From Hyphomicrobiaceae bacterium (lineage in GTDB: Bacteria; Pseudomonadota; Alphaproteobacteria; Rhizobiales; Hyphomicrobiaceae): DNA of 64,000 bases. This document shows positions 1-64,000 of this stretch, in pieces (position 1 is the first letter of the stretch; each line of letters begins with the position of its first letter). Under the pieces are notes generated by a model that saw only the letters and a list, made by a program, of their open reading frames with translations, had not been told where the DNA came from and made no database searches. The position numbers and the translations under genes were made by a program. The DNA lies in NCBI GenBank assembly GCA_016793635.1, contig JAEUMD010000011.1, forward strand, positions 372,001-436,000, in the 5' to 3' direction.

Positions 1-791
1 CCCGGCAGCGCGGCCTCGATCCTCCGCGTAATCGATTGCCGCAGCCGCTCCACCGAGGACCAGATGCGCAGCGAAAGTGGCGGTGTCGCGGACAGCACGA
101 CGCGTCGTGGCGCCTCGGTCGCGTATCCGACGCCGCCGATCCCCTGGAAATAGGCGTAGCGGCCGAAATCGTACCCTCCAGGCAGAGCGGGCGCGGCCGG
201 TGGCGACAAGCTGGCTCTGACGCTCAGCGCATCGCCCGGCCCGAGGCCCTCGACACGTGAAGGCGTGCGGATGCGCACCCGCTGTGGCGTCGCATCCGGC
301 GCGAGCGCGCCGAGCCGTGTGACGCGCAGTGTTATCCGTTCGCCGCGCCCCGTTCGAGGCTCCACCCGCTCGACGAACCCCTCGACGTCCACCCGGTCGA
401 GACGCGCCTCGAGGACAGGGGCGGCGACGACAGCCGTCCGCACCGTCACCAGCGCGAAGCCCACGCTGGCGAGCGTCACCGCGCCCGTCGCCAGCGTCAC
501 GAGGGTCGCGTGGCCGAGGGCGATGCGCGCCGCGAGCGCGACGACGGGCGCAAGGAGAGCGAGCCAGAGCGGAGGCTCGACCGGCAGGGCGAAATAGACC
601 GCGATGCCGACGCCGATGAATACCGGAACCCAATAGAACCAGCGCGCCCGTTCGTCCTCGATCGCGAGGGCCACGCGCACGCCGAGCGATGCCGGCGGCT
701 GGGCGAGACCACTCGCCTCCGGGCGATCTTCCCCCGCTCTGTCCGGCAACGCGACCATGCCACCCGAGCGCCCGCCGCCGTCTCCCGCCAT
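1..791 (-). CDS. comEC: ComEC/Rec2 family competence protein, N-terminal part (gene runs off the left edge)
   Basis: ComEC forms the inner-membrane channel that passes single-stranded DNA during natural transformation. The visible 263 codons contain a hydrophilic N-terminus, two hydrophobic segments near residues 50-115, then the soluble DUF4131-type domain with the family signature PGGYDFGRYAYFQGIGGVGY near residues 210-230. The channel and metallo-beta-lactamase parts lie outside the window. The ATG at 791 has an AAGGG-like sequence about 10 bases upstream, and the frame stays open further upstream, so the start is likely rather than certain. It is divergent from gltX, the usual arrangement in Hyphomicrobiales. 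Assignment rests on the signature and this neighbourhood. Confidence 0.85.
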   Translation of the reverse strand, partial: MAGDGGGRSGGMVALPDRAGEDRPEASGLAQPPASLGVRVALAIEDERARWFYWVPVFIGVGIAVYFALPVEPPLWLALLAPVVALAARIALGHATLVTLATGAVTLASVGFALVTVRTAVVAAPVLEARLDRVDVEGFVERVEPRTGRGERITLRVTRLGALAPDATPQRVRIRTPSRVEGLGPGDALSVRASLSPPAAPALPGGYDFGRYAYFQGIGGVGYATEAPRRVVLSATPPLSLRIWSSVERLRQSITRRIEAALP

Positions 792-871
792 AGAGCTTCG
801 GCCCTTACCCCCATTCGCGCCACGTGCTAAAGCGCGCGCAGCGGCCACGCCCGTGGCTCCCGCCGAGGATC

Positions 872-2335
872 ATGACACGACCGATGACCGAGAAACAGAC
901 AACGCCCGCCGCCCGCAGCTCCGCTCCCGTCGTCCGCTTCGCCCCCTCGCCGACCGGATACCTGCACATCGGCGGCGCGCGCACCGCCCTTTTCAACTGG
1001 CTCTACGCCAAGGCCCGCGGCGGCACGTTCCTGCTGCGCATCGAGGATACGGATCGCGAGCGCAACAACGAGGCGGCGGTCGCCGCCATTCTCGACGGTC
1101 TGCGCTGGCTCGAGCTCGACTGGAGCGGCGAACCCGTCTCGCAATTTGCCCGCGCGGCGCGCCACCGCGAGGCCGCGGAGCAGTTGCTCGCCAGCGGCAA
1201 CGCCTACCGCTGCTACCTCACGCCGGCCGAGCTCGACGCCATGCGCGCCGCCGCCGAGGCCGAGAAACGCACGCTGTCGATCCGCTCGCCCTGGCGCGAC
1301 AAGAACCCTGACGAGGCGCCCGCCGACCTGCCGTACACCATACGCCTCAAAGCGCCGCGCGAAGGCGAGACCGTCGTCGAGGACCACGTGCAGGGTCGCG
1401 TCGTCATTCCCAACAAGGACCTCGACGACCTCATCCTGCTGCGCTCCGACGGCAACCCCACCTATAATCTCGCCGTCGTCGTCGACGACCACGATATGGG
1501 CATCACGCACGTGGTGCGCGGCGTGGACCACCTGACCAACGCTGCGCGCCAGACGCAGATCTACCAGGGCCTCGGCTGGTCGGTGCCTGAGTTCGCGCAC
1601 GTCCCGCTGATCCACGGACCCGACGGCGCAAAGCTCTCCAAGCGGCACGGCGCACTCGGCGTCGAAGCATACCGGGCCATGGGCTACCTGCCGGTTGCGC
1701 TGCGCAACTATCTCGTGCGCCTCGGCTGGAGCCACGGCGACGACGAAATCATGTCGACCGAGCAACTCGTTTCCTGGTTCGATCTCGACGGCATCGGCCG
1801 TAGCCCCGCGCGGTTCGATTTCGCCAAACTCGAGGCACTCAACGCCCACTACATTCGCCAGACGGACGATCACGAGCTGTTCGAACGAGCGGTCGCCATC
1901 CTGCCGGAGATCGAAGGCGGCTTCGACATCGCGCGCCGTCTGGCGTCGGGCGCCGGACCGCAGTTCCGCGCCGCGATCCCGAGCCTCAAGGAGCGTTCGA
2001 AGACACTGGTCGACCTGATCCAGGGTGCTGCTTACGTTTTCGCGGCGCGCCCGCTGGCGCTCGACGAGAAGGCGGCGAAGCTTCTCGACGCCCCGGCGAA
2101 GGACATGATCGGCAAACTCGTAACGGCTCTGGAGAAGGCACCCGAATGGTCGGCTCCGGCGCTCGAGGCCATCGTAAGAGAATTCTCGGAAGCCAACGGG
2201 CTGAAGCTCGGCAAGGTTGCGCAGCCGCTGCGCGCGGCGTTGACCGGATCGACCGTGTCGCCACCGGTGTTCGACGTCATGGCGGTGCTCGGCGAATCGG
2301 AGAGCCTGGCACGGCTGCGCGATCACGCCGCGTGA
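872..2335 (+). CDS. gltX: Glutamate--tRNA ligase
   Basis: Class I aminoacyl-tRNA synthetase that charges tRNA-Glu. About 487 residues, the normal length for bacterial GluRS. The HIGH-type motif appears as [17 protein letters not shown] near residue 25, and the KMSKS-type loop as [11 protein letters not shown] near residue 250; the C-terminal part is the alpha-helical anticodon-binding region. The ATG at 872 is preceded by GAGGAT; a GTG at 824 in the same frame adds a non-conserved basic leader and lacks a good ribosome site, and an ATG at 884 is a third option. It heads toward gltA in the conserved alphaproteobacterial order. This genome also encodes tRNA-Glu(TTC) at 58136. The sequence does not show whether the enzyme is discriminating. 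Confidence 0.96.
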
Positions 2336-2728
2336 GCCCTGCCCCCTGAGCTGCGTCAGTGCTTTGCGCCACCCGGCAGGGAAACCATGCGGTCCACACC
2401 GGGTTTCTGACTGCGGTCATGCTGCATCTGCACTGTCAAGTTAGGCGTTCGACGGGGAGCAGCACCCCGAAGCGGGTCACCTAGGGACATCAACACGCTG
2501 TAACTGCGCTGTTTTCTATGCGTGACAGCCGCTTCGCATCATCCATTGGTTATCTTGCCGCATGGCGAGATGTGGAGTACCAGATGAAGCTGTGAGCGCC
2601 AAAGGTTTCACCAGCAAATGTGCATGCTCAAAAATTGAGCAAATGCCATCCCCGCCAGTTCCTGTGTGAGACCCGGCCGCCGCCTCTCGAGATCAGTGCC
2701 GTAGCCTGAGACTGTAAGGGACCCCTCC
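2336..2728. other. Intergenic region gltX-gltA, probably holding the gltA promoter
   Basis: 393 bases without a supported gene, visibly richer in A+T than the flanking genes between 2500 and 2650. It contains the perfect palindrome GCTCAAAAATTGAGC at 2626-2640, flanked by two copies of GCAAATG (2614-2620 and 2639-2645). I see no convincing factor-independent terminator for gltX. The gltA ribosome site AAGGGA lies at about 2717. Confidence 0.5.
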
Positions 2729-4039
<1,311 letters not shown>

Positions 4040-4059
4040 TCGCTGCCGGTATTGAAATG

Positions 4060-4100
4060 CGAAACGGCCCCGCAGCGAGAGCTACGGGGCCGTTTCATTT
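4060..4100. terminator. Bidirectional intrinsic terminator between gltA and the convergent PiT gene
   Basis: Arms AAACGGCCCCG (4062-4072) and CGGGGCCGTTT (4085-4095) form a perfect 11-bp stem with A/T-rich ends on both sides. It sits about 20 bases after the gltA stop and about 20 bases beyond the convergent phosphate transporter stop, so it can end both transcripts. Confidence 0.85.
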
Positions 4101-4120
4101 TCCGTTGGTTGTTGTGGCCT

Positions 4121-5647
4121 TCAACGCACGAAGGTGATGGCGGCGTGATAGAGCGCCGCGGCGATGCCGGCCGCCGCCGGCACCGTAATCACCCATGCGG
4201 CCACGATCGTCGTGAAGTGGGAGCGCCGCACCAGCTTGCGGCGGCGCAGCTCCTCCTGCTCGGTCTGAGTCAGGTGGCGGATGGCGTGACGGGGCTTGTG
4301 CTTCTTGACGTACTTCTGCCGACGCCGGCTGTGCGTGGTGTAATATTCGCGGAAGAACCCGACGCCGAAGATCGCACCGACCGTGATGTGCGTCGAGCTG
4401 ACCGGCAGTCCGAGCCACGACGCCACCAGCACGGTGACGGCCGCGGATAGCGCCACGCAGTAGGCGCGCATTGGATTCATCTTTGTGATCTGCTCGCCGA
4501 CGAGGCGGATCAGTCGCGGCCCATAGAGCAGAAGGCCGAAGCTGATGCCGAGCGCGCCGATCAGCATCACCCAGAACGGAAGCTCCACCTTTCGGCCGAT
4601 CTCACCCACCTCGGCGCTGTGAATGATCGCCGCTAGCGGTCCGACGGCGTTGGCGACGTCGTTAGCGCCGTGAGCAAACGATAGCAGCGCCGCCGAGAGA
4701 ATGAGTGGCAGGTGGAACAGGGTTCGCAGCGACTGGTTGCGGTTCTCGAGCCCAACCGAAAGCTTCATGACGTAGGGCTTCGCCAGCGCGTAGGTGGCAA
4801 CGTAGACGGCGGCAGCGATGGCGCTGAGGGTCACCGCGCCGGGCTTCCAGATACGGCCGAGCCCCTTGAAGACGAGGTAGCCGGCGAACGTCGCCGCCAT
4901 GACCGCAATCAGCACCGGCACCCATCGCCGCGCCGCGGCTATCTTGTCGTCCTGGTAGATGATGTTGATCTTGATGAACGCCAGGATGGCAGCGGCGATG
5001 ACGCCGCCGAGCACCGGTGAGACGACCCAGCTCGCCGCGATCGCGCTGATCACGCCCCAGTCGATAGGATTTGGACCAACCGCCGCAAGCGCCGCGCCGA
5101 GCACGCCGCCGACGATGGCGTGCGTCGTCGAGACCGGCGCCCCGAGATACGTTGCGAGATGAACCCACAGCGCCGACGACAGCAGCGCCGACATCATAAC
5201 CCAGATGAAAACGTCGCGGTCCTTCACCGCCGCCGGATCGACCAGCCCCTTGGAAATCGTCTCGACGACATCGCCACCGGCGATCAACGCGCCCGCGCTT
5301 TCAAACAGCGCCGCCATCGCCAAGGCACCGGTCATGGTGAGTGCCCGTGCGGCCACGGCCGGACTGACGTTGTTGGCGACGTCGTTGGCGCCGATGGTCA
5401 GCGCCATGTACCCGCCGACCACGGCCGCGGCGATGATGATCCAGCCGCCCCCCGACGGACCGAGATGAAAGGCTGCAATGCTGCCCGCGAACGCGAGGAA
5501 AAGGACCGCAAGCCCCGGGTTGACGAGGTCGCGCGTGACGATGCGCGTCGCCTCCTCGAGGCGTACGATCTTGCCGAGATCCTTGTCGAGAGACGATTTG
5601 CGCATGCGCCCCTCGGCAATGCGCTCGATCTCGTCCTGCTCTCCCAT
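4121..5647 (-). CDS. Inorganic phosphate transporter, PiT/PHO4 family
   Basis: Inner-membrane phosphate permease, probably proton or metal-phosphate coupled as in the PiT family. 508 residues with about ten to twelve hydrophobic segments. The family's internal duplication is visible: GANDVANNVSPAVAARAL in the N-terminal half and AHGANDVANAVGPLAAI in the C-terminal half. A long hydrophilic N-terminus of about 60 residues precedes the first membrane segment, and a basic loop lies before the last segment. The ATG at 5647 has GAGGAG upstream; an upstream in-frame start at 5707 would add a poorly supported leader. No phoU-like partner gene is adjacent. It lies between gltA and lpxB, where many relatives have no insertion. 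Confidence 0.93.
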   Translation of the reverse strand: MGEQDEIERIAEGRMRKSSLDKDLGKIVRLEEATRIVTRDLVNPGLAVLFLAFAGSIAAFHLGPSGGGWIIIAAAVVGGYMALTIGANDVANNVSPAVAARALTMTGALAMAALFESAGALIAGGDVVETISKGLVDPAAVKDRDVFIWVMMSALLSSALWVHLATYLGAPVSTTHAIVGGVLGAALAAVGPNPIDWGVISAIAASWVVSPVLGGVIAAAILAFIKINIIYQDDKIAAARRWVPVLIAVMAATFAGYLVFKGLGRIWKPGAVTLSAIAAAVYVATYALAKPYVMKLSVGLENRNQSLRTLFHLPLILSAALLSFAHGANDVANAVGPLAAIIHSAEVGEIGRKVELPFWVMLIGALGISFGLLLYGPRLIRLVGEQITKMNPMRAYCVALSAAVTVLVASWLGLPVSSTHITVGAIFGVGFFREYYTTHSRRRQKYVKKHKPRHAIRHLTQTEQEELRRRKLVRRSHFTTIVAAWVITVPAAAGIAAALYHAAITFVR

Positions 5648-5757
5648 GTCTAAGCTCCTCGGCCTCCGTCCCGAAGCGTTGATAGGCGAGATGGCAGACA
5701 TGCGCAAACAGCATGGGTGTGGCGCCGATAGCCGCTAGGGGAATACTCCACCGGTGA

Positions 5758-6162
5758 TCAGCTGTACGGAGCGAAATTGCGCAGAAGCGATGCGAGGCCA
5801 CGCTCGCGGACCAGCCGGGCCGCCTCTCCAGGCGGGCACCAGAGCTGCCGGCGCCGGTTCCTTTCCGGCCATTCGGCCGCCTGGGTATCGACCAGCAGAG
5901 CGTAAACCTCGACGTGTGCGCGAACCCAGGACAGGAAGTGCAGGCGCTTGGTGTACTCGTAGCGGCCGATCGGCTCTATACCCATATCCCCCGTGATACC
6001 GGCTTCCTCCAGCGCCTCGCGCGCCGCGAGTTCCCGCGGCGTCAGCTTCGGCTTGGCCCACCCCTTCGGAATGACCCAGCGGCCCGTATCCCGGCTGGTG
6101 ACGAGCAGGACGAGCGGCCCCTCCGGCGTCTCCACGTAGGGCAAGGCGGCGTACTGCTGCAA
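5758..6162 (-). CDS. Nudix hydrolase
   Basis: Small Nudix hydrolase likely to cleave a nucleoside-diphosphate-linked or diphosphoinositol-type substrate; the exact substrate is unknown. The Nudix box reads GWAKPKLTPRELAAREALEE followed by AGI, keeping the REALEEAG core, with leucine where the first glutamate of the consensus usually stands, as in several PKGW-type family members. No ATG lies close to the conserved N-terminus (QQYAALPY). I chose TTG at 6162, which has GGGGAG about 8 bases upstream; a start further upstream is possible. It is convergently placed behind the PiT gene and divergent from the lipid kinase. About 134 residues. Confidence 0.75.
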   Translation of the reverse strand: MQQYAALPYVETPEGPLVLLVTSRDTGRWVIPKGWAKPKLTPRELAAREALEEAGITGDMGIEPIGRYEYTKRLHFLSWVRAHVEVYALLVDTQAAEWPERNRRRQLWCPPGEAARLVRERGLASLLRNFAPYS

Positions 6163-6304
6163 CGGACGGCTCCCCGGTTCGTTCGAACGGTTGCGGGACT
6201 CTAACCGGCAAAGGCGTCGAGCGGGGTGAAATTCACGAGGACGTCCCGCTGTTGAGCCCGCCCCGAACCACCCCATATGCAGCGCAGCCAATAGAGGAGA
6301 AGCC

Positions 6305-7219
6305 ATGGGCCTCGCCGTCGGAACAGCGACGCAATACCATCGCCCCACCGCCCCGCGACGCGCACTCCTGCTCGTCAACCGGAATGCGCGGCGCGGAGCG
6401 GCTCCGATAGAGAGCGTCATCGCCCGGCTCGGCCAGCGCGGAATCGAGACCAGCATCGAGACGTTCGCGACGCCGGCTGAAGCCTCCGACGACATTGTGC
6501 GCAGGCGCGGAGCATTCGACTGCGTCATCATCGCCGGGGGCGACGGGACCCTCTCCTCGGCCGCGCGCGGCATCCGCGAGACCGGGCTGCCGATGGGCAT
6601 CCTGCCGATGGGCACCGCGAACGACCTCGCGCGAACGCTGGAAATTCCAGAGGATCTGGCGCGCGCCGCCGACATCATCGCTGCGGGGCGGACGCGCCGC
6701 ATCGATGTCGGCAGCGTCAACGGCCATCTGTTCTTCAACGTCGCCAGCATCGGCCTCAGTGCCGACCTCGCGCGCAACCTCTGCCGCGACACTAAGCGCC
6801 GGTGGGGACGCCTCGGCTATGCCGTCGCGGCGATCGGTGCGCTGGCGTCGGCGCGGCCCTTCTCGACGTGGATCACCAGCAAGGACGGGACGGTGCGCGT
6901 CAAGACGATGCAGATCGCCGTCGGCAACGGGCGACACTATGGTGGCGGCAACGTCGTCCATTACGCGGCGCGCATCGACGACGGTCACCTCGATCTCTAC
7001 AGCCTCGAGGTACGCAGCGTCTGGAAACTGGCGTTGATGGCGCCCTCATTCCGCGCCGGTGGTCATGGCGCTTGGAAAGAGGTGCGGACCGCGCACTGCG
7101 TCGCATTTGATGTGGAAACGCGCCGGCCGCGCTCCGTCAATGCCGACGGCGAGATCGTGACGACGACACCGGCCCGGTTCGAGGTGCATCCGGCAGCCGT
7201 CGAGGTCTACGTGCCCTGA
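6305..7219 (+). CDS. Diacylglycerol kinase-catalytic-domain lipid kinase (YegS/DgkB-like)
   Basis: Soluble or membrane-associated kinase that phosphorylates a lipid such as diacylglycerol; the substrate cannot be read from the sequence. 304 residues, normal for the family. The nucleotide-binding motif GGDGTLSSAARGIRE occurs near residue 80, followed by LPMGTANDLARTL near residue 100, both hallmarks of the DAGK catalytic domain. The C-terminal beta-sandwich half includes VGNGRHYGGG and ends with NADGE. The ATG follows AGAGGAGAAGCC. It stands alone, divergent from the Nudix gene. Confidence 0.92.
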   Translation: MGLAVGTATQYHRPTAPRRALLLVNRNARRGAAPIESVIARLGQRGIETSIETFATPAEASDDIVRRRGAFDCVIIAGGDGTLSSAARGIRETGLPMGILPMGTANDLARTLEIPEDLARAADIIAAGRTRRIDVGSVNGHLFFNVASIGLSADLARNLCRDTKRRWGRLGYAVAAIGALASARPFSTWITSKDGTVRVKTMQIAVGNGRHYGGGNVVHYAARIDDGHLDLYSLEVRSVWKLALMAPSFRAGGHGAWKEVRTAHCVAFDVETRRPRSVNADGEIVTTTPARFEVHPAAVEVYVP

Positions 7220-7308
7220 TTCTACTGTGCGGCGTGCCAAGGGCCGGTTACGCCGCGTGACTGCTTGTCGCCTGTCCCGATGAGGTCAGCGTCTATACGT
7301 CGGCATCA

Positions 7309-8487
7309 CTACCCCATCGCCCGCAGCCGCAGCATCGCGACGATGCCGAGAGCCGGGCCGATCGCGAGAACCGCGAGCACCGCGGGCCACCCGAGCGCCG
7401 CCGCGACCACTGGCGTCGCCTGCACGGTGAGGATGGTCAGCGCAAATCCGAGAGCCGTCTGGAATGTCATGAGGCTGCCCGCCTGCTCGGGCGGCGCCGC
7501 ATCTGCGACCAGCGCCGAGAACTGCGCGGAATCCGGGATGACGCTGATGCCCCACACGACGACGACCAGCGCCGTCAGCCAGACAGGCCCGCCGAACGTC
7601 ATCGCCGCGGCAATTGCCGAGGTGCCGCTCACCGCCATGGCGACGATGGTGACCTCCGCCTTGCCGATGCGGTCGGCAATCGTTCCCGCGAACGCGCAGG
7701 CGAGGCCGCCGGCGGCAATGGCGACGAATGTCGTCAGCTTGGCGAGCCGCTCCGCCTCGGCCACCGGCAATGTCGCGCCATACGAAGCCGCCGTCGCCGC
7801 CGCGATCCACGCCCACATCGCGTAGAGTTCCCACATGTGCCCGAGGTATCCCGCATAGGCGAGCCGAACGCGCCGGTTGGTCCATGCCGTCTTGGCGACG
7901 TGCGGGTCGAACGCGGCCGCGGCACGATGGTGGGGACCTATGCCGACGAGCAGGCCGACGAAGCCTGCACCGATGGCGGCGAGCGAGGCCGCGATCACCG
8001 TCGCGCGCCAGTCGGCGCCGCCGAGGAGCGAGATGAGATGAGGCGAGGCGGACCCGAGCGTCAGCGCGCCGACCAGCGCTCCGACGAGGAAGCCGCGATC
8101 CTTCTGGCCCCAGCCCACAGCGATCTTCATGCCGACCGGATAGACGCCAGCCAGCAGCGCGCCCGTGACAAAACGTGCCCCGATCGAGGCGGCACTTCCC
8201 GGCGGCACCAGAAGCAGCACCGCGTTGGCGAGCCCCGCGCCGATGGCGGCGATGGCGAGAACGCGGCGCGGATCGTAACGGTCGGCGAGGCCGAGGATCG
8301 CCGAGACCAGCGCGCCTGCGACGAACCCCGCCTGCACGCCACTCGCCAGCGCCGCCTGCCGGAACGGCGATAGCGGTGCCTCGCGCAGCATCTCCGGCAG
8401 AATGGCCGCGGAGACGAACCACAAGCTCATCGCCGCCACCTCGACCACCAACAGCAACGCGATCGAGCGCACTTTACCTTCGAGCAC
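7309..8487 (-). CDS. MFS transporter
   Basis: Major facilitator superfamily permease of unknown substrate, 392 residues with about twelve hydrophobic segments. The loop between segments 2 and 3 reads GLADRYDPRRVL, matching the MFS loop motif. The central loop near residues 195-215 separates the two six-helix halves. The start used is GTG at 8487; a GTG five codons later is an alternative. It lies on the same strand as lpxB and 230 bases downstream of it, so it is probably a separate unit. The sequence does not indicate the exported or imported compound. Confidence 0.88.
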   Translation of the reverse strand: MLEGKVRSIALLLVVEVAAMSLWFVSAAILPEMLREAPLSPFRQAALASGVQAGFVAGALVSAILGLADRYDPRRVLAIAAIGAGLANAVLLLVPPGSAASIGARFVTGALLAGVYPVGMKIAVGWGQKDRGFLVGALVGALTLGSASPHLISLLGGADWRATVIAASLAAIGAGFVGLLVGIGPHHRAAAAFDPHVAKTAWTNRRVRLAYAGYLGHMWELYAMWAWIAAATAASYGATLPVAEAERLAKLTTFVAIAAGGLACAFAGTIADRIGKAEVTIVAMAVSGTSAIAAAMTFGGPVWLTALVVVVWGISVIPDSAQFSALVADAAPPEQAGSLMTFQTALGFALTILTVQATPVVAAALGWPAVLAVLAIGPALGIVAMLRLRAMG

Positions 8488-8716
8488 GGGAGAGCTTTCT
8501 CTGTCTGCGTTGACCTGATGCGACGCCCCCCGCCACGCCGCGTACCGTCACGCGAAGTGCCGCGGTGGATGCACCATCTGGCAGAAAGGCGCTCAATTCA
8601 ATCGCCGACGCACCGCAGTCGCCAAGCCTCCAATCCGGACTGGCCCCTCTGCGACAGCGATGCGGCGCTCACGAGGCTTGACCGAGAAACCCCTCGAGGC
8701 CGGTCGCGGTCCTGCA

Positions 8717-9955
8717 TCAGCCTTGTCCGGCACGCTTTGGCAGCGACGCCAGCACCACGTCGGCGGCACGCTCGCTCGGCGTACCGTGATCGAGCAGTAG
8801 CCGCGACGGAATACGCTCCAGCGCTGCCAGTTGCGCGCGCCGCTGCGGGGTTTCCGTAAGAAGGGGCGCCAGCGCGGCGGCAAGTCTTTCTCCCGTGCAG
8901 TCCTCCTGCAGCAACTCCGGGAACGCATTCTCGCCGAGCACCAGGTTGGCCAGGACCACCGAATGCACCTTGAGCAGGAAGCGCAGGCGCGCGGCGACCT
9001 GATCGACCCGATAGGCGACGACCATCGGCGTGCCGGCGACGGCGAGTTCGAGAGTGACCGTGCCGGATGCGGCGAGCGCCGCGGTCGCGAGGCGGAAAGC
9101 AGCGAACTTGTCGTCGTCACCGGAGACGATGTGCGGACGAACTGACCAGCTTGCGAGGCCCGCCTCCACCAGCCCTCGCACGCTGGCGACGACCGGCAGC
9201 ACCACCTCGGGCTGATGGCCCGCAGCAAAAAGCGCCGCGACCGCCTCACCGAACGGCTGCATCAGGCGCGCGACCTCGGAGGGCCGGCTCCCCGGCAGGA
9301 CGACCAGCACCGGCCGCGCCGGATCGAGCCCGAGACGCTGAGCGAGTGCCGCACTGTCGCGCCCCCTGATCCAGTCGTAGCGCTCGATCATCGGGTGGCC
9401 GACATACGTGCACGGCGGGCCGCCGAGGCGCTCGTGCGCGGACGGCTCGAAAGGCAGCAGTGCCAGCACACGATCGACGTAGGCACGCATACGCCGGGCG
9501 CGGCCGGGCCGCCATGCCCACACGCTCGGACTGACGTAGTCGATGATGGGGATCGTCGGGCGGCGCTTGCGGATGCGCTTGGCGATCGGGTGGGTAAACT
9601 CGGGGCTGTCGATGATGACGACGGCGTCGGGCTCGAAACTGATCGCCGCATCGACCGCGTTGTAGACGCGGCGGACGATACGTGGCAGACGCGGCAGGAT
9701 CGACAGCGGCCCCATCACCGCCACTTCGGCGAGCGGAAAAATGGATGAGAGCCCTTGCGCCTCCATGTGCTCGCCGCCGACGCCGGCATAGACGACACGC
9801 CCTTCCGTCGCGGTGTTTAGTGCCTCCATCAGCTTGCCGCCGAGCAGATCGCCGGAATGCTCGCCAGCGATAACGGCGAGGCGGATCGGGCGGGCTGAAC
9901 CGTCACCCGCCAGCGTGCGATCACCACCGTCGGAGCCGCTCTCGTTCTCAAGCAT
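8717..9955 (-). CDS. lpxB: Lipid-A-disaccharide synthase
   Basis: Joins UDP-2,3-diacylglucosamine and lipid X to form the lipid A disaccharide at the inner membrane. About 412 residues; the N-terminal motif GEHSGDLLGGKLM near residue 35 and the segment YVSPSVWAWRPGR near residue 165 are typical of this GT19 glycosyltransferase. A hydrophilic extension of about 25 residues precedes the conserved start. The ATG at 9955 overlaps the end of lpxI by 8 bases (ATGCTTGA), indicating translational coupling; an earlier in-frame start at 10033 would overlap lpxI far more. Last gene of the lpxD-fabZ-lpxA-lpxI-lpxB run. Confidence 0.96.
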   Translation of the reverse strand: MLENESGSDGGDRTLAGDGSARPIRLAVIAGEHSGDLLGGKLMEALNTATEGRVVYAGVGGEHMEAQGLSSIFPLAEVAVMGPLSILPRLPRIVRRVYNAVDAAISFEPDAVVIIDSPEFTHPIAKRIRKRRPTIPIIDYVSPSVWAWRPGRARRMRAYVDRVLALLPFEPSAHERLGGPPCTYVGHPMIERYDWIRGRDSAALAQRLGLDPARPVLVVLPGSRPSEVARLMQPFGEAVAALFAAGHQPEVVLPVVASVRGLVEAGLASWSVRPHIVSGDDDKFAAFRLATAALAASGTVTLELAVAGTPMVVAYRVDQVAARLRFLLKVHSVVLANLVLGENAFPELLQEDCTGERLAAALAPLLTETPQRRAQLAALERIPSRLLLDHGTPSERAADVVLASLPKRAGQG

Positions 9956-11318
9956 GGTTCTCGTCCCCTGCTTCCGGAAGTCCGGCGATGAACAGTCCCG
10001 CAGCGTCCGCGGCGGCGACGGTATCGGGAGCAACTCCGGCCGAGAACCGCTTCAACCGCACCGCGATGCCGGCGAAGCCTGCCGCTGCCGCTGCCGCGAC
10101 GACCTCGGGGCTCGTGTCACGACCACCAGCCAATGTCGCGACGCCAGCGCGCCACTTGACGCGGCTGTCACCCCATTGCCTGTGTCCGGCCGCCCGTTCG
10201 ACGGCCGCGAGCGGGCCTTCTCCGGTCTCGACTGCGAGGACGTGCCCACGTACTACCGCCACCGCACGCGATCCCCCATGCGGTTCCATCGCGGCGATCA
10301 CGGCCGCCCCCTTGCGCAGATCGCGCACCGCCCGCCGCGGTACGGCCACGCGGCCGATGATGGTGATGCCGGCCAACGGTCCGCGCCCGAGGAGGATGCC
10401 CGCAAGCCCGCCGCCCGAGCGCCGCAGCCGCTGGCGCTCCGCCGCGTCTGCGAGCATCTTCGCCGCCGAAGCGCGGTCGACCTCGAGCCCGGCGACGACG
10501 AGCCCGCTCGCGTCGGCACGGATCGCGAGCTCGTCGCGCCGCGCGGCGAGCACGTGCCCGGCTTCGACGACGATGCCAGCAAGTCCGGCCTCGACCGCGC
10601 GCGTCACCGTTTCGGGGCCGATCACCGGCAGGTCGATCCGCTCGTCCTGCCCCGGCTTCACGCGCTTCACCAGTACGCCGCGCGTGACACCAGGCGGAAT
10701 ACCACCCGCGCGCCGCTGCGCCGCCACGCGCTGGAGCAGACCGTCCGTCCCCTCGGCTCCTTCGAGCGCCTCGAGGCATCCATTCGAAATCACGGCAGCC
10801 TGACCGATGTCGAATGCTCCAAGCGCACCGATGGCGGCAAAGCCGCGCCGAGCCTCACTGATCATGGCGTCATCGGCCGTGTGGCGCGCGAGCGTACCGG
10901 CGCCGACGATCAGCTCCGGAGCGACCCGCGCCGGTCCGACCACCTTCAGGCCCTTGCCCTCTAGAAACGCGATGACGCCGCGCAGCACCTTGTCGTCGCC
11001 GCCCGCAAGCACCAGCCGCGCGACCGTCGCAAGGGCGCTGAAAAAGCCGAAGTCGGGCTTGATGGCGCCGAGGTCCGGGCGTCGCACACCGCCGATGATG
11101 ACGAGATCCGTGACGCCCGCCTGCCGGAATGTGCGCACCATGCGGCCGATCTCACCCCAGCCGACCCGCGTCACCGGATAGGGACCGAACGAGGCTTCGG
11201 CCTCACTGTCGAGGGCGACGATGTGCAGGGGTATTCCGCGCGCCGCTACCGCGTCCGCAACCTCGCGCGGCAGACTGCCACCGCCTGCGAGGATGCCGAT
11301 GCGGCGGGACAGGCTCAT
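9948..11318 (-). CDS. lpxI: UDP-2,3-diacylglucosamine pyrophosphatase LpxI with a duplicated C-terminal domain
   Basis: LpxI hydrolyses UDP-2,3-diacylglucosamine to lipid X, the step before LpxB. The known family is about 270-285 residues; this protein has 456. Residues 1-150 are the N-terminal domain (ILAGGGSLPREVADA at the start). Residues about 150-255 are a first C-terminal domain with GTDGLLQRVA and DLPVIGPETV. A linker follows, then residues about 310-450 repeat the same fold (LAVETGEGPLAAVERA, SPEVVAAAAAAGFAGIAV, VAAADAAGLFIAGL). The second copy lacks the DLPVIGP segment. The frame is continuous, so this is a true fusion or duplication, not a frameshift. It is 21 bases after lpxA and overlaps lpxB by 8. 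Activity is presumably carried by the first copy. Confidence 0.9.
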   Translation of the reverse strand: MSLSRRIGILAGGGSLPREVADAVAARGIPLHIVALDSEAEASFGPYPVTRVGWGEIGRMVRTFRQAGVTDLVIIGGVRRPDLGAIKPDFGFFSALATVARLVLAGGDDKVLRGVIAFLEGKGLKVVGPARVAPELIVGAGTLARHTADDAMISEARRGFAAIGALGAFDIGQAAVISNGCLEALEGAEGTDGLLQRVAAQRRAGGIPPGVTRGVLVKRVKPGQDERIDLPVIGPETVTRAVEAGLAGIVVEAGHVLAARRDELAIRADASGLVVAGLEVDRASAAKMLADAAERQRLRRSGGGLAGILLGRGPLAGITIIGRVAVPRRAVRDLRKGAAVIAAMEPHGGSRAVAVVRGHVLAVETGEGPLAAVERAAGHRQWGDSRVKWRAGVATLAGGRDTSPEVVAAAAAAGFAGIAVRLKRFSAGVAPDTVAAADAAGLFIAGLPEAGDENHA

Positions 11319-11339
11319 GACGGGTCCACGCTTGTCCGA

Positions 11340-12146
11340 TCAGGCTTCGTTCGCTCCGCGCGGCGTGCAGATCGACCGCTTGCCGCCGGCGCGGATGAAG
11401 GCGACGATCTCGGCGACGATCGGATGTCCCGAGAATTCGCCCGAAACGTCGTCGAGACGCTCGAGCAACGTACCCTCCGCCGCGAACAACAGACGGTAGG
11501 CCCGGCGCAAATCATGGATGTCGGTGCGCGAGAAGCCGCGGCGCTGGAGGCCGACAATATTCAGCCCGGAGAGATAGGCGCGATTGCCGAGCGCCATGCC
11601 GTAGGGAATGAGATCGTTCTCGAGGCCCGACATGCCGCCGACGAAAGCATGCGGACCGACGCGCGCGAACTGGATGACCGCCGCGCCGCCGCCGAGGATC
11701 GCGAAATCGCCGACGCTGCAATGTCCCGCCAGCATCACGTTGTTCGAGAAGATGACGTTGTTGCCGACGATGCAGTCATGACCGACATGGCTGTTGGCGA
11801 GAAACGCGCAGCGGTCGCCGACGACGGTCTTGGAGCCGCCGCCTTCGGTGCCCGGGTTCATCGTCACGCCTTCGCGGATGATGCAGTCGCTGCCGACAGC
11901 GAGCGTCGTGCGCTCACCCTTGAACTTCAGGTCCTGAGGCTGATGGCCGATCGAGGCGAAGGGAAAGATCCGCGTACGCGCACCGATGGTCGTATGGCCC
12001 GCGACGACGACGTGCGAGACGAGCTCGACGCCATCGCCGAGCACCGCATTCGCGCCGACCACGCAGTAGGGACCGATCCTGACACCCGCGCCGAGACGGC
12101 TCGCGTCCTCGACGACGGCCGTCGGATGAATGATCTGATCAGCCAT
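11340..12146 (-). CDS. lpxA: Acyl-ACP--UDP-N-acetylglucosamine O-acyltransferase
   Basis: Transfers a hydroxyacyl chain from ACP to UDP-GlcNAc, the first step of lipid A synthesis. 268 residues, the family length. Residues 5-190 are hexapeptide repeats of the left-handed beta-helix; the catalytic histidine region is [19 protein letters not shown]. The last 70 residues are the helical C-terminal domain. The ATG at 12146 overlaps the fabZ stop by 8 bases (ATGGCTGA). The upstream open frame before it is only the overlapping fabZ sequence. Confidence 0.97.
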
Positions 12147-12639
12147 GCTTGCTCGCGAAGGCCCGTGCATCTGCGGTGTCGGCGAGCATGGCGCTGACTT
12201 CGGCCTCGGCCGCCACCTGACCGTCCACCTTGGCCTCGCCGAAGAACTTCCAGACCCGGCCGCGGTTGCGCACCTTGCGGACATGATAGTGGAGCTGGTC
12301 GCCGGGCACCACCGGCCGGCGGAACTTGGCGCGGTCGATCCCCATGAAATAGACGAGCTCGGCCTTGTAGTCTTCCTTGAGGCTCGAGACGCACAGCGCG
12401 CCCGCGGTCTGCGCGAGCCCTTCGATGATGAGCACGCCGGGCATCACCGGGAATTGCGGGAAGTGCCCCTGGAAGAACGGCTCGTTGATGGTGACGTTCT
12501 TGAGGCCGACGCAGCTCTCGTCGCCATCCATGTCGTAGATGCGGTCGACGAGCAGCATCGGATAGCGATGCGGCAGCAGCTTCAACACGCGCATGATATC
12601 GGCGGTGCCGAGCTGCGGCTTAACGGATGCGTCGTTCAT
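12139..12639 (-). CDS. fabZ: 3-hydroxyacyl-ACP dehydratase
   Basis: Dehydrates beta-hydroxyacyl-ACP in fatty acid elongation. The hot-dog fold active site is visible: the histidine in [13 protein letters not shown] and the glutamate in [12 protein letters not shown]. About 166 residues. I chose the ATG at 12639, which has GGAAAGAGA upstream; an in-frame start at 12675 adds a short acidic leader. It overlaps lpxA by 8 bases and follows lpxD by about 117 bases, placing fatty acid and lipid A synthesis under common control. Confidence 0.96.
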
Positions 12640-12756
12640 CGCTTCGTCTCTTTCCACGGCCTCTTGGTCGAACACCTCTTGCGGGATAGGCCGAGGCTGG
12701 CGCCATCCGCTTTTCGTCGATAGTTACTCGCGGGAATAGTTCCCCGCCCGAGACGC

Positions 12757-13815
12757 CTAGCCGGCCGGCTCGTCGCCGGAACCGACCTTGTCGCCGCCCT
12801 TTTGCGCGAGCCGCGTCAACGTCGCCAGCTCGCGCGCCCATTGCTTCAGCGGTCGCGCCGGCGTGCCGCCCATACGCGCGCCGGGCGGCACGTTGTCCTT
12901 CGGGTGGCTGCCGCCGGCAATCTGCGCGCCCGTCCCTACCTTGATGTGACCGACCGTACCCGACTGACCGCCCATGACGACAAAATCGCCCAGCTCCGTC
13001 GAGCCTGAAATACCGGTTTGAGCCACGATCACGCAATTGCGACCCATGATCACGTTGTGCCCGATTTGCACGAGATTATCAATTTTAGTGCCTTCTCCGA
13101 TCATCGTATCCTTAAGAGCGCCGCGATCGATGCAGGTGTTGGCGCCAATCTCGACGTCGTCCTGTATCACCACCCGGCCGATCTGCGGCACCTTGACGTG
13201 CCCGCCGGGCCCCATCGCGAAACCGAAGCCGTCCTGCCCGATGCGCACGCCAGCGTGGATGATGACCCGGTCGCCGACGAGCGCGTGGGTGATGGTCGAT
13301 TGCGGGCCGACGTAGCATCCCCTGCCGATGTGAACGCGATAGCCGATCACGGCACCGGCCGCGACGCGGCTGCCCTTGCCGACCGCTGCTTCGGCCCCAA
13401 TCACCGCACCCGGCTCGATCTCCACGTCCTCCTCGATCTCGGCCGTCGGGTCGATCAGCGTTCCGGCATCGGCGCGCGCGGCGCGTGGGCGCATCGCCGA
13501 GGGATAGAAGAGTTGCAGAGCAAGGGCGAAGCAGCGGTAGGGAGCCTTGCTCGTCAGGGGCGTGGTCGCGGCGGGAACGCGCGCGGCGAGGGCCGGCACC
13601 ACAAGGCAGAACCCGGCCCGTGTCGTCTCGAGTTGCGGCAGGTACTTGCGGTTGTCGACGAACGAGAGATCGTCGGGACCTGCCTCGTTGAGCGGGCGCA
13701 CATCGTGCACGAGACGCGCCGCGTCGGCTCCGGGTGGCAGCTCGGCACCGACCGCCTTGGCAACGGCTTCGAGGGTGAACGGTCCGAGACGCTCGAAAAA
13801 GCCCGGATGCTGCAT
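12757..13815 (-). CDS. lpxD: UDP-3-O-acylglucosamine N-acyltransferase
   Basis: Adds the second, N-linked hydroxyacyl chain to UDP-3-O-acylglucosamine. 352 residues. The N-terminal uridine-binding domain covers about residues 1-110, then a hexapeptide-repeat beta-helix runs to about residue 310 and includes VQIGHNVIMGRNCVIVAQTG, the region of the catalytic histidine. The C-terminal helical tail ends in a hydrophilic stretch. It is the first gene of the lpxD-lpxB run; the 1056 bases upstream hold no gene, so a promoter probably lies there. Confidence 0.97.
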   Translation of the reverse strand: MQHPGFFERLGPFTLEAVAKAVGAELPPGADAARLVHDVRPLNEAGPDDLSFVDNRKYLPQLETTRAGFCLVVPALAARVPAATTPLTSKAPYRCFALALQLFYPSAMRPRAARADAGTLIDPTAEIEEDVEIEPGAVIGAEAAVGKGSRVAAGAVIGYRVHIGRGCYVGPQSTITHALVGDRVIIHAGVRIGQDGFGFAMGPGGHVKVPQIGRVVIQDDVEIGANTCIDRGALKDTMIGEGTKIDNLVQIGHNVIMGRNCVIVAQTGISGSTELGDFVVMGGQSGTVGHIKVGTGAQIAGGSHPKDNVPPGARMGGTPARPLKQWARELATLTRLAQKGGDKVGSGDEPAG

Positions 13816-14657
13816 GCGATGCCCTTTCTCCGGTCATGGCCAGTCAGAATCGTGGGCGCGACCGTAGCACGAGGAGTGCGGCTGGTTGCACGCGCCAGTT
13901 AGGCGAATTCGCCGTCACCTCTACGGTTTTCAACGGCCGCTTCGTGCTGCGCCGCAGGAAGCCGGCGCACGCCTCACGCGGGCATGCGCGAAGCCCCGCG
14001 CCCCGTTGGCGGGCGGCGGCGGAAAGCCTGCATCGAAGTGGAGAATCGGCCGGACTGGCGCCAGCACTCCTCGTGGTAGGCAGGCATGCCCGGCGACGAC
14101 CGACAAGTGATCCCGGACCATTGTTTTATGACTATAGCGGGATGGGGCTTTGCCAGATTTCCTTGCGTCGCGAAACCCGCGAAGCGCCAGCGCGGCCTCG
14201 AGTGAACCATTTGCGAGGGTGCAGCTCCAGCGGCGGCGTTGGCGCTCCATCTGCCGGGAAAGAGCCCCGCGAACCGCCAACGGCTGAGCCGCAAAACGAC
14301 CAAACGGACGGAGATGCTCAGACCGGGTGGTGTTGTATCCACTCCATTGGAACAAGCGCGACGAGCCATGCGCTAAGTTTGCAGGCAAGCCCCACGGTCG
14401 CCCACCGGACACCCGCGCACTGAACGTTCCCCCAGCGACCGCGCCGACGCTGCCCCCCGTCCCGCCTTACGGAAGGCGGCGCCCGCCCCGCCGCCCAGAC
14501 TTGGCTTCGTGCAAAGCTCTCCGCCCCTGCGACCGCGTTCCCTCGCTTGCCCGTCGCAGAGCCCGTGAAGGTTCAGCCACCCCGCGCTTCCACCTTCGCG
14601 GACATCGCCGTCCCCCGAAGTCGCGCCCCCCAGCGCTCCCTCCGGAGTGCACAGAGA

Positions 14658-14727
14658 ACTCTTGGCTCTTAGCTCTTGGCTCTTAGCTCTTAGCTCTTAG
14701 CTCTTGGCACTTGGCACTTGGCACTTG
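14658..14727. repeat. Heptamer tandem repeat array (GCTCTTR/GCACTTG)
   Basis: Ten contiguous 7-base units: one ACTCTTG, then six alternating GCTCTTA/GCTCTTG units from 14665 to 14706, then three GCACTTG units to 14727. The third base changes from T to A in the last three, so the array has two sub-blocks. It lies in non-coding sequence downstream of the bamA terminator. Confidence 0.9.
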
Positions 14728-14796
14728 GTACCCAGCCATTGCGCGGCACCGGACCTGGGCCCACTTCTTTTCGAAATTGCGACCAAGTGCCGGAGA

Positions 14797-14834
14797 TCCA
14801 AAACAGAAAACGCCGGAGCATGGCCCCGGCGTTT
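14797..14834 (-). terminator. Intrinsic terminator of bamA
   Basis: On the minus strand AAACGCCGG (14834-14826) pairs with CCGGCGTTT (14816-14808) and is followed by TTCTGTTTTGG, a U-rich tract. It lies about 40 bases past the bamA stop. Confidence 0.8.
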
Positions 14835-14871
14835 CCCTATCTCGCATCTCACGCGTAGCGCGTGAAGCGTA

Positions 14872-17274
14872 TCAGAACTTGGTCGAAGCACCGAAGCGGA
14901 AGAACTGCTCCTCGTCGTACTTCTCCTTGGTGAGAACCTTGGCGAAATCGACGCGCAGCGGACCGACCGGCGAGTTCCACAGGATGGATGCACCGACCGA
15001 CGAGCGGATGGTCGAGTCGTCCTGCAGGTTCACGCCAACCGCATTCTTCGCACGTTCCGAAGCACCGAACAGCGAGCCGGCATCGGCGAACACGGCGCCG
15101 CTCATGCCGATATCGTCCGGGATGAGAGGCAGCGGGAAGCGCACCTCGGCCGTTGCTGCCCAGTAGGTCTTACCACCCAACGCGTCAGCGTTGGTTGCGT
15201 CACGCGGACCAATACCCGAGCGCTCGAAGCCGCGGATCGTCTCACCACCACGGAAGTAGAGGTCGAGGATTCGGATGTCGTCTCCACCCCAGCTCTGAAT
15301 GTGACCGGCGACGGCGCGACCGACGAATGTGATCTTCTCGGTGATCGGGTAGTAGGCACGGCCTTCACCCGAGAAGCGAACGTACTGAGCGTCGCCGCCG
15401 AGTCCTGCGACATCCACCGAGGCGTTCAACCAATAACCGCTGGTCGGGTTCTTCGGATGGTTACGCTTGTCGAAGGTAAGCGAGGTGCCAACCAGCGAGG
15501 TATAGTAGACCTCGTCTTGGCAATCCGCAGCAGCGTGCGTCGTAGGATCACCATCCTGGTTCAAAGGATCATTTATGTTCGCATCGCCGCAAGCATCCTT
15601 GATCGCCAGCGAAGCGTTGCTCTCCACGTCGAAGATCTCGTCGCGAGAGAACGTGTAGTAGTTCTGCATCCAGAGGCTTTCGGCCAACGGATAGCCGAGA
15701 CGCAGCGTGGCGCCCGTCTTGCGGCTCTTGAAGCCCGACGTGGACGATTGGTCCACTTCCTTGTGGAAGAGGTCGAAGCCTGCAGCGAGATTCATGTCGA
15801 GGAAGCGCGGCTCGGTAAACGACAGGTCGATCTGGAACCGCTCCAACGAGCCCGCGAGCTTGAGGCGCAGGAACTGACCATTGCCCAGCAGGTTGCGCTC
15901 GGAGATCGAGATGTCACCGATCACGCCTTCACTGGTCGAGTAGCCGGCACCGAACGAAAGCTCACCCGTGGACTGCTCTTCGACCTGCACGTCGAGCGCG
16001 ACGCGATCCGCGCCAGAACCGGGCGTACGGCCAACCTTCACGCTCTTGAACAAGCCGAGAGCCTCGAGGCGCTTCTTCGCGCGATCGACCAGCATCGGGT
16101 TGTAGGCGTCGCCCTCGACGAGACGGAACTCGCGACGGATCACGTGATCCTTGGTGCGCGTGTTACCCGACACGTTGATGCGGTCGATGTAGACGCGCGG
16201 CCCCTCGTCGATGATGTAGGTGAGCGAGATAGTGCGGCTCGCGAAGTCCGGGTTGGCACGCGGGCGCACTCGGGCGAAGGCATAGCCCTGCTCGGCAATG
16301 GCCAGCGTCAGCTTCTCGACCGTCTTGTCGATCTGCGCGCCGTTGTAGACATCACCCTGCAGCGTCAGGATATTGCCGTAGAAGCTCTGCGCGTTGATGT
16401 CCGGCAGCGAGCTTTCGATGGTCACACCACCGAAGTGATAAATCTCGCCCTCTTCGACGGCGAAGGTGATGTAGAAGCCAGTACCGTCGCGATCGAGCTC
16501 GGCATTGCCCGCAACGATGCGCGCGTCGGCATAGCCGTTCTTCAAGTAGTACTGACGCAGCAGCTCGCGATCGAGGTTCATACGATCCGGATCGTAGATC
16601 GCCGTACCCTTGATGAAGTCGAGCCAGCCCGACTCCGTCGTCGAAATGATGTCGCGGAGCTGCGAGTCCGAGAATGCGCGGTTGCCGACGAAGTTGATGC
16701 CCTTGACCTTCGTCGCCATGCCCTCGGTGATCTCGAAGACGACGTTGACGCGGTTCTGATCGAGCTCGATCAGCTTCGGCTCGACGTTGGCGGCGAAGCG
16801 GCCCTGGCGGCGATAGACGTCGAGAATGCGCTGCACATCGGCCTGCGCCTTGGCGCGGGTGAAGACGGAGCGCGGCTTGAGCTGGACTTCCGAAGCAAGC
16901 GTGGACGCCTCGACCTCGCTGTTGCCCTCAAACGCGACCTGAGCGACCACCGGGTTCTCGACGACGGTGACGACGACCGCGGAACCTTCACGGTCGATGC
17001 GGACGTCGGAGAACAAGCCGGTCCCGAACAGCGCGGTGAGCGAGCGGTCTGCGGCGCCGGCGGAGTATGTGTCGCCGACGGAGAACTTGAGATACGACCG
17101 CACGGTCTCTGGCTCTAGGCGACGGTTACCCGTGACCCGGATTTCCCGGATCGCGCCCTGAGCGTGCGCGGCGGTGGAGAATACGATGGCATCGGCGGCG
17201 AAGCAGACCGGCGCGAGAAGCGCGAGCCAGACTGCCAGGCGCCATCCCCCGATGGACGTTTTATACTGCGGCAT
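14872..17274 (-). CDS. bamA: Outer membrane protein assembly factor BamA
   Basis: Core of the BAM complex that inserts beta-barrel proteins into the outer membrane. About 800 residues: a cleavable signal peptide ending near AAHAQG, five POTRA domains over about residues 40-390 (GNRRLEPETVRSYL, RVYIDRINVSGNTRTKDH), then the 16-strand barrel ending in phenylalanine after FFRFGASTK, the usual outer-membrane C-terminal signal. The family's VRGF motif appears as IRGFERSGIGPRD. Start set at ATG 17274, directly before the basic signal-peptide N-region; a longer frame to 17331 lacks signal-peptide logic. It lies downstream of rseP, separated by about 270 bases. Confidence 0.97.
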   Translation of the reverse strand: MPQYKTSIGGWRLAVWLALLAPVCFAADAIVFSTAAHAQGAIREIRVTGNRRLEPETVRSYLKFSVGDTYSAGAADRSLTALFGTGLFSDVRIDREGSAVVVTVVENPVVAQVAFEGNSEVEASTLASEVQLKPRSVFTRAKAQADVQRILDVYRRQGRFAANVEPKLIELDQNRVNVVFEITEGMATKVKGINFVGNRAFSDSQLRDIISTTESGWLDFIKGTAIYDPDRMNLDRELLRQYYLKNGYADARIVAGNAELDRDGTGFYITFAVEEGEIYHFGGVTIESSLPDINAQSFYGNILTLQGDVYNGAQIDKTVEKLTLAIAEQGYAFARVRPRANPDFASRTISLTYIIDEGPRVYIDRINVSGNTRTKDHVIRREFRLVEGDAYNPMLVDRAKKRLEALGLFKSVKVGRTPGSGADRVALDVQVEEQSTGELSFGAGYSTSEGVIGDISISERNLLGNGQFLRLKLAGSLERFQIDLSFTEPRFLDMNLAAGFDLFHKEVDQSSTSGFKSRKTGATLRLGYPLAESLWMQNYYTFSRDEIFDVESNASLAIKDACGDANINDPLNQDGDPTTHAAADCQDEVYYTSLVGTSLTFDKRNHPKNPTSGYWLNASVDVAGLGGDAQYVRFSGEGRAYYPITEKITFVGRAVAGHIQSWGGDDIRILDLYFRGGETIRGFERSGIGPRDATNADALGGKTYWAATAEVRFPLPLIPDDIGMSGAVFADAGSLFGASERAKNAVGVNLQDDSTIRSSVGASILWNSPVGPLRVDFAKVLTKEKYDEEQFFRFGASTKF

Positions 17275-17542
17275 TCGCAAGGTATGCCCTCGTATTGCCG
17301 ACCCCCCAACCAGACCGGGCGCCGTCGGCATTTGGCGCGCCCGTCCGTCTATGCGCAGTGCAGTGCCAACCTCTAACGGCAGGTTAACACCGGTGGGACG
17401 AGCTGAATTCCGCGCTGCCCTTGTGGCCCGGCGTCCCTGTCACGCCAAGCCCAGTACGGAAAACACCTCTCCACCACCTCTCGCTTTTAACGATTCAGTA
17501 AGCCGGGCGGAAGTGGCAAGATTACCCCACCGGGGGATAAAA

Positions 17543-18700
17543 TCAGCCGAGAGCCGACAGCCATTTCTTCAAGATTGGCAAATCGTTGAAGGTCGCGAAA
17601 ACCATGAGCATCAAGACGATGGCGAGGCCGATGCGGAAGCCGATCTCCTGCGTGCGCTCCGATAGCGGCTGACGGCGAATGGCCTCGATCGCGTAGAACA
17701 TCAGGTGACCGCCGTCGAGCAGCGGAACCGGGAACAGATTGATGAGACCGACGCTGACCGAGATCACGGCGATAAGGTGAAGCAGCGGCTGGATGCCGAA
17801 CTTGGCGACCTGCCCGGAGACTTCGGCAATACGGATCGGCCCGCCGAGCTGGTCGGCCTTCTGGCGGCCTCGGATGACGTCGGCGACGTAGCCGAGCGTG
17901 CCGGTGACGATCATCGCCGTCCGGTCGACGGCGAGCCCCACGGCCTCGACCGGACCGACGCGGCGGTGCAGGCGCTCGGCGCCGGCGGCGCTCATGATGC
18001 CGATGACCGGCCGCGTGACCTTGCCGGAAATGGCGTCCTCGTGCTCTTGCAGACGCGGCTTGACGACGAGCACGACAGGCTTGCCAGCACGCTCGATCAC
18101 GAATTCCAGCGCTTCCGCCGGATGTGTCGAGACAATGTGCTGGAGTTCTGCGAAGTCGTTGATTTCCTTGCCCTGAATCTTCTCGACGAGATCGCCCGGC
18201 AGGAAGCCGGCCGCCTCCGCCGGAGAGCCTGGAACCACCTTGCCGATCCGCGGCTCGAGCGTTGTGACGCCGTAGATCGCGAGCATCACCGAGAAAATCA
18301 CCACGGCCAGAATGAAGTTGGCGATGGGACCGGCGGCGACGACCGCGGCACGCTGCCAGACGGGCTTGGCATGGAAAGCCCCTTTGCGCTCTTCGTCGGT
18401 CATCGTGCGCAGGGCCTCGGCCGAAGGCGTGCTCGCGGCACTCTCGTCGTCGAGGAACTTGACGTAGCCACCAAGCGGGATCCAGGCGAGACGCCAGCGC
18501 GTACCGTGGCGGTCGTAGAACCCCCAGATTTCACGTCCAAAGCCGATCGAGAAAGCCTTGACGGTGACGCCGCACCAGCGCGCGACGAGGAAGTGGCCGA
18601 GCTCATGGAAAAACACCACGACACTCAGTACGAACAAAAAGGCCAGCGGGAACATCAAGGTACTGGTGATGTTCTCGATCAGGCTCGGTGCGGTTTCCAT
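17543..18700 (-). CDS. rseP: RIP metalloprotease RseP
   Basis: Site-2 protease of the inner membrane that cleaves anti-sigma factors and remnant signal peptides. 385 residues. The zinc motif is HELGH in FFHELGHFLVARWCGV (first membrane segment), the second catalytic motif is NLFPVPLLDGGHL near residue 325, and a PDZ domain covers about residues 130-210. The ATG at 18700 follows GGAGTGACC. It lies 53 bases after dxr, consistent with co-transcription of dxr-rseP-bamA. Confidence 0.96.
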   Translation of the reverse strand: METAPSLIENITSTLMFPLAFLFVLSVVVFFHELGHFLVARWCGVTVKAFSIGFGREIWGFYDRHGTRWRLAWIPLGGYVKFLDDESAASTPSAEALRTMTDEERKGAFHAKPVWQRAAVVAAGPIANFILAVVIFSVMLAIYGVTTLEPRIGKVVPGSPAEAAGFLPGDLVEKIQGKEINDFAELQHIVSTHPAEALEFVIERAGKPVVLVVKPRLQEHEDAISGKVTRPVIGIMSAAGAERLHRRVGPVEAVGLAVDRTAMIVTGTLGYVADVIRGRQKADQLGGPIRIAEVSGQVAKFGIQPLLHLIAVISVSVGLINLFPVPLLDGGHLMFYAIEAIRRQPLSERTQEIGFRIGLAIVLMLMVFATFNDLPILKKWLSALG

Positions 18701-18753
18701 GGTCACTCCGGGTGGTCCGAATAGAGATACCCTGACGGGCGGCTCACAAGAGG

Positions 18754-20043
18754 TCAATCGAACGGCAACGAGCTGCCGTGAACGCTGCTCCTGCTACTCG
18801 CCGTCAGCATCGTTCGTGCCAACTGGCGGGCCTCCTCGTCCACTGCCAAAACGTCGTCCAACGCGGCGCGGGGCCCGAGCAGGCCTCGGCCATCCGCCGT
18901 TTCAAGGCATTTGGCGACCGTCTCGGCAATATCAAGAAAGCCGATTCGACCTGCGAGAAAAGCGTGCACCGCGATTTCGTTGGCGGCGTTCAGCACCGCC
19001 GGGGCGCAGCCGCCACGCTGCAACGCGGCGCGGGCGAGCGCGATCGCCGGAAAGCGGGTTTCGTCAGGAGCTTCGAACGTGAGCTGTCCGAGGCGCACGA
19101 GATCGAGCCGCTCGGTCGGCGCGTCCATCCGGCTCGGCCAGGAGAGCGCGAGCGCGATCGGCGTGCGCATGTCGGGCGACGACAACTGCGCCAGCACGGA
19201 GCCATCACGGTAAGAGACGAGGCAATGCACGATCGACTGGGGATGAACGACGATGCGGATCTGTTCGACCGCGACGGGGAACAGGTGGTAGGCCTCGATC
19301 AGCTCGAGCCCCTTGTTCATCATCGTCGCCGAATCGATGGTGATCTTGGCCCCCATCGACCAGTTGGGGTGTCGCAGCGCCTCGCTCGGCAGCGCTTTGG
19401 CGAGACGGGCAATGTCCCATTCCCGGAACGGACCGCCTGACGCCGTGAGCGTTATCTCCTCGATCCAACCGGGCTCCGCGTTGCCGATGGCCTGGAACGC
19501 GGCCGAATGCTCGGAATCGACCGGAAGCAGCTCGGTCGAGGCGGCGCGGGTCTCGCGCATAAAGATGTCGCCCGCCGTGACCAGGCATTCCTTGTTGGCG
19601 AGCGCGACACGCCGACCCTGGCGAACCGCGGCGATGGTCGGCGGAAGGCCGGCGGCGCCGACGATGGCGGCGACCACGCAATCGGCCGGGCGCGACGCCG
19701 CCTCGACCAGTGCAGCAGGCCCAGCGGCGGCCTCGATGCCGGTGCCTGAGAGCAACTCGGCCAGCCGCGGATAGGCAGCGGGCTCGGCGACGACGGCGAC
19801 GCGCGCGCGATGTGCGATCGCGAGGCGAGCCAGCCCTTCGGCGTCGGCATTTGCCGTCAATGCCTCGATTTCGAAAGCTTCGCCCGAACGGGCGACGAGA
19901 TCGAGCGTGCTGCGACCGATCGACCCCGTGGCACCGAGCACCGTGATGCGGCGCGCGCCCCCGCCGAGGCCAGTGGGTTCGACCTTCCCGGCGGCGCACG
20001 CCGTCGCCGAATGCGGTCTCCCGCTCGTCGCAGAAGCTCTCAT
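18754..20043 (-). CDS. dxr: 1-deoxy-D-xylulose-5-phosphate reductoisomerase
   Basis: Converts DXP to MEP in the non-mevalonate isoprenoid pathway, feeding undecaprenyl phosphate made by UppS. About 429 residues including an extra N-terminal stretch of about 30. NADPH-binding motif GATGSIGRSTLDLV at about residue 37, metal/substrate motif GAKITIDSATMMNKGLELIE near residue 235. ATG 20043 lies 45 bases after the cdsA stop. A start nearer the conserved region is possible because the first 30 residues are low in family similarity. Confidence 0.96.
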   Translation of the reverse strand: MRASATSGRPHSATACAAGKVEPTGLGGGARRITVLGATGSIGRSTLDLVARSGEAFEIEALTANADAEGLARLAIAHRARVAVVAEPAAYPRLAELLSGTGIEAAAGPAALVEAASRPADCVVAAIVGAAGLPPTIAAVRQGRRVALANKECLVTAGDIFMRETRAASTELLPVDSEHSAAFQAIGNAEPGWIEEITLTASGGPFREWDIARLAKALPSEALRHPNWSMGAKITIDSATMMNKGLELIEAYHLFPVAVEQIRIVVHPQSIVHCLVSYRDGSVLAQLSSPDMRTPIALALSWPSRMDAPTERLDLVRLGQLTFEAPDETRFPAIALARAALQRGGCAPAVLNAANEIAVHAFLAGRIGFLDIAETVAKCLETADGRGLLGPRAALDDVLAVDEEARQLARTMLTASSRSSVHGSSLPFD

Positions 20044-20088
20044 ACCGCTGACGCTCTCCCGTTGGCGGCGCGCCCGCCGCCCGCTGCC

Positions 20089-20961
20089 TCAGCCACCGAT
20101 CAGCAGCGCCGCTGCCGGCGACGCCGCGTTCCACAGCAGCGCGAAAATCGCCGCCGCGACGGATACCGCGACCGTGCTGTCGGCCCGATCCATCACGCCG
20201 CCATGCCCCGGAATGATTGCGCTCGAGTCCTTGACGCCGAAGGAACGCTTCAGCGCCGATTCCGCAAGGTCGCCCATCTGCGCGATCAACGCCAGCACGA
20301 GCCCCGTCGCGCCGAGCTCGGCGCTGCTCGCGCCGGCAACGAACTGCGCGACCATGGCGCCGACGAGCGCGCTTGCCGTGATACCGCCGATGAAACCCGA
20401 CCACGTCTTATTGGGCGAAACCCGCGGCCAGAGCTTCGGCCCACCGAACGTGCGGCCCGATGCGAACGCCGCGATATCCGACGTCCAGATCACGAGAAAC
20501 AGGAACAGCACCGCCTCGAGCCCGAGGCGCGAGTCGTTCCGGAACCAGATCAGCGCCACGACCGGCAGCCCGACATAGATCACGCCCGCCGCCGACATCA
20601 GGCGGTGACGCCCGGCGAGCGCCAGCACGACGATAGCGCCAACGCCGACCGCGAACAGTGCTTCGCGCATCATACCGGCAGCGGCGAGAGCGGTCGCGGC
20701 GGCAACGGCGATGAGATGCAGCGGGAACGCGATGCCGAGTTCGTCGCCGCGCACCATACGGCCCCATTCCCAGCACATCACAAGCGCGACGATACCCACC
20801 ATGGCCGCGAAAGGAACGGCGCCGGAATAGGTGATGCCGACAGCGACGAGGGCCATGGCGACCCCCGCGAGCAATCGCGGTTTGAGATCGGAACGCTTCG
20901 GCGACGGTGCGGCGTTCCCGGCAGTGCTGGACTGTGGCAGTTCAGTCTCCTTGGCGCTCAT
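20089..20961 (-). CDS. cdsA: Phosphatidate cytidylyltransferase
   Basis: Makes CDP-diacylglycerol from phosphatidate and CTP at the inner membrane, the branch point of phospholipid synthesis. 290 residues with about seven hydrophobic segments. The CDS signature is [20 protein letters not shown] followed by GVMDRAD near residues 225-255. The ATG at 20961 overlaps the uppS stop by four bases (ATGA), indicating coupled translation. Confidence 0.96.
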
Positions 20962-21728
20962 GCGGTCGACCGTTTGGTGAGGCCACCGAAGCGGCGGTCG
21001 CGCGACCGGTAGATGGCGAGCGCGTTTTCCAGCTCCTCGCGGCCGAAATCCGGCCAGTAGGTCTCGAGGAAGACGAATTCGGTATAGGCGCACTGCCACA
21101 GCAGAAAATTGGAGAGCCGCATCTCACCGCTGGTGCGCACCAGCAGGTCGGGATCCGGGATGCCAGCGGTATCGAGGCGGCGCGACAGGCTTTCGACATC
21201 GATCTCGTCCGGCGTCATGCGGCCGGCGGCGACATCCTCCGCCATGCGGCGCGCGGCGTTGGCGATCTCGGCGCGGGCGCCGTAGTTGAAAGCGATTATG
21301 AGCGTCAAAGCGGTGTTGGAGCGCGTCAGCTCGACCGCCTCGTCGATCAGCGCCATCAGTTCCGGGTCTACGCCCTCGCGCTCGCCGATCACGCGGATGC
21401 GCGCACCGGCGTGGTGAAGCTCCGCGAGATCGCGGCGGATGAAGCGTTTGATGAGCCCCATGAGATCATCGATCTCGTCGGCAGGGCGCGCCCAGTTCTC
21501 GGAGGAGAAGCTGTAGATCGTGAGGTAGGGGATGGAGAGCTCGATCGCCGCGCGCACCGTGCGCCGCACCGCTTCCACACCCTTGCGGTGTCCGATGCCG
21601 CGCGGGAGGCCACGCTCCTTCGCCCAGCGCCCGTTCCCGTCCATAATGATCGCGACGTGGCGGACGGCCCCGCCTTCCTGAGCGCTCGCGGGCCGGTCAC
21701 CGGTATCGGCTTGAGAACGTGCGGTCAC
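20958..21728 (-). CDS. uppS: Isoprenyl transferase (undecaprenyl diphosphate synthase)
   Basis: cis-Prenyltransferase that builds undecaprenyl diphosphate, the lipid carrier for cell-wall and O-antigen units. The catalytic aspartate lies in [20 protein letters not shown] near residue 30, and the C-terminal substrate-binding segment is [21 protein letters not shown] chose GTG at 21728, preceded by GGAAGG; a TTG at 21770 is the alternative. About 256 residues. It overlaps cdsA by four bases. Confidence 0.94.
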
Positions 21729-21956
21729 AATGACCTGACCTTCCAGATGAGGCTGAGGGCGTTCCCGCAAGCAAACCTGCGGCTCGTGACCGTCGCATCC
21801 TCATCCCCCTCGTGTCGCGTCCCCATGTCGGGACACCTGCCGGACGAGTGAGCCGAGATGCGGCGTACAGTGCTTCTGTGGAAAGGCGCTGCGCCGGCGC
21901 TGCAGCCTGGTCGAACAATTGCGAAGGCACCGTGAAACCGGCGTGGCGCCTCGTGA

Positions 21957-22520
21957 TCAGACCTTCTGAATCTCCGCCTCCTTGGCGTGCAGTGTCGTCT
22001 CGACCTCCTTGATGAAGGCGTCGGTCAGTTCCTGCACCTTGGACGAGTTCTTCTTATGCTCGTCCTGGCTCATATGTGCGTCCTTCTCGAGCTTCTTGAG
22101 AAGCTCCATGCCGTCGCGGCGGACGTTGCGGATGGCGACCCGCGTCTGCTCGGCATACTTGTGCGCGATCTTGGTGAGCTCTGTGCGGCGCTCAGCCGTG
22201 AGCGCGGGGATCGGCAGGCGCAGCAGCGTGCCGTCGATCACCGGGTTGAGGCCGAGGTTCGATTCACGGATCGCCCGCTCAACGGCGCCGACGTTGGTCT
22301 TGTCCCAGACCTGCACGGAGATCGTGCGTGATTCGGGCACCGAGACCGTTGCGACCTGGTTGAGCGGCATCTTCGAGCCGTAGACCGTGACCTGGATAGG
22401 GTCGAGCAGGTGGGCGCTGGCGCGGCCGGTGCGCAGGCCGCTGAACTCGCGCTTCAGCGCCTCGATCGACGCACGCATGCGCTGATCGAACTCGTTGATA
22501 TCGAACGTTCCAGCCGCCAT
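21957..22520 (-). CDS. frr: Ribosome recycling factor
   Basis: Splits post-termination ribosomes together with EF-G. 187 residues, the usual length. The three-helix bundle and beta/alpha domain are recognisable from [19 protein letters not shown] and [16 protein letters not shown]. The ATG at 22520 has AGAAGAGGA upstream. It lies 337 bases after pyrH, which is longer than usual for this pair, and 228 bases before uppS. Confidence 0.97.
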
Positions 22521-22857
22521 TCTCAATCCTCTTCTCTACTGTCCCGCGCGGGGCGGCTTTTGCCGTTCGGGTGCGTCCCACCCCATGCCCGCCGCCGCCC
22601 CCGCCGCGACATGCCGGCAAGTGAGCGCCGGCAAGTGAGCAACTTCCGGCAGGCTCGCGATCGTTGCCTGCCATAGCGCGCACATACCGACCTCGGCAGC
22701 ATCTGCGACGTCCCAAGGCTCTCACCGACCGCGCCGACATGCCGACGCCATCGGCCCATGTGCTGACGCGATCGCTGGTGTGCCGCCGCGCGGGGCCGCG
22801 ATACAGGCGCTTACCGCCTCCGAAAACGAGCGGCAAAGGCCCCGCTGGAGCCCCGAA
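22521..22857. other. Intergenic region pyrH-frr
   Basis: 337 bases with no supported gene. I see no clear hairpin terminator or operator; it probably carries a promoter for frr. Confidence 0.4.
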
Positions 22858-23583
22858 TCACGCTGCGGCGTGAACCAGCGTAGCGCGTGCTTCGCCCCGC
22901 AGCACCTTCAGAAGGTTGCCCGATGCCTCGATGGAGAAAACAATTACCGGAAGTCGATTGTCGCGGGCAAGGGCGATTGCAGCCCCATCCATCACCTGGA
23001 GATTGCGCGCCAGGACCTCGTCGTATCCGAGAGCCTCATAGCGCGTCGCGCCAGCGTCCTTGCGCGGATCGGCCGAGTAGACACCATCGACCTGCGTCGC
23101 CTTGGCCATGGCATCGCACCCCATCTCGACGGCGCGCAAGGTTGCCGCCGTGTCGGTGGTGAAGAACGGATTACCGGTGCCGGCCGCGAAGATGACGACG
23201 CGGCCCTTCTTGAGGTGGTGCATCGCGCGCGGACGCACGTAGCTTTCACAAACCGTCGGCATGGGGATCGCGGATTGCACGCGGCTCGGCACGCCGAGCT
23301 TCTCGAGTACGCCCTGGAAGGCGAGCGAATTCATCACCGTCGCCAGCATGCCCATGTAGTCGGCGGTCGCCCTATCCATGCCCTTGGCGGCACCCTGCAG
23401 ACCCCGGAAGATGTTGCCGCCACCGATCACGATCGCGATCTCGGCACCGGCGGCGACCGCCTCCTTGACGTCGCCGGCGAGCCGCTCGACGACGTCCATG
23501 TCGATGCCATGGCCCTGCTTCCCCATCAACGCTTCGCCCGAGAGCTTCAGCAACAGGCGCTTGTATTTGAGGGGCGCAGTCAT
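22858..23583 (-). CDS. pyrH: Uridylate kinase
   Basis: Phosphorylates UMP to UDP, supplying UDP-GlcNAc precursors used by the neighbouring lipid A genes. 241 residues. N-terminal motif [12 protein letters not shown] and the amino-acid-kinase glycine loop [11 protein letters not shown] are visible, with the UMP-binding [16 protein letters not shown] segment near residue 135. The ATG at 23583 follows GAGGAGACCACG. It starts after the tsf terminator. Confidence 0.97.
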
Positions 23584-23751
23584 CGTGGTCTCCTCGGTCG
23601 CGGGCGGGAGCGGAATCGCGGTCGCGGGCGTCGGGCAAGCCTGACCGCGGCGCGATCGGCGCCCATCCGCCAGTTTCGATTGGCGCACGTGCTCTATCGC
23701 AATTCGCGGCGCCGTGGCACTGACAAAAGAACCGGTCCGCGAGCGCGGGCA

Positions 23752-23786
23752 CGAAAAAAGCGGCGGACCAGGACGATCCGCCGCCT
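23752..23786 (-). terminator. Intrinsic terminator of rpsB-tsf
   Basis: On the minus strand GCGGCGGA (23784-23777) pairs with TCCGCCGC (23767-23760), followed by TTTTTTCGTG. It lies about 35 bases past the tsf stop and separates tsf from pyrH. Confidence 0.9.
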
Positions 23787-23820
23787 CGTATCGTGTCACC
23801 GGGCCCGGCCTGGAGCGGGC

Positions 23821-24744
23821 TTACTTCGTGCCCGCAGCAGCGGCGACCTCGGCGGCGAAGTCCTCTTCCTTCTTCTCGATGCCCTCGCCCAGCGCATAGC
23901 GCACGAACGCGGTCACCTTGATCGGCGCGCCAGCGACCTTCTCGGCCTCCTTCACGGCCTGTGCCACCGTCTTCGACGGATCGTGGACGAACGGCTGCTC
24001 GAGCAGGCAGTTGTCCTTGGCAAAGCTCTTGAGGCTCGACTGGAAGATCTTCTCGAGAACCTCGGGCTTCTTGCCCTGGTTCTTCTCGGCGAGAATGCCC
24101 TTCTCGCGCTCGAGGATTTCGGCCGGAACGCCGTCGATGGCCAGCGAAACGGGGTTGGTCGCCGCGACGTGCATCGCCACCATGCGGCCGATCTCGGCCA
24201 GCGCCTCGGCCTTACCCTCGGTCTCGAGGCCGACCAGCACGCCGATCTTGCCGAGACCATCGGCGATCTGGCTGTGCATGTAAGAAGCGACGAGGCCCGA
24301 CTTGACCGAAACGGTCGCGGTGCGGCGCAGGTTCATGTTCTCGCCGATGGTGGCGATCAGCTCCTTGATGGTGTCCTCGATCGTCGCCTTGCTGCCAGGG
24401 AAGGTCATGGCGGTGAGCTTGGCAACGTCGCCATCGGCCTTCGCGGCGAGCGAGGCGATACCCGAGACGAGGCCCTGGAACTGCGTGTTGCGGGCGACGA
24501 AGTCCGTCTCCGAGTTGACCTCGACGAGCGCGCCCGTCGTGCCGCTCGCGAGGATGCCGACGAGACCTTCGGCGGCGACGCGGCCGGCCTTCTTCGCGGC
24601 CTTGGCCAGACCCTTGGTGCGCAGCCAGTCGATGGCGGCCTCGATGTCGCCGTTGGTCTGAGCGAGCGCCGCCTTACAATCCATCATGCCGGCGCCGGTG
24701 CGCTCGCGCAGTTCCTTAACCATGGATGCGGAAATGGTCGTCAT
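23821..24744 (-). CDS. tsf: Elongation factor Ts
   Basis: Guanine nucleotide exchange factor for EF-Tu. 307 residues. The N-terminal UBA-like domain contains the signature RERTGAGMMDCKAALAQTNG, followed by two homologous core subdomains. It lies 196 bases downstream of rpsB on the same strand, the universal rpsB-tsf pairing, and ends at a strong terminator. Confidence 0.98.
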   Translation of the reverse strand: MTTISASMVKELRERTGAGMMDCKAALAQTNGDIEAAIDWLRTKGLAKAAKKAGRVAAEGLVGILASGTTGALVEVNSETDFVARNTQFQGLVSGIASLAAKADGDVAKLTAMTFPGSKATIEDTIKELIATIGENMNLRRTATVSVKSGLVASYMHSQIADGLGKIGVLVGLETEGKAEALAEIGRMVAMHVAATNPVSLAIDGVPAEILEREKGILAEKNQGKKPEVLEKIFQSSLKSFAKDNCLLEQPFVHDPSKTVAQAVKEAEKVAGAPIKVTAFVRYALGEGIEKKEEDFAAEVAAAAGTK

Positions 24745-24940
24745 GGGGTCGATCCATCTGTTGGCGGGCCGTGATGCGGCCGGGACTGCGCCCGGCTACG
24801 CCCGCTGCTTGAAGCAAATATGACGGCCGAGGAACCGGCGATGCCAGGTCCCGGCGTCGGAAAGCAGTTTGAAACGGGCGTCCGCTGACCGGCCCGCCCG
24901 TTCCAATTCATCTCGCAACGCCGTGCGGCGCTGATGCGGC

Positions 24941-25930
24941 TCAGGCGTCGGCGACGAGCTTCTTGGCTGCCGCGATCCAGCCCTCGGTCGCGATCTGCCC
25001 CTTGAGCTTCAACTGGCGGTCGAGAGCTGCCGCCTGGTCGGCGGTCAGGTCGGCGATCTGCCAGAAGTGGAACACGCCAGCATCGTTGAGCTTCTGCTCG
25101 ATCTTGGTCGTGATGCCGGAGGAGATGCGCGTCAGGTCGTCGGCCTCGCCGCGAGCACCTTCGATACCGACGAACCCGCCAGCGTCCGGAAGATCCTCAC
25201 CGATCGGCTTCTCGGAAGCGCCGAGGTCGATACCGGCGGCCGACTGGCTGCGCTCGAGGCCGTCGATGGCGGCGCGGGCAATCAGATCGCAATACATGGT
25301 GATGGCGCGGCCGGCGTCGTCGTTACCCGGGATCGGGAAGTCGATGCCGTCGGGATCGCAGTTGGTATCGACCACCGCGACGATCGGGATACCGAGCTTC
25401 TTCGCCTCCTGGATGGCGATCTGCTCCTTGTTGGTGTCGATCACGAACAGCAGGTCCGGCGTGCCGCCCATGTCCTTGATGCCGCCGAGCGCCTGGTTCA
25501 GCTTCTCGCGCTCGCGCGTCAGGTTCAGCACCTCCTTCTTGGTGCGGCCCTGGGGATCGGCGAGGATGTCGTCGAGCTGGCGCAGACGGCGGATGGACTG
25601 CGAGATCGTCTTCCAGTTGGTCAGCGTGCCGCCGAGCCAACGGTGGTTGATGAAGTACTGGGCCGAGCGCTTGGCGGCATCGGCGATCGAGTCCGAAGCG
25701 GCGCGCTTAGTCGCGACGAACAGCACGCGGCCACCGCCGGCGACCGTGTCGGAAACCTTGACCAGCGCCTGATGCAGCAGCGGCGTCGTCTGGGTCAGGT
25801 CGAGAATGTGGATGTTGTTGCGCGCGCCGAAGATGAACGGCGCCATCTTCGGATTCCAGCGGTGCGACTGATGGCCGAAGTGAACGCCAGCCTCGAGAAG
25901 CTGACGCATGTTGAATGTCGGAAGCGACAT
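24941..25930 (-). CDS. rpsB: 30S ribosomal protein S2 with C-terminal extension
   Basis: Small-subunit ribosomal protein. The S2 core covers about residues 1-235 ([51 protein letters not shown]). It has 329 residues against about 240 in E. coli; the extra C-terminal 90 residues ([20 protein letters not shown] and following) resemble a helix-hairpin-helix-like module seen in many Hyphomicrobiales S2 proteins. The ATG at 25930 has AAGGAAC upstream; an upstream in-frame start at 26020 adds an unrelated leader. Confidence 0.97.
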
Positions 25931-26020
25931 GCAGAGTTCCTTTTCCGGTTGAACCTCCGTGGCCCTGAGAAGGCGGCCGGCGCGAGGCCCGGAATGGACC
26001 AGCAAACGCCAAACGCCCAC

Positions 26021-26325
26021 CGGAGCGTCCGGCCGGGGCTTTCAATCCGGCTGGCGCATGGGGCTACGTGTGGGATGGCGCGGGTTATGGCCGAAGTTGT
26101 CGGGAAGTGCAAGTGGGGGCCGGGAGCCTGTCCGCCCGCCCCGCTCGATTCCCGGAACCGTAACGGGTTGTAGGGGTTGCGGCCCATTCGCGCCCCCCGT
26201 GGCAGTGGCGCTGGCAAAAGCAAGAGCGAGGTCGCACGGTGCGGCAGAGGGGTTCTTGAAGCTGTCAGGGGGCACGGCTATAAGCCCGCGATCTCAAACG
26301 AAACAGCAGAAAGACAGAACGCCCC
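26021..26325. other. Divergent promoter region rpsB | ndk
   Basis: 305 bases between two divergent genes. It must contain both promoters; I see no gene, hairpin or repeat that I can support. Confidence 0.45.
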
Positions 26326-26748
26326 ATGGCCATCGAGCGCACGTTCTCCATCATCAAGCCGGACGCTACCCGCCGCAACCTGACCGGTGCGATCAATGCC
26401 ACGATCGAGAAATCGGGGCTCCGCATCGTCGCGCAGAAGCGCGTCCGCTGGACCCGCGCACAGGCCGAGAAGTTCTACGAGGAGCATGCCGCCCGCCCGT
26501 TCTATGGCGAGCTGGTGGACTTCATGACGTCTGGCCCGATCGTCCTGCAAGTTCTGGAAGGCGAGAACGCCATCGCCAAGTACCGCGAGGTGATGGGCGC
26601 GACGGACCCGGCCGCCGCCGCCGAAGGCACCATCCGCAAGCTGTTCGCCGTCTCGAAGGGCGAGAACTCCTCGCACGGCTCTGATAGCCCGGCCGCCGCC
26701 GAGCGCGAGATCGCGCTCAACTTCCGCCTTGACGAGATCGTCGGCTGA
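26326..26748 (+). CDS. ndk: Nucleoside diphosphate kinase
   Basis: Transfers the gamma phosphate of ATP to NDPs through a phosphohistidine. 140 residues, exactly the family size. The active-site histidine is in [16 protein letters not shown] near residue 117, and the N-terminus [13 protein letters not shown] is typical. It is monocistronic: divergent from rpsB and followed by a terminator at 26884. Confidence 0.98.
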
Positions 26749-27071
26749 TGCGGCAAGCGGAGGTGCACGGCAGAGCTCAGCCACTCCGCGAAGCCTAGGC
26801 ATGTGGCATTGATCCAAGCCAGACTTGCTTCGTATCCAGAAGCATCGGGCGGTCGATGCCACGCTGCCGCCTGATTGACGTGGCGGGCGGTGTCGAAAGA
26901 CGCCGCCCGTTTTGTTTGACCGGCAAAGGACCGGCTTGGCTCGGATTGCCGTCCGATCGCCCTCGGGCAGGACTGCTCTGGCACCCCGGCCCGCCCGCGG
27001 AGACGTAGAGCCCTTATTAAACCAGCCCAGGACACAATCGGCAGTTCCAGTGGAACCGAGGCTCCGGGCGC
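26749..27071. other. Intergenic region after ndk
   Basis: 323 bases with the ndk terminator at 26884-26917 and no supported gene. The second half presumably carries the promoter of the following membrane protein gene. Confidence 0.45.
26884..26917 (+). terminator. Intrinsic terminator of ndk
   Basis: CGGGCGGTGTC (26884-26894), loop GAAA, GACGCCGCCCG (26899-26909) forms an 11-bp stem with one G-U pair, followed by TTTTGTTT. Confidence 0.85.
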
Positions 27072-27431
27072 ATGTCGAAAACCCGTCTCTATGTCGCAAT
27101 CTTCGCGTCGGTGGTGCTCGCCATACCCGCCGTGACGCTCGTCAGCTCGTTCGTCGTCTTCCCGATCCTCTTTTATGCCGCCCTAGCCGTCATCGCGAAT
27201 TTCGGCCCCGTGGCTTATTTCGCGGCGGCCGGAGCGCAGCGCATCGGCCTGCGGTTCGACATCGCGCCCCTGCGCGAGGCGACACTCTATTGCGGCATCA
27301 TCTGGGTGGGATGCGCTTTCGGCTTATCGCGCTGGGGCGACGTCGGACAGGCCATCGGCGCCAAGAACGAGCCCTACCTCGACGTGCTGTTCGCTCCGTG
27401 GATTTTCGCCGTCCGTCACCTGATCGCGTAA
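27072..27431 (+). CDS. Small hypothetical membrane protein
   Basis: 119 residues that I do not recognise as a named family. The N-terminus is basic (MSKTRLY), followed by hydrophobic segments at about residues 7-30, 33-52 and 70-88; a hydrophilic C-terminal part ends with a short amphipathic stretch. Probably an integral inner-membrane protein with three segments. It is isolated between ndk and the convergent P450 gene, whose shared terminator region lies 20 bases downstream. Confidence 0.7.
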   Translation: MSKTRLYVAIFASVVLAIPAVTLVSSFVVFPILFYAALAVIANFGPVAYFAAAGAQRIGLRFDIAPLREATLYCGIIWVGCAFGLSRWGDVGQAIGAKNEPYLDVLFAPWIFAVRHLIA

Positions 27432-27450
27432 GCCGCGCCACGCCAAATGG

Positions 27451-27480
27451 AAAAGGCGCCGGTGACATGTCACTGGCGCC
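27451..27480 (-). terminator. Intrinsic terminator, P450 gene side
   Basis: A near-perfect palindrome GGCGCCGGTGACA/TGTCACTGGCGCC spans 27455-27480. Read on the minus strand it is followed by TTTTCCATTT, so it best serves the P450 transcript; it also lies just after the convergent membrane-protein gene. Confidence 0.75.
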
Positions 27481-27568
27481 CTCATCTGCAAAATACTCTC
27501 GCTCAAGGCGCCCGTGATCGCGGCGACGTCATCCGGCCGCGCAACACCAACTCGGGCGCAATTGCCCC

Positions 27569-28942
27569 CTAGAGTTCGTGCATCCGGAACATCAGCCCGC
27601 CCTTCGGCGTCAGCGTCACCGTCGCGTTGAGCGGGGCCGGCACCTGGCCCACATACTCCGGACGGAAGCGGCGCAGCAGCAGCGCGAGCGCCAGCGTGTT
27701 CTCCACCTGGCTCATGGCACCGCCGATGCACGAGCGCTTACCCGCGCCGAACGGAATGTAGGAATACTTGACCTGCCGCTTGGCGGACTTGTCCATCCAC
27801 CGCTCGGGGCGGAAGGCTTCAGGCTCGTCCCAGAACCGCGGGTTGTGGTGCGCGCTGTAGCCGAACAGCACGATGCGGTCTCCGACGCGGATATCGACGT
27901 TGCCGATCTTGTCGGCGGCATCGGCGACGCGGATCAGGCCCCAGACCGGCGGATAGAGACGCATCGTCTCCTGGATGACCGAGCGCGTGTAGACGAGCGA
28001 AGTATAATCCGCCGCAGTCGGCTCGCGGTCCCCGAGCACCGCCTCGCTCTCAGCGATGACGCGGGCAGACGCCTCGGGGTGTTGCGAGAGCAGATACAGC
28101 GCCCAGGCGAGCGTGAGCGCCGTCGTCTCGGTGCCGGCCCACAGGTACTGCTTGATCTCGTCGACCGCCTGCTGCTGGTCGAACTCCGGAATGCTCGGAT
28201 CGGCGACGCAAGCTTCGATCAGCTTCAGCAGGGTCTTCTCGCGGTGATCGCGCGGGGGCGCCGCCATCACGGCCGGCGGTACCGAGTGCCATGCTTCAAC
28301 GGCCTTCGCCGCATCCGCCTCGGTGATCTCGAACTGCTCGCCCGACTGCTTCTTCTGGCGGATACCCTTGTGCTCCTGCACGTCGGTGTAGGTCTTCACG
28401 TACTTGAAGACGACGTGCGGATTGAACGGCATGTCGCGGTCGAACAGCGCCTTGCAGATCATGTCGGCGGCGAGCGTCCAGGTCTGCTCGACCATCTCGA
28501 AGCTCTGGCCGTTCTTCGCGTAATCGCCCCACTGCTCCATCTTGGTCTTGATGGCGGCGACGAAGAACGGGATGTAGTCGGCGAAGGCATCGGGGTGGAA
28601 CGCCGGCTGCTGCGGCATGCGGATCTTCTGCCAGAGAGCACCGTCGTGTGTGATCATGGCCTTGCCGAAGATCGGCTTCAGGCCGTCGAAATACTTGATG
28701 TAATTGTCGGCCTTTGAGACGAGCACGTGCTTGAAGTGCTCCGGCTCGCTGATCAGCACCACGCGCTCGCTGCCGAGGTTCACCGGCACCACGCCGCCGT
28801 AGCGCTCCGCCATCTGGACCAGGATCGAGAGGGGATTGCTGATGTTGCCCTTGAGGAGCGGCGAAAGCTTGAACCAGATGCTCTGCTCCTCGCCGAGCTG
28901 CTGGGCATGTTCGTGTGCTTCGGGTGCTTCGATGGCGTTCAT
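27569..28942 (-). CDS. Cytochrome P450
   Basis: Heme monooxygenase of 457 residues. The heme-binding loop is FGAGKRSCIGG near residue 400 with the cysteine thiolate ligand; the K-helix ExxR is ETMR; the I-helix oxygen-activation motif is AGTETTA near residue 275; and the PERW segment is present. No membrane anchor is seen, so it should be soluble. The sequence style resembles fatty-acid or alkane hydroxylases of the CYP4/CYP102 type, but I cannot assign a substrate. No ferredoxin or reductase gene is adjacent, so redox partners must come from elsewhere. The ATG at 28942 has GGAG upstream; a longer frame to 29017 is less supported. Confidence 0.94.
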   Translation of the reverse strand: MNAIEAPEAHEHAQQLGEEQSIWFKLSPLLKGNISNPLSILVQMAERYGGVVPVNLGSERVVLISEPEHFKHVLVSKADNYIKYFDGLKPIFGKAMITHDGALWQKIRMPQQPAFHPDAFADYIPFFVAAIKTKMEQWGDYAKNGQSFEMVEQTWTLAADMICKALFDRDMPFNPHVVFKYVKTYTDVQEHKGIRQKKQSGEQFEITEADAAKAVEAWHSVPPAVMAAPPRDHREKTLLKLIEACVADPSIPEFDQQQAVDEIKQYLWAGTETTALTLAWALYLLSQHPEASARVIAESEAVLGDREPTAADYTSLVYTRSVIQETMRLYPPVWGLIRVADAADKIGNVDIRVGDRIVLFGYSAHHNPRFWDEPEAFRPERWMDKSAKRQVKYSYIPFGAGKRSCIGGAMSQVENTLALALLLRRFRPEYVGQVPAPLNATVTLTPKGGLMFRMHEL

Positions 28943-29492
28943 GCGGTCAATCTCCAAGCCACGATCCACGGCTGCTCGCCAGCCGTCATCGGCTACCGGA
29001 TCGTTTGCCCTCGACAAAAGCGGCTTCGCTCCCCAGAAAAGCCTCGTGTCATTCGACCCCGCTCTTCGCGGCGGGCTGCCGAAGGGCCAAAGCGGCGGAT
29101 TACATGACGCCGCAGAATGTCGCTGACTATCACTCCGGCTTCGGCAAAGTCCATGTCAGTTGGTCAGGCCGCTTCACTTTGGCGCGCAGGCCGGACATTC
29201 GCGCAACGCCCGTAAGTTTCTACCGAGCGCGCCTCCGCATGGCGAGACTGGTAGAAACTGCTGGTTAATCCGAACTGTAGAGGCGCTTCCGCGTGAGAAT
29301 TCTTTGTCCCAAGCCAATCGTTTATCTAGATTGTCGACTTTAGAGGTATTCCGAGTTTGACTGGCGGAATTTCCAGCGCCTACTTGGGAAGACCGCGTTT
29401 AACGTCCACCAACCGGATCGGCGACGCTGCGAGACTCCCTCACTATTGCGCCCCGAGAACCTGTCCCTACCGGCGCCCCCTGCTCCAACCGG
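28943..29492. other. Upstream region of the P450 gene
   Basis: 550 bases without a supported gene, relatively A+T rich around 29260-29360. It contains the perfect 10-bp inverted repeat AGTTTCTACC/GGTAGAAACT at 29215-29224 and 29250-29259. It lies downstream of purN and upstream of the P450 gene, both on the minus strand. Confidence 0.45.
29215..29259. repeat. Inverted repeat AGTTTCTACC ... GGTAGAAACT
   Basis: Perfect 10-bp arms separated by 25 bases, about 270 bases upstream of the P450 start. No U-tract follows on either strand, so a terminator is unlikely; an operator or a structured leader is possible. Confidence 0.6.
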
Positions 29493-30173
29493 TCACGTTT
29501 CCGGCGCGGAATAGAGCGCAGGGGAAAAGAGCGTCTTCGGCACCACGTTCGGCACCACCATCTCGATCGTCTCGTTGACGACGCGTGCGGCGCCCGAGGC
29601 GACCAGCCGCAGCGCATGCGGGTAAAGCCGGTGCTCGGCCTCCAGCACGCGCGCGCCGAGCGACTCCGGCGTGTCACCCGGCAGAACCGGCACCGCGGCC
29701 TGCGCTACGATCGGGCCGGTATCCATCTCGAGCCGCACGAAATGCACCGTGCAGCCGTGCACCTTGACGCCCTCGCCCAGCGCCCGCTCGTGGGTGTCGA
29801 GTCCCGGAAACGCCGGCAGCAGCGAGGGGTGGATGTTGAGCTGGCGGTCGCGCCAGCGATCGACGAAGCCGCCGGTCAACATGCGCATGAAGCCGGCATT
29901 GCAAACGAGGTCGGTGCGGGCGTCGAGCAGCGCCTGATGCAGCTTCGCTTCGAACGCCATGCGCGTCGCGAACTGCTTGTGGTCGATGGCGAGTGTCGGG
30001 ACGCCGGCCGCCCGCGCGCGCTCGAGCCCCGCGGCCTCCGGTCGATTGGAGACCACGAGCACGATCTGCGCCGGATAGTCGGGCGCGCGTGCGGCCTCGA
30101 GCAGCGAGACCATGTTGGAACCGCGCCCCGAAATGAGGATCGCGACTCGCTTCTTGGCGGTTGGCGTCAGCAT
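29493..30173 (-). CDS. purN: Phosphoribosylglycinamide formyltransferase
   Basis: Formyl-THF-dependent GAR transformylase of purine synthesis. 226 residues. Signatures are ISGRGSNMVSLLEA at the N-terminus, NIHPSLLPAFPGLDTHERAL (catalytic asparagine and histidine) near residue 112, and the aspartate in HFVRLEMDTGPIVAQ. The C-terminal 20 residues after the core are extra. In many alphaproteobacteria purM precedes purN; here the gene upstream is an unrelated plus-strand methyltransferase, so purM must be elsewhere. Confidence 0.96.
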   Translation of the reverse strand: MLTPTAKKRVAILISGRGSNMVSLLEAARAPDYPAQIVLVVSNRPEAAGLERARAAGVPTLAIDHKQFATRMAFEAKLHQALLDARTDLVCNAGFMRMLTGGFVDRWRDRQLNIHPSLLPAFPGLDTHERALGEGVKVHGCTVHFVRLEMDTGPIVAQAAVPVLPGDTPESLGARVLEAEHRLYPHALRLVASGAARVVNETIEMVVPNVVPKTLFSPALYSAPET

Positions 30174-30396
30174 CGCCGCCGTCTAGCACGGGGCGGCGGC
30201 GATGACGAGATGGGGCGGGCGCGGAAGGCGGGGAGAAGCGGCGGCCGGCCGCCTCGCGCCGCCGCCCCCCGGCCCTCAGGGGCCGCCGGAGCTTGCCGAG
30301 CAATGTTGCCAGCTCCACGCCTTCTGCCGTAGCGTGCAGCGCGCTCCGCAGGTGCGCGGCGCGGCGCGCCAGAGACAGGATCGAAATCAATCTATT

Positions 30397-31128
30397 ATGT
30401 CCAAGCTCGTATACAGCATTTCGAAGCGGCTGAACCGCCTGCGGCCGTTCCCTTCCCTCGTTTCCCGCCGCGGCGCCACATTCCTTCTCGATCCACGCGA
30501 TTGGATCGACAACCGTTTGATTGCGGGCGCGCCGTTCGAGAACGAGCAACTCGCCTTCGCCGAGAAACTTGTCCGTGACGAGCGTCTGACGACCTTCTTC
30601 GACATCGGTGCAAATTTCGGCCTTTACACGGTCCTTCTCGGCCGGTTGCCGCAGATCGATCGCATCATCGCGTTCGAGCCCGTACGAAGGAGCTTCGCGC
30701 AGCTCATGGGCAACGTGTTCGCCAACGAACTTTCGGCGAAGGTCGACGCGCACCAGATCGCACTCGGAAGCACGAGCGCGGAAGCGACGATCCACATCGA
30801 TCCGAGATCTCACGGGCTGGCTCGCATCGATCTGGCCGGAGCAGATCGCGATCTCAGCGTGTTCTCGCAGAGCGAGACGATTTCGGTACGCCGCTTCGAC
30901 GATATCGTCAGCCTGCGATCGCAGCGATGCCTCGTGAAAATCGACGTCGAGGGTGCCGTCGCCGGTGTCCTTGCCGGAATGCAGCGCTTCCTTGCGTCGA
31001 ATGACGTCTGGCTGCAAATCGAACTGCTCGATTCCGAGTTGAGCGCGGTTCCCTCTCTGCTCGCCGAAGCAAATTTCCGCGAATTTGCACGCATCGACCG
31101 CGACACATATTTCCGCAAAGTGTCTTAG
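30397..31128 (+). CDS. FkbM family methyltransferase
   Basis: SAM-dependent O-methyltransferase of about 243 residues. The SAM-binding glycine motif is FFDIGANFGLYTVLL near residue 68, followed by IAFEPVRRSFAQL; the C-terminal FkbM motif is VKIDVEGAVAGVLAGM near residue 185. FkbM proteins often methylate sugars or polyketides, but no substrate can be read here. ATG 30397 has only a weak ribosome site. It is followed after 24 bases by a sulfotransferase, suggesting a small unit that decorates a surface glycan or glycolipid. Confidence 0.88.
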   Translation: MSKLVYSISKRLNRLRPFPSLVSRRGATFLLDPRDWIDNRLIAGAPFENEQLAFAEKLVRDERLTTFFDIGANFGLYTVLLGRLPQIDRIIAFEPVRRSFAQLMGNVFANELSAKVDAHQIALGSTSAEATIHIDPRSHGLARIDLAGADRDLSVFSQSETISVRRFDDIVSLRSQRCLVKIDVEGAVAGVLAGMQRFLASNDVWLQIELLDSELSAVPSLLAEANFREFARIDRDTYFRKVS

Positions 31129-31152
31129 TTCTGGAGCGGAGCGCGGCACCCC

Positions 31153-32001
31153 ATGCAAACACTGGCCAAGGCATCGCAGAAGCGCATCAATCGCCTTCGT
31201 TACAATCTCCAGATGCTCGCCCGTCGCATCTCCGGCGAGGGCGCTCCTCGCCGGGTCGTTTTCCTGCATATTCCGAAATGCGCCGGCTCATCGGTGAACG
31301 CGCTCTTCAAGGGAGCGATCGGCTCGAGCCGATCAGCTCGCGTCGAGTTGATCGACGACCGGATCGCCAGCCGCGATCTCGAGCGTCGCATCGAGGCGGC
31401 CCGATCGGCACAATTCGTCGGCGGTCACTTCGGCAAGGAAGTTCTGGAGGCCGTCCGCGGCGACGCTTTCACCTTCACAGTCCTTCGGGATCCGTTCGAC
31501 CGCTTGCGCTCGACCTATGGACATTTTCACACCCGGCGCGAGGGAAATCCGCTGGCTCATAAAGTGCCGCGGATGACAATCGAGGAGTACATCGCAAGCG
31601 AAGATCCCGAAATCCTCCAGTGGACCGACAACGTGATCGCGCGGCAACTCGCCATTTCGCACGACCGCGCGCGCAGCCTCGCAATAGATCCCGAATTGAT
31701 GGTCGAACGCGCCATTGCAAACCTGGCGCGCTTCGACATGATCGCGATGCTTGGCACGCTCGACGTCGATATCGCGGCCGCGGCGGCTGCCGCCGGCGTT
31801 CCCTACAAGGGCGCGATGCCGGAGGAAAATGTAACGGCCAATCGCGCCTCGAAGCGTTCGCAGCAGGCGCTCTCCAGCCTCGACCAATCTCTGCGCGACC
31901 TTGCGGCGCCGCGTGTCCAACTGGATCTTGCCGTCTACGAGGCCGCCCAGGCGCAGAAGGCGAAGGGGCCGACGGCCGACATCGCCGCGCAGCCGCAATG
32001 A
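31153..32001 (+). CDS. Sulfotransferase family 2 domain protein
   Basis: Predicted PAPS-dependent sulfotransferase of 282 residues. The 5-prime phosphosulfate-binding loop is HIPKCAGSSVNALF near residue 38 and the 3-prime phosphate-binding motif is TVLRDPFDRLRSTYGHF near residue 110. The HIPKxAGSS form is typical of bacterial carbohydrate or Stf0/family-2 proteins, which act on glycans or glycolipids. It follows the FkbM gene and overlaps the next gene by four bases (ATGA), so the three genes are one operon. The acceptor is unknown. Confidence 0.87.
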   Translation: MQTLAKASQKRINRLRYNLQMLARRISGEGAPRRVVFLHIPKCAGSSVNALFKGAIGSSRSARVELIDDRIASRDLERRIEAARSAQFVGGHFGKEVLEAVRGDAFTFTVLRDPFDRLRSTYGHFHTRREGNPLAHKVPRMTIEEYIASEDPEILQWTDNVIARQLAISHDRARSLAIDPELMVERAIANLARFDMIAMLGTLDVDIAAAAAAAGVPYKGAMPEENVTANRASKRSQQALSSLDQSLRDLAAPRVQLDLAVYEAAQAQKAKGPTADIAAQPQ

Positions 32002-32414
32002 CGGGTGACGGCACGCGTGTGCCGGTCTGGTTGGCTGCCATTGCCGCCGGCGCGCTCCTTGTCGCGGTGGCGCTGCGTCTCGGGCTCGGCGCCCGCTGGT
32101 TCTCATTCTACGGCTTCGCGACAGTGACGCTCGCGGTCATCTCGCCAACCGCCGTGCTGGTGCTGCGACGCCTGAAGGCCAGCGGTCGCCGCCGCTGGCC
32201 TGCGGCCTTACTCATCGCGGCAACCGCCCTTGCCGCCGTCACCCAAATCGTCTTCTGGCTCGTCTTCTTCCATGGCGGCAACCTCGGTTTCATGCTGGGG
32301 GTCGGCCGCAGCATGCTACGCGGACATCTCGAAGCCGCGCTGCCGTGGCTCGGTTTAGTACTCACCGCGGCCTGGCTCGCTCTCGTTGCATTCCTGTATC
32401 GGGTCGATCGATGA
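31998..32414 (+). CDS. Four-helix hypothetical membrane protein coupled to the sulfotransferase
   Basis: 138 residues with four hydrophobic segments at about residues 10-28, 35-55, 68-92 and 112-132. No family recognised. The ATG overlaps the sulfotransferase stop (ATGA), which strongly supports both the start and co-translation. By context it may help deliver or anchor the modified glycolipid, but that is inference. Confidence 0.75.
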   Translation: MTGDGTRVPVWLAAIAAGALLVAVALRLGLGARWFSFYGFATVTLAVISPTAVLVLRRLKASGRRRWPAALLIAATALAAVTQIVFWLVFFHGGNLGFMLGVGRSMLRGHLEAALPWLGLVLTAAWLALVAFLYRVDR

Positions 32415-32603
32415 GCGCTCCGATCGTCCTTTCAATGAGCCGCGTCTGTCGGCACCACAAAAGCGCCGGGTTCGGACGGCACGTCATCACGCCATAAGAA
32501 CGACCGGACGAGCGAGGGAGGCTGTTTGGTGACGCGGCTTGTCGCTGCGGCGCCGGGCCGACGGCCGTCCCACTGCCCTTATCCCAACCAGGAGCCAAAC
32601 AGG

Positions 32604-33143
32604 ATGAAGCGCATCCAATTCGCCGCCACGGCGGCGCTCGCCGTCATATCCGTCACGAACGTCGCCGCGGCGAAGGAATGCAAGACCGATGTCGTGACCG
32701 CCAGCGGCGAGCCGTTCGCCGCGCGCAGCATCGGGGCCTACCCAAGCTCGCTCTTCGCCTGGCGCAAGGCGGCAGAGGCGAAGGCGGGCTCCGGCTACCA
32801 ATCGTGGACGGTCGCCGAGGACAAGCGCGTCGACTGCGAGCAGGTCGATGTCTCGGGCAAGAAGCGTTGGGTCTGTACGCGCTCCGCGCGCCCCTGCAAG
32901 GGCCTGATCGGCACGGCGGAGAAGAAGCCGGAGTTCACCCGTACCCTGCGCCGCGGCGACAGCGGCGAGGACGTCAAGGCGATGCAGTTCCTGCTCAACG
33001 ATCTCGGCTACGAGCTCGAGCTCGACGGCAACTACGGCCAGCTCACGCAGGACGCCGTGCTCGACTTCCAGACCAAGAACGGACTAAAGGGGGATGGCAA
33101 CTTCGGCCCCGACACCGCCGAGAAACTGCTCGCAAAAAGCTGA
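32604..33143 (+). CDS. Secreted peptidoglycan-binding domain protein
   Basis: 179 residues with an N-terminal signal peptide (MKRIQFAATAALAVISV, cleavage near NVAAAKE). The middle part has several cysteines and tryptophans (KECKTDV, RVDCEQV, WVCTRS, RPCKG), suggesting disulphides. The last 65 residues form a PG_binding_1 domain: LRRGDSGEDVKAMQFLLNDL and DGNYGQLTQDAVLDFQTKNG. Probably periplasmic and attached to murein. The ATG at 32604 follows CAGGAG. Confidence 0.85.
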   Translation: MKRIQFAATAALAVISVTNVAAAKECKTDVVTASGEPFAARSIGAYPSSLFAWRKAAEAKAGSGYQSWTVAEDKRVDCEQVDVSGKKRWVCTRSARPCKGLIGTAEKKPEFTRTLRRGDSGEDVKAMQFLLNDLGYELELDGNYGQLTQDAVLDFQTKNGLKGDGNFGPDTAEKLLAKS

Positions 33144-33208
33144 GACACGCCGTCGGCAGACGTGGGAACGGCGGGAAGACGATTGCCACCCCGCCGATTG
33201 CCCGTTCC

Positions 33209-33268
33209 AGAGCGCTATCCGATCTGACGGAACCGCCTGCGGTTCCCCTGATCGGATGAAAGCGCTCT
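33209..33268. repeat. Rhizobial-type interspersed palindromic element
   Basis: A 60-base nested palindrome: AGAGCGCT, ATCCGAT, GGAACCGC on the left are matched by GCGGTTCC, ATCGGAT, AGCGCTCT on the right. Its layout matches the dispersed elements with TAGAGCGC ends that I recall as frequent between genes of Hyphomicrobiales. It lies between two small secreted-protein genes. Confidence 0.75.
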
Positions 33269-33283
33269 AGCAATGGGGGTCTC

Positions 33284-33341
33284 GAGCATCTCTATCCTAC
33301 CGCTCATCGCAATCGCGATTCCGTGTGGTCGGATGATGCTC
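33284..33341. repeat. Second, degenerate interspersed palindrome
   Basis: GAGCATC at 33284-33290 pairs with GATGCTC at 33335-33341, with the central palindrome AATCGCGATT at 33311-33320. The ends resemble the other common rhizobial repeat with TAGAGCATGAT ends. It starts 16 bases after the first element. Confidence 0.6.
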
Positions 33342-33441
33342 TAGTGGCTCCGCTGGCTGGCCGCACCAGTAGCCGGAACGGGCCCGTGGACCGAATTTGC
33401 ATTGGCCCGCAGACGCGGGAACGATCGAAGGAGATTTTTTC

Positions 33442-33777
33442 ATGCTGAAGACGAAATCCGCCGCACCGCGGGCCCTGGCGCTCCTCGCCGCTGCCGTCGC
33501 CGCCCTGGCGTTGCCAGCCGTCGCCGAAGCCCGCCACAAGGCATCGTCCGCCCATTCCGGCAAGCGCGTCGCCGTCACTGTCCGTCACGGTCATAAGTCC
33601 ACCAAGGTGGTGCACAGCCGCCGTCACCGCACGGTCCACGTCGAGGCACCATTCACCAAGGTCTCCCGTCATCGCGGCGATGTGGTCGTCGATGCACCGT
33701 TCGCCTATGTCGACCGCAGCGGCCGTGGCGTCTATGTGCGTGCGCCGTTCGTGAACCTCTGGGTGCCGCGCTACTGA
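33442..33777 (+). CDS. Small basic secreted protein with APF repeats
   Basis: 111 residues; signal peptide (AALALPAVAEARHK cleavage region) followed by a His/Arg/Lys-rich chain. Three spaced copies of a short element, VEAPFTKV, VDAPFAYV and VRAPFVNL, form the C-terminal half, spaced about 20 residues apart. The ribosome site AAGGAG lies ideally before ATG 33442. Function unknown; likely periplasmic or exported. A hairpin follows at 33791. Confidence 0.75.
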   Translation: MLKTKSAAPRALALLAAAVAALALPAVAEARHKASSAHSGKRVAVTVRHGHKSTKVVHSRRHRTVHVEAPFTKVSRHRGDVVVDAPFAYVDRSGRGVYVRAPFVNLWVPRY

Positions 33778-33790
33778 TAATTGCACGATA

Positions 33791-33820
33791 GAACACCCCG
33801 TTCGTCGGAACGGGGTGTTC
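33791..33820 (+). terminator. Hairpin after the APF-repeat protein gene
   Basis: GAACACCCCGTTC, loop GTCG, GAACGGGGTGTTC: a perfect 13-bp stem starting 14 bases after the stop. No U-tract follows, so termination would not be canonical; the stem may instead stabilise the mRNA end. Confidence 0.6.
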
Positions 33821-33986
33821 GCGCATCGGGCGGCTTCTCGCTCACCCGTGCAAGGTGTGGCTTCGCCACCTCCCGGGGCAGCGGCTGGAAACCGATTCTA
33901 GACCGTTTCCTATCCGGATCGCATTCGCGTTTGCTATAACCTGTTGCCGTACCCGAGACGGCACTCGACAGATCAGGAGGTTCCGC

Positions 33987-34493
33987 GTGTTCGGCCGCAA
34001 CCCAACGAACGATCCCAGCAAGCCGCCAGCGCCCCCGACCGGGGTCGGCCCAAGCCCAAGCCCCACCCCTGCGGGGAGCTTCTTTCCCGGCGCCACGGTC
34101 TCACCACCGCAGGCCGCTTCCTCCGGCTCGTCGTTGTCGGTGATCGGCCGTGATGTCTCCATCTCGGGCGACAAGATCCACGTCGTCTGTCAGAGCCGCC
34201 TTCAGGTCGATGGCGAGATCATCGGTGATCTTTCCGGCCGCGAGATCATCGTCGGCGAAGGCGGGTGCGTGACGGGCTCGGTATCGGCGGAAACCGTCGA
34301 CGTTCGCGGCAAGGTCGATGGATCGATCCGCGGCGCCGCCGTCTCGCTGCATCCCTCGGCGCGTGTCAACGGCGACATCGTTCACCAGACGCTGGCGATT
34401 TCGGAAGGCGCTCATTTCGACGGGCGCGTGCGCCGGGCGAAGGATGCCTCCGAAGTGAAGCCGGATCTCGCGGCAGCCAAGGCTTCGGGTTGA
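33987..34493 (+). CDS. Bactofilin-type polymer-forming protein
   Basis: 168 residues with a proline-rich N-terminus (about residues 1-45) and a DUF583/bactofilin beta-helix core (about 50-150: VIGRDVSISGDKIHVVCQSR, QVDGEIIGDLSGREIIVGEG, VDVRGKVDGSIRGAAV). Bactofilins form cytoskeletal filaments that localise cell-wall or stalk enzymes. The start is GTG 33987 with a strong CAGGAGGTT ribosome site; an upstream frame to 33855 runs through non-coding sequence. No M23 peptidase neighbour, which often accompanies bactofilins, is seen. Confidence 0.85.
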   Translation: MFGRNPTNDPSKPPAPPTGVGPSPSPTPAGSFFPGATVSPPQAASSGSSLSVIGRDVSISGDKIHVVCQSRLQVDGEIIGDLSGREIIVGEGGCVTGSVSAETVDVRGKVDGSIRGAAVSLHPSARVNGDIVHQTLAISEGAHFDGRVRRAKDASEVKPDLAAAKASG

Positions 34494-34652
34494 GCAAACC
34501 CCGACGCGGTGATGCTCCACTCGCGGGTGGAGCGCGCCGATCACGCGCGCGGCTGAAGACACCCTTCGCGCGTTCGATGATCCTCACGCGAGGATCGGCA
34601 CGCAAGGCGGCGGTGCCCGGATGGGCCACGCCGCCAATTTTCTCGATTAAGC

Positions 34653-34976
34653 TCAGCGCAAGAAGCCGTCGGCGCCGTCCCGCCAGCCCTGACAAATGTG
34701 CTGCACGCGGGTATCGTGGCCGATGAAGCGGCAGACCTCGCGTTTGGTGCTCGGGTTGTTGCGGATTTCCGCGCTGCTCACGCGCGAGCCGTAGCTACGC
34801 GCGACGCTGGCGAGGTAGTTGTCCTCGCAGTAGGGCGTGGAAATCTCGCGCCCGCCGCTGATCTGGTACGCTCCGCGGCAATTGATGGCCTCGGCGGCCG
34901 GTATGGCGGCGAGTACCGGCAGCGTCGCCGCTGCTGCGACGGCCGCGAAATGGAGGGCTGTGCGGGTAAGGGACAT
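34653..34976 (-). CDS. Small secreted cysteine-containing protein
   Basis: 107 residues with a clear signal peptide (ALHFAAVAAAATLPVLAA, cleavage near AAEA). The mature part has four cysteines (NCRGAY, YCEDNY, VCRFIG, ICQGWR), which could form two disulphides. I do not recognise a named family. The ribosome site is GAGGTAG before ATG 34976. It is divergent from corA, 107 bases away. Confidence 0.72.
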   Translation of the reverse strand: MSLTRTALHFAAVAAAATLPVLAAIPAAEAINCRGAYQISGGREISTPYCEDNYLASVARSYGSRVSSAEIRNNPSTKREVCRFIGHDTRVQHICQGWRDGADGFLR

Positions 34977-35083
34977 GGGTCTACCTCGTTCGAAATGAGG
35001 CTGCGGTGCTTCCCGTCGATAGCCGGGAGCTTTACCGCTACAGATGGTGCGGCGGGCACCTGAGGCAAGGGCAAATACGGTCC

Positions 35084-36055
35084 ATGTTGACGGCTTACGA
35101 AAATTCGACCGGCGCATTGATTGCGCGCAAGAGTCTCGACGAACTCACCTCGAAGCCCGTCTGGATCGACCTGCTGTTCCCGACGGCGGAAGAGGATGCC
35201 GCGGTCGAGAAGCTCGTCGGCATCTCGATCCCGACCCGCGCCGAAATGCGCGAGATCGAGTCTTCGAACCGTCTCTATCAGGAGCAGGGCGCGGTGTTCA
35301 TGACCGCGCTCGTCGGCCATAGCCTGGAAAGCGGTACGCCGCAGTTTTCCTCTGTCACCTACATCCTGGCCGGCGATCAGCTCGTCACCGTGCGCTATTC
35401 CGAGCCGCGGGCGTTTCCTCTCTATCTTGCGCGCGTCGAGAAGGGCGAGGCGACATTCCACTCGAGCGCCGCGGTGCTTTCGGGCCTTCTCGAGATGCTG
35501 GTCCAGCGCAAGGCCGATCTCATCGAGCACATCCAGGATGAGGTGAACCGCATCGGCGCCATCATATTCGATACCAAGGGTGGGCAGCAGACCCGCGCCA
35601 AACGCCTCGACGTGGCGTTGCGCTCCATCGGCAAGCTCGGCATCTCGTCATCGCGCGCCGAGGAAAGCGCCGCTACGCTCGATCGGCTGCTGATCTTCCT
35701 CGAGCAGGCGCTGCGCACGCGCAACGACGCCGCCGAGGAGATGCGCCGCGTCAAGATCGTCCACCGCGACATCCGCTCGCTGATCGAGCAGCTGGACCAT
35801 CTGACCGAACGCCTGACGTTCCTGCTGCAGGCCGTACTCGGAATGATCTCGATCGAGCAGAACCAGATCATTAAGCTGTTCTCGGTGATGGCGGTGATGC
35901 TGATGCCGCCAACCCTCGTCGCCTCGATCTACGGTATGAACTTCCGCCACATGCCGGAACTCGAATGGATGCTCGGCTATCCATACGCGCTCGTGACGAT
36001 GGCGCTGGCGGCGGTCATTCCCTACGTCTATTTCCGCCGCCGCGGCTGGCTCTGA
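35084..36055 (+). CDS. corA: Magnesium/cobalt transporter CorA family
   Basis: Divalent cation channel, homopentameric in the inner membrane. 323 residues: large cytoplasmic N-terminal domain to about residue 255, long stalk helix, then two C-terminal membrane segments with the pore motif YGMNFRHMPEL between them. A basic C-terminus follows. The start ATG 35084 gives the standard MLTAYE N-terminus. CorA-family members can also export Zn or carry Ni/Co; the MPEL loop fits the Mg-type class. Confidence 0.94.
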   Translation: MLTAYENSTGALIARKSLDELTSKPVWIDLLFPTAEEDAAVEKLVGISIPTRAEMREIESSNRLYQEQGAVFMTALVGHSLESGTPQFSSVTYILAGDQLVTVRYSEPRAFPLYLARVEKGEATFHSSAAVLSGLLEMLVQRKADLIEHIQDEVNRIGAIIFDTKGGQQTRAKRLDVALRSIGKLGISSSRAEESAATLDRLLIFLEQALRTRNDAAEEMRRVKIVHRDIRSLIEQLDHLTERLTFLLQAVLGMISIEQNQIIKLFSVMAVMLMPPTLVASIYGMNFRHMPELEWMLGYPYALVTMALAAVIPYVYFRRRGWL

Positions 36056-36484
36056 AAGCTCGAGCCGGAGATCGCCGTCGCAATCACTCGCTCAACCGAC
36101 GGCGCGGGATGCGAGGGCGCGTGTCGCGCAGACGGCGAGCGCCTTGGTGAGTCTCGTTGCAGCAGCAATGATGCGCTGGTCGGGTGACTATCGGGTTCGA
36201 ACAAGCGCGGCTGCAGAGGTCGAAGGCCCGGCATTGGGCGATACCTGACGGGGCGATCGCCTGTCCCCACGTGCAAATTGCTGTTCCAATTGCCCCACGG
36301 GACAATCACGAAGACGAAGACGCCAGGCATTTGCGGCGTCCGGCACGGCTTTGGTGACCGTTCTCACGGACAGGCGCCGGCAAACCGCTCCACAAGGGCA
36401 TGCCAATTCGCTAATGTCGCGATCATTGCATGCAATGCGCGCCAGCGGCTTCCCAGCAAACTCGCATCGAACGAGGCCACGTCC
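36056..36484. other. Intergenic region corA-DUF2892
   Basis: 429 bases without a supported gene. The 14-base perfect palindrome CATTGCATGCAATG at 36424-36437 lies about 48 bases before the next start and could be a repressor site. Confidence 0.45.
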
Positions 36485-36688
36485 ATGAACATCGACCGTT
36501 TCGTTTTCGCCTTCGCCGGCATCGTCATCCTGATCGGCACCGCGCTCGGCTTCTATATCCACCCCTACTGGCTCGCGGTCCCTGCATTCGTCGGCCTCAA
36601 CCTGCTGCAATCGGCATTCACCGGCTTCTGCCCGCTCGCAATCATCCTGAAGGCGTTCGGAAAGAAGTCGGGCTGCGCCTTCAACTGA
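36485..36688 (+). CDS. DUF2892 (YgaP-like) two-helix membrane protein
   Basis: 67 residues made of two hydrophobic segments (about 6-26 and 28-45) and the family's C-terminal signature [20 protein letters not shown]. Such proteins often accompany sulfurtransferases or sit under BigR/ArsR control, but here no rhodanese gene is adjacent. GAGG precedes ATG 36485 by 7 bases. A strong terminator follows, so it is monocistronic. Confidence 0.85.
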
Positions 36689-37166
36689 ACCCGCACCGAG
36701 TGTCGTGAGTTAGGAAGCGAGCCGGCGCTTGCGCGAGCAAGCGTCGGCTTTTGCATTCACATACCGCGCCCCAATCATGCCGCATTGCAGCATGAACAAC
36801 GTAAACCTCGCTTTTTATTCGCCACATTTCTGCGACGTGCCGTCGCGCCCAAACCTCTGGTTGCATTGAATTTTCCATTGGAATCAACGTCGGCCGTTTT
36901 CGCGCCCAAGACTTCCCCAAATTGGCGCGTTGACGGTCGAAACAACCGGTGCTCAGGTCCGGCCGTCAGAACACTTGGTTAATAATCACCGGCGGCTGAA
37001 CAAGTTCTGGGGTTCGGCTCAAGCGCATGCCCGAGGCGGGGATCCGGCCAGCAGATGCGGCGTGGATTGTCGATACGGCCTCCGACTTTCCGTTGGCCCG
37101 AATGAGCGGGTTCACCGGCGGGTTGCATTTGTGCGCCGCAGCACCGCCGACAGCTAGGAGTGTTTC
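36689..37166. other. Intergenic region DUF2892-rlpA
   Basis: 478 bases containing the terminator at 36721 and then an A+T-rich stretch (36770-36900), probably the promoter region of the RlpA-like gene. No gene supported. Confidence 0.45.
36721..36753 (+). terminator. Intrinsic terminator of the DUF2892 gene
   Basis: GCCGGCGCTTGC, loop GCGA, GCAAGCGTCGGC followed by TTTT; a 12-bp stem with one G-U pair, ending at 36752. Confidence 0.88.
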
Positions 37167-37736
37167 ATGCGCACCCTGATCATGGCGGTCGTTGCCGCTT
37201 TGACGTTCGGTTTCCTTTCCGCTGCGCCCGCAAGCGCCAAGAGCTGCGGCAACGGCGTTACCGTCTGCAGCAAGCAGGCCTCGAAGCATAAGGCGACATC
37301 GCCGCGCAAGCTTGCCAACCGCCACAACGTCTCGCGCAAACGCCATGCCTCGCGCAAGCAGCGCGCAACCAAGCACGCGAGCAAGTCTCGCCGCGTCTAC
37401 CGTGAGGCCAGCCGCTCGTCCGCACCGCGCCGCAGCCATTCCTACTCGGGTGGCTCGTCCGGTGGCCTCGCCTCGTATTACTGGCAGCCCCAGCGCGTCG
37501 CTTCGGGCGGCTGGTTCAACCCGAACGCCCTGACCGCCGCGCACAAGACGCTGCCGTTCGGTACGCGCGTCCAGGTCACCAACAAGCACAACGGCAAGTC
37601 GGTCGTCGTCACGATCAACGACCGTGGCCCCTACATCAAGGGTCGCGTGATCGACCTGTCCAGCCGCGCCGCTGGCGTGATCGGCATGAAGGGCTCCGGC
37701 GTCGTGCCGGTCAGCCTCTCGGTCCTCGGCCGCTGA
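37167..37736 (+). CDS. rlpA: RlpA-like septal ring lytic transglycosylase
   Basis: 189 residues. Signal peptide ending at ASAKSC, a strongly basic Lys/Arg/Ser/His linker over residues 35-90, and a double-psi beta-barrel domain at about 95-189 with [40 protein letters not shown] and [15 protein letters not shown]. The catalytic aspartate of RlpA is in the NDRGP segment. No SPOR domain, unlike E. coli RlpA, so it belongs to the short form. The ATG at 37167 follows TAGGAG. A terminator lies 65 bases after the stop. Confidence 0.88.
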
Positions 37737-37800
37737 GGCCGGAACCCGCTGCCTGCCGCGATTGAGATCGCGCGCCGCAGCCGGACCTGACGAGTTTCGA

Positions 37801-37830
37801 AAACGGCGGCAGCGATGCCGCCGTTTTTCG
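37801..37830 (+). terminator. Intrinsic terminator of the RlpA-like gene
   Basis: AAAACGGCGGCA, loop GCGA, TGCCGCCGTTTTT. A perfect stem with the U-tract as part of its 3-prime arm. Confidence 0.9.
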
Positions 37831-38003
37831 TTTGGCCGACATTCGTCAGGGGCACACGTGCTGCGCAAACTCACGCAGAGCCGTGTGGTAAGCACGCGCC
37901 GGTTTGCCAAACGACGGAAAAATCCGATAAGTTCCCGCAACCGCATGGCATGTCTGCTCGGCCCCGATCGGCGCAGGCTCTCACCCGCACGTCCGGAAAG
38001 CAC

Positions 38004-38783
38004 ATGACCAACGCCGCCAACTCTTTCGATCGCGACGTGGCCCTCGCAGAAATCCGCAAGGCGATGATCGAGAAGAAGCTGACGCAGGCCGAGTTGGCCG
38101 ACGCCGCGGACTGCCACGAGAAGACGATCCAGAACCTGCTCGGAGGCCGCTCGGTCCGTGACCAGACGCTATTCGACGTCTGCATGGTGCTGGGCCTCGA
38201 CTTCGAGCGGATCAGGGACCACTGGGCCCCGACCGCCGCCGCCGCGCGCGAACCGCAGGACCTCAAGGGCGAGGGCGGCGTGGTCGCGCCGGTTTACATG
38301 GGCGCCTACACCCGTGCCGCGGTCGACCACTACATCGGCAGCTACCTAACGCTGCGGCCAGCCTTCTCGCTGCCGGACGTCATCATCGCCTACCGTACCG
38401 ACATCACCTGGGACCCGGAGTGGCCGAGCCTGCTGTTCCAGGAAAGCGGCCGACCCGACGCCACCTATTCGCACCGTGGGCGCCTCTACATTCCGACTGC
38501 ATCGATGTTCCTGCACCTGGTCTCGCTGACCAAGGGCGCCATGCGCATGGTGCTCGTTTCGCAGATCGATCGTACGGGATGCATGCGGGGGCTCATCACC
38601 ACGCTCAACAAGCAGGGTGCGATGCTGTTGCCGGTGTCCTGCCCGATCGTCTATGCCCGACGCGACCATATCGACACCGACGGACTAGGCCAGATCACGC
38701 CAGATCACCCCGCCTACCCGGCCTACCGCAGCATGTTGCGAGAAACCATCGCCGACGGCTACGCACGGCTCGTCGACGCCTGA
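38004..38783 (+). CDS. XRE-family transcriptional regulator with unknown C-terminal domain
   Basis: 259 residues. Residues 10-70 are an HTH_3 helix-turn-helix (KKLTQAELADAADCHEKTIQ, NLLGGRSV). Residues about 90-259 form a domain I cannot name; it includes PVYMGAYTRAAVDHYIGSYL and a tryptophan-rich segment (DITWDPEWPSLLFQE), perhaps a ligand or self-interaction domain. The ATG at 38004 has GGAAAG upstream. It runs convergent into the patatin gene with a 25-base overlap of the coding 3-prime ends. Confidence 0.82.
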   Translation: MTNAANSFDRDVALAEIRKAMIEKKLTQAELADAADCHEKTIQNLLGGRSVRDQTLFDVCMVLGLDFERIRDHWAPTAAAAREPQDLKGEGGVVAPVYMGAYTRAAVDHYIGSYLTLRPAFSLPDVIIAYRTDITWDPEWPSLLFQESGRPDATYSHRGRLYIPTASMFLHLVSLTKGAMRMVLVSQIDRTGCMRGLITTLNKQGAMLLPVSCPIVYARRDHIDTDGLGQITPDHPAYPAYRSMLRETIADGYARLVDA

Positions 38784-39904
38784 GGTCCGGCAGGAGGGGC
38801 ACCTTGGACCTTCGGTGCCGGTAGCGCGATACCCGTAGCCCGCGCCTCCGCCTCGACCATCGCGATGTGGTCGGCGACCGGCGAGCGCAGGAAGCGTGCA
38901 ACGAGATCGACGCTCTCGCGCCGGCCAATGTCCCCCCGATGGCGATCGAGCCATTTGTGGGTCTCGGTGCGTCCGGCACCGTGCAGATAGGTGAACAGCC
39001 CCCAGTCGGGCTTCATCTTAGTCTCCGGTTTGAGACCCGACGTGTAGCGCCCCGCCTCGATCATGTGGAACCGGTGCCGCGCTATAGGGTTGCGGCGGCG
39101 CAGTCGCGGCCCCCAGCCCCGTGCCTCCTCCTCGCGCAACGCGTCGATCATCTCGATGTCGCGCAACAGCGGCGCGTTGAACGTCAGCCGGTTGACGTGC
39201 CCGGCGATCTCGCGCGCACCCGTCGGCAACTCCGGCTTGTAGATGGGATTGAGCAGCACCAGCAGCGTATCGCCGACGGGACTTTGCCGCGCCAGGTTGA
39301 CGAGATCGGGATTGGCCGAGTAACCGCCATCCCAATAGGCGACGTTGTCGATGACGGCCGCGTGGTGAAGCGTCGGCAGGCAGGCGGATGCAAGCACCGC
39401 ATCGACCGACATTTCGTCGCGGCGGAATAGACGTGGACGCCCGCTCGCGACCTCGGTGGCGGCGATCAGGAGCTCTACCGGCGCCCGTGTCCGGACGAGT
39501 TCGAAATCTATGGTCTGCTCGAGCAGGCGCCGAAGCGGGTCGAATCCCATCGGATTGAATTCGTAGGGCGACATCAGCGCCGTCATCTGGCTCATCGCCG
39601 ACGAGCGGGTCAGACTGTAGAGGAACGGGTTGACGCGCATCAGGTCGGTGACACCGGCTTTGACCACCGCCGCCCAGACCTCGCGCAGCTTTTCGCGCGC
39701 TTTCTCACGCCCGCCCTCGGCGAGCCCCGCGGCGAGCGCGATGGCGTTGACGGCTCCGGCGCTGGTCGCCGAGACCCAGCCGAAGCTGATGTTCTCGTCC
39801 TCCAGCAGCCGGTCGAGCACGCCCCAGGTGAAGGCGCCGTGCGCACCCCCACCCTGTAGCGCGAGATTGATTCTCAATCCGCGTTTGAAAAGTGCCAAAG
39901 CCAC
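38759..39904 (-). CDS. Patatin-like phospholipase
   Basis: 381 residues. The oxyanion loop is LALQGGGAHGAFTWGVLDRL near residue 15, the nucleophile elbow ATSAGAVNAI near residue 47, and the catalytic aspartate is in the DGGY motif near residue 205. Serine-aspartate dyad hydrolase acting on acyl lipids; substrate unknown. The elbow begins with Ala where most patatins have Gly (GxSxG). The start is GTG 39904. It lies 46 bases after btuD on the same strand and may be read through from the B12 operon. Confidence 0.88.
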   Translation of the reverse strand: MALALFKRGLRINLALQGGGAHGAFTWGVLDRLLEDENISFGWVSATSAGAVNAIALAAGLAEGGREKAREKLREVWAAVVKAGVTDLMRVNPFLYSLTRSSAMSQMTALMSPYEFNPMGFDPLRRLLEQTIDFELVRTRAPVELLIAATEVASGRPRLFRRDEMSVDAVLASACLPTLHHAAVIDNVAYWDGGYSANPDLVNLARQSPVGDTLLVLLNPIYKPELPTGAREIAGHVNRLTFNAPLLRDIEMIDALREEEARGWGPRLRRRNPIARHRFHMIEAGRYTSGLKPETKMKPDWGLFTYLHGAGRTETHKWLDRHRGDIGRRESVDLVARFLRSPVADHIAMVEAEARATGIALPAPKVQGAPPAGPQASTSRA

Positions 39905-39950
39905 CCCCCGATGCGATGAGCCACCGCCATCGCACGCGCAATGGGCGGGA

Positions 39951-40724
39951 TCATGTCAGGGAACGCTCCGCGAGCACAATCGAAACATCGTCGAGTTTGC
40001 CGATGCGCGCGGAGATGCCGAAGGCGCGAGCCAGATTTTCCGACGTCACCACGTCGGCCGAGGGGCCCGCCGCTAGGATGCGGCCATCATGCAACAGCAC
40101 GCTACGGCGGCAATGGCGCAACGCCAGCGACAGATCGTGGACGGCGACAACGATGCCATGCCCTGCGGCGGCGAGGCGCTCGAGGTGCGTAAAGAGTTGG
40201 AGCACATGCGCCATGTCGAGGCCGGCAGTCGGCTCGTCGGCTATCAGAATCGAGGCTTCCTGCGCCAGCGCACGGGCTAGCAGCGCACGGGCAAGCTCCC
40301 CCCCAGAAAGCCGATCTGCACGCCGCATCGCCAAGCCCAGAAGATCCATCGCCGACAGCGCCGCGTCGATCGCGGCACGGTCGGCCGGCGTCACCTGGGC
40401 CAGCGGCCCCGCGTGCGGCATGCGGCCGAGCGCGACAATGCGCTCCACGCTCACCGGCCAGCCGACCGCGCGTTCCTGCGGCAGATAGGCGATGGCCCGA
40501 GCGAGCCGGCGGCGGTCGAGCCCGGAGACGTCCTCGCCGTTGAGCAGCACGCGGCCCGCGAAGGGCGCGAGCAGCCCCGCAAGTGCTTTCAGTAGCGTCG
40601 ACTTGCCCGCACCATTGGGGCCGATGACAGCGACGATCTCTCCCGGTTCGATGACCAACGACGCGTCGCCGACGACTTCGCGCGCGCCGAGCCTGACGGA
40701 GATGTTCTCGGCTGCGAGCCTCAT
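39951..40724 (-). CDS. btuD: Vitamin B12 ABC transporter ATP-binding protein
   Basis: 257 residues. Walker A IGPNGAGKSTLLKAL near residue 35, Q-loop LPQERAVGWP, signature LSGGELARALLARALAQ, Walker B ILIADEPTAGLD and switch histidine AVHDLSLALRH. The sequence type is the FecE/HmuV/BtuD class that energises siderophore, heme or cobalamin import. The ATG overlaps the btuC stop by four bases. B12 rather than iron is inferred from the cobalamin riboswitch upstream of the operon. Confidence 0.9.
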   Translation of the reverse strand: MRLAAENISVRLGAREVVGDASLVIEPGEIVAVIGPNGAGKSTLLKALAGLLAPFAGRVLLNGEDVSGLDRRRLARAIAYLPQERAVGWPVSVERIVALGRMPHAGPLAQVTPADRAAIDAALSAMDLLGLAMRRADRLSGGELARALLARALAQEASILIADEPTAGLDMAHVLQLFTHLERLAAAGHGIVVAVHDLSLALRHCRRSVLLHDGRILAAGPSADVVTSENLARAFGISARIGKLDDVSIVLAERSLT

Positions 40725-41704
40725 CGCACCAGCTCCCGCCGCGTCGCCACCACCAGCCAAAAAAAGAACGGCGCGCCGACGAGCGCGGTAACGACGCCGA
40801 GCTTGACGTCGCCAGAAGGAGACACGATCCGCACCGCCACGTCCGCGGCGAGCACCAGTGCGGCGCCGCCGAAGAAGCTCGGCGCCAGCAGTCGGCGCGG
40901 CTCGAAGCCCGCGAGCGGGCGCAGCAGATGTGGCACGACGAGACCGACGAAGCCTATGCTTCCCGCGACCGCCGTCGCTGCGCCGACGCCGAGCGACACG
41001 CCGGCAACGATGACCCGCCGAAGGCGCGTGAGATCGGCGCCGAGGTTCTGCGCCGCGTCCTCGCCGAGCGTCAACGCATCGAGGCTCGAGCCGGTCCACA
41101 TGAGCAGAGCCGAGCCGACCAGCATCAAGGGCGCGGCGATCCACACGTGCAAGAGACTACGATCCGAAAGCGACCCCATCGTCCAGTAGAGGATTTCGAC
41201 GGAAGCGAACGGGTTAGGGGCAAGGTTGAGCGCCAGCGCGGTGAGCGCCGCCGCGAGACTCGAAATGGCGACACCCGCCAGGATGAGCGAAATCGGCGCG
41301 CTGCGCTCTCCCGCCAGCAGGACGACGGCGAGTGTCGCGGCGCCTGCACCCAGCAGACCGCCGAGCGGCAACGCAAGTGCGAACGCGCCGGCGACACCGG
41401 AATGGATGGCGACGACGGCACCGAGTGACGCGCCGCCGGAGACGCCGAGCAGGCCGGGCTCCGCGAGCGGGTTGCGCAGATAGCCTTGCAGCACCGCGCC
41501 GCAGAGCCCGAGCGTTCCACCGACGAGGAAGCCGAGAATGGCACGCGGCAGTCGAATTTCGAGCAGGATCAGACGACGCGCGGTGGCATCCGCCGGCAGA
41601 CCGAGTCCGTCGGGTCCGATGCCGAGGGAGAGCGCAAATAGGACCAGCGCCATGGACGCGATCGCGAGCGTCAAACGCCCCCGCGTAAGCAGGCCTCCGG
41701 CCAT
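40721..41704 (-). CDS. btuC: Vitamin B12 ABC transporter permease (FecCD family)
   Basis: 327 residues with about nine to ten hydrophobic segments. FecCD signatures include RLPRAILGFLVGGTLGLCGA near residue 55, NPLAEPGLLGVSGGASLGAV near residue 80, and GFVGLVVPHLLRPLAG near residue 245, which forms the ATPase-coupling loop. The ATG at 41704 has GGGTGGA upstream. Two copies would form the inner-membrane pore with BtuD. Specificity inferred from context. Confidence 0.9.
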   Translation of the reverse strand: MAGGLLTRGRLTLAIASMALVLFALSLGIGPDGLGLPADATARRLILLEIRLPRAILGFLVGGTLGLCGAVLQGYLRNPLAEPGLLGVSGGASLGAVVAIHSGVAGAFALALPLGGLLGAGAATLAVVLLAGERSAPISLILAGVAISSLAAALTALALNLAPNPFASVEILYWTMGSLSDRSLLHVWIAAPLMLVGSALLMWTGSSLDALTLGEDAAQNLGADLTRLRRVIVAGVSLGVGAATAVAGSIGFVGLVVPHLLRPLAGFEPRRLLAPSFFGGAALVLAADVAVRIVSPSGDVKLGVVTALVGAPFFFWLVVATRRELVR

Positions 41705-41756
41705 CAGTCCACCCGATCGTTCACGCGGCACCACGAAATTTCCGGGTAGCGCGCCG

Positions 41757-42728
41757 TCATGGCATCGCCCGCACGAGCGACGCACGAACACTCGCGCGAG
41801 CCTCCGCGTTGGCGGGATCTGGCGTACCCACCGCCGCCATGTTGCCGGCGATGGCGGCGCGCGTCGCGACCAGCCGTTCGATACCGTCGGCCACCGCCGG
41901 CGATCCGCACAGCCACAGTGGCATGCCGAGTTCGGCGTGCGGGCGCCGGCGCATCAGATCACGCAATGCGGGGTGACGGAGATTATCCGCCGAGACGCTG
42001 CGGAATGCATCGGGCGCGTTGGCGAGAACCACCAGATCAGGAGGACGAGCGATGAACGACTCGAGCGGGAGGCGCCCTGCCGGGCCGAGTTTCAACTCGG
42101 ATGCCATGTTGCGGAAACCGGCCGTGTTCAGCATCGCATCGATCAACCCGCCTGGACCTGCGGAAAGGCTGTTGACCTGATAAGCGAGCGCGGTCGGCTT
42201 GGCGGCGCCGCCCGGCCGTACGGCATCGAGGCGGGCGTCAAATGCGCGGATCAAGGCGTCGCCGCGCTCCGGCTCTCCGACCGCCGCTGCGATACGGCGG
42301 ATCGCCACCCTGATGCCCTCGAGATCGCTCGCCAGGGGAACGACCTCGACGCGCACGCCGAGCCGGTTGAGCAACGCCACCGCCTGGGGCGTCGAGTATT
42401 CGGCGGTCAGGACCAGATCGGGCGCGAGCGCCAGAACCTCCTCCGCCGAGCCGTGCACGCTGGCGATGCCGGCCGCATCGGCGACGACGGGCGAGAGCTG
42501 GCTATCACCAGCGAGATGGCTCAACGCGGCGATGCGCTCGCGACCGACGAGGTGTACGAGGATCTGATCGGTGCACAGGTTGATCGAAACGATGCGTCGC
42601 GCCGGACCATTGCTCCGCACGGAATCGGCACGAGACGGCGAGGATGCGAGCGCGCAAGCGAGGAGAGCGACGGCGCCGAGCGCCATCGCCTTGATCCTGC
42701 GCGCCAACGTTGCGTCTCGCACCTGCAC
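41757..42728 (-). CDS. btuF: Vitamin B12 periplasmic-binding protein
   Basis: 323 residues with a signal peptide (ALGAVALLACALASSPSRADS). A helical-backbone (cluster A-III) binding protein: RRIVSINLCTDQILVHLV at the start of the mature N-lobe, a long connecting helix near residue 155-175, and ARPPDLVVLANAPDAF in the C-lobe. It captures cobalamin delivered by BtuB. GTG start at 42728, ATG at 42686 possible. 21 bases after btuB, 52 before btuC. Confidence 0.87.
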   Translation of the reverse strand: MQVRDATLARRIKAMALGAVALLACALASSPSRADSVRSNGPARRIVSINLCTDQILVHLVGRERIAALSHLAGDSQLSPVVADAAGIASVHGSAEEVLALAPDLVLTAEYSTPQAVALLNRLGVRVEVVPLASDLEGIRVAIRRIAAAVGEPERGDALIRAFDARLDAVRPGGAAKPTALAYQVNSLSAGPGGLIDAMLNTAGFRNMASELKLGPAGRLPLESFIARPPDLVVLANAPDAFRSVSADNLRHPALRDLMRRRPHAELGMPLWLCGSPAVADGIERLVATRAAIAGNMAAVGTPDPANAEARASVRASLVRAMP

Positions 42729-42749
42729 GCGCCTCGTCCCTTGTTGCGA

Positions 42750-44939
42750 CTACTTCGAGGATACACGATCCGCGAGCGCGTCGAGACTGACGCGCACGCC
42801 GCCATACGCCGCGATGCCCGGCGTCGCGTAGTCGACCTGCTCACGGTATTCGGTATCGAGTGCGTTCTCGACACGTCCGAACAACTCGACGTTCGGCGTC
42901 AGCTTGTAGGAGGCCGATACCGTCAGCAGCCAGTAGGGATCGAGGTAGACGACGCGCTGGTCGAGCGCCGGATAGCCGAACGGATCGTGGAACAACACGA
43001 AGAAGCCGTCGTCGCGGGCACGGCCGTTGTAGAGGGCGGCCAAGTTCAGATTGCCGCGCCCTTCGGCGAAGACATAATCGAAATCGAAACGCGCGGCGTG
43101 GCGGGCGCGGCGTGCCTCCTCCTGGCCATCGGCATCGATCGCATCGAGCCACGTGTAGGAACCGCCGACGGTGACGCCATCGACCACGCGCAGTCTTGCT
43201 GCAACTTCGACGCCGTCGCGGGTGCTGATGCCGGGCAGGTTGATGGCGCCCGTGAAGGTCGTCCTGATCTTGTTCTCCAGGTCCTGCTCGAAGTAGGTGA
43301 CATCGAAGATCGCGCGTCCGCCAAACAGCGTCAGCTCGACGCCTGCATCCCAGCCGAAGCTCTTTTCCGCCTGCAGGCCCGGGTTGGGCAGGAACAGGCC
43401 GAACTGGCCGAACTGCTCGAACATGGTCGGCAGCTTGACGCCCGTGCCGACACTCGCGTGCGGCCTGAGCCCAAGCTCGCGCAACGACAGCGACGTCGAA
43501 GCCCGCCACGTGTTCACATCGTCGAAGCTGTCGCTGTCGTCATGACGTACCGAGCCGGTGAGCGTAAGCCGGTCGGCGAACTCGCCGCGCCATTCGCCAG
43601 CAAACGCGAGCTGGCCGCGTTCGTGGCTTAGCCCGTTACCAATGAACCGATCGTCCTGCTGCTCGACGAGGCTCGTCAGGCTGTGTTTTGCCGCCAGCGC
43701 GGGTGTCGCAAACCGCCACGTCGCGAGATAGGCATAACGGTTGGCGATGCCTTCGTTGTCGGAGATGCCGAACGCTGCATCCTTGTCGACGACACTGGAT
43801 GCGAGCCGGGAGAGGCGCACGAGATGCGTGAAGCTGCCGTCGCGGCTGTCGTAGCGGATATTGAGACCCGTCGCGAGAATGTCGCTGGTGAAGCTCGATG
43901 CGTCGTCGAAGGCGCCGGCGAACCCGCCGTCCGGGCCGTCGTAGCCGTCGCGCGCGGCGTTCTTGGTGAACTTTCGAAGGCTGAAGTCGACGACCAGTCC
44001 ATCGATCGGCTCGACGCCGCCACGCAACGACAGCTGGCTGAAGCGCACGGGATCGTCCTCGTTGCCGATCGCGGCGACGTTGAAGCCCGCGACCTCGCGC
44101 CAGTGATGTCCGACCGAGAACCACGCGGTGCCGTTGCTCGCCGAGGCGCGGGTGGCGACGTCACGAGTCCCGTAGCCGCCGAACTCGGTCCGCGCCGTCG
44201 CACTCGCGCCGGGCTTGCCGCGCCCATCCGTCGTGATGACGTTGACGACGCCAGCCAGTGCATTGGAGCCGTAGAGGCCGCTCTGCGGGCCACGGATCAC
44301 CTCGATGCGCTCGATGCCTTCGGTCAGAAGGTTGGAGAAGTCGAAGCTTCCTGTGGTCGGATCGTTAACCGCGATGCCGTCGACAATAACCAGCGTATGG
44401 TTCGCCTCCGCGCCGCGAATGCGCACGTCGGTGATGCCGCCGAAGCCGGCGCCACGACTGACCTGGACGCCGGGAAGCGCGCGCAATGCATCGGCGGCAT
44501 TGCGCACCTGCTGCTTATCGATTTCCTGGCCCGTCACAACCGTCACCGAGGTGCCGAGCGTCTCGCGATCGAAGCCCGCGGCCCCTTGGCCTGCCGAACC
44601 CGCGCTTTCGTCGATCTCGACTGCTCCGCTGCCCGAACCTGCCTGCCCCTGGGCGGCGGCGGCGGCGCTCTTCGCCTTCTTCGACGCGCCACCCTGGTCC
44701 TGCCCCTCATCGTCCGCCACTTGCGGCTTTTTCTTGGGCCCAGCCTTGGCAATGGGCTTCGCCAACGTCGCTCCCTCGACGACGATCGGCGGCAGTACGG
44801 CCGGAGCCTGCGTCTGCTGTGCGAGTACGTGTGTCGATGAGCCGAGGCTCAGCGCCACCGCCAGCAGGCCGACCGGCCGGTTCGACAATGCTCGACACGC
44901 CGCGACGGATTCGCTGCGCGCATGGAATTTGAACGTCAT
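42750..44939 (-). CDS. btuB: TonB-dependent vitamin B12 receptor
   Basis: 729 residues. Signal peptide ending near VLAQQ, a TonB-box-like segment PPIVVEGAT, then a long charged low-complexity linker (about residues 55-100) before the plug domain (GTSVTVVTGQEIDKQQVRNA, IRGAEANHTLVIVDGIAVND, VIRGPQSGLYGSNALAGVVN). The C-terminal 22-strand barrel runs to the end, with GRVENALDTEYREQ near the close. ATG 44939 has GGGGGAT upstream. Cobalamin specificity comes from the riboswitch 240 bases upstream and the btuFCD genes downstream. Confidence 0.93.
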   Translation of the reverse strand: MTFKFHARSESVAACRALSNRPVGLLAVALSLGSSTHVLAQQTQAPAVLPPIVVEGATLAKPIAKAGPKKKPQVADDEGQDQGGASKKAKSAAAAAQGQAGSGSGAVEIDESAGSAGQGAAGFDRETLGTSVTVVTGQEIDKQQVRNAADALRALPGVQVSRGAGFGGITDVRIRGAEANHTLVIVDGIAVNDPTTGSFDFSNLLTEGIERIEVIRGPQSGLYGSNALAGVVNVITTDGRGKPGASATARTEFGGYGTRDVATRASASNGTAWFSVGHHWREVAGFNVAAIGNEDDPVRFSQLSLRGGVEPIDGLVVDFSLRKFTKNAARDGYDGPDGGFAGAFDDASSFTSDILATGLNIRYDSRDGSFTHLVRLSRLASSVVDKDAAFGISDNEGIANRYAYLATWRFATPALAAKHSLTSLVEQQDDRFIGNGLSHERGQLAFAGEWRGEFADRLTLTGSVRHDDSDSFDDVNTWRASTSLSLRELGLRPHASVGTGVKLPTMFEQFGQFGLFLPNPGLQAEKSFGWDAGVELTLFGGRAIFDVTYFEQDLENKIRTTFTGAINLPGISTRDGVEVAARLRVVDGVTVGGSYTWLDAIDADGQEEARRARHAARFDFDYVFAEGRGNLNLAALYNGRARDDGFFVLFHDPFGYPALDQRVVYLDPYWLLTVSASYKLTPNVELFGRVENALDTEYREQVDYATPGIAAYGGVRVSLDALADRVSSK

Positions 44940-45520
44940 GACATCCCCCAAGGAACGACCAAAGGGTGAAGGCATGCGAACGGTTGCCACCAGACGCGAC
45001 TGGCACGCGCGCCAGGCGGAGCGTACTCCGCCGGCGCTCGAAACAGAGACCTATATGATCAGGATGAAATGCCCGACCTTGGCGACACCGAACGCTTGCT
45101 CCCACCGGTTGCACATCGGTCGCCACTACGGGAGTCCGCTCCACCGCGCGCCCCGCACGGAGGATGGGCGACTTGCGATGGCAGGTCTCCTGGCTCGCGG
45201 CTCTAGCGCCTTGCTCCAACCTTCCCATCGGCCCGGGTCGGGCCGACAGTGGCATCTGCGGAGCAGGCTCACCGCTTACAGTTGCGGGGGCAGCCTCGGA
45301 TGAAGGCGGAGCATTCCGCCGGTCCCGAGTTCCCTTTTCACCCGCCGGACTTTCGCCCGCCGGGAACCATCACCCGCCAATCGGGCTACAAAGCAGACGG
45401 AAAGTCAACTGCGGCGAATGGCTGGGACGGCGAATTCGGAAACAGCGTGGCTCTGCGCACCACGGAACGCGCCCGGCCGAACCGCGCCAAGAGAGAGAGA
45501 GGCGGATGGGATGCCGCGAG
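44940..45520. other. Leader and promoter region of the B12 operon
   Basis: 581 bases with the cobalamin riboswitch (45177-45370) and a 239-base leader between it and btuB. A 7-bp hairpin GGCGGAG/CTCCGCC at 45015-45032, without a U-tract, lies in the leader and could be part of the expression platform. The promoter should lie between 45380 and 45520. Confidence 0.55.
45177..45370 (-). promoter_or_regulatory. Cobalamin riboswitch
   Basis: On the minus strand the conserved elements occur in order: GAAAAGGGAAC near the 5-prime end, CCCCCGCAACTGTAAGCGG, GATGCCACTGTC, GATGGGAAGG, and the B12 box AGCCAGGAGACCTGCC. These define the AdoCbl-type aptamer. It precedes btuB and should repress btuB-btuF-btuC-btuD when adenosylcobalamin is abundant. 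Boundaries are approximate. Confidence 0.96.
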
Positions 45521-46039
45521 TTACTCGGACGCTTCCTTCAGAATCGTATCGAGTAGCGCATTGATGTCGGTGAGCGCCTTGTGCGACGCCTCGTTGCCGC
45601 GCATCGCCGCCGCGCGGTAGCCGATCGTAACCTCGCCGGGCTTATCCGGCGCCGCATAGACGAACATCATGTAGGGGCACATCCCCATGTTGATCGGGTC
45701 CGCCTCCATCATCGCGCGCGACAGCTTCGACGAGCAGAACGTGAAATACTCGGCGTCGGTGTAGATCTCCTTGGACGAGCCGACGTCGCTGCCCGTCCGC
45801 TTCAGCATCTCACCGATGCGTCCGTTGTAGTCGATCTTGAGACCCTGGTTGATGATCGCGTTCTGGAGGTCGGTGCGCGCGTCGGCGAACTCGGCCTTCT
45901 TGGTGACGCGCTTCAGGATGTCGTCTGCCTTCGCCGGTCCTGCACCGATACCCGCGGTGACGGCCAGCGCCGAGGCGGCAAGGCAGACAAACGCGCGTAC
46001 GCTGGACGCGCCCCGGATCGAGCGGGCGATGGTTGGCAT
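45521..46039 (-). CDS. Secreted DUF302 domain protein
   Basis: 172 residues with a signal peptide (CLAASALAVTAGIG, cleavage near AKADD). The rest matches the DUF302 pattern: DLQNAIINQGLKIDYNGRIG, FTFCSSKLSRAMMEADPINM, CPYMMFVYAAPDKPGEVTIG, with conserved cysteines and methionines that might bind a metal or heme. Function of the family is not established. ATG 46039 has GGGGAGAACG upstream. Last gene of the MFS-small protein-small protein series. Confidence 0.8.
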   Translation of the reverse strand: MPTIARSIRGASSVRAFVCLAASALAVTAGIGAGPAKADDILKRVTKKAEFADARTDLQNAIINQGLKIDYNGRIGEMLKRTGSDVGSSKEIYTDAEYFTFCSSKLSRAMMEADPINMGMCPYMMFVYAAPDKPGEVTIGYRAAAMRGNEASHKALTDINALLDTILKEASE

Positions 46040-46240
46040 TGACGTTCTCCCCAGAGCTTTGTTTTTGTGTCATTTGCGTGCGAGGCGATGGCGTTCGCCG
46101 GTGCGCGGCTTCTTCTGGCTCGTCGCGCCCTTCGTGGCGACGCCCCCCGGCGGGAAGGGCACCCTCGCGCAGATCAGCATAGTCGAATGTGCGGATTTCG
46201 GAAGGCGAATTGGTGCCCGGCCCCGCCCCGCTGCCCCGGC

Positions 46241-46381
46241 TCAGGGATGCAACTCCTGCCAGATGAGCGCGAGATAGCCGAGCGCGACCATGGCGGCGAC
46301 CGCGAACGCCAGGGTCAGCAGGCGCCGACGGCCGGCGGCCGACGTCGTTCCAGGTGATCGCCGGGGACCGGTTTCGCTCAT
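46241..46381 (-). CDS. 46-residue single-pass membrane protein
   Basis: Short gene with ATG 46381 and AAAGG upstream. A basic N-terminal half (RRSPGTTSAAGRRR) is followed by one hydrophobic helix (LLTLAFAVAAMVALGYLALI) and a short C-terminus WQELHP. No family recognised. It lies between the 73-residue protein and the DUF302 gene on the same strand; the codon use is like neighbouring genes. Confidence 0.5.
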   Translation of the reverse strand: MSETGPRRSPGTTSAAGRRRLLTLAFAVAAMVALGYLALIWQELHP

Positions 46382-46425
46382 CGCAATTGACCTTTCAAGG
46401 TTCCAGGAACCATGTCCGGCGGTTC

Positions 46426-46647
46426 TCAGAAGCAGAACAGCATGCCGGAAAGACCGGCGAGATCGACGAACAGCGCCTCGCGCCGGACAGCGATCAGATA
46501 AACGGCCGCCGCCACCACAAGCGCGACGAAGACCGTCAACGCCGTGCCGACGCCGCGTGGCGCACGGATCTTTTCGCGCCGACCCTCACCCGCAGCATGG
46601 TCCGGTCGCTGCGTTTTCTCGTCGTCGGGCTCCGTGCCGTTTGCCAT
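46426..46647 (-). CDS. 73-residue single-pass membrane protein
   Basis: ATG 46647 with a near-perfect ribosome site (GGGGAGG, 5 bases spacing). Residues 1-30 are hydrophilic and charged, 34-53 form one hydrophobic helix (ALTVFVALVVAAAVYLIAV), and the C-terminus LAGLSGMLFCF is hydrophobic and ends in Cys-Phe. No family recognised. 62 bases after the MFS gene on the same strand. Confidence 0.6.
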   Translation of the reverse strand: MANGTEPDDEKTQRPDHAAGEGRREKIRAPRGVGTALTVFVALVVAAAVYLIAVRREALFVDLAGLSGMLFCF

Positions 46648-46709
46648 CGTCGCCTCCCCGTTCGCCCGCCGCCGTTTCGGCGATCCCAGCTCGCGACCGT
46701 ACGGGATGC

Positions 46710-47969
46710 TCACGCCGCCGCAGGTGCAGGCGCAGGGCGACGCACACCCTCCTCGCGGATCGGCCAGTTGACCAGCGCGGCGAAAATGCCGAGACCGACC
46801 GAGATCCACCACATCGCATCGTAGCTGTGCAGCTTGTCGAAAACATAGCCGCCGAGCCAGGCGCCGAGGAACGATCCGACCTGATGCGACAGGAAGACGA
46901 TGCCATAGAGCGTGCTCATCCAGCGTGGCCCGAACATCGTGCCGACTATTCCGCTGGTCAACGGCACGGTCGAGAGCCAGAGCAGCCCGAGCAAGCCGCT
47001 CACCACCACGATCGACGTCTCGGTGACCGGAAGAAACAGGAACGCGAGAAAGACGAGCGAGCGTCCGAGATAGATCAGCACGAGGCCGTAGCGCTTGGGT
47101 CGAAACCGTCCCCATTGCCCGGCGAGATAGGTGCCGACGAGGTTGCCGAGGCCGACCACCGTCAACGCCAGGACTGCCACCTCCGCACCGAGCCCCTGGT
47201 CCGCGACGTAGGCCGGGAGATGCGTTCCGTAAAACACGACGTGGAAACCGCAGACGAAGAAGCCCGCATTGAGCAGCCAGTAGCTGCGACTACGAAAGGC
47301 CTCGGCGAGCGCTTCGCGCAGCGTCTGCGATGACCCGTCGCCCGCGTGCACCGCGGGCCGCCCACTGACCGGCAGTGCCAGGACGAAAATGATCGCCGTC
47401 GTTGCGGAGAGCAGCAACAGGCTGTTCTGCCAGCCAAGCGCGCCGATCGCGAGATGGGTGTAGGGCAGAGCGATTAGGATGCCCACACCGCTGCCCATGC
47501 CGATTGCCGCGATGGCTGACGAACGGTTTTCCGGTGACACGGCGCGGGCGACGGCTCCGACCATCGCATTGACGCCGCAGCCGGCGACGCCGATCCCGAG
47601 CAGCACGCCGGAGACGAGAAGATCGAACTCGCTCCTCGCCGCGTACATCGCCAGCAATCCGGCCGTGAGCGAGACCGCGCCCGTGACGGCGACTCGTCCC
47701 GCACCATAGGCATCGGATATGCCGCCGGCGAACGGCGCCGCCACGCCCCAGACGATGTTGGCGACGGCAACCGCGAGCGCGAACGCCTCGCGGCCGAGCG
47801 ACAGAGTTTCGGATACGGGCTTCAGATACAGCCCCATCGCCTGGCGCAGACCCATGGCGATGGCGGCGATGGCGGCGGCCGCCAGGATCACCATCCAAGC
47901 TGGACGACCTGACGCGGGCGAGGCGGCGCGAAGCGCGCCGGACGGGCTGTCGTTGACGGAGCGCTGCAT
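46710..47969 (-). CDS. MFS transporter
   Basis: About 419 residues, twelve predicted membrane segments. The first membrane segment is preceded by a hydrophilic N-terminus; the loop 2-3 region GGISDAYGAGRVAV is an MFS loop motif. Overall it resembles the oxalate:formate/monocarboxylate-type subgroup (QAMGLYLKPVSETL near the first helix), but the substrate is not determined. The start at 47969 is one of several choices; the frame is open to 48068. Confidence 0.87.
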   Translation of the reverse strand: MQRSVNDSPSGALRAASPASGRPAWMVILAAAAIAAIAMGLRQAMGLYLKPVSETLSLGREAFALAVAVANIVWGVAAPFAGGISDAYGAGRVAVTGAVSLTAGLLAMYAARSEFDLLVSGVLLGIGVAGCGVNAMVGAVARAVSPENRSSAIAAIGMGSGVGILIALPYTHLAIGALGWQNSLLLLSATTAIIFVLALPVSGRPAVHAGDGSSQTLREALAEAFRSRSYWLLNAGFFVCGFHVVFYGTHLPAYVADQGLGAEVAVLALTVVGLGNLVGTYLAGQWGRFRPKRYGLVLIYLGRSLVFLAFLFLPVTETSIVVVSGLLGLLWLSTVPLTSGIVGTMFGPRWMSTLYGIVFLSHQVGSFLGAWLGGYVFDKLHSYDAMWWISVGLGIFAALVNWPIREEGVRRPAPAPAAA

Positions 47970-48096
47970 GAGATCCCGATGCGGGCAATGGCTGCGGAAT
48001 GTCGCCGCCCGTTCGATGGCGGCGCGGCGGGTTCGCATGCTTACCACGCCAAGAGCCGATCCAGGCACGCTATTGCCGGTTGGCTCGGGCGCGCCG

Positions 48097-49026
48097 TCAA
48101 CACGGCGTCAGATGCAGCCTGTCGAGCTCTACCACGCCCGTGCCGCCCGCCGTCAGCCCACGGCCGATCACCTCGATGTTCCATGCGCCCTCATCCTTGC
48201 GCACGCGGATCAGGTTGTAGCGGCCGAGCGGCTCGCCCTTGTGGCGATGGGCGGCCGAGCCGGAGGCGATCCCGAGGATTGGCACGCGGACATGCCCTCC
48301 CTCGCACCAGACGAGGCTGTCACGATGCATGTGCCCATGCACGACGAGCTCGGCGCCATGACGTGAGAGCACGGCCTCGACTGCGTGGGCGTCGGCCATG
48401 CCGCGGTTCGCCGAAGCTTGTCCGGGCAGCGGCGGATGGTGGATCATCACGACGCGCGCGAGCCCGCTGGAACCGAGGTTCTCGAGAAGAGTTGCGAGGC
48501 GCGCGAGCTGTTCTTCCCCAACCCGTCCCGCCGAGACGAACGGGCGCGTTTCGATTGCGGAGTTGACGCCAACCAGCGCGACATTCCCGACCCGGCGCAC
48601 ATAGGGAAACCCGCGCCGTCCGGGTGGTGCGGCAAGCGTCTCACCGAACTCGTCCGCGCGCATATAGGGCCGCCAGGTTTCAACGCCCCCGTGGCTGCGC
48701 AGACGCGTGTAGATGTCATGGTTACCCGGGACGACGCTCACCAATCCGGGATCGCCCAGCGCCTCGAGCCAGACGAGGGCCGCCTCGTACTCCGCCGGCA
48801 GCCCAATGTTGCAGAGATCGCCCGTCACGGCGATATGGTCGGGCGCGAACGCCCGCATGTCGTCAACGAGCACATCGACGATCTCGCGTCGGTGCACCGC
48901 CTTGCGGCCGCGATGCCAGTTCAGCAGTCCGAGCGTGCGCTTGACGTTCCAGTGCCGCGGCGTGAAGCCTGCGAGCGGCGTCATGTGCAGGTCGGAAATG
49001 TGCGCGATGACGGTGGCGTCCGGCAT
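48097..49026 (-). CDS. Metallophosphoesterase (calcineurin-like)
   Basis: 309 residues. All five metal-binding motifs are present in order: HISDLHM near residue 8, TGDLCN near residue 60, GNHD near residue 95, MIHHPP near residue 195 and VHGHMH near residue 235. Likely a cyclic-nucleotide or phosphodiester hydrolase of the CpdA/Icc class; the substrate is not shown. ATG 49026 has AAGGAACG upstream; ATG 49071 is an alternative with a weaker site. It is divergent from the degenerate Nudix gene. Confidence 0.88.
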   Translation of the reverse strand: MPDATVIAHISDLHMTPLAGFTPRHWNVKRTLGLLNWHRGRKAVHRREIVDVLVDDMRAFAPDHIAVTGDLCNIGLPAEYEAALVWLEALGDPGLVSVVPGNHDIYTRLRSHGGVETWRPYMRADEFGETLAAPPGRRGFPYVRRVGNVALVGVNSAIETRPFVSAGRVGEEQLARLATLLENLGSSGLARVVMIHHPPLPGQASANRGMADAHAVEAVLSRHGAELVVHGHMHRDSLVWCEGGHVRVPILGIASGSAAHRHKGEPLGRYNLIRVRKDEGAWNIEVIGRGLTAGGTGVVELDRLHLTPC

Positions 49027-49127
49027 GCCGGGATCGTTCCTTCTTGCTCCGTAATTCGCCCTTATAGTCATCTTCGACCGCAGACCGAAACGCCGGCCCC
49101 GGCGAACTCGAGGAGCCTTCACCGCAG

Positions 49128-49595
49128 ATGTCCCGCGCCGTTTCGCTCTTTCTCCAGCGCTACTGGCGGTTTTCGCGCGGATTGACGCTCGCGGTCGAAG
49201 CCGCGGTGATCGACGGCGAGGGGCGCTTCCTTCTGATTCGAGGGCCACGCGAGCGCTTCTGGCGCTTGCCCGGAGGCCCGGTCGAGAAGGGTGAGGCGGC
49301 CGGCGATGCCGTCGCGCGCGTGCTGCGGACAAGGGCGGCGATCGAGCCAGGAGGGGCGGCCGAGTTGTTCGCGGTGTACCGTGCGCCGCCCCATACGGGC
49401 AGCGACCACGTGGCACTCATGGTGGTGCGGGCCTGGAGCGCGTGGACGCCAAACCGGCATGGTGCGCGGTCTCGCTCGGCGCTTGGAGAGATCGGCTCGT
49501 TCGGTCCCGGCGAGCTGCCGCGCGATACCGATCCGGTGGCCGCTGCCCGCATCTCCGACGTGGCGCGCGGAACGCCGACACCCGACGAAGCTTGA
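49128..49595 (+). CDS. Nudix-fold protein with degenerate catalytic box
   Basis: 155 residues, collinear with the rhizobial Nudix family starting RYWRxxRGLTL. The first part of the box is kept (LPGGPVEKGEAAG), but the REUxEExG core is replaced by ARVLRTRAAIEPG, so the glutamates that bind the catalytic metals are absent. The flanking fold is intact on both sides in one frame (LAVEAAVIDGEGRFLLIRGP before, DHVALMVVRAW after), so it is not a frameshift. Probably a non-hydrolytic Nudix-fold protein or an early pseudogene. Confidence 0.75.
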   Translation: MSRAVSLFLQRYWRFSRGLTLAVEAAVIDGEGRFLLIRGPRERFWRLPGGPVEKGEAAGDAVARVLRTRAAIEPGGAAELFAVYRAPPHTGSDHVALMVVRAWSAWTPNRHGARSRSALGEIGSFGPGELPRDTDPVAAARISDVARGTPTPDEA

Positions 49596-49828
49596 GCGGT
49601 GGCGAAGCCCGTTTCCCTCGATATTTCCTCAGGATTGACCGGCGGCCCGCTGCCCACGGTCGCGACGGCACACGAACTTTGGACCCGCGGTTACGGGGGG
49701 CAGAGGCTGGCGTTTCGACTGCGCGGGCCGCGTCGCCGGGCTGCTGGACCCCGGACCGGCCCCATGCTATGCGCCGCCTCGCCCCGAGCCGGCGTTCCGC
49801 CGACCTCGCACCGTGAGGCCGGAACGCC

Positions 49829-50338
49829 ATGAGCACGTCGCAAGATCTGACCATTCGGCCGGTACGGCCCGAAGACCTGCCGGCCGTCTCGGCGCTGCAC
49901 CGCGCCGCGTTCGGCCCTGGCCGCTTTGCGCGCACCGCCTATCGTGTGCGCGAGGGCACACCCGCCATCACACCCCATTGCCGCGCCGCGATGCTCGGCA
50001 CGCGGCTCGTGGCGGTCTTGCGGTTCACGGAAATCAGGATCGGCGGAAAGGCCGGCGCTCTGCTCCTCGGGCCCGTCGCGATTGATCCGGCCGTCGCCGG
50101 TAAGGGCTATGGCCGCGCCCTCATCGCTCGCGCCATCGACGACGCGCGTGTTGCCGGAAACAAGCTCGTGCTGCTGGTTGGCGACCTGCCGTACTACGGC
50201 CGCTTCGGATTCACGCCTGTGCCCCACGGCCAGATCGCGCTGCCCGGCCCGGTCAATCCCGCGCGCCTGCTGGCACTCGAACTCGTGCCGCAGGCACTGA
50301 CCGAGTTCCGCGGCGTGGTGACGGCCGACCGCTCCTAA
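49829..50338 (+). CDS. GNAT family N-acetyltransferase
   Basis: 169 residues of the YhbS-like GNAT type. The acetyl-CoA pyrophosphate-binding motif is AVAGKGYGRALIARAIDDAR near residue 90, preceded by LLLGPVAIDPA (beta4). The YYGRFGFTPV segment near residue 130 is the typical end of the fold. Acceptor substrate unknown. It overlaps no gene; 233 bases of non-coding sequence separate it from the Nudix-fold gene. Confidence 0.9.
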   Translation: MSTSQDLTIRPVRPEDLPAVSALHRAAFGPGRFARTAYRVREGTPAITPHCRAAMLGTRLVAVLRFTEIRIGGKAGALLLGPVAIDPAVAGKGYGRALIARAIDDARVAGNKLVLLVGDLPYYGRFGFTPVPHGQIALPGPVNPARLLALELVPQALTEFRGVVTADRS

Positions 50339-50368
50339 GCGCCGACAGCCGCGCGCGAGGCTGAATGC

Positions 50369-51814
50369 TCAGCCGCGCCAGAACTCTGGCCGGAACAGCA
50401 CCAGCACCGTGAACAGCTCGAGGCGGCCGAGCAGCATTGCGAACGACAGCACCCATTTGGCGGCATCGGGCAGCGTCGCAAAATTTCCGGCCGGTCCGAC
50501 GATATCGCCGAGGCCGGGACCCACATTGCCAAGCGCCTGCGCGGCGGACGAGAACGACGTGACGATGTCGAGCCCCATGCCCGACAGCATGACCGTGAAG
50601 ATGCCGACCGTCGCCATGTAGATCGCCAGGAACGCGACGACGGAGAACGGCACGTCGTCAGGCAGGCGGCGTCCATTGTAGGACAGCGGAACGATGCGGT
50701 TGGGCGAGATGAGGTGTGTGAAATGGCGCCGCGTCAGCAGTCCGGCGACTTGGAGGCGGTAGATTTTGATCGCACCCGCCGTCGATCCCGAGCAGCCGCC
50801 GACAAACGTCAACAGCAGAAATAGCCCGACAGCGAACGTCCCCCACGCCGTGTAGTCCGTGCTGGCGAAACCCGTGGTGGTGACGATTGAGGTGACGTTG
50901 AAGGCCGACATGCGCATGGCGTCGATGAAGTTGAGCTCGCGCGAGATCGAGAGCCACAGCGCCAGAATGAACGTGACGACGACGAGAAAGCCGATGAACC
51001 CGCGCACCTGCTCGTCGGACCACAACGCGCCGGGCTCTCCCCTCACAGCACGAAACAGCACGAGAAACGGCATCGCGCCAAGCGCCATGAAGAGGGTGCC
51101 GGCCCATTCGATCGGCGGCGATTGAAAGAAGCCAAAGCTCGCATCGTGCGTCGAGAACCCGCCCGTCGCTATCGTCGCGAGCGAATGGGTGATCGCGTCG
51201 AAAAATGTCATGCCGAAGGTCGCGTAGACCAGCGTGCACAGCAGAATCAGGGCGACGTAGACACCCGCTGTGGCGGCGACGAGCTCGAGCGAGCGAGGCA
51301 ATATCTTCTCGCTTCGATCAGAGCTCTCGGCGTGGAAAAGCTGCATGCCGCCGACGCGCAGGAACGGCAGGATGAGGATGGCCATGACGATGATGCCGAT
51401 ACCACCGATGCCGTTGAGCAAGGCACGCCACAGCAGCACGCCGCGCGGCAGGTCGTCGAGCTTGGTCAGCACCGTCGAGCCGGTGGTGGTGAGGCCCGAC
51501 ATCGTCTCGAAATAGGCGTCGGTATAGGACACGCCGAGGCTGATGAAGGGGAGCGCGGCGAAGGCGCAGAGCGCCGTCCAACTGAGTGTCGTCAGTAGGA
51601 ACGCATCCTTGACCGTCAACTGAGCCGGGCGGTCGTCGTAGTTGAGCAGTACCAGCAGCCCGGCGATGAACAAGGTGAAGGCGGCGGCGCCGGCGAACGC
51701 GCGCCAATCCTCGTTGCCGTCGGCGAGATCTACGAAGGCCGGCAGCATCATCGTCAACGACACGACGGCGAGCATCAGGCCGAGCGACATCAGGATGGGA
51801 CGGAAATGGATCAT
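50369..51814 (-). CDS. trkH: TrkH family potassium transporter subunit
   Basis: 481 residues with the four-fold repeated membrane-pore-membrane plan. Selectivity-filter loops are visible, e.g. MSGLTTTGSTVL near residue 108, HSLATIATGGFSTHD near residue 210 and TSIVTTTGFASTD near residue 310, plus AAQALGNVGPGLG near residue 430. It requires the cytoplasmic regulator TrkA, which is not encoded here. Convergent with the GNAT gene, 30 bases apart. Confidence 0.93.
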   Translation of the reverse strand: MIHFRPILMSLGLMLAVVSLTMMLPAFVDLADGNEDWRAFAGAAAFTLFIAGLLVLLNYDDRPAQLTVKDAFLLTTLSWTALCAFAALPFISLGVSYTDAYFETMSGLTTTGSTVLTKLDDLPRGVLLWRALLNGIGGIGIIVMAILILPFLRVGGMQLFHAESSDRSEKILPRSLELVAATAGVYVALILLCTLVYATFGMTFFDAITHSLATIATGGFSTHDASFGFFQSPPIEWAGTLFMALGAMPFLVLFRAVRGEPGALWSDEQVRGFIGFLVVVTFILALWLSISRELNFIDAMRMSAFNVTSIVTTTGFASTDYTAWGTFAVGLFLLLTFVGGCSGSTAGAIKIYRLQVAGLLTRRHFTHLISPNRIVPLSYNGRRLPDDVPFSVVAFLAIYMATVGIFTVMLSGMGLDIVTSFSSAAQALGNVGPGLGDIVGPAGNFATLPDAAKWVLSFAMLLGRLELFTVLVLFRPEFWRG

Positions 51815-52168
51815 CTACTGTCCCGGTCTGCTTCAGCGAAATAGCGTCCGCGACGCCTTCGATCCCTACTGGCTTGCCGCAATCCTATCAACGCCGATGG
51901 AAGCACAGGTGATCCATCTTCGTCGCGAAGGGCGATCCGAATCCCACTCACGGATGCCAGCACAGCTCGCCGGAGTTGCGCCGCGCGCACCGATCTCGGC
52001 CCGTCGTGCACCGCACCGCCGGGCTCGTGCAACACGCCGCGACGCTGCCCGCGACACGACCTGGCGAGGCACTTCGGGTTGCCCGCTCGCCGTATCGATT
52101 AGAGCAGATCAGCCTTTACGATTGCTTTCGCCGAGGCTCTTCCTGGAGCCCGCCGGTTGCATAGGCCG
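51815..52168. other. Intergenic region trkH-purA
   Basis: 354 bases without a supported gene, between two minus-strand genes. A single TTAGAGCAGATCAG sequence at about 52097 resembles one end of the rhizobial repeats seen at 33209, but no matching second arm is clear. Confidence 0.4.
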
Positions 52169-53461
52169 TCAATCGGCGAACGGATCGCGCATCAGGATAG
52201 TGTCGTCACGCTCCGGGCTCGTCGACAGCAGATCGACGCGGCACTCGATCAGCTCCTCGATGTGTCGGACATATTTCACCGCCTGCGCCGGCAACTCCGC
52301 CCAGCTCCTGGCGCCGCGCGTCGATTGCGTCCAGCCCTCGAAGGTCTCGTAGATCGGCTCGATGCGCTCCTGGCTATTCTGGCCGGCGGGCAGGCGATCG
52401 ATGCGCTCGCCGTCCAGCTTGTAACCGACGCAGAGCTTGATCTCCTTGAAGCCGTCGAGCACGTCGAGCTTGGTCAGCGCGATGCCGTCGATGCCCGTCA
52501 CCTTGATCGTCTGGCGGACGAGCACCGCGTCGAACCAGCCGCAGCGACGCGCGCGCCCTGTCACGGTGCCGAACTCGTGGCCACGCTTGCCGATCTCCTG
52601 TCCCACCTCGTCGAGCAACTCGGTCGGAAACGGACCGGAGCCGACGCGCGTGGTGTAGGCCTTGGCGATACCGAGCACATATCCGACTTGGCGCGGCCCC
52701 ATGCCCGAGCCGGTCGCCGCCTGCGCCGCGACCGTGTTGGAGGACGTCACGAACGGATACGTGCCGTGATCGATATCGAGCAGCGCACCCTGCGCACCCT
52801 CGAACAGAATGCGCTTGCCGGCCTTGCGCTCGCGATCGAGCAGATCCCACGTCACGTCGATGAACGGCAGGATCTTCGGAGCAATCTCGGCGAGCTCGGC
52901 CATAAGCCCGGCCCGGTCGATCTCGGGCTTGCTGAGGCCGCGGCGCAAAGCGTTGTGATGCACCAGGATGCGATCCACCTTGGGACCGAGTGTCTCTAGG
53001 TTCTTCAAGTCCTGCGCGCGGATGGCGCGGCGTCCAACCTTGTCCTCGTAGGCCGGGCCGATGCCACGGCCCGTGGTGCCGATCTTGCCGGCGCCTGCGG
53101 CCTCCTCCCGCATCTGGTCGAGCTCGCGGTGCAACGGCAGGATGAGCGTCGCGTTCTCGGCGATGCGCAACGTCTCGCGCGTCACACTCACGCCTTGCTT
53201 GCCCAGTCGCTCGATTTCGGCGCACAGCGCCCACGGATCGACGACTACGCCATTGCCGATGATCCCGAGCTTGCCGGGTCGGACGACGCCCGAGGGCAGC
53301 AGCGACAGCTTGTAGGTGTTCTCGCCGATCACCAGGGTGTGTCCGGCGTTATGGCCGCCCTGGAAACGCACCACCACATCGGCGCGCTCAGACAGCCAAT
53401 CGACGATCTTGCCCTTGCCCTCGTCGCCCCATTGGGCGCCGATCACCACCACGTTCGCCAT
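52169..53461 (-). CDS. purA: Adenylosuccinate synthetase
   Basis: First committed step from IMP to AMP. 430 residues. GTP/active-site motif [20 protein letters not shown] at the N-terminus, [20 protein letters not shown], the IMP loop [14 protein letters not shown] near residue 130, and [20 protein letters not shown] near residue 225. The ATG 53461 has GAGGAGCC as ribosome site, directly after a strong leader hairpin at 53483-53511. Confidence 0.98.
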
Positions 53462-53482
53462 ATCGGCTCCTCGAAAAGCAGA

Positions 53483-53511
53483 ACGGCTCCGGACGAAACG
53501 TCCGGAGCCGT
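53483..53511 (-). promoter_or_regulatory. Leader hairpin before purA / terminator of the MuiA-like gene
   Basis: Perfect 13-bp stem ACGGCTCCGGACG/CGTCCGGAGCCGT with a 3-base loop. On the minus strand it is followed by TCTGCTTTTC and then the purA ribosome site GAGGAGCCG. The first arm CGGCTCC is also complementary to GGAGCCG of the ribosome site (53464-53470), so two exclusive pairings exist. It may simply end the upstream transcript. Confidence 0.65.
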
Positions 53512-53740
53512 GGAGGCATTTATCGCGAAGGGCCGCGTTCGGCAACCGCGGAAAGCCGCTCTCGGCCGATCCGCGGGCGGCAAGACGACCGGCGTCGAAG
53601 TGGTATCGCCGTCGAGGGCGGCGCCCGGCGCTACCCCCGGACAGACCGCACCTCGACCCGGAGCTGGCACTCAGACCAAAAAATTCCGGAGCAATTTCAT
53701 CGAACCGCTCGGCGCCGGGCGGTCTTAGTGTGGGCGATCT

Positions 53741-55438
53741 TTAGCGCCCGGAATAAGTGATCGATTTCGCTGCCGGCCAGATGACCCGATAACCGAACTC
53801 GATGACCTTCTCCTCGTCGGCTTCGAGCTTCATGTCCCAAGCGACGACACCGCGCCTATCCTCGACGTCGCGAACGGTCGGCTGGTGCCGGCCGATCCAC
53901 TCCACCTTGATCTCGTCCTGGCGCGAAACCGGGATCTGGTCGAGTACCGAGACTTCGATGGAGCGCTCGTGCATGTTCTTGACGGAAAGGCGATAATTGC
54001 GCTCGTCGGTCTTCGAGGCGGAGATCAGCCCGGTCTCGCCGCGCTTCTCCTCGGCGATCGAATGGCGGACCCGCACCATGTCGTCAGCGCCGAAGCCGAG
54101 TTCGTGTTTCTCGCCGCCCGCGAGCAAAGGCAGTTGGCCGTTACCGACGAAAGTGCCGTCCCTGAACAGCGCCACTGGCCCCGGCAGCATGGGCGAGCCG
54201 CGGGGAACATCGACCTTGGCGTAGAGATAGGCCTTGGCGTCGCGCTTCGGGACGGTGCGGGCAAGAAGCTGCGGTTCGAAGCGATCGATCTTGAGGTCCA
54301 GGCTCTTCGGCTCGCCGGTGGTGGCGACGCTGGCGCGCCCCGAAACGAGATAGGTGGTCTGGAACGGTGCCACCTCGGCCTCTGCGAGAGCCCGCGTCGC
54401 CTTTCGCAGCACCGGCGCGGCGGGGGCGGCCGCATCCATCGCCGCCACGGCCTCGGCAGCGGGCGGCGGCGGGGCGGCTCCGTCCGCCATCTGCCGGATG
54501 GCGCGCGACGCGGGTGCCGCCATCGGCACCGGACGCGGTTCGAAGAAATCGACGCTGATCGTTGCGAGTTGTGGTGCGGCGGTACCAGCGGTCGGACGCG
54601 CCGTGGCGAGCTGGATCGCAACGTCCTCCCAGGCTTCTCCGGTCTGCTGGGTGATGGTGGCACGCCGCGTGAGTTCGAGCGCAGGACCTTTGGTTTTCGA
54701 GCCGGTGGCGAGGCGCGCGTCATAACTCGGCGACCAGCTTGCGCTCGCGACCTGATAGCGGACGGTGAGGTCTGCCTCGAGCGACTGCTCGGCCTTGACC
54801 GCGATCTTCACCTCGGTCCGTTCCTCCTGGCTCGGCGCAAGGCTCGTGAGTTCGTTGCGCAGGTCGGTGAGACGGCGGTCCAGCGTACGCATTTCGACTT
54901 CGGCATCGATGCGTGCCTTGGCGATGTCGCGCAGACTCGTTCCCATGAGCGCCAGGATCGATGCCCAATCGTCGCGGGCAGGCGCCGCGCCGGCCGGCAA
55001 CGGCGGGCGGTTCGGCAAGTTGGCGAGGTTGGCGACGAGACTTTTCTGAACATCGGCCGCTGCGATGCGAGCTTCCGCGATCCGTCGCTGGTCTTCGAAC
55101 GTTTCGATCTCGGCTTCGAGGCGCTTGCGCTCGGCCTCCGTCTTGGCGCTCTCCTGCTCGGAAAGATAGAGCCGCCGGCTGTCGACCGCGCCGAGTTCCA
55201 TCGGCTGTGCCGACTTGCCGTCGACACGGATCGAGCTCGCAACCGCCTCGGCCGGCAGGTTGGCGAACACGACCGTGTGCTCACCCTTGGCGATCGTCAC
55301 GCGCGCGGTACGAACGACCTCGGCACCAGACGGGAACACGGTCACCGCATCGATGCGGGATGTCGCGGCGACCGTTTCCGCGGCGGCACCCGAGCCTCCG
55401 GCGAGAAGGACGACGGCGGCTGCGATCGGCGTGCGCAT
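53741..55438 (-). CDS. Mucoidy inhibitor MuiA family protein (DUF4139)
   Basis: 565 residues. Signal peptide (AAAVVLLAGGSGAAAETVAA), an N-terminal DUF4140-type domain (VTVFPSGAEVVRTARVTIAK), a coiled coil at about residues 85-195 (ESAKTEAERKRLEAEIETFE), and a large C-terminal DUF4139 domain (YQVASASWSPSYDARLATGS, LVSGRASVATTGEP, VEWIGRHQPTVRDVEDRRGV). Predicted periplasmic. An Ala/Pro-rich insert near residue 320-345 divides the DUF4139 part. Function of the family is not established; the name comes from a Shigella locus affecting mucoidy. Confidence 0.87.
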   Translation of the reverse strand: MRTPIAAAVVLLAGGSGAAAETVAATSRIDAVTVFPSGAEVVRTARVTIAKGEHTVVFANLPAEAVASSIRVDGKSAQPMELGAVDSRRLYLSEQESAKTEAERKRLEAEIETFEDQRRIAEARIAAADVQKSLVANLANLPNRPPLPAGAAPARDDWASILALMGTSLRDIAKARIDAEVEMRTLDRRLTDLRNELTSLAPSQEERTEVKIAVKAEQSLEADLTVRYQVASASWSPSYDARLATGSKTKGPALELTRRATITQQTGEAWEDVAIQLATARPTAGTAAPQLATISVDFFEPRPVPMAAPASRAIRQMADGAAPPPPAAEAVAAMDAAAPAAPVLRKATRALAEAEVAPFQTTYLVSGRASVATTGEPKSLDLKIDRFEPQLLARTVPKRDAKAYLYAKVDVPRGSPMLPGPVALFRDGTFVGNGQLPLLAGGEKHELGFGADDMVRVRHSIAEEKRGETGLISASKTDERNYRLSVKNMHERSIEVSVLDQIPVSRQDEIKVEWIGRHQPTVRDVEDRRGVVAWDMKLEADEEKVIEFGYRVIWPAAKSITYSGR

Positions 55439-56089
55439 CGGGAAACTCCATTCTGTAAACGTACTGATGTGATTGCGGTGTGGTTGTCGCCGGCGTAGCC
55501 GGCATGCGGGCCGAATCTCCAAGGCCGCTTCGATAGGCACGGGAAATTGCGGTTCTATTATCGGCGAATTGATGTCGGTCGCTTCAAACGACGACACCGA
55601 GCTATGTTGACATCGAATTCCCGCCATCGGCTGGACCCTCGTGCCGGCGGGACGATGCACTATCGATCCGTGAGATCCGTGGCGTCCGCCGAGGGGCAAC
55701 GGCCGGATAACCAATGGCTCTCTGGCATGCTGCATCCCGCAGGCCGATGCACCGGCTGCGTCGTCGCTCGTTCATTAACCGAGAGTAGGAATCGATTCCG
55801 CATGAGCATTCGGACGATGGAGCCGAAAAGCTCAGCGGGATAAACTGTTGATGGCGGCTGCCCGTGCGAGAGCGACAGCTCTCAATACCAATGTTTGCTT
55901 GATTCCGGCCCCGCCAGACTATAGCGCCTTAGGCAATCGCTCAAATTCGCGCCATCGCGATGGCGAACCGTTCAGCGCCGCGGCGGCTTCGGATCGAAGC
56001 GGAGCCGATGTACGTGGCCCCGAACTCGATTTCGAACCGAGTGAAGCAGACCAGCATCGTCAACAACCGCAGAGTCGAAGACGAAAAAG
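55439..56089. other. Divergent region MuiA-like gene | phaC
   Basis: 651 bases with no supported gene, between two divergent starts. It carries the 16-base perfect palindrome CGCCATCGCGATGGCG at 55950-55965, about 125 bases before phaC. Confidence 0.5.
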
Positions 56090-57904
56090 ATGCAGAAGCC
56101 GAACAAGCCGGAAACGTCCGATCTCTCCGCCTACAGCATCCCGAATCCCGAGGAATTCACGCGCAACGTGCTGAAGCTCTTCGAGGAAAGCGGCAAGGCG
56201 ATGTCCAGCTACCTGGAGCGCGCCGACACACAGATGAGCCCGTTCACCGCCGCGAGCGAGATGGCGGAGGCCGGCAAGATGATGGGCGAGATCGCCCAGC
56301 GTTGGGTCACCGAGCCGGCCAAGCTCGCCGAGGCGCAGGGATCGCTCATGCGGTCCTACGTCGAGCTCTGGAACAACACGCTCCGGCGCATGCTCGGCGA
56401 AGATGTAAAGCCTGTCGCGGTGCCCGAATCGGGTGACAACCGCTTCAAGGACCCCGAGTGGTCGTCGAACCCCTATTTCGACTTCTGGAAGCAGGCCTAC
56501 CTGCTGACGACCAACTGGGCCGAAGGTATTCTGCAAAAGACAGAGGGCATCGACGAGCGCACGAAGCAGAAGATCGACTTCTACTTCCGCCAGGTTTCGA
56601 GCGCGATGTCGCCCTCGAATTTCCCGATGACCAATCCCGAGGTCGTGCGCGAGACGCTGCAGACGAATGCGCGCAACCTCGTGCAGGGCATGGCGCACTT
56701 CGTCGAGGACATGGAGAAATCGGGCGATCTCCTGAAGATCAGCCAGACCGACATCAACGCCTTCGAGGTCGGCCGCAACCTCGCCGTCACCCCGGGCAAG
56801 GTCGTCTTCCAGAACGATATCCTCCAGCTCATCCAGTACACGCCGACCACCGACAAGGTGCGCGAGGTGCCGCTGCTGGTGGTGCCACCGTGGATCAACA
56901 AGTACTACATCCTCGACCTGACGCCGCCGAAGAGCTTCATCAAGTACGCGGTGGACCAGGGATTCACCGTGTTCGTGGTGTCGTGGGTCAACCCCGACCG
57001 CAACCTCTCGCACAAGTCCTTCGAAGACTACATGAAGGAAGGTGTGCTGGCGGCGACGGACGCGGTACGTCGCGAAACCGGCGTGCCGAAGTGTAACGCG
57101 CTCGGTTACTGCGTCGGTGGCACCCTGCTGGCATCGACGCTCGCCTACTTGGCTGCGCGTGGCGAGCAGCCGATCATCTCGGCGACGTTCCTGACGACGC
57201 AGGTCGATTTCACCAAGGCCGGTGACCTGCTGATCTTCATCGACGACACCCAGTTGAAGAGCCTCGAGGAGATGATGGCCGAGCGCGGCTTCCTCGACGG
57301 CTCGCGCATGGCCAACGTCTTCAACATGATGCGGCCGCGCGACCTGATCTGGCCGTATGTCGTCAACAACTACCTGCTCGGCAAGAAGCCGTTCCCGTTC
57401 GACCTGCTCTACTGGAACCAGGATTCGACGCGCATGCCGGCGGCGAACCACAACTTCTACCTGCGCGAGTTCTATCACGAGAACCGTCTCGCCAAGGGCG
57501 AGATGAAAATCGCCAACACGCCGCTCGATCTCGGCAAGGTCCGTATCCCGATTTACGAGCTCGCCACCAAGGAAGACCACATCGCTCCGGCCAAGTCGGT
57601 GTTCATCGGCTCGAAGCTTTTCGGTGGCCCGGTCGAATTCGTGCTCGCGGGTTCGGGCCACATTGCCGGCGTCGTCAACCCGCCGGACAAGGTGAAGTAC
57701 CAGTACTGGACGGCATCCAAAGCCGCCGCCGATACGCTCGACGACTGGAGCAAGATGGCGCGCGAGACGCCCGGCTCGTGGTGGCCGCACTGGTCGGCTT
57801 GGCTCGCCAAGCAGTCCGGCGCGTGGACCCTGCCGCGTGATCCCGGTGAGAAGCTCGGTGTCATCGAGGCCGCGCCGGGCTCCTACGTGCGCCAGAAGAG
57901 CTGA
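56090..57904 (+). CDS. phaC: Class I poly(3-hydroxyalkanoate) synthase
   Basis: Polymerises hydroxyacyl-CoA into storage granules. 604 residues, within the class I range. The lipase-like box GYCVGGTLLASTLAYLAAR carries the catalytic cysteine (near residue 346), the aspartate lies in TKEDHIAP near residue 500, and the histidine in GSGHIAGVVNPP near residue 530. N-terminal PhaC_N domain over about residues 100-275. No phaE or phaR next to it, nor phaA/phaB; the synthase is an orphan in this window. ATG 56090 has a weak ribosome site. Confidence 0.95.
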   Translation: MQKPNKPETSDLSAYSIPNPEEFTRNVLKLFEESGKAMSSYLERADTQMSPFTAASEMAEAGKMMGEIAQRWVTEPAKLAEAQGSLMRSYVELWNNTLRRMLGEDVKPVAVPESGDNRFKDPEWSSNPYFDFWKQAYLLTTNWAEGILQKTEGIDERTKQKIDFYFRQVSSAMSPSNFPMTNPEVVRETLQTNARNLVQGMAHFVEDMEKSGDLLKISQTDINAFEVGRNLAVTPGKVVFQNDILQLIQYTPTTDKVREVPLLVVPPWINKYYILDLTPPKSFIKYAVDQGFTVFVVSWVNPDRNLSHKSFEDYMKEGVLAATDAVRRETGVPKCNALGYCVGGTLLASTLAYLAARGEQPIISATFLTTQVDFTKAGDLLIFIDDTQLKSLEEMMAERGFLDGSRMANVFNMMRPRDLIWPYVVNNYLLGKKPFPFDLLYWNQDSTRMPAANHNFYLREFYHENRLAKGEMKIANTPLDLGKVRIPIYELATKEDHIAPAKSVFIGSKLFGGPVEFVLAGSGHIAGVVNPPDKVKYQYWTASKAAADTLDDWSKMARETPGSWWPHWSAWLAKQSGAWTLPRDPGEKLGVIEAAPGSYVRQKS

Positions 57905-57931
57905 GCCGGCGCAAGCCGCCCTCACGATCGA

Positions 57932-57961
57932 GCGGCCGTCGGGCTTCGTCCCGGCGGCCGC
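57932..57961 (+). terminator. Hairpin after phaC
   Basis: GCGGCCGTCGGG, loop CTTCGT, CCCGGCGGCCGC: a 12-bp stem with one G-U pair, 27 bases past the stop. No U-tract, so weak as a classic terminator. Confidence 0.5.
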
Positions 57962-58135
57962 TGCCGTTCCGACTCTGCTCATGTTGCCCGCTATGTGCGG
58001 CTTACCCCGCGCCCACTTGTCTCCAACACCTTGCCTCGCGCCAGGGTTCGCTTGCCAGAGGCGCCGAAGCCGCCTATATCCGCTTCGCCGGAGCCCATCC
58101 GACGCCACACCAGCGCTCGGCGCATGGGCTCCCGC

Positions 58136-58210
58136 GGTCCCTTCGTCTATCGGTTAGGACGCGAGATTTTCAATCTTGAAAGACGGGTTCGACTCCCGTA
58201 GGGACCGCCA
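58136..58210 (+). tRNA. tRNA-Glu (anticodon TTC)
   Basis: 75 bases including encoded CCA. Acceptor stem GGTCCCT/AGGGACC, D-loop with TCGGTTAGGAC, anticodon stem CGAGA/TCTTG (one G-U pair) with loop TTTTCAA giving anticodon TTC, and T-arm ACGGGTTCGACTCCCGT. Its 3-prime end is followed at once by an integrase-led element, so it is very probably the integration site. Confidence 0.96.
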
Positions 58211-58391
58211 CCCGCCAATGCACGGCAGTGCACCCCACCGCTTCCCCGATCCCCGCACCCGCAGAAATGCTTGAGTTTTCCCGTTTCCGTGTGCACGGGG
58301 GTGCTCCCCGTTGCACCCGAAGCACTGTACGGTGCTGGGGTGAATGCTGGGGTGCGACGGCCGCGCCCCAGCACGACGGAAGGGGGGAGCG
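58190..58391 (+). other. Left attachment region of the integrated element
   Basis: The element begins at or within the 3-prime part of tRNA-Glu. Between the tRNA and the integrase start lie two copies of TGCTGGGGTG with a 12-base period (58333-58342, 58345-58354) and further GGGTGC sequences, which could be integrase arm sites. The core duplication cannot be seen because the right end is outside the window. Confidence 0.55.
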
Positions 58392-59666
58392 ATGGCGCGG
58401 GCGATGCACAAGCTCACGGCGCGCGGGGTGCAGACCGCCGCGAAGACCGGGCGGCACAGCGACGGCGGGGGGCTCTATCTCGTCGTGGACGCCAAGGCCA
58501 GCGATGAGGGGGCGAAGCACCTAGGAAAGCGATGGGTGTTCATCTACCGGCGCAAGCGCGACGGGCGGCAATCCGAGATGGGGCTGGGTGGCCTCGCGTC
58601 CGTCAGTCTCGCCGACGCACGCAACCTGGCGGCTGAAGCCCGAAAGCATCTCGCCGCCGGCCGCGATCCGATCGACGAGCGCCGCTCCACCGAGGCGGCC
58701 CAGCGCCAGCCGGCGAGCACGCGGACGTTCGGCGCCGTCGCGGACGCCCTGAGGGCCGCCAAGTCTCCGGAGTGGCGCAACGCCAAGCATCGGGCGCAAT
58801 GGCGGATGACGCTCGACGTGTACGCCGGCCCGCTGCGCGAGAAGGCCGTCGACGAGATCACGACCGAAGACGTGCTCGCGGTCCTCATGCCGATCTGGTC
58901 GACGAAGCCGGAAACCGCCTCGCGGACGCGCGCCCGCATCGAGGCCGTGCTCGATGCCGCGCGAGCTCGCGGGCTGATCGCGGCCGGTACGGCGAACCCG
59001 GCGCGGTGGCGCGGCCATCTCGATCACCTTCTGCCGAAGCGCGGAAAGCTCTCGCACGGCCATCACGCCGCGCTGCCGTGGGAGGATCTGCCCGCGTTCA
59101 TGCTCGAGCTGCGAGAGCGCCCCGCGATCGCCGCCCGGGCTCTCGAATGGTGCATTTTGACGGCAGCTCGTCTCGGCGAGGCGCTGGGCACGCGCTGGCG
59201 CGAGATCGACCTCTCGGCGGCCGTGTGGGAGTGCCCGGCCGAGCGGATGAAGGCCTGCAAGCCGCACCGCGTGCCGCTCTCACCGGCTGCGATCGCCGTT
59301 CTCGCCCGCGTGCCCGCCGGCGGGCCCGATGATCTCGTGTTCCCCGGGGCGAAGCGCGGCAAGCCGTTCTCCAACATGGTGATGAAGGCGCTCTTCAAGC
59401 GCATGGGCCGCGACGGCATCACCACACACGGCTTCCGCTCGACGTTCCGCGATTGGGCCGGCGAGGCGACGCCGCACCCGCGCGAAGTGTGCGAGGCCGC
59501 GCTCGCGCACGCCGTCGGCGATGCCGTCGAGCAGGCTTACCGGCGCGGTGATGCGCTCGCGAAGCGCCGCGCGCTCATGACCGACTGGGCCGCCTACTGC
59601 GGCAGCGCCGCGGGCGGCAATGTGGTGCCGCTGCGCACAGCGACGGGAGGGCGAGCCGATGGGTAA
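58392..59666 (+). CDS. int: Tyrosine-type site-specific integrase (P4-like)
   Basis: 424 residues. N-terminal DUF4102-type domain (LTARGVQTAAKTGRHSDGGG, LGGLASVSLADARNLAAEAR), core-binding domain at about 110-205, and C-terminal catalytic domain with the first Arg in TAARLGEALGTRWREID, HGFRSTFRDWA as HxxR, and the nucleophilic tyrosine in HAVGDAVEQAYRRGD. ATG 58392 has GGGGGGAGC upstream; GTG 58344 is an unlikely alternative. Its place right after tRNA-Glu fits P4-like integrases that use tRNA ends. Confidence 0.95.
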   Translation: MARAMHKLTARGVQTAAKTGRHSDGGGLYLVVDAKASDEGAKHLGKRWVFIYRRKRDGRQSEMGLGGLASVSLADARNLAAEARKHLAAGRDPIDERRSTEAAQRQPASTRTFGAVADALRAAKSPEWRNAKHRAQWRMTLDVYAGPLREKAVDEITTEDVLAVLMPIWSTKPETASRTRARIEAVLDAARARGLIAAGTANPARWRGHLDHLLPKRGKLSHGHHAALPWEDLPAFMLELRERPAIAARALEWCILTAARLGEALGTRWREIDLSAAVWECPAERMKACKPHRVPLSPAAIAVLARVPAGGPDDLVFPGAKRGKPFSNMVMKALFKRMGRDGITTHGFRSTFRDWAGEATPHPREVCEAALAHAVGDAVEQAYRRGDALAKRRALMTDWAAYCGSAAGGNVVPLRTATGGRADG

Positions 59667-60390
59667 GGGGAATCGCTGGGCCGTCTATGCGCTGGACGAT
59701 CCGAGGCGGGTTGCCGAACTCGACGAGGATCTGCGCGCCGCGGCGAACCTGCTCGAAACGGAGAATGACAACGGGCTTGCTGCGGCGACAGAGGCCGTGT
59801 GGGCACTTGTGAAATTCGCCGACCTGATCGGCCCTTATCGGTCCGAGCCGATTCAGCGATTGCTCTATGCGCTCGACGACGTTCGCGGGAATGTTCGCCC
59901 CGCCATGTTCGACGTCAAATACATATCCAGCCGAGTGCCGAGCGAACGTGCCGAATTCAACGGGCAGCTGGCCGGGATGATCGAGGTGCTCGGCGGTGCC
60001 GTGGGAAACTACAGCGCCGTGTTTCGAGGGGAAGGCGCCGCTCGGTCGGTCATTGAGAAGGCGCAAGTCTACGCCGCGCGTCGGGGCTGGATGGTGCGCG
60101 ACCTGTCCGGCCTACACGCGGAGGTCATCACAGAGTGGAAGGATGGTACGGGGCACAGAGAGCGTCACGGACCAGGGCGAAAGGGAGCCCCGAGAACAAT
60201 CGACCGGCTGCGCGCCGCGCCTGACGAAGAGCCGCTCAACCAGACTGATCTCGGAAAGCTGCGGCGTGAGCGCTTCGAGGCCCTAATGATTTGCCGCCTT
60301 GCTGATATGGCGGCGCGGCGCGGCGAAGACGTCGGCCTCTGGTGCGAGTTCCAGGCGAACCGAATCTGGTCAGAATCGAGCGACCGATAG
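59659..60390 (+). CDS. Hypothetical protein coupled to the integrase
   Basis: 243 residues, not recognised. No signal peptide or membrane segment; helical and charged, with HREEH-like basic patches around residues 175-195 (TGHRERHGPGRKGAPRTIDR). The start ATG 59659 overlaps the integrase stop by 8 bases, so the two are translationally coupled. Possibly an accessory of the element; no function can be assigned. Confidence 0.6.
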   Translation: MGKGNRWAVYALDDPRRVAELDEDLRAAANLLETENDNGLAAATEAVWALVKFADLIGPYRSEPIQRLLYALDDVRGNVRPAMFDVKYISSRVPSERAEFNGQLAGMIEVLGGAVGNYSAVFRGEGAARSVIEKAQVYAARRGWMVRDLSGLHAEVITEWKDGTGHRERHGPGRKGAPRTIDRLRAAPDEEPLNQTDLGKLRRERFEALMICRLADMAARRGEDVGLWCEFQANRIWSESSDR

Positions 60391-60504
60391 CATTTCAGGC
60401 GTCAAGCGGTTGTTTCCGGAAATTCGAACCCGGCATGTTGCGACATGCAGCGCAGCGCACGAAGCGGCGCTGTCAAGCGGAGCAGCACAGCGAGGTGCGG
60501 AGCT

Positions 60505-60705
60505 ATGAACTTTCACACGACCCAAACGGAAAGCCCGGCGCCGCCGCTGGCGCTTCGACCGGGCCCGGCGGCCAAAGCACTAGGAGTATCGCCCCGCAAG
60601 CTCGCAAAGATGCTGAAGAGCGGCGAGCTTCGGAGCGTCAAGGTGGGATGGGTTCGCCTGATCCCAATGGACGCGATCGACGAACTGCTGAAGGGCGGCG
60701 CCTAA
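60505..60705 (+). CDS. Excisionase-like helix-turn-helix DNA-binding protein
   Basis: 66 residues. The C-terminal 50 residues match the MerR/AlpA-like HTH_17 pattern: RPGPAAKALGVSPRKLAKML then RSVKVGWVRLIPMDAIDELL. Such small proteins act as excisionases or integrase activators in integrative elements. The stop overlaps the next start (TAATG). Confidence 0.72.
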   Translation: MNFHTTQTESPAPPLALRPGPAAKALGVSPRKLAKMLKSGELRSVKVGWVRLIPMDAIDELLKGGA

Positions 60706-61106
60706 TGCAATCGGCGAACGAGAACGCCTTGCCAAGCGCCCGCACCCAGCGCCTCGCCACGGTCAGCCGCATGAGCGAGGAAGCCATTCACCGCACCGTT
60801 GTCGCGCACCTCGCGAGGCGTGCGCGGCCAGGCGTCGTCTACGCGCACGTGCCGAACGGCGAAGCGCGCGGCGCCGGGCTCGGCGGCAAGCTGAAGGCGC
60901 TGGGCACGAGGGCGGGAATGCCCGACCTGATCGCCCTGCACGCCGGGCAGTTCTACGCGCTCGAGTTGAAGCGCGAAGGCGGCCGGCTCACGGAATCGCA
61001 GCGCCAGACGCTCGCCGATCTCGAGGCCGCCGGCGCTCTCACAGCGGTCGCGTACGGCCTGGACGATGCGTTGGGTCGCCTCAGTTCGTGGGGACTTTTG
61101 AGGTAG
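60705..61106 (+). CDS. VRR-NUC domain nuclease
   Basis: 133 residues. A PD-(D/E)xK nuclease of the VRR-NUC type: EEAIHRTVVAHLARRARPGV, then GMPDLIALHAGQFYALELKR with the catalytic Asp, Glu and Lys. Common in phages as a Holliday-junction or branched-DNA nuclease. Starts within the stop of the HTH gene (TAATG), so the two are coupled. Confidence 0.85.
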   Translation: MQSANENALPSARTQRLATVSRMSEEAIHRTVVAHLARRARPGVVYAHVPNGEARGAGLGGKLKALGTRAGMPDLIALHAGQFYALELKREGGRLTESQRQTLADLEAAGALTAVAYGLDDALGRLSSWGLLR

Positions 61107-61199
61107 CAGGCGCGTCGTCCCGTCCCCTCCCGCATCCGAAATTGACGCGCCGTGTTGTCCCGCGTGGGCCGTCCCGATCACTGACCAGAGGCGATCCCC

Positions 61200-61676
61200 A
61201 TGAGCAGCACCACGCGCCACCTAGGTGGCCATGACTACGGCACCGGCATTCCCCCGATCGATCAGCGGACCGCGCCGCCGCGCCCGTCGGTGCGCCCAGC
61301 GCCCACGCGCGGCGCGATGGAGGCGGCCGAGCCCTTCCCCGCGATCGCCGCCACGCCCGGCGAGTTCTCCGCCGACGTCGACGACGGCGCCATCGCGCTC
61401 TCTCGAACGTATCGCGCCTACGACACAGAGGTGAGCCGCATCAAACTGCGTCGGCCGTTGGCTCGCGACATCAAGCAGCATGGCAACCCGTTAAAACTCA
61501 CCACCGGCCCCGACGGCCGTGTCGCCGAAATCGAGGTGCGGTGGGACGCCGTGGCCGCCTACGTGTCGGCGCTCGCGTCACCGCCGCTCCCGCCGTCGAC
61601 GGTCGACGAGTTCGAGTTCATCGATCTCGACGCCTGCGCCGCGGTGATCGCCCGTTTTTTCGTGACGTTCCGCTAG
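61200..61676 (+). CDS. Phage tail assembly chaperone (TAC_7, gpE/gp41 type)
   Basis: 158 residues. The C-terminal 95 residues match the Phage_TAC_7 pattern: VSRIKLRRPLARDIKQHGNP, then LPPSTVDEFEFIDLDACAAV and IARFF. In P2-like phages gpE and the frameshifted E+E' protein guide tail-tube assembly over the tape measure. The N-terminal 55 residues are proline-rich and unlike the family. The frame ends four codons after a T_TTT_TTC heptamer at 61655, where a minus-one shift gives a longer product. It is oddly placed before the terminase gene and away from other tail genes. Confidence 0.75.
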   Translation: MSSTTRHLGGHDYGTGIPPIDQRTAPPRPSVRPAPTRGAMEAAEPFPAIAATPGEFSADVDDGAIALSRTYRAYDTEVSRIKLRRPLARDIKQHGNPLKLTTGPDGRVAEIEVRWDAVAAYVSALASPPLPPSTVDEFEFIDLDACAAVIARFFVTFR

Positions 61677-61697
61677 AGCGCGACGTCACTCTAGCGG
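61655..61697 (+). promoter_or_regulatory. Candidate minus-one ribosomal frameshift signal
   Basis: Heptamer T_TTT_TTC at 61655-61661 sits exactly in the gene's frame. After an 8-base spacer, CCGCTAGAG (61670-61678) and CTCTAGCGG (61689-61697) form a perfect 9-bp stem with a 10-base loop. GTGACGT (61662-61668) is complementary to ACGTCAC (61683-61689) in the loop, so an H-type pseudoknot is also possible. Confidence 0.8.
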
Positions 61698-61822
61698 CTT
61701 ACTGGCTAGCGCACACGTACCGGTGCGATCCGGACGTGTTCCTGGCGAAGTCCCCCGACGAGCTCGTCGCGCACATCGCCGAAACGCAACGCTTGATGAA
61801 GAAAATGGAGCGCCGCCGATGA
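61661..61822 (+). CDS. Minus-one frameshift extension of the tail chaperone (gpE'/GpE type)
   Basis: Re-reading base 61661 after a minus-one shift opens 53 codons up to TGA 61822, giving a 207-residue fusion. The extension (LAAYWLAHTYRCDPDVFLAK, SPDELVAHIAE) has the pattern of P2 GpE-type extensions: a helix, a Pro-Asp turn, and a second helix. The next gene overlaps its stop by four bases (ATGA), which suggests this frame is really translated. Confidence 0.72.
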   Translation, partial: RDVPLERDVTLAAYWLAHTYRCDPDVFLAKSPDELVAHIAETQRLMKKMERRR

Positions 61823-62034
61823 CGTCGAACGTGATCGAGTTCCCTGGCCGCCGGCCGCCTGCTGACGTTGCGCAGACGCCGCCGGCTTCGCCGCAGCACG
61901 CCCGCGCAGCCGGCGCGATCTCCGCGCTACTACGCGGCGAGTTCCGAGACGGTGCCGTCGCCCGGCTGGCTCGTGCGACCGGCTTCGCCGCCGTCCTCCT
62001 GCGCGCGCCATCCGGCGCTGAGCGGGACCGATAA
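61819..62034 (+). CDS. Small hypothetical element protein
   Basis: 71 residues: MTSNVIEFPGRRPPAD, then an alanine-rich helical segment and a charged C-terminus. Starts in the stop of the frameshift extension (ATGA), so it is translationally coupled. No family recognised. Confidence 0.55.
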   Translation: MTSNVIEFPGRRPPADVAQTPPASPQHARAAGAISALLRGEFRDGAVARLARATGFAAVLLRAPSGAERDR

Positions 62035-62039
62035 ACGCG

Positions 62040-62069
62040 ACGGGCTGAGCGTTGGAGCGCTCAGCCCGT
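62040..62069 (+). terminator. Hairpin after the tail-chaperone gene cluster
   Basis: ACGGGCTGAGCG, loop TTGGAG, CGCTCAGCCCGT: a perfect 12-bp stem 6 bases after the stop. No U-tract, so termination may be partial or Rho-assisted. Confidence 0.6.
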
Positions 62070-62152
62070 TCGATGCCTACCAGTGCCCGTTGCGTCCCCG
62101 TTCACCTCGCCAGGTGCGCTGCCGATCGGCAGCCGAAGCGGAAGAACACGCC

Positions 62153-62347
62153 GTGAACACCATAGCAGAGCATCAGCGCCCGCGCCACTGCGCGGCGCGC
62201 GCCGAGATCGTATGCGTTGAAGGCCGCCGGCATCTACGCCGCCGCGTGCACCGCGTCGAGCACCGGCGGGGCCTCATCGTCGTGCATGTGCGCTCGCGGC
62301 TGTTGCCGCTCCCAGCGACGTTCGCTGGCGGGAGGGCGGCGCGATGA
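62153..62347 (+). CDS. Small basic hypothetical protein
   Basis: 64 residues from GTG 62153 with GGAAGAA upstream; many Arg and His residues (EGRRHLRRRVHRVEHRRGLI). Its stop overlaps the next start (ATGA). Could be a DNA- or RNA-binding protein, but it is only a likely gene. Confidence 0.4.
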   Translation: MNTIAEHQRPRHCAARAEIVCVEGRRHLRRRVHRVEHRRGLIVVHVRSRLLPLPATFAGGRAAR

Positions 62348-63048
62348 GCTGGCCGTTCATCAAAATGCCTCGCGGCCGGCTGTCCGAGTGGGCCGACTTG
62401 CTCGGGGAAAAATTCCTCGCGCAATGGCTCCGGTTAGTCGACGAATCACTGAGCGAACCGCAGCCCATGCCGGCCAGCGGCTACACCTCGCCCTGGCTGC
62501 GACGTCGCACGGGCTGCCAGAACGATGCGCACGTTGCCCGGTTCCTCTCTGCCTTACGTGTTGCCGGGCTCGCCGTCGACACTGACACGGGTATCGCTTT
62601 CCCGTTCATCGACGAGGTTTGGGCTGCCCGCGCCGCGCATTCGATGACGAAGAGCGAGAACGGCAAGGGCAACAAGGGTAAGCATCGGCCGGCGCCTCGG
62701 CCGGATCTCGACGGAGCGTCGACGGCGCCGGCGCGCGCCGTGCTGCCCTTGCCGTTGGAAAATACGTCGGAGAAACAGGGCGGGGTGCTAACGGCCGATG
62801 AGCACTCGTCGACAGAAGAAGATTCAGACGAAGATGAAGAAATAGAATCTTCCCCCTCTCGTCCCCCAAGGGCTCGCGTTGGCGCTCTGATCGCACAAGC
62901 AACTGGCGCGGTTGCGCCTGGCGCAGTGAAGAGGCTCGGCAGTGAGAGTGCCGGAGCGCCGGTGAGCACAGGCGAACCCGATCTCCCGCTGAAGCAAGTT
63001 CGCACAACTGCGGCCCTTCGTGGCTCCGATCTCGTCAACCGTCACTGA
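62344..63048 (+). CDS. Hypothetical element protein with acidic disordered middle
   Basis: 234 residues. The first 100 residues are compact and contain a possible winged-helix (RRRTGCQNDAHVARFLSALR); then a low-complexity acidic stretch (STEEDSDEDEEIESSPS, near residue 160) and a basic C-terminus. It could be a phage replication or DNA-binding protein, but I cannot assign it. It is followed by the small-terminase-like gene nine bases after its stop. Confidence 0.6.
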   Translation: MSWPFIKMPRGRLSEWADLLGEKFLAQWLRLVDESLSEPQPMPASGYTSPWLRRRTGCQNDAHVARFLSALRVAGLAVDTDTGIAFPFIDEVWAARAAHSMTKSENGKGNKGKHRPAPRPDLDGASTAPARAVLPLPLENTSEKQGGVLTADEHSSTEEDSDEDEEIESSPSRPPRARVGALIAQATGAVAPGAVKRLGSESAGAPVSTGEPDLPLKQVRTTAALRGSDLVNRH

Positions 63049-63057
63049 GGCCCATCG

Positions 63058-63693
63058 ATGCGCGCTCCCCTCTCCGAACCTTTCGATTCGAACGCCCTCA
63101 CACCGCAACAGGAGCTCTTCGCGCAAGCCTATGCGCAGCACGGCACCGGCGCCGAAGCGCACAGGCAGGCGTACCCTGACGCGAGGTATGGCCGTAACTC
63201 CCGACGCGGGTCGCACCATGGGGAACTGAAAAGGCGCGGCGAACGGGCCCGCGAGGCGCTGATGAACCCCAAGGTGGCGGCACGAATCCTCGAGTTGATG
63301 CCAAATCGCATTGCCGAGTTGAGAGCGAATCCGACCGACGATGAGGCGCAGCACCTCGCCGAGCGACTCCGCGTCAAGCTCGGGCATCTGCGCATCCGCA
63401 TGGCGGCCGCGACGGCGCGCGAGGCAGGCAAGTGGGAGCACCCGCGCGGCATGGTCGTGACGTCGGCGGCGACACTGGCGCCGAGCGCCCTGGGCGCGGA
63501 ACAGCTCGCGGACCTGGTTCGGATCGCAGCGCGCGAAGACATGCCGGCGGCCGTACGGCGGGAAGCGCTTGCCGCCGCGCTGCCGCAACTCGAGGCCCTT
63601 CGCCAAGCTCTCGCCAACACCAATGGCAACGGCTGTGTCCGGTCGGCGATTGCACCCGCCGACGATCGCGGCCAGCATTGTGATTCGCCGTGA
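63058..63693 (+). CDS. Small terminase subunit-like protein
   Basis: 211 residues. The N-terminus LTPQQELFAQAYAQHGTGAE then AHRQAYPD follows the terminase small-subunit HTH pattern. A coiled helical middle part and LADLVRIAAREDMPAAVRRE follow. In phages this protein recognises the packaging site; the large subunit would lie to the right, outside the window. Confidence 0.65.
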   Translation: MRAPLSEPFDSNALTPQQELFAQAYAQHGTGAEAHRQAYPDARYGRNSRRGSHHGELKRRGERAREALMNPKVAARILELMPNRIAELRANPTDDEAQHLAERLRVKLGHLRIRMAAATAREAGKWEHPRGMVVTSAATLAPSALGAEQLADLVRIAAREDMPAAVRREALAAALPQLEALRQALANTNGNGCVRSAIAPADDRGQHCDSP

Positions 63694-63715
63694 ATGGTCG
63701 GCAGGAGGTTGCGCG

Positions 63716-64000
63716 ATGGTCGGCATGGTAGGCAGCAGCGGAGCGGTAGGGACGTCGGCAGTCGGCGGCAGTCGCGCGCGGCGAGCGCCGCCGCGGATAG
63801 CCCCAGCACCCACGCCACGAGGCGCAGGAGCCGCGAAGGCGCTCGGGGCGCGGGTGACGTGCCCTGCTCCCGAAACGCCCGCCCAGCGCGCAGCCAGGGG
63901 CTTTCTCGCATGGTTGCGCGAGCACGACCTCTGCCGCGAGTGGACCGTCGACGATGTTTGGTATCTCGCCGAAGCCGACTTCGCCGAGGCGCTCGGCCTC
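63716..64000 (+). CDS. Hypothetical protein, 5-prime part (runs off the right edge)
   Basis: ATG 63716 with AGGAGG 7 bases upstream; the frame stays open to the edge (95 codons). An Ala/Pro/Arg-rich stretch of about 60 residues precedes a more ordered segment (FLAWLREHDLCREWTVDDVW). No family recognised; it may be a phage-type protein given its place after the small-terminase-like gene. Confidence 0.6.
   Translation, partial: MVGMVGSSGAVGTSAVGGSRARRAPPRIAPAPTPRGAGAAKALGARVTCPAPETPAQRAARGFLAWLREHDLCREWTVDDVWYLAEADFAEALGL

Follow-up and report, generated by a model that had tools for sequence, protein, structure and literature searches.

Phage P2 with E and E+E' and phage lambda with G and GT both produce two forms of a tail chaperone (TAC), owing to a -1 shift located immediately upstream of the tape-measure protein (TMP) gene. 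In P2, the shift takes place at the heptamer T_TTT_TTG. For P2, a 2-3 fold higher frameshift efficiency is given in PMC5009743, which also describes the roles of lambda G and GT. Mu is said to use a -2 shift, and in KS10 a shift site was not detected (PMC2628397, citing Xu et al. 2004). In Salmonella phage ST64B (NC_004313.1), we identified a T_TTT_TTT in register in sb15, with a -1 frame of 54 aa (L052:6604-6768) that ends over the TMP start and is not annotated as joined.

Among satellites, PLE11 of Vibrio cholerae (described in 2026) encodes a baseplate hub in addition to a TMP and a TAC and assembles chimeric tails, in which TMP and hub are of PLE origin and the remaining parts are those of ICP1 (PMC12987554). 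In that paper, PLEs are called the first satellite family known for this and the question of its benefit is asked; putative tmp genes are mentioned for PLE-like elements as well as for some cf-PICIs (the latter in the legend of Extended Data Fig. 10), and the word "frameshift" does not occur in the main text (PMC12987554). Judged by the papers listed, our literature search on satellites, tape measure, chimeric tails, and frameshifted chaperones revealed no satellite with a frameshifted chaperone.

Here, we describe a TAC gene within a stretch of 64,000 nucleotides (in the following, the window). Like the P2 gene it revealed a U-run heptamer, but the heptamer ends in C in eight of nine rows compared, the TMP gene lies 2.4 kb away, and the replicon is a small element in which no other tail genes were found.

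The chaperone gene and its -1 frame

The 0-frame of the gene opens with ATG at 61200 and is closed by a TAG at 61674-61676 (Table 1). Its 158-aa product was assigned to PF10109 (Phage_TAC_7; 26.6 bits compared to a curated cut-off of 25), a family including E, 41, and 14 proteins, and also matched phrog_166 (tail protein, E 7e-4). Within CGT TTT TTC (61653-61661), TTT (61656-61658) and TTC (61659-61661) are codons of the 0-frame, which is the exact register for T_TTT_TTC, and the 0-frame stop follows 12 nt 3' of the heptamer. After a slip, the -1 frame runs for 53 codons up to a TGA (61820-61822), resulting in 154 + 53 = 207 residues, and this TGA is overlapped by the next ATG (61819-61821). 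TTTTTTC occurs three times in the window, both strands summed. All coordinates given in the initial annotation for the heptamer, its register, the 8-nt spacer, and a 9-bp stem proved correct on recheck, as did the open -1 frame with the next gene starting in its stop.

Used as a single protein, the TAC resulted in no match among phages or viral contigs and in none among 148 relative genomes besides its own; a pattern-based contig search with TMP and TAC alignments returned nothing (the own genome possibly being left out), and profiles of TAC and extension yielded no useful hit in the PDB. Scans of viral contigs with TMP, TAC, and VRR-NUC queries led to nine metagenomic contigs with a related TAC, namely 001236 (L004/L007), 000059 (L008), 000010 (L005/L009), 000292 (L010), 001223 (L011), 000481 (L012), 000346 (L013), 000103 (L037), and 000666 (L049). 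Since L010 and L012 are identical here in proteins and flanking letters, these represent eight distinct relatives, or nine rows together with the window.

A U-run heptamer was present in register in all nine distinct rows, as T_TTT_TTC in eight and as T_TTT_TTT in L049. The final C thus characterizes the clade rather than this copy alone. The codon 5' of the run was CGT, GGT, or CCT, its residue varying between R, G, and P with an invariant T in the third position, and the first Phe codon was TTT in 9/9 rows. For the seven loci counted, TTT accounted for 6-43% of Phe codons and T-ending codons for 3-21% with respect to the preceding residue concerned; the naive products are ~8e-6 for seven TTT and ~5e-7 for seven T, bearing in mind that the rows are not independent and the choice of ORFs was rough. 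Codon register and invariant T fit a tandem ribosomal slip and speak against an action of the U-run by RNA polymerase slippage, which we consider very unlikely even though T6-T7 runs can slip polymerases and the downstream structure is not conserved. A six-base run is also short for transcriptional slippage.

The -1 frame was stop-free for 55 codons in seven of the nine rows and ended by itself at 54 in L011 and 53 in L013. Apart from the window (Table 1), a profile built from six phage extensions matched L037 (E 4e-8) and L049 (E 5e-7), with the best of 3000 shuffled decoys at E 0.011; the ST64B extension was not among the profile matches listed, which reached E 0.91. Comparison of the window -1 segment with Pfam revealed no meaningful family, the only rows being zinc fingers (E 0.16-0.17), and the designation "GpE-like" of the initial annotation was not supported, as no GpE family was matched.

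A GTG in the window -1 frame 114 nt 5' of the heptamer would allow the segment to be translated independently as a protein of its own, frameshifting not being involved, and the -1 frames of L009, L010, and L011 likewise harbor a start codon before the conserved block. In three of seven rows (L007, L008, and L013), however, there is no ATG, GTG, or TTG from the opening of the -1 frame into this block, which therefore needs a shift to be expressed, and the conserved -1 residues begin at the slip site itself, with FF in 7/7 rows, rendering a separate protein barely credible. Based on the PF10109 match, the heptamer in 9/9 rows, and the homologous -1 frame, a programmed -1 frameshift in the window TAC gene, as initially annotated, is very likely. 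As such, it represents an ordinary case of a known kind. Folding energy alone gave a mixed picture, and the decisive evidence is the conservation in relatives.

As a side observation, four of the nine rows (window, L008, L009, and L037) possessed a Shine-Dalgarno-like GGTGATC 5 nt before the heptamer, which we regard as a lead because the same letters encode a conserved V-I.

RNA structure downstream of the heptamer

Downstream of an 8-nt spacer (61662-61669), CCGCTAGAG (61670-61678) pairs with CTCTAGCGG (61689-61697) around a 10-nt loop. Perfect hairpins of at least 9 bp (loop 3-15) were found at five places in the 17.1-kb element that harbors the gene, so that one located 8 nt past the heptamer corresponds to a coincidence of about 0.2%. 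Folding of the window sequence resulted in z-scores of -1.35 (45 nt), -1.17 (60 nt), and -3.01 (80 nt), and when the first 5 nt were kept unpaired, 20% of the 842 background positions taken from the element were as stable.

Among the relatives, the remaining 45-nt z-scores were -1.18, -3.05 (L008), -0.29, -0.58, +1.23 (L011), and +1.87 (L013), i.e., below -2 in one of seven rows, while over 80 nt three of seven fell below this value, namely the window, L007 (-2.42), and L008 (-2.37). The share of background positions as stable ranged over the nine rows from 1 to 93%, with 1.2% for L008, 9% for L049, and 92-93% for L011 and L013; the latter two have both frames intact and fold no better than background. 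The heptamer is thus conserved, and the 9-bp stem is real yet not conserved: only L008 clearly beats shuffles over 45 nt, and a role of the stem as a conserved stimulator found no support in this comparison. A conserved stimulatory structure 3' of the heptamer was not found in the seven to nine rows folded, and we do not treat such a structure as defining.

A second pairing involves GTGACGT (61662-61668) and the complementary ACGTCAC (61683-61689), with base 61689 common to the stem. It would form a zero-spacer hairpin (61662-61689, -14.8 kcal/mol) competing with the 9-bp hairpin, and the latter wins as soon as at least the first 3 nt are held open. A ribosome positioned on the heptamer would be expected to melt the zero-spacer hairpin, thereby freeing the 9-bp stem. 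The combination of both helices into a pseudoknot, which the initial annotation had offered as an option, would follow the order a-b-a'-b' with loops of 1, 4, and 0 nt; on geometric grounds we rejected it as implausible, because a third loop of 0 nt, with one base shared, cannot cross a stem of 6-7 bp.

Further downstream, just 3' of the 71-aa ORF, a strong perfect hairpin (62040-62070) appears terminator-like though without a clear T run, and may close the TAC cassette as a transcript of its own.

The 17.1-kb element, its sister, and related phage loci

Instead of an ordinary prophage tail operon, analysis of the surroundings of the gene, including same-genome sequence extending past the window (L002), revealed a small satellite-like element of ~17.1 kb (Table 1).

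Table 1. Features of the TAC locus and the element harboring it (window positions; for L002 features, window numbering is given in brackets where available)
Feature	Position	Strand	Details
tRNA-Glu (ttc), attachment site	58136..58210	+	ARAGORN
Putative attL core CGTAGGGACCGCCACC	58197..58212	+	16-bp exact repeat; attR copy at L002:18280-18295 (75280-75295)
22-bp exact repeat TGCTGGGGTGAATGCTGGGGTG, probable integrase arm site	58333..58354	+	Copy at L002:18196-18217 (75196-75217), near attR
Tyrosine integrase	58344..59666	+	PF13356, PF22022, PF00589; 67% over 430 aa to L049
256-aa ORF	59620..60390	+	No family above cut-off
HTH_17/excisionase-like protein	60445..60705	+	PF12728; phrog_66 E 1.1e-3
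VRR-NUC protein	60705..61106	+	PF08774, phrog_824 via longer same-frame ORF 60342-61106
TAC, 0-frame form, 158 aa	61200..61676	+	PF10109 E 6.2e-6; 34-50% identity to 7 relatives
Slippery heptamer T_TTT_TTC	61655..61661	+	In register; U-run heptamer in 9/9 distinct rows incl. window
-1 frame extension, predicted 207-aa fusion	61655..61822	+	Profile of 6 phage rows, E 1.9e-24
9-bp hairpin, possible stimulator of this copy only	61670..61697	+	-14.6 kcal/mol; not conserved
71-aa ORF, overlaps -1 frame stop	61819..62034	+	No PHROG or Pfam match
234-aa ORF	62344..63048	+	No family
TerS-like (terminase small subunit) protein	63058..63693	+	phrog_51 E 3.2e-7
153-aa backbone protein	63716..64000 (to 64177)	+	70% over 86 aa to L049
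TMP, 737 aa, outside window	L002:7203-9416 (64203-66416)		PF10145 E 2.9e-11
Second tyrosine recombinase	L002:11538-12503		PF00589; 70% to L049
ParA-like gene near right end	L002:16371-17246

The 16-bp repeat consists of the last bases of the tRNA-Glu gene, with the longest chance match in 60 simulated sequences being 9-14 nt, and its two copies form putative att ends, by which the element appears to be integrated at this tRNA gene. The true start of the integrase probably lies further downstream of 58344. The TMP gene is followed to the right by an oppositely oriented membrane-like ORF, an HTH regulator, the second recombinase, and several ORFs including the ParA-like gene; beyond attR, repeated palindromes precede a cation-efflux gene and gyrA. 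These palindromes (L002:18403-18570) are REP/MITE-like and present in many copies in the related genomes G001, G003, and G006.

Recognized tail genes were restricted to TAC and TMP among the element ORFs scanned (a chosen set), which revealed no capsid, portal, TerL, sheath, tube, or hub; judged on these ORFs, the element has no complete virion gene set. The assignment of the TerS-like protein is a weak call with respect to Pfam (Terminase_2, 19.3 bits, under the cut-off of 26.1), and for the 234-aa and 153-aa ORFs no replication family was matched. Database comparisons yielded little: the TMP was found in none of 384 class genomes besides its own and matched neither phages nor plasmids, the TerS-like protein resulted in no match in viral contigs and 396 order genomes and in three weak Klebsiella phage matches among phages (best E 9e-3), the 234-aa ORF had none in phages and viral contigs, and the 153-aa protein had none in 384 class genomes. 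The second recombinase was detected in one of 396 order genomes (G051), which shares only this gene and the adjoining membrane-like ORF, TAC and TMP being unmatched. The best relative for an empty tRNA-Glu site, a contig of G001 (C415), ends 14 nt past the tRNA, and G002 carries at a contig edge (C47:6-749) an integrase 80% identical to that of the element; related elements may be hidden at these contig breaks.

With PICIs and cf-PICIs, the element has in common that its integrase lies at a tRNA end, together with a small HTH protein (HTH_17) and a TerS-like gene (phrog_51) with no TerL found; AlpA, Stl, or Pri-Rep identity was not established, and capsid genes as owned by cf-PICIs were not found. 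PLE11 is alike in being an integrated element with its own TMP and TAC and not the rest of the tail, as far as described (PMC12987554). It possesses a baseplate hub, which was not found among the scanned ORFs of the window element. The integrases of the latter are tyrosine recombinases (PF00589), unlike in PLEs, which use a large serine recombinase.

A sister element was identified on the 19,455-bp metagenomic contig IMGVR_UViG_3300002461_000666 (L049/L053). Here, a tRNA-Ser gene (324-413) adjoins an integrase, shorter versions of TGCTGGGGTGAATGCTGGGGTG occur at both ends (535 and 19220), and a copy of the tRNA end, with 13 of 14 bases, lies at 19293-19306, resulting in an element of ~18.9 kb. 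With respect to matched parts, identities to the window element were 67% for the integrase, 70% for the second recombinase, 75% for the HTH regulator, 70% for the 153-aa protein, 61% for the VRR-NUC protein (over 124 aa), and 44% for the membrane-like ORF. The TAC, by comparison, reached 41% and the TMP 27%, and the TerS match covers 27 residues only. The L049 TAC belongs to PF10109 (E 6.7e-10, 39.3 bits), and the contig encodes a phrog_51 TerS-like protein (E 4e-7) plus two phrog_57 terminase-small proteins (at 13944 and 14925). Its other ORFs scanned revealed no head or tail family, and sheath, tube, DNA-circularisation, and hub queries found no match. In L049, the TAC directly precedes the TMP, so that the position of the cassette differs from that in the window element. 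The L049 TMP reading frame is broken near 5800-5863, which may reflect either decay or an assembly error. Altogether, only two elements of this type are known, the sister being represented by a metagenomic contig.

Like the Mu gp41 and ST64B sb13-sb18 cassettes, the related phage loci combine TAC and TMP with genes for sheath, tube, DNA-circularisation, and a GpP-like hub. Genes for sheath (PF04984/PF17482) and tube (PF10618) lie beside the TAC in both L004 and L037, to which L004 adds DNA-circularisation and GpP-like hub genes, and we therefore assign both to Mu-type contractile tails. Used as queries against seven further phage loci, the L004 proteins found sheath (56-75% identity) and tube in 7/7, DNA-circularisation in 6/7, and hub in 5/7, the gaps concerning the short contigs L011 and L012. 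A tblastn search with the same four proteins against the window element gave a best E of 0.048; given the sheath and tube matches in all seven loci, their absence from the element is unlikely to be a divergence that was missed. Conversely, the ORFs of six phage loci matched the element at TAC and TMP only, the one exception being a weak 58-aa match inside the integrase region (E 6e-4). TAC and TMP are also the only tail genes common to L049 and five phage loci.

Tail cassettes in a satellite-like context

Comparison of the two elements suggests different histories for cassette and backbone. While the backbone is mostly 60-75% identical between them in matched parts, TAC and TMP of the window element are closer to those of phages (about 60%, matched parts) than to those of L049. 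In a TMP tree (first ~520 residues, eight rows; L012 dropped as a duplicate and L049 left out because of its broken frame), L007 and L008 were nearest and the window had the shortest end branch (0.33). Furthermore, 83 nt at the TAC start of L049 (3842-3924) share 89% identity with the TAC start of phage L007 (9366-9448); both contig names carry 3300002461 and were taken as one sample, and the likeness looks like a recent exchange.

An obvious explanation would be an ordinary tail-chaperone frameshift in a decayed prophage, in which TAC and TMP happened to survive deletions. Frameshifts of this general type are well known (PMC5009743, PMC10885494), the L049 TMP is interrupted, and a resident helper was not seen when the host genome was searched with the L004 sheath, although this empty answer alone shows nothing. 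We nevertheless judge this explanation unlikely, as two elements with att ends, each located at a different tRNA gene, have a common backbone and retain the same two tail genes only, and TAC and TMP of the window element are intact, the end branch of the latter being the shortest of eight. In addition, differences in the backbone genes concentrate at third codon positions (integrase 0.21/0.18/0.54). In phages, the -1 extension of the TAC leads directly into the TMP gene, whereas 2.4 kb of non-tail genes separate the two in the window element, an arrangement that a simple deletion would not give.

We therefore favor, as the probable though by no means certain reading, a frameshifted TAC in two forms within a helper-dependent phage satellite that gives rise to chimeric tails, a model for which lambda G/GT (PMC5009743) and PLE11 (PMC12987554), as described there, serve as precedents. 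Most ribosomes would stop and release the 158-aa form, while in a minority the P- and A-site tRNA-Phe would re-pair with UUU UUU on U_UUU_UUC, leading to the 207-aa form with its C-terminal domain and to a fixed ratio of both. By analogy to lambda G/GT, we expect the short form to coat the TMP and the long form to recruit tail tube subunits. After infection by a contractile Mu-type tailed phage, the element would supply its own chaperone/TMP complex and the helper the tube, sheath, baseplate, and head, so that chimeric tails might be made for element DNA packaged through TerS.

TAC and TMP could instead act as an anti-phage decoy that poisons the tail assembly of an incoming phage and builds no chimeric tails, for which Tai may be compared (PMC11364771, as far as described there). 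Such a decoy would have no obvious need for both chaperone forms and a full-length TMP, and the frameshift is kept in both elements, so we hold this use of the genes to be improbable compared with the satellite reading. Going further, we see a little better than even chances that both elements represent an undescribed satellite family unrelated to PLEs, with exchangeable TAC-TMP cassettes acquired from Mu-type contractile phages that change partners faster than the backbone, a retained frameshift, and helper virions equipped with chimeric tails.

Taken by itself, the frameshift is ordinary, and the surprise lies in its satellite-like context. If the proposed reading is true, the use of satellite-encoded parts in tail assembly would have arisen beyond the Vibrio PLEs, and TAC plus TMP without sheath or tube would provide a signature for finding satellites. 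Frequent exchange of cassettes with phages would then amount to a natural experiment revealing which tail parts have to be compatible.
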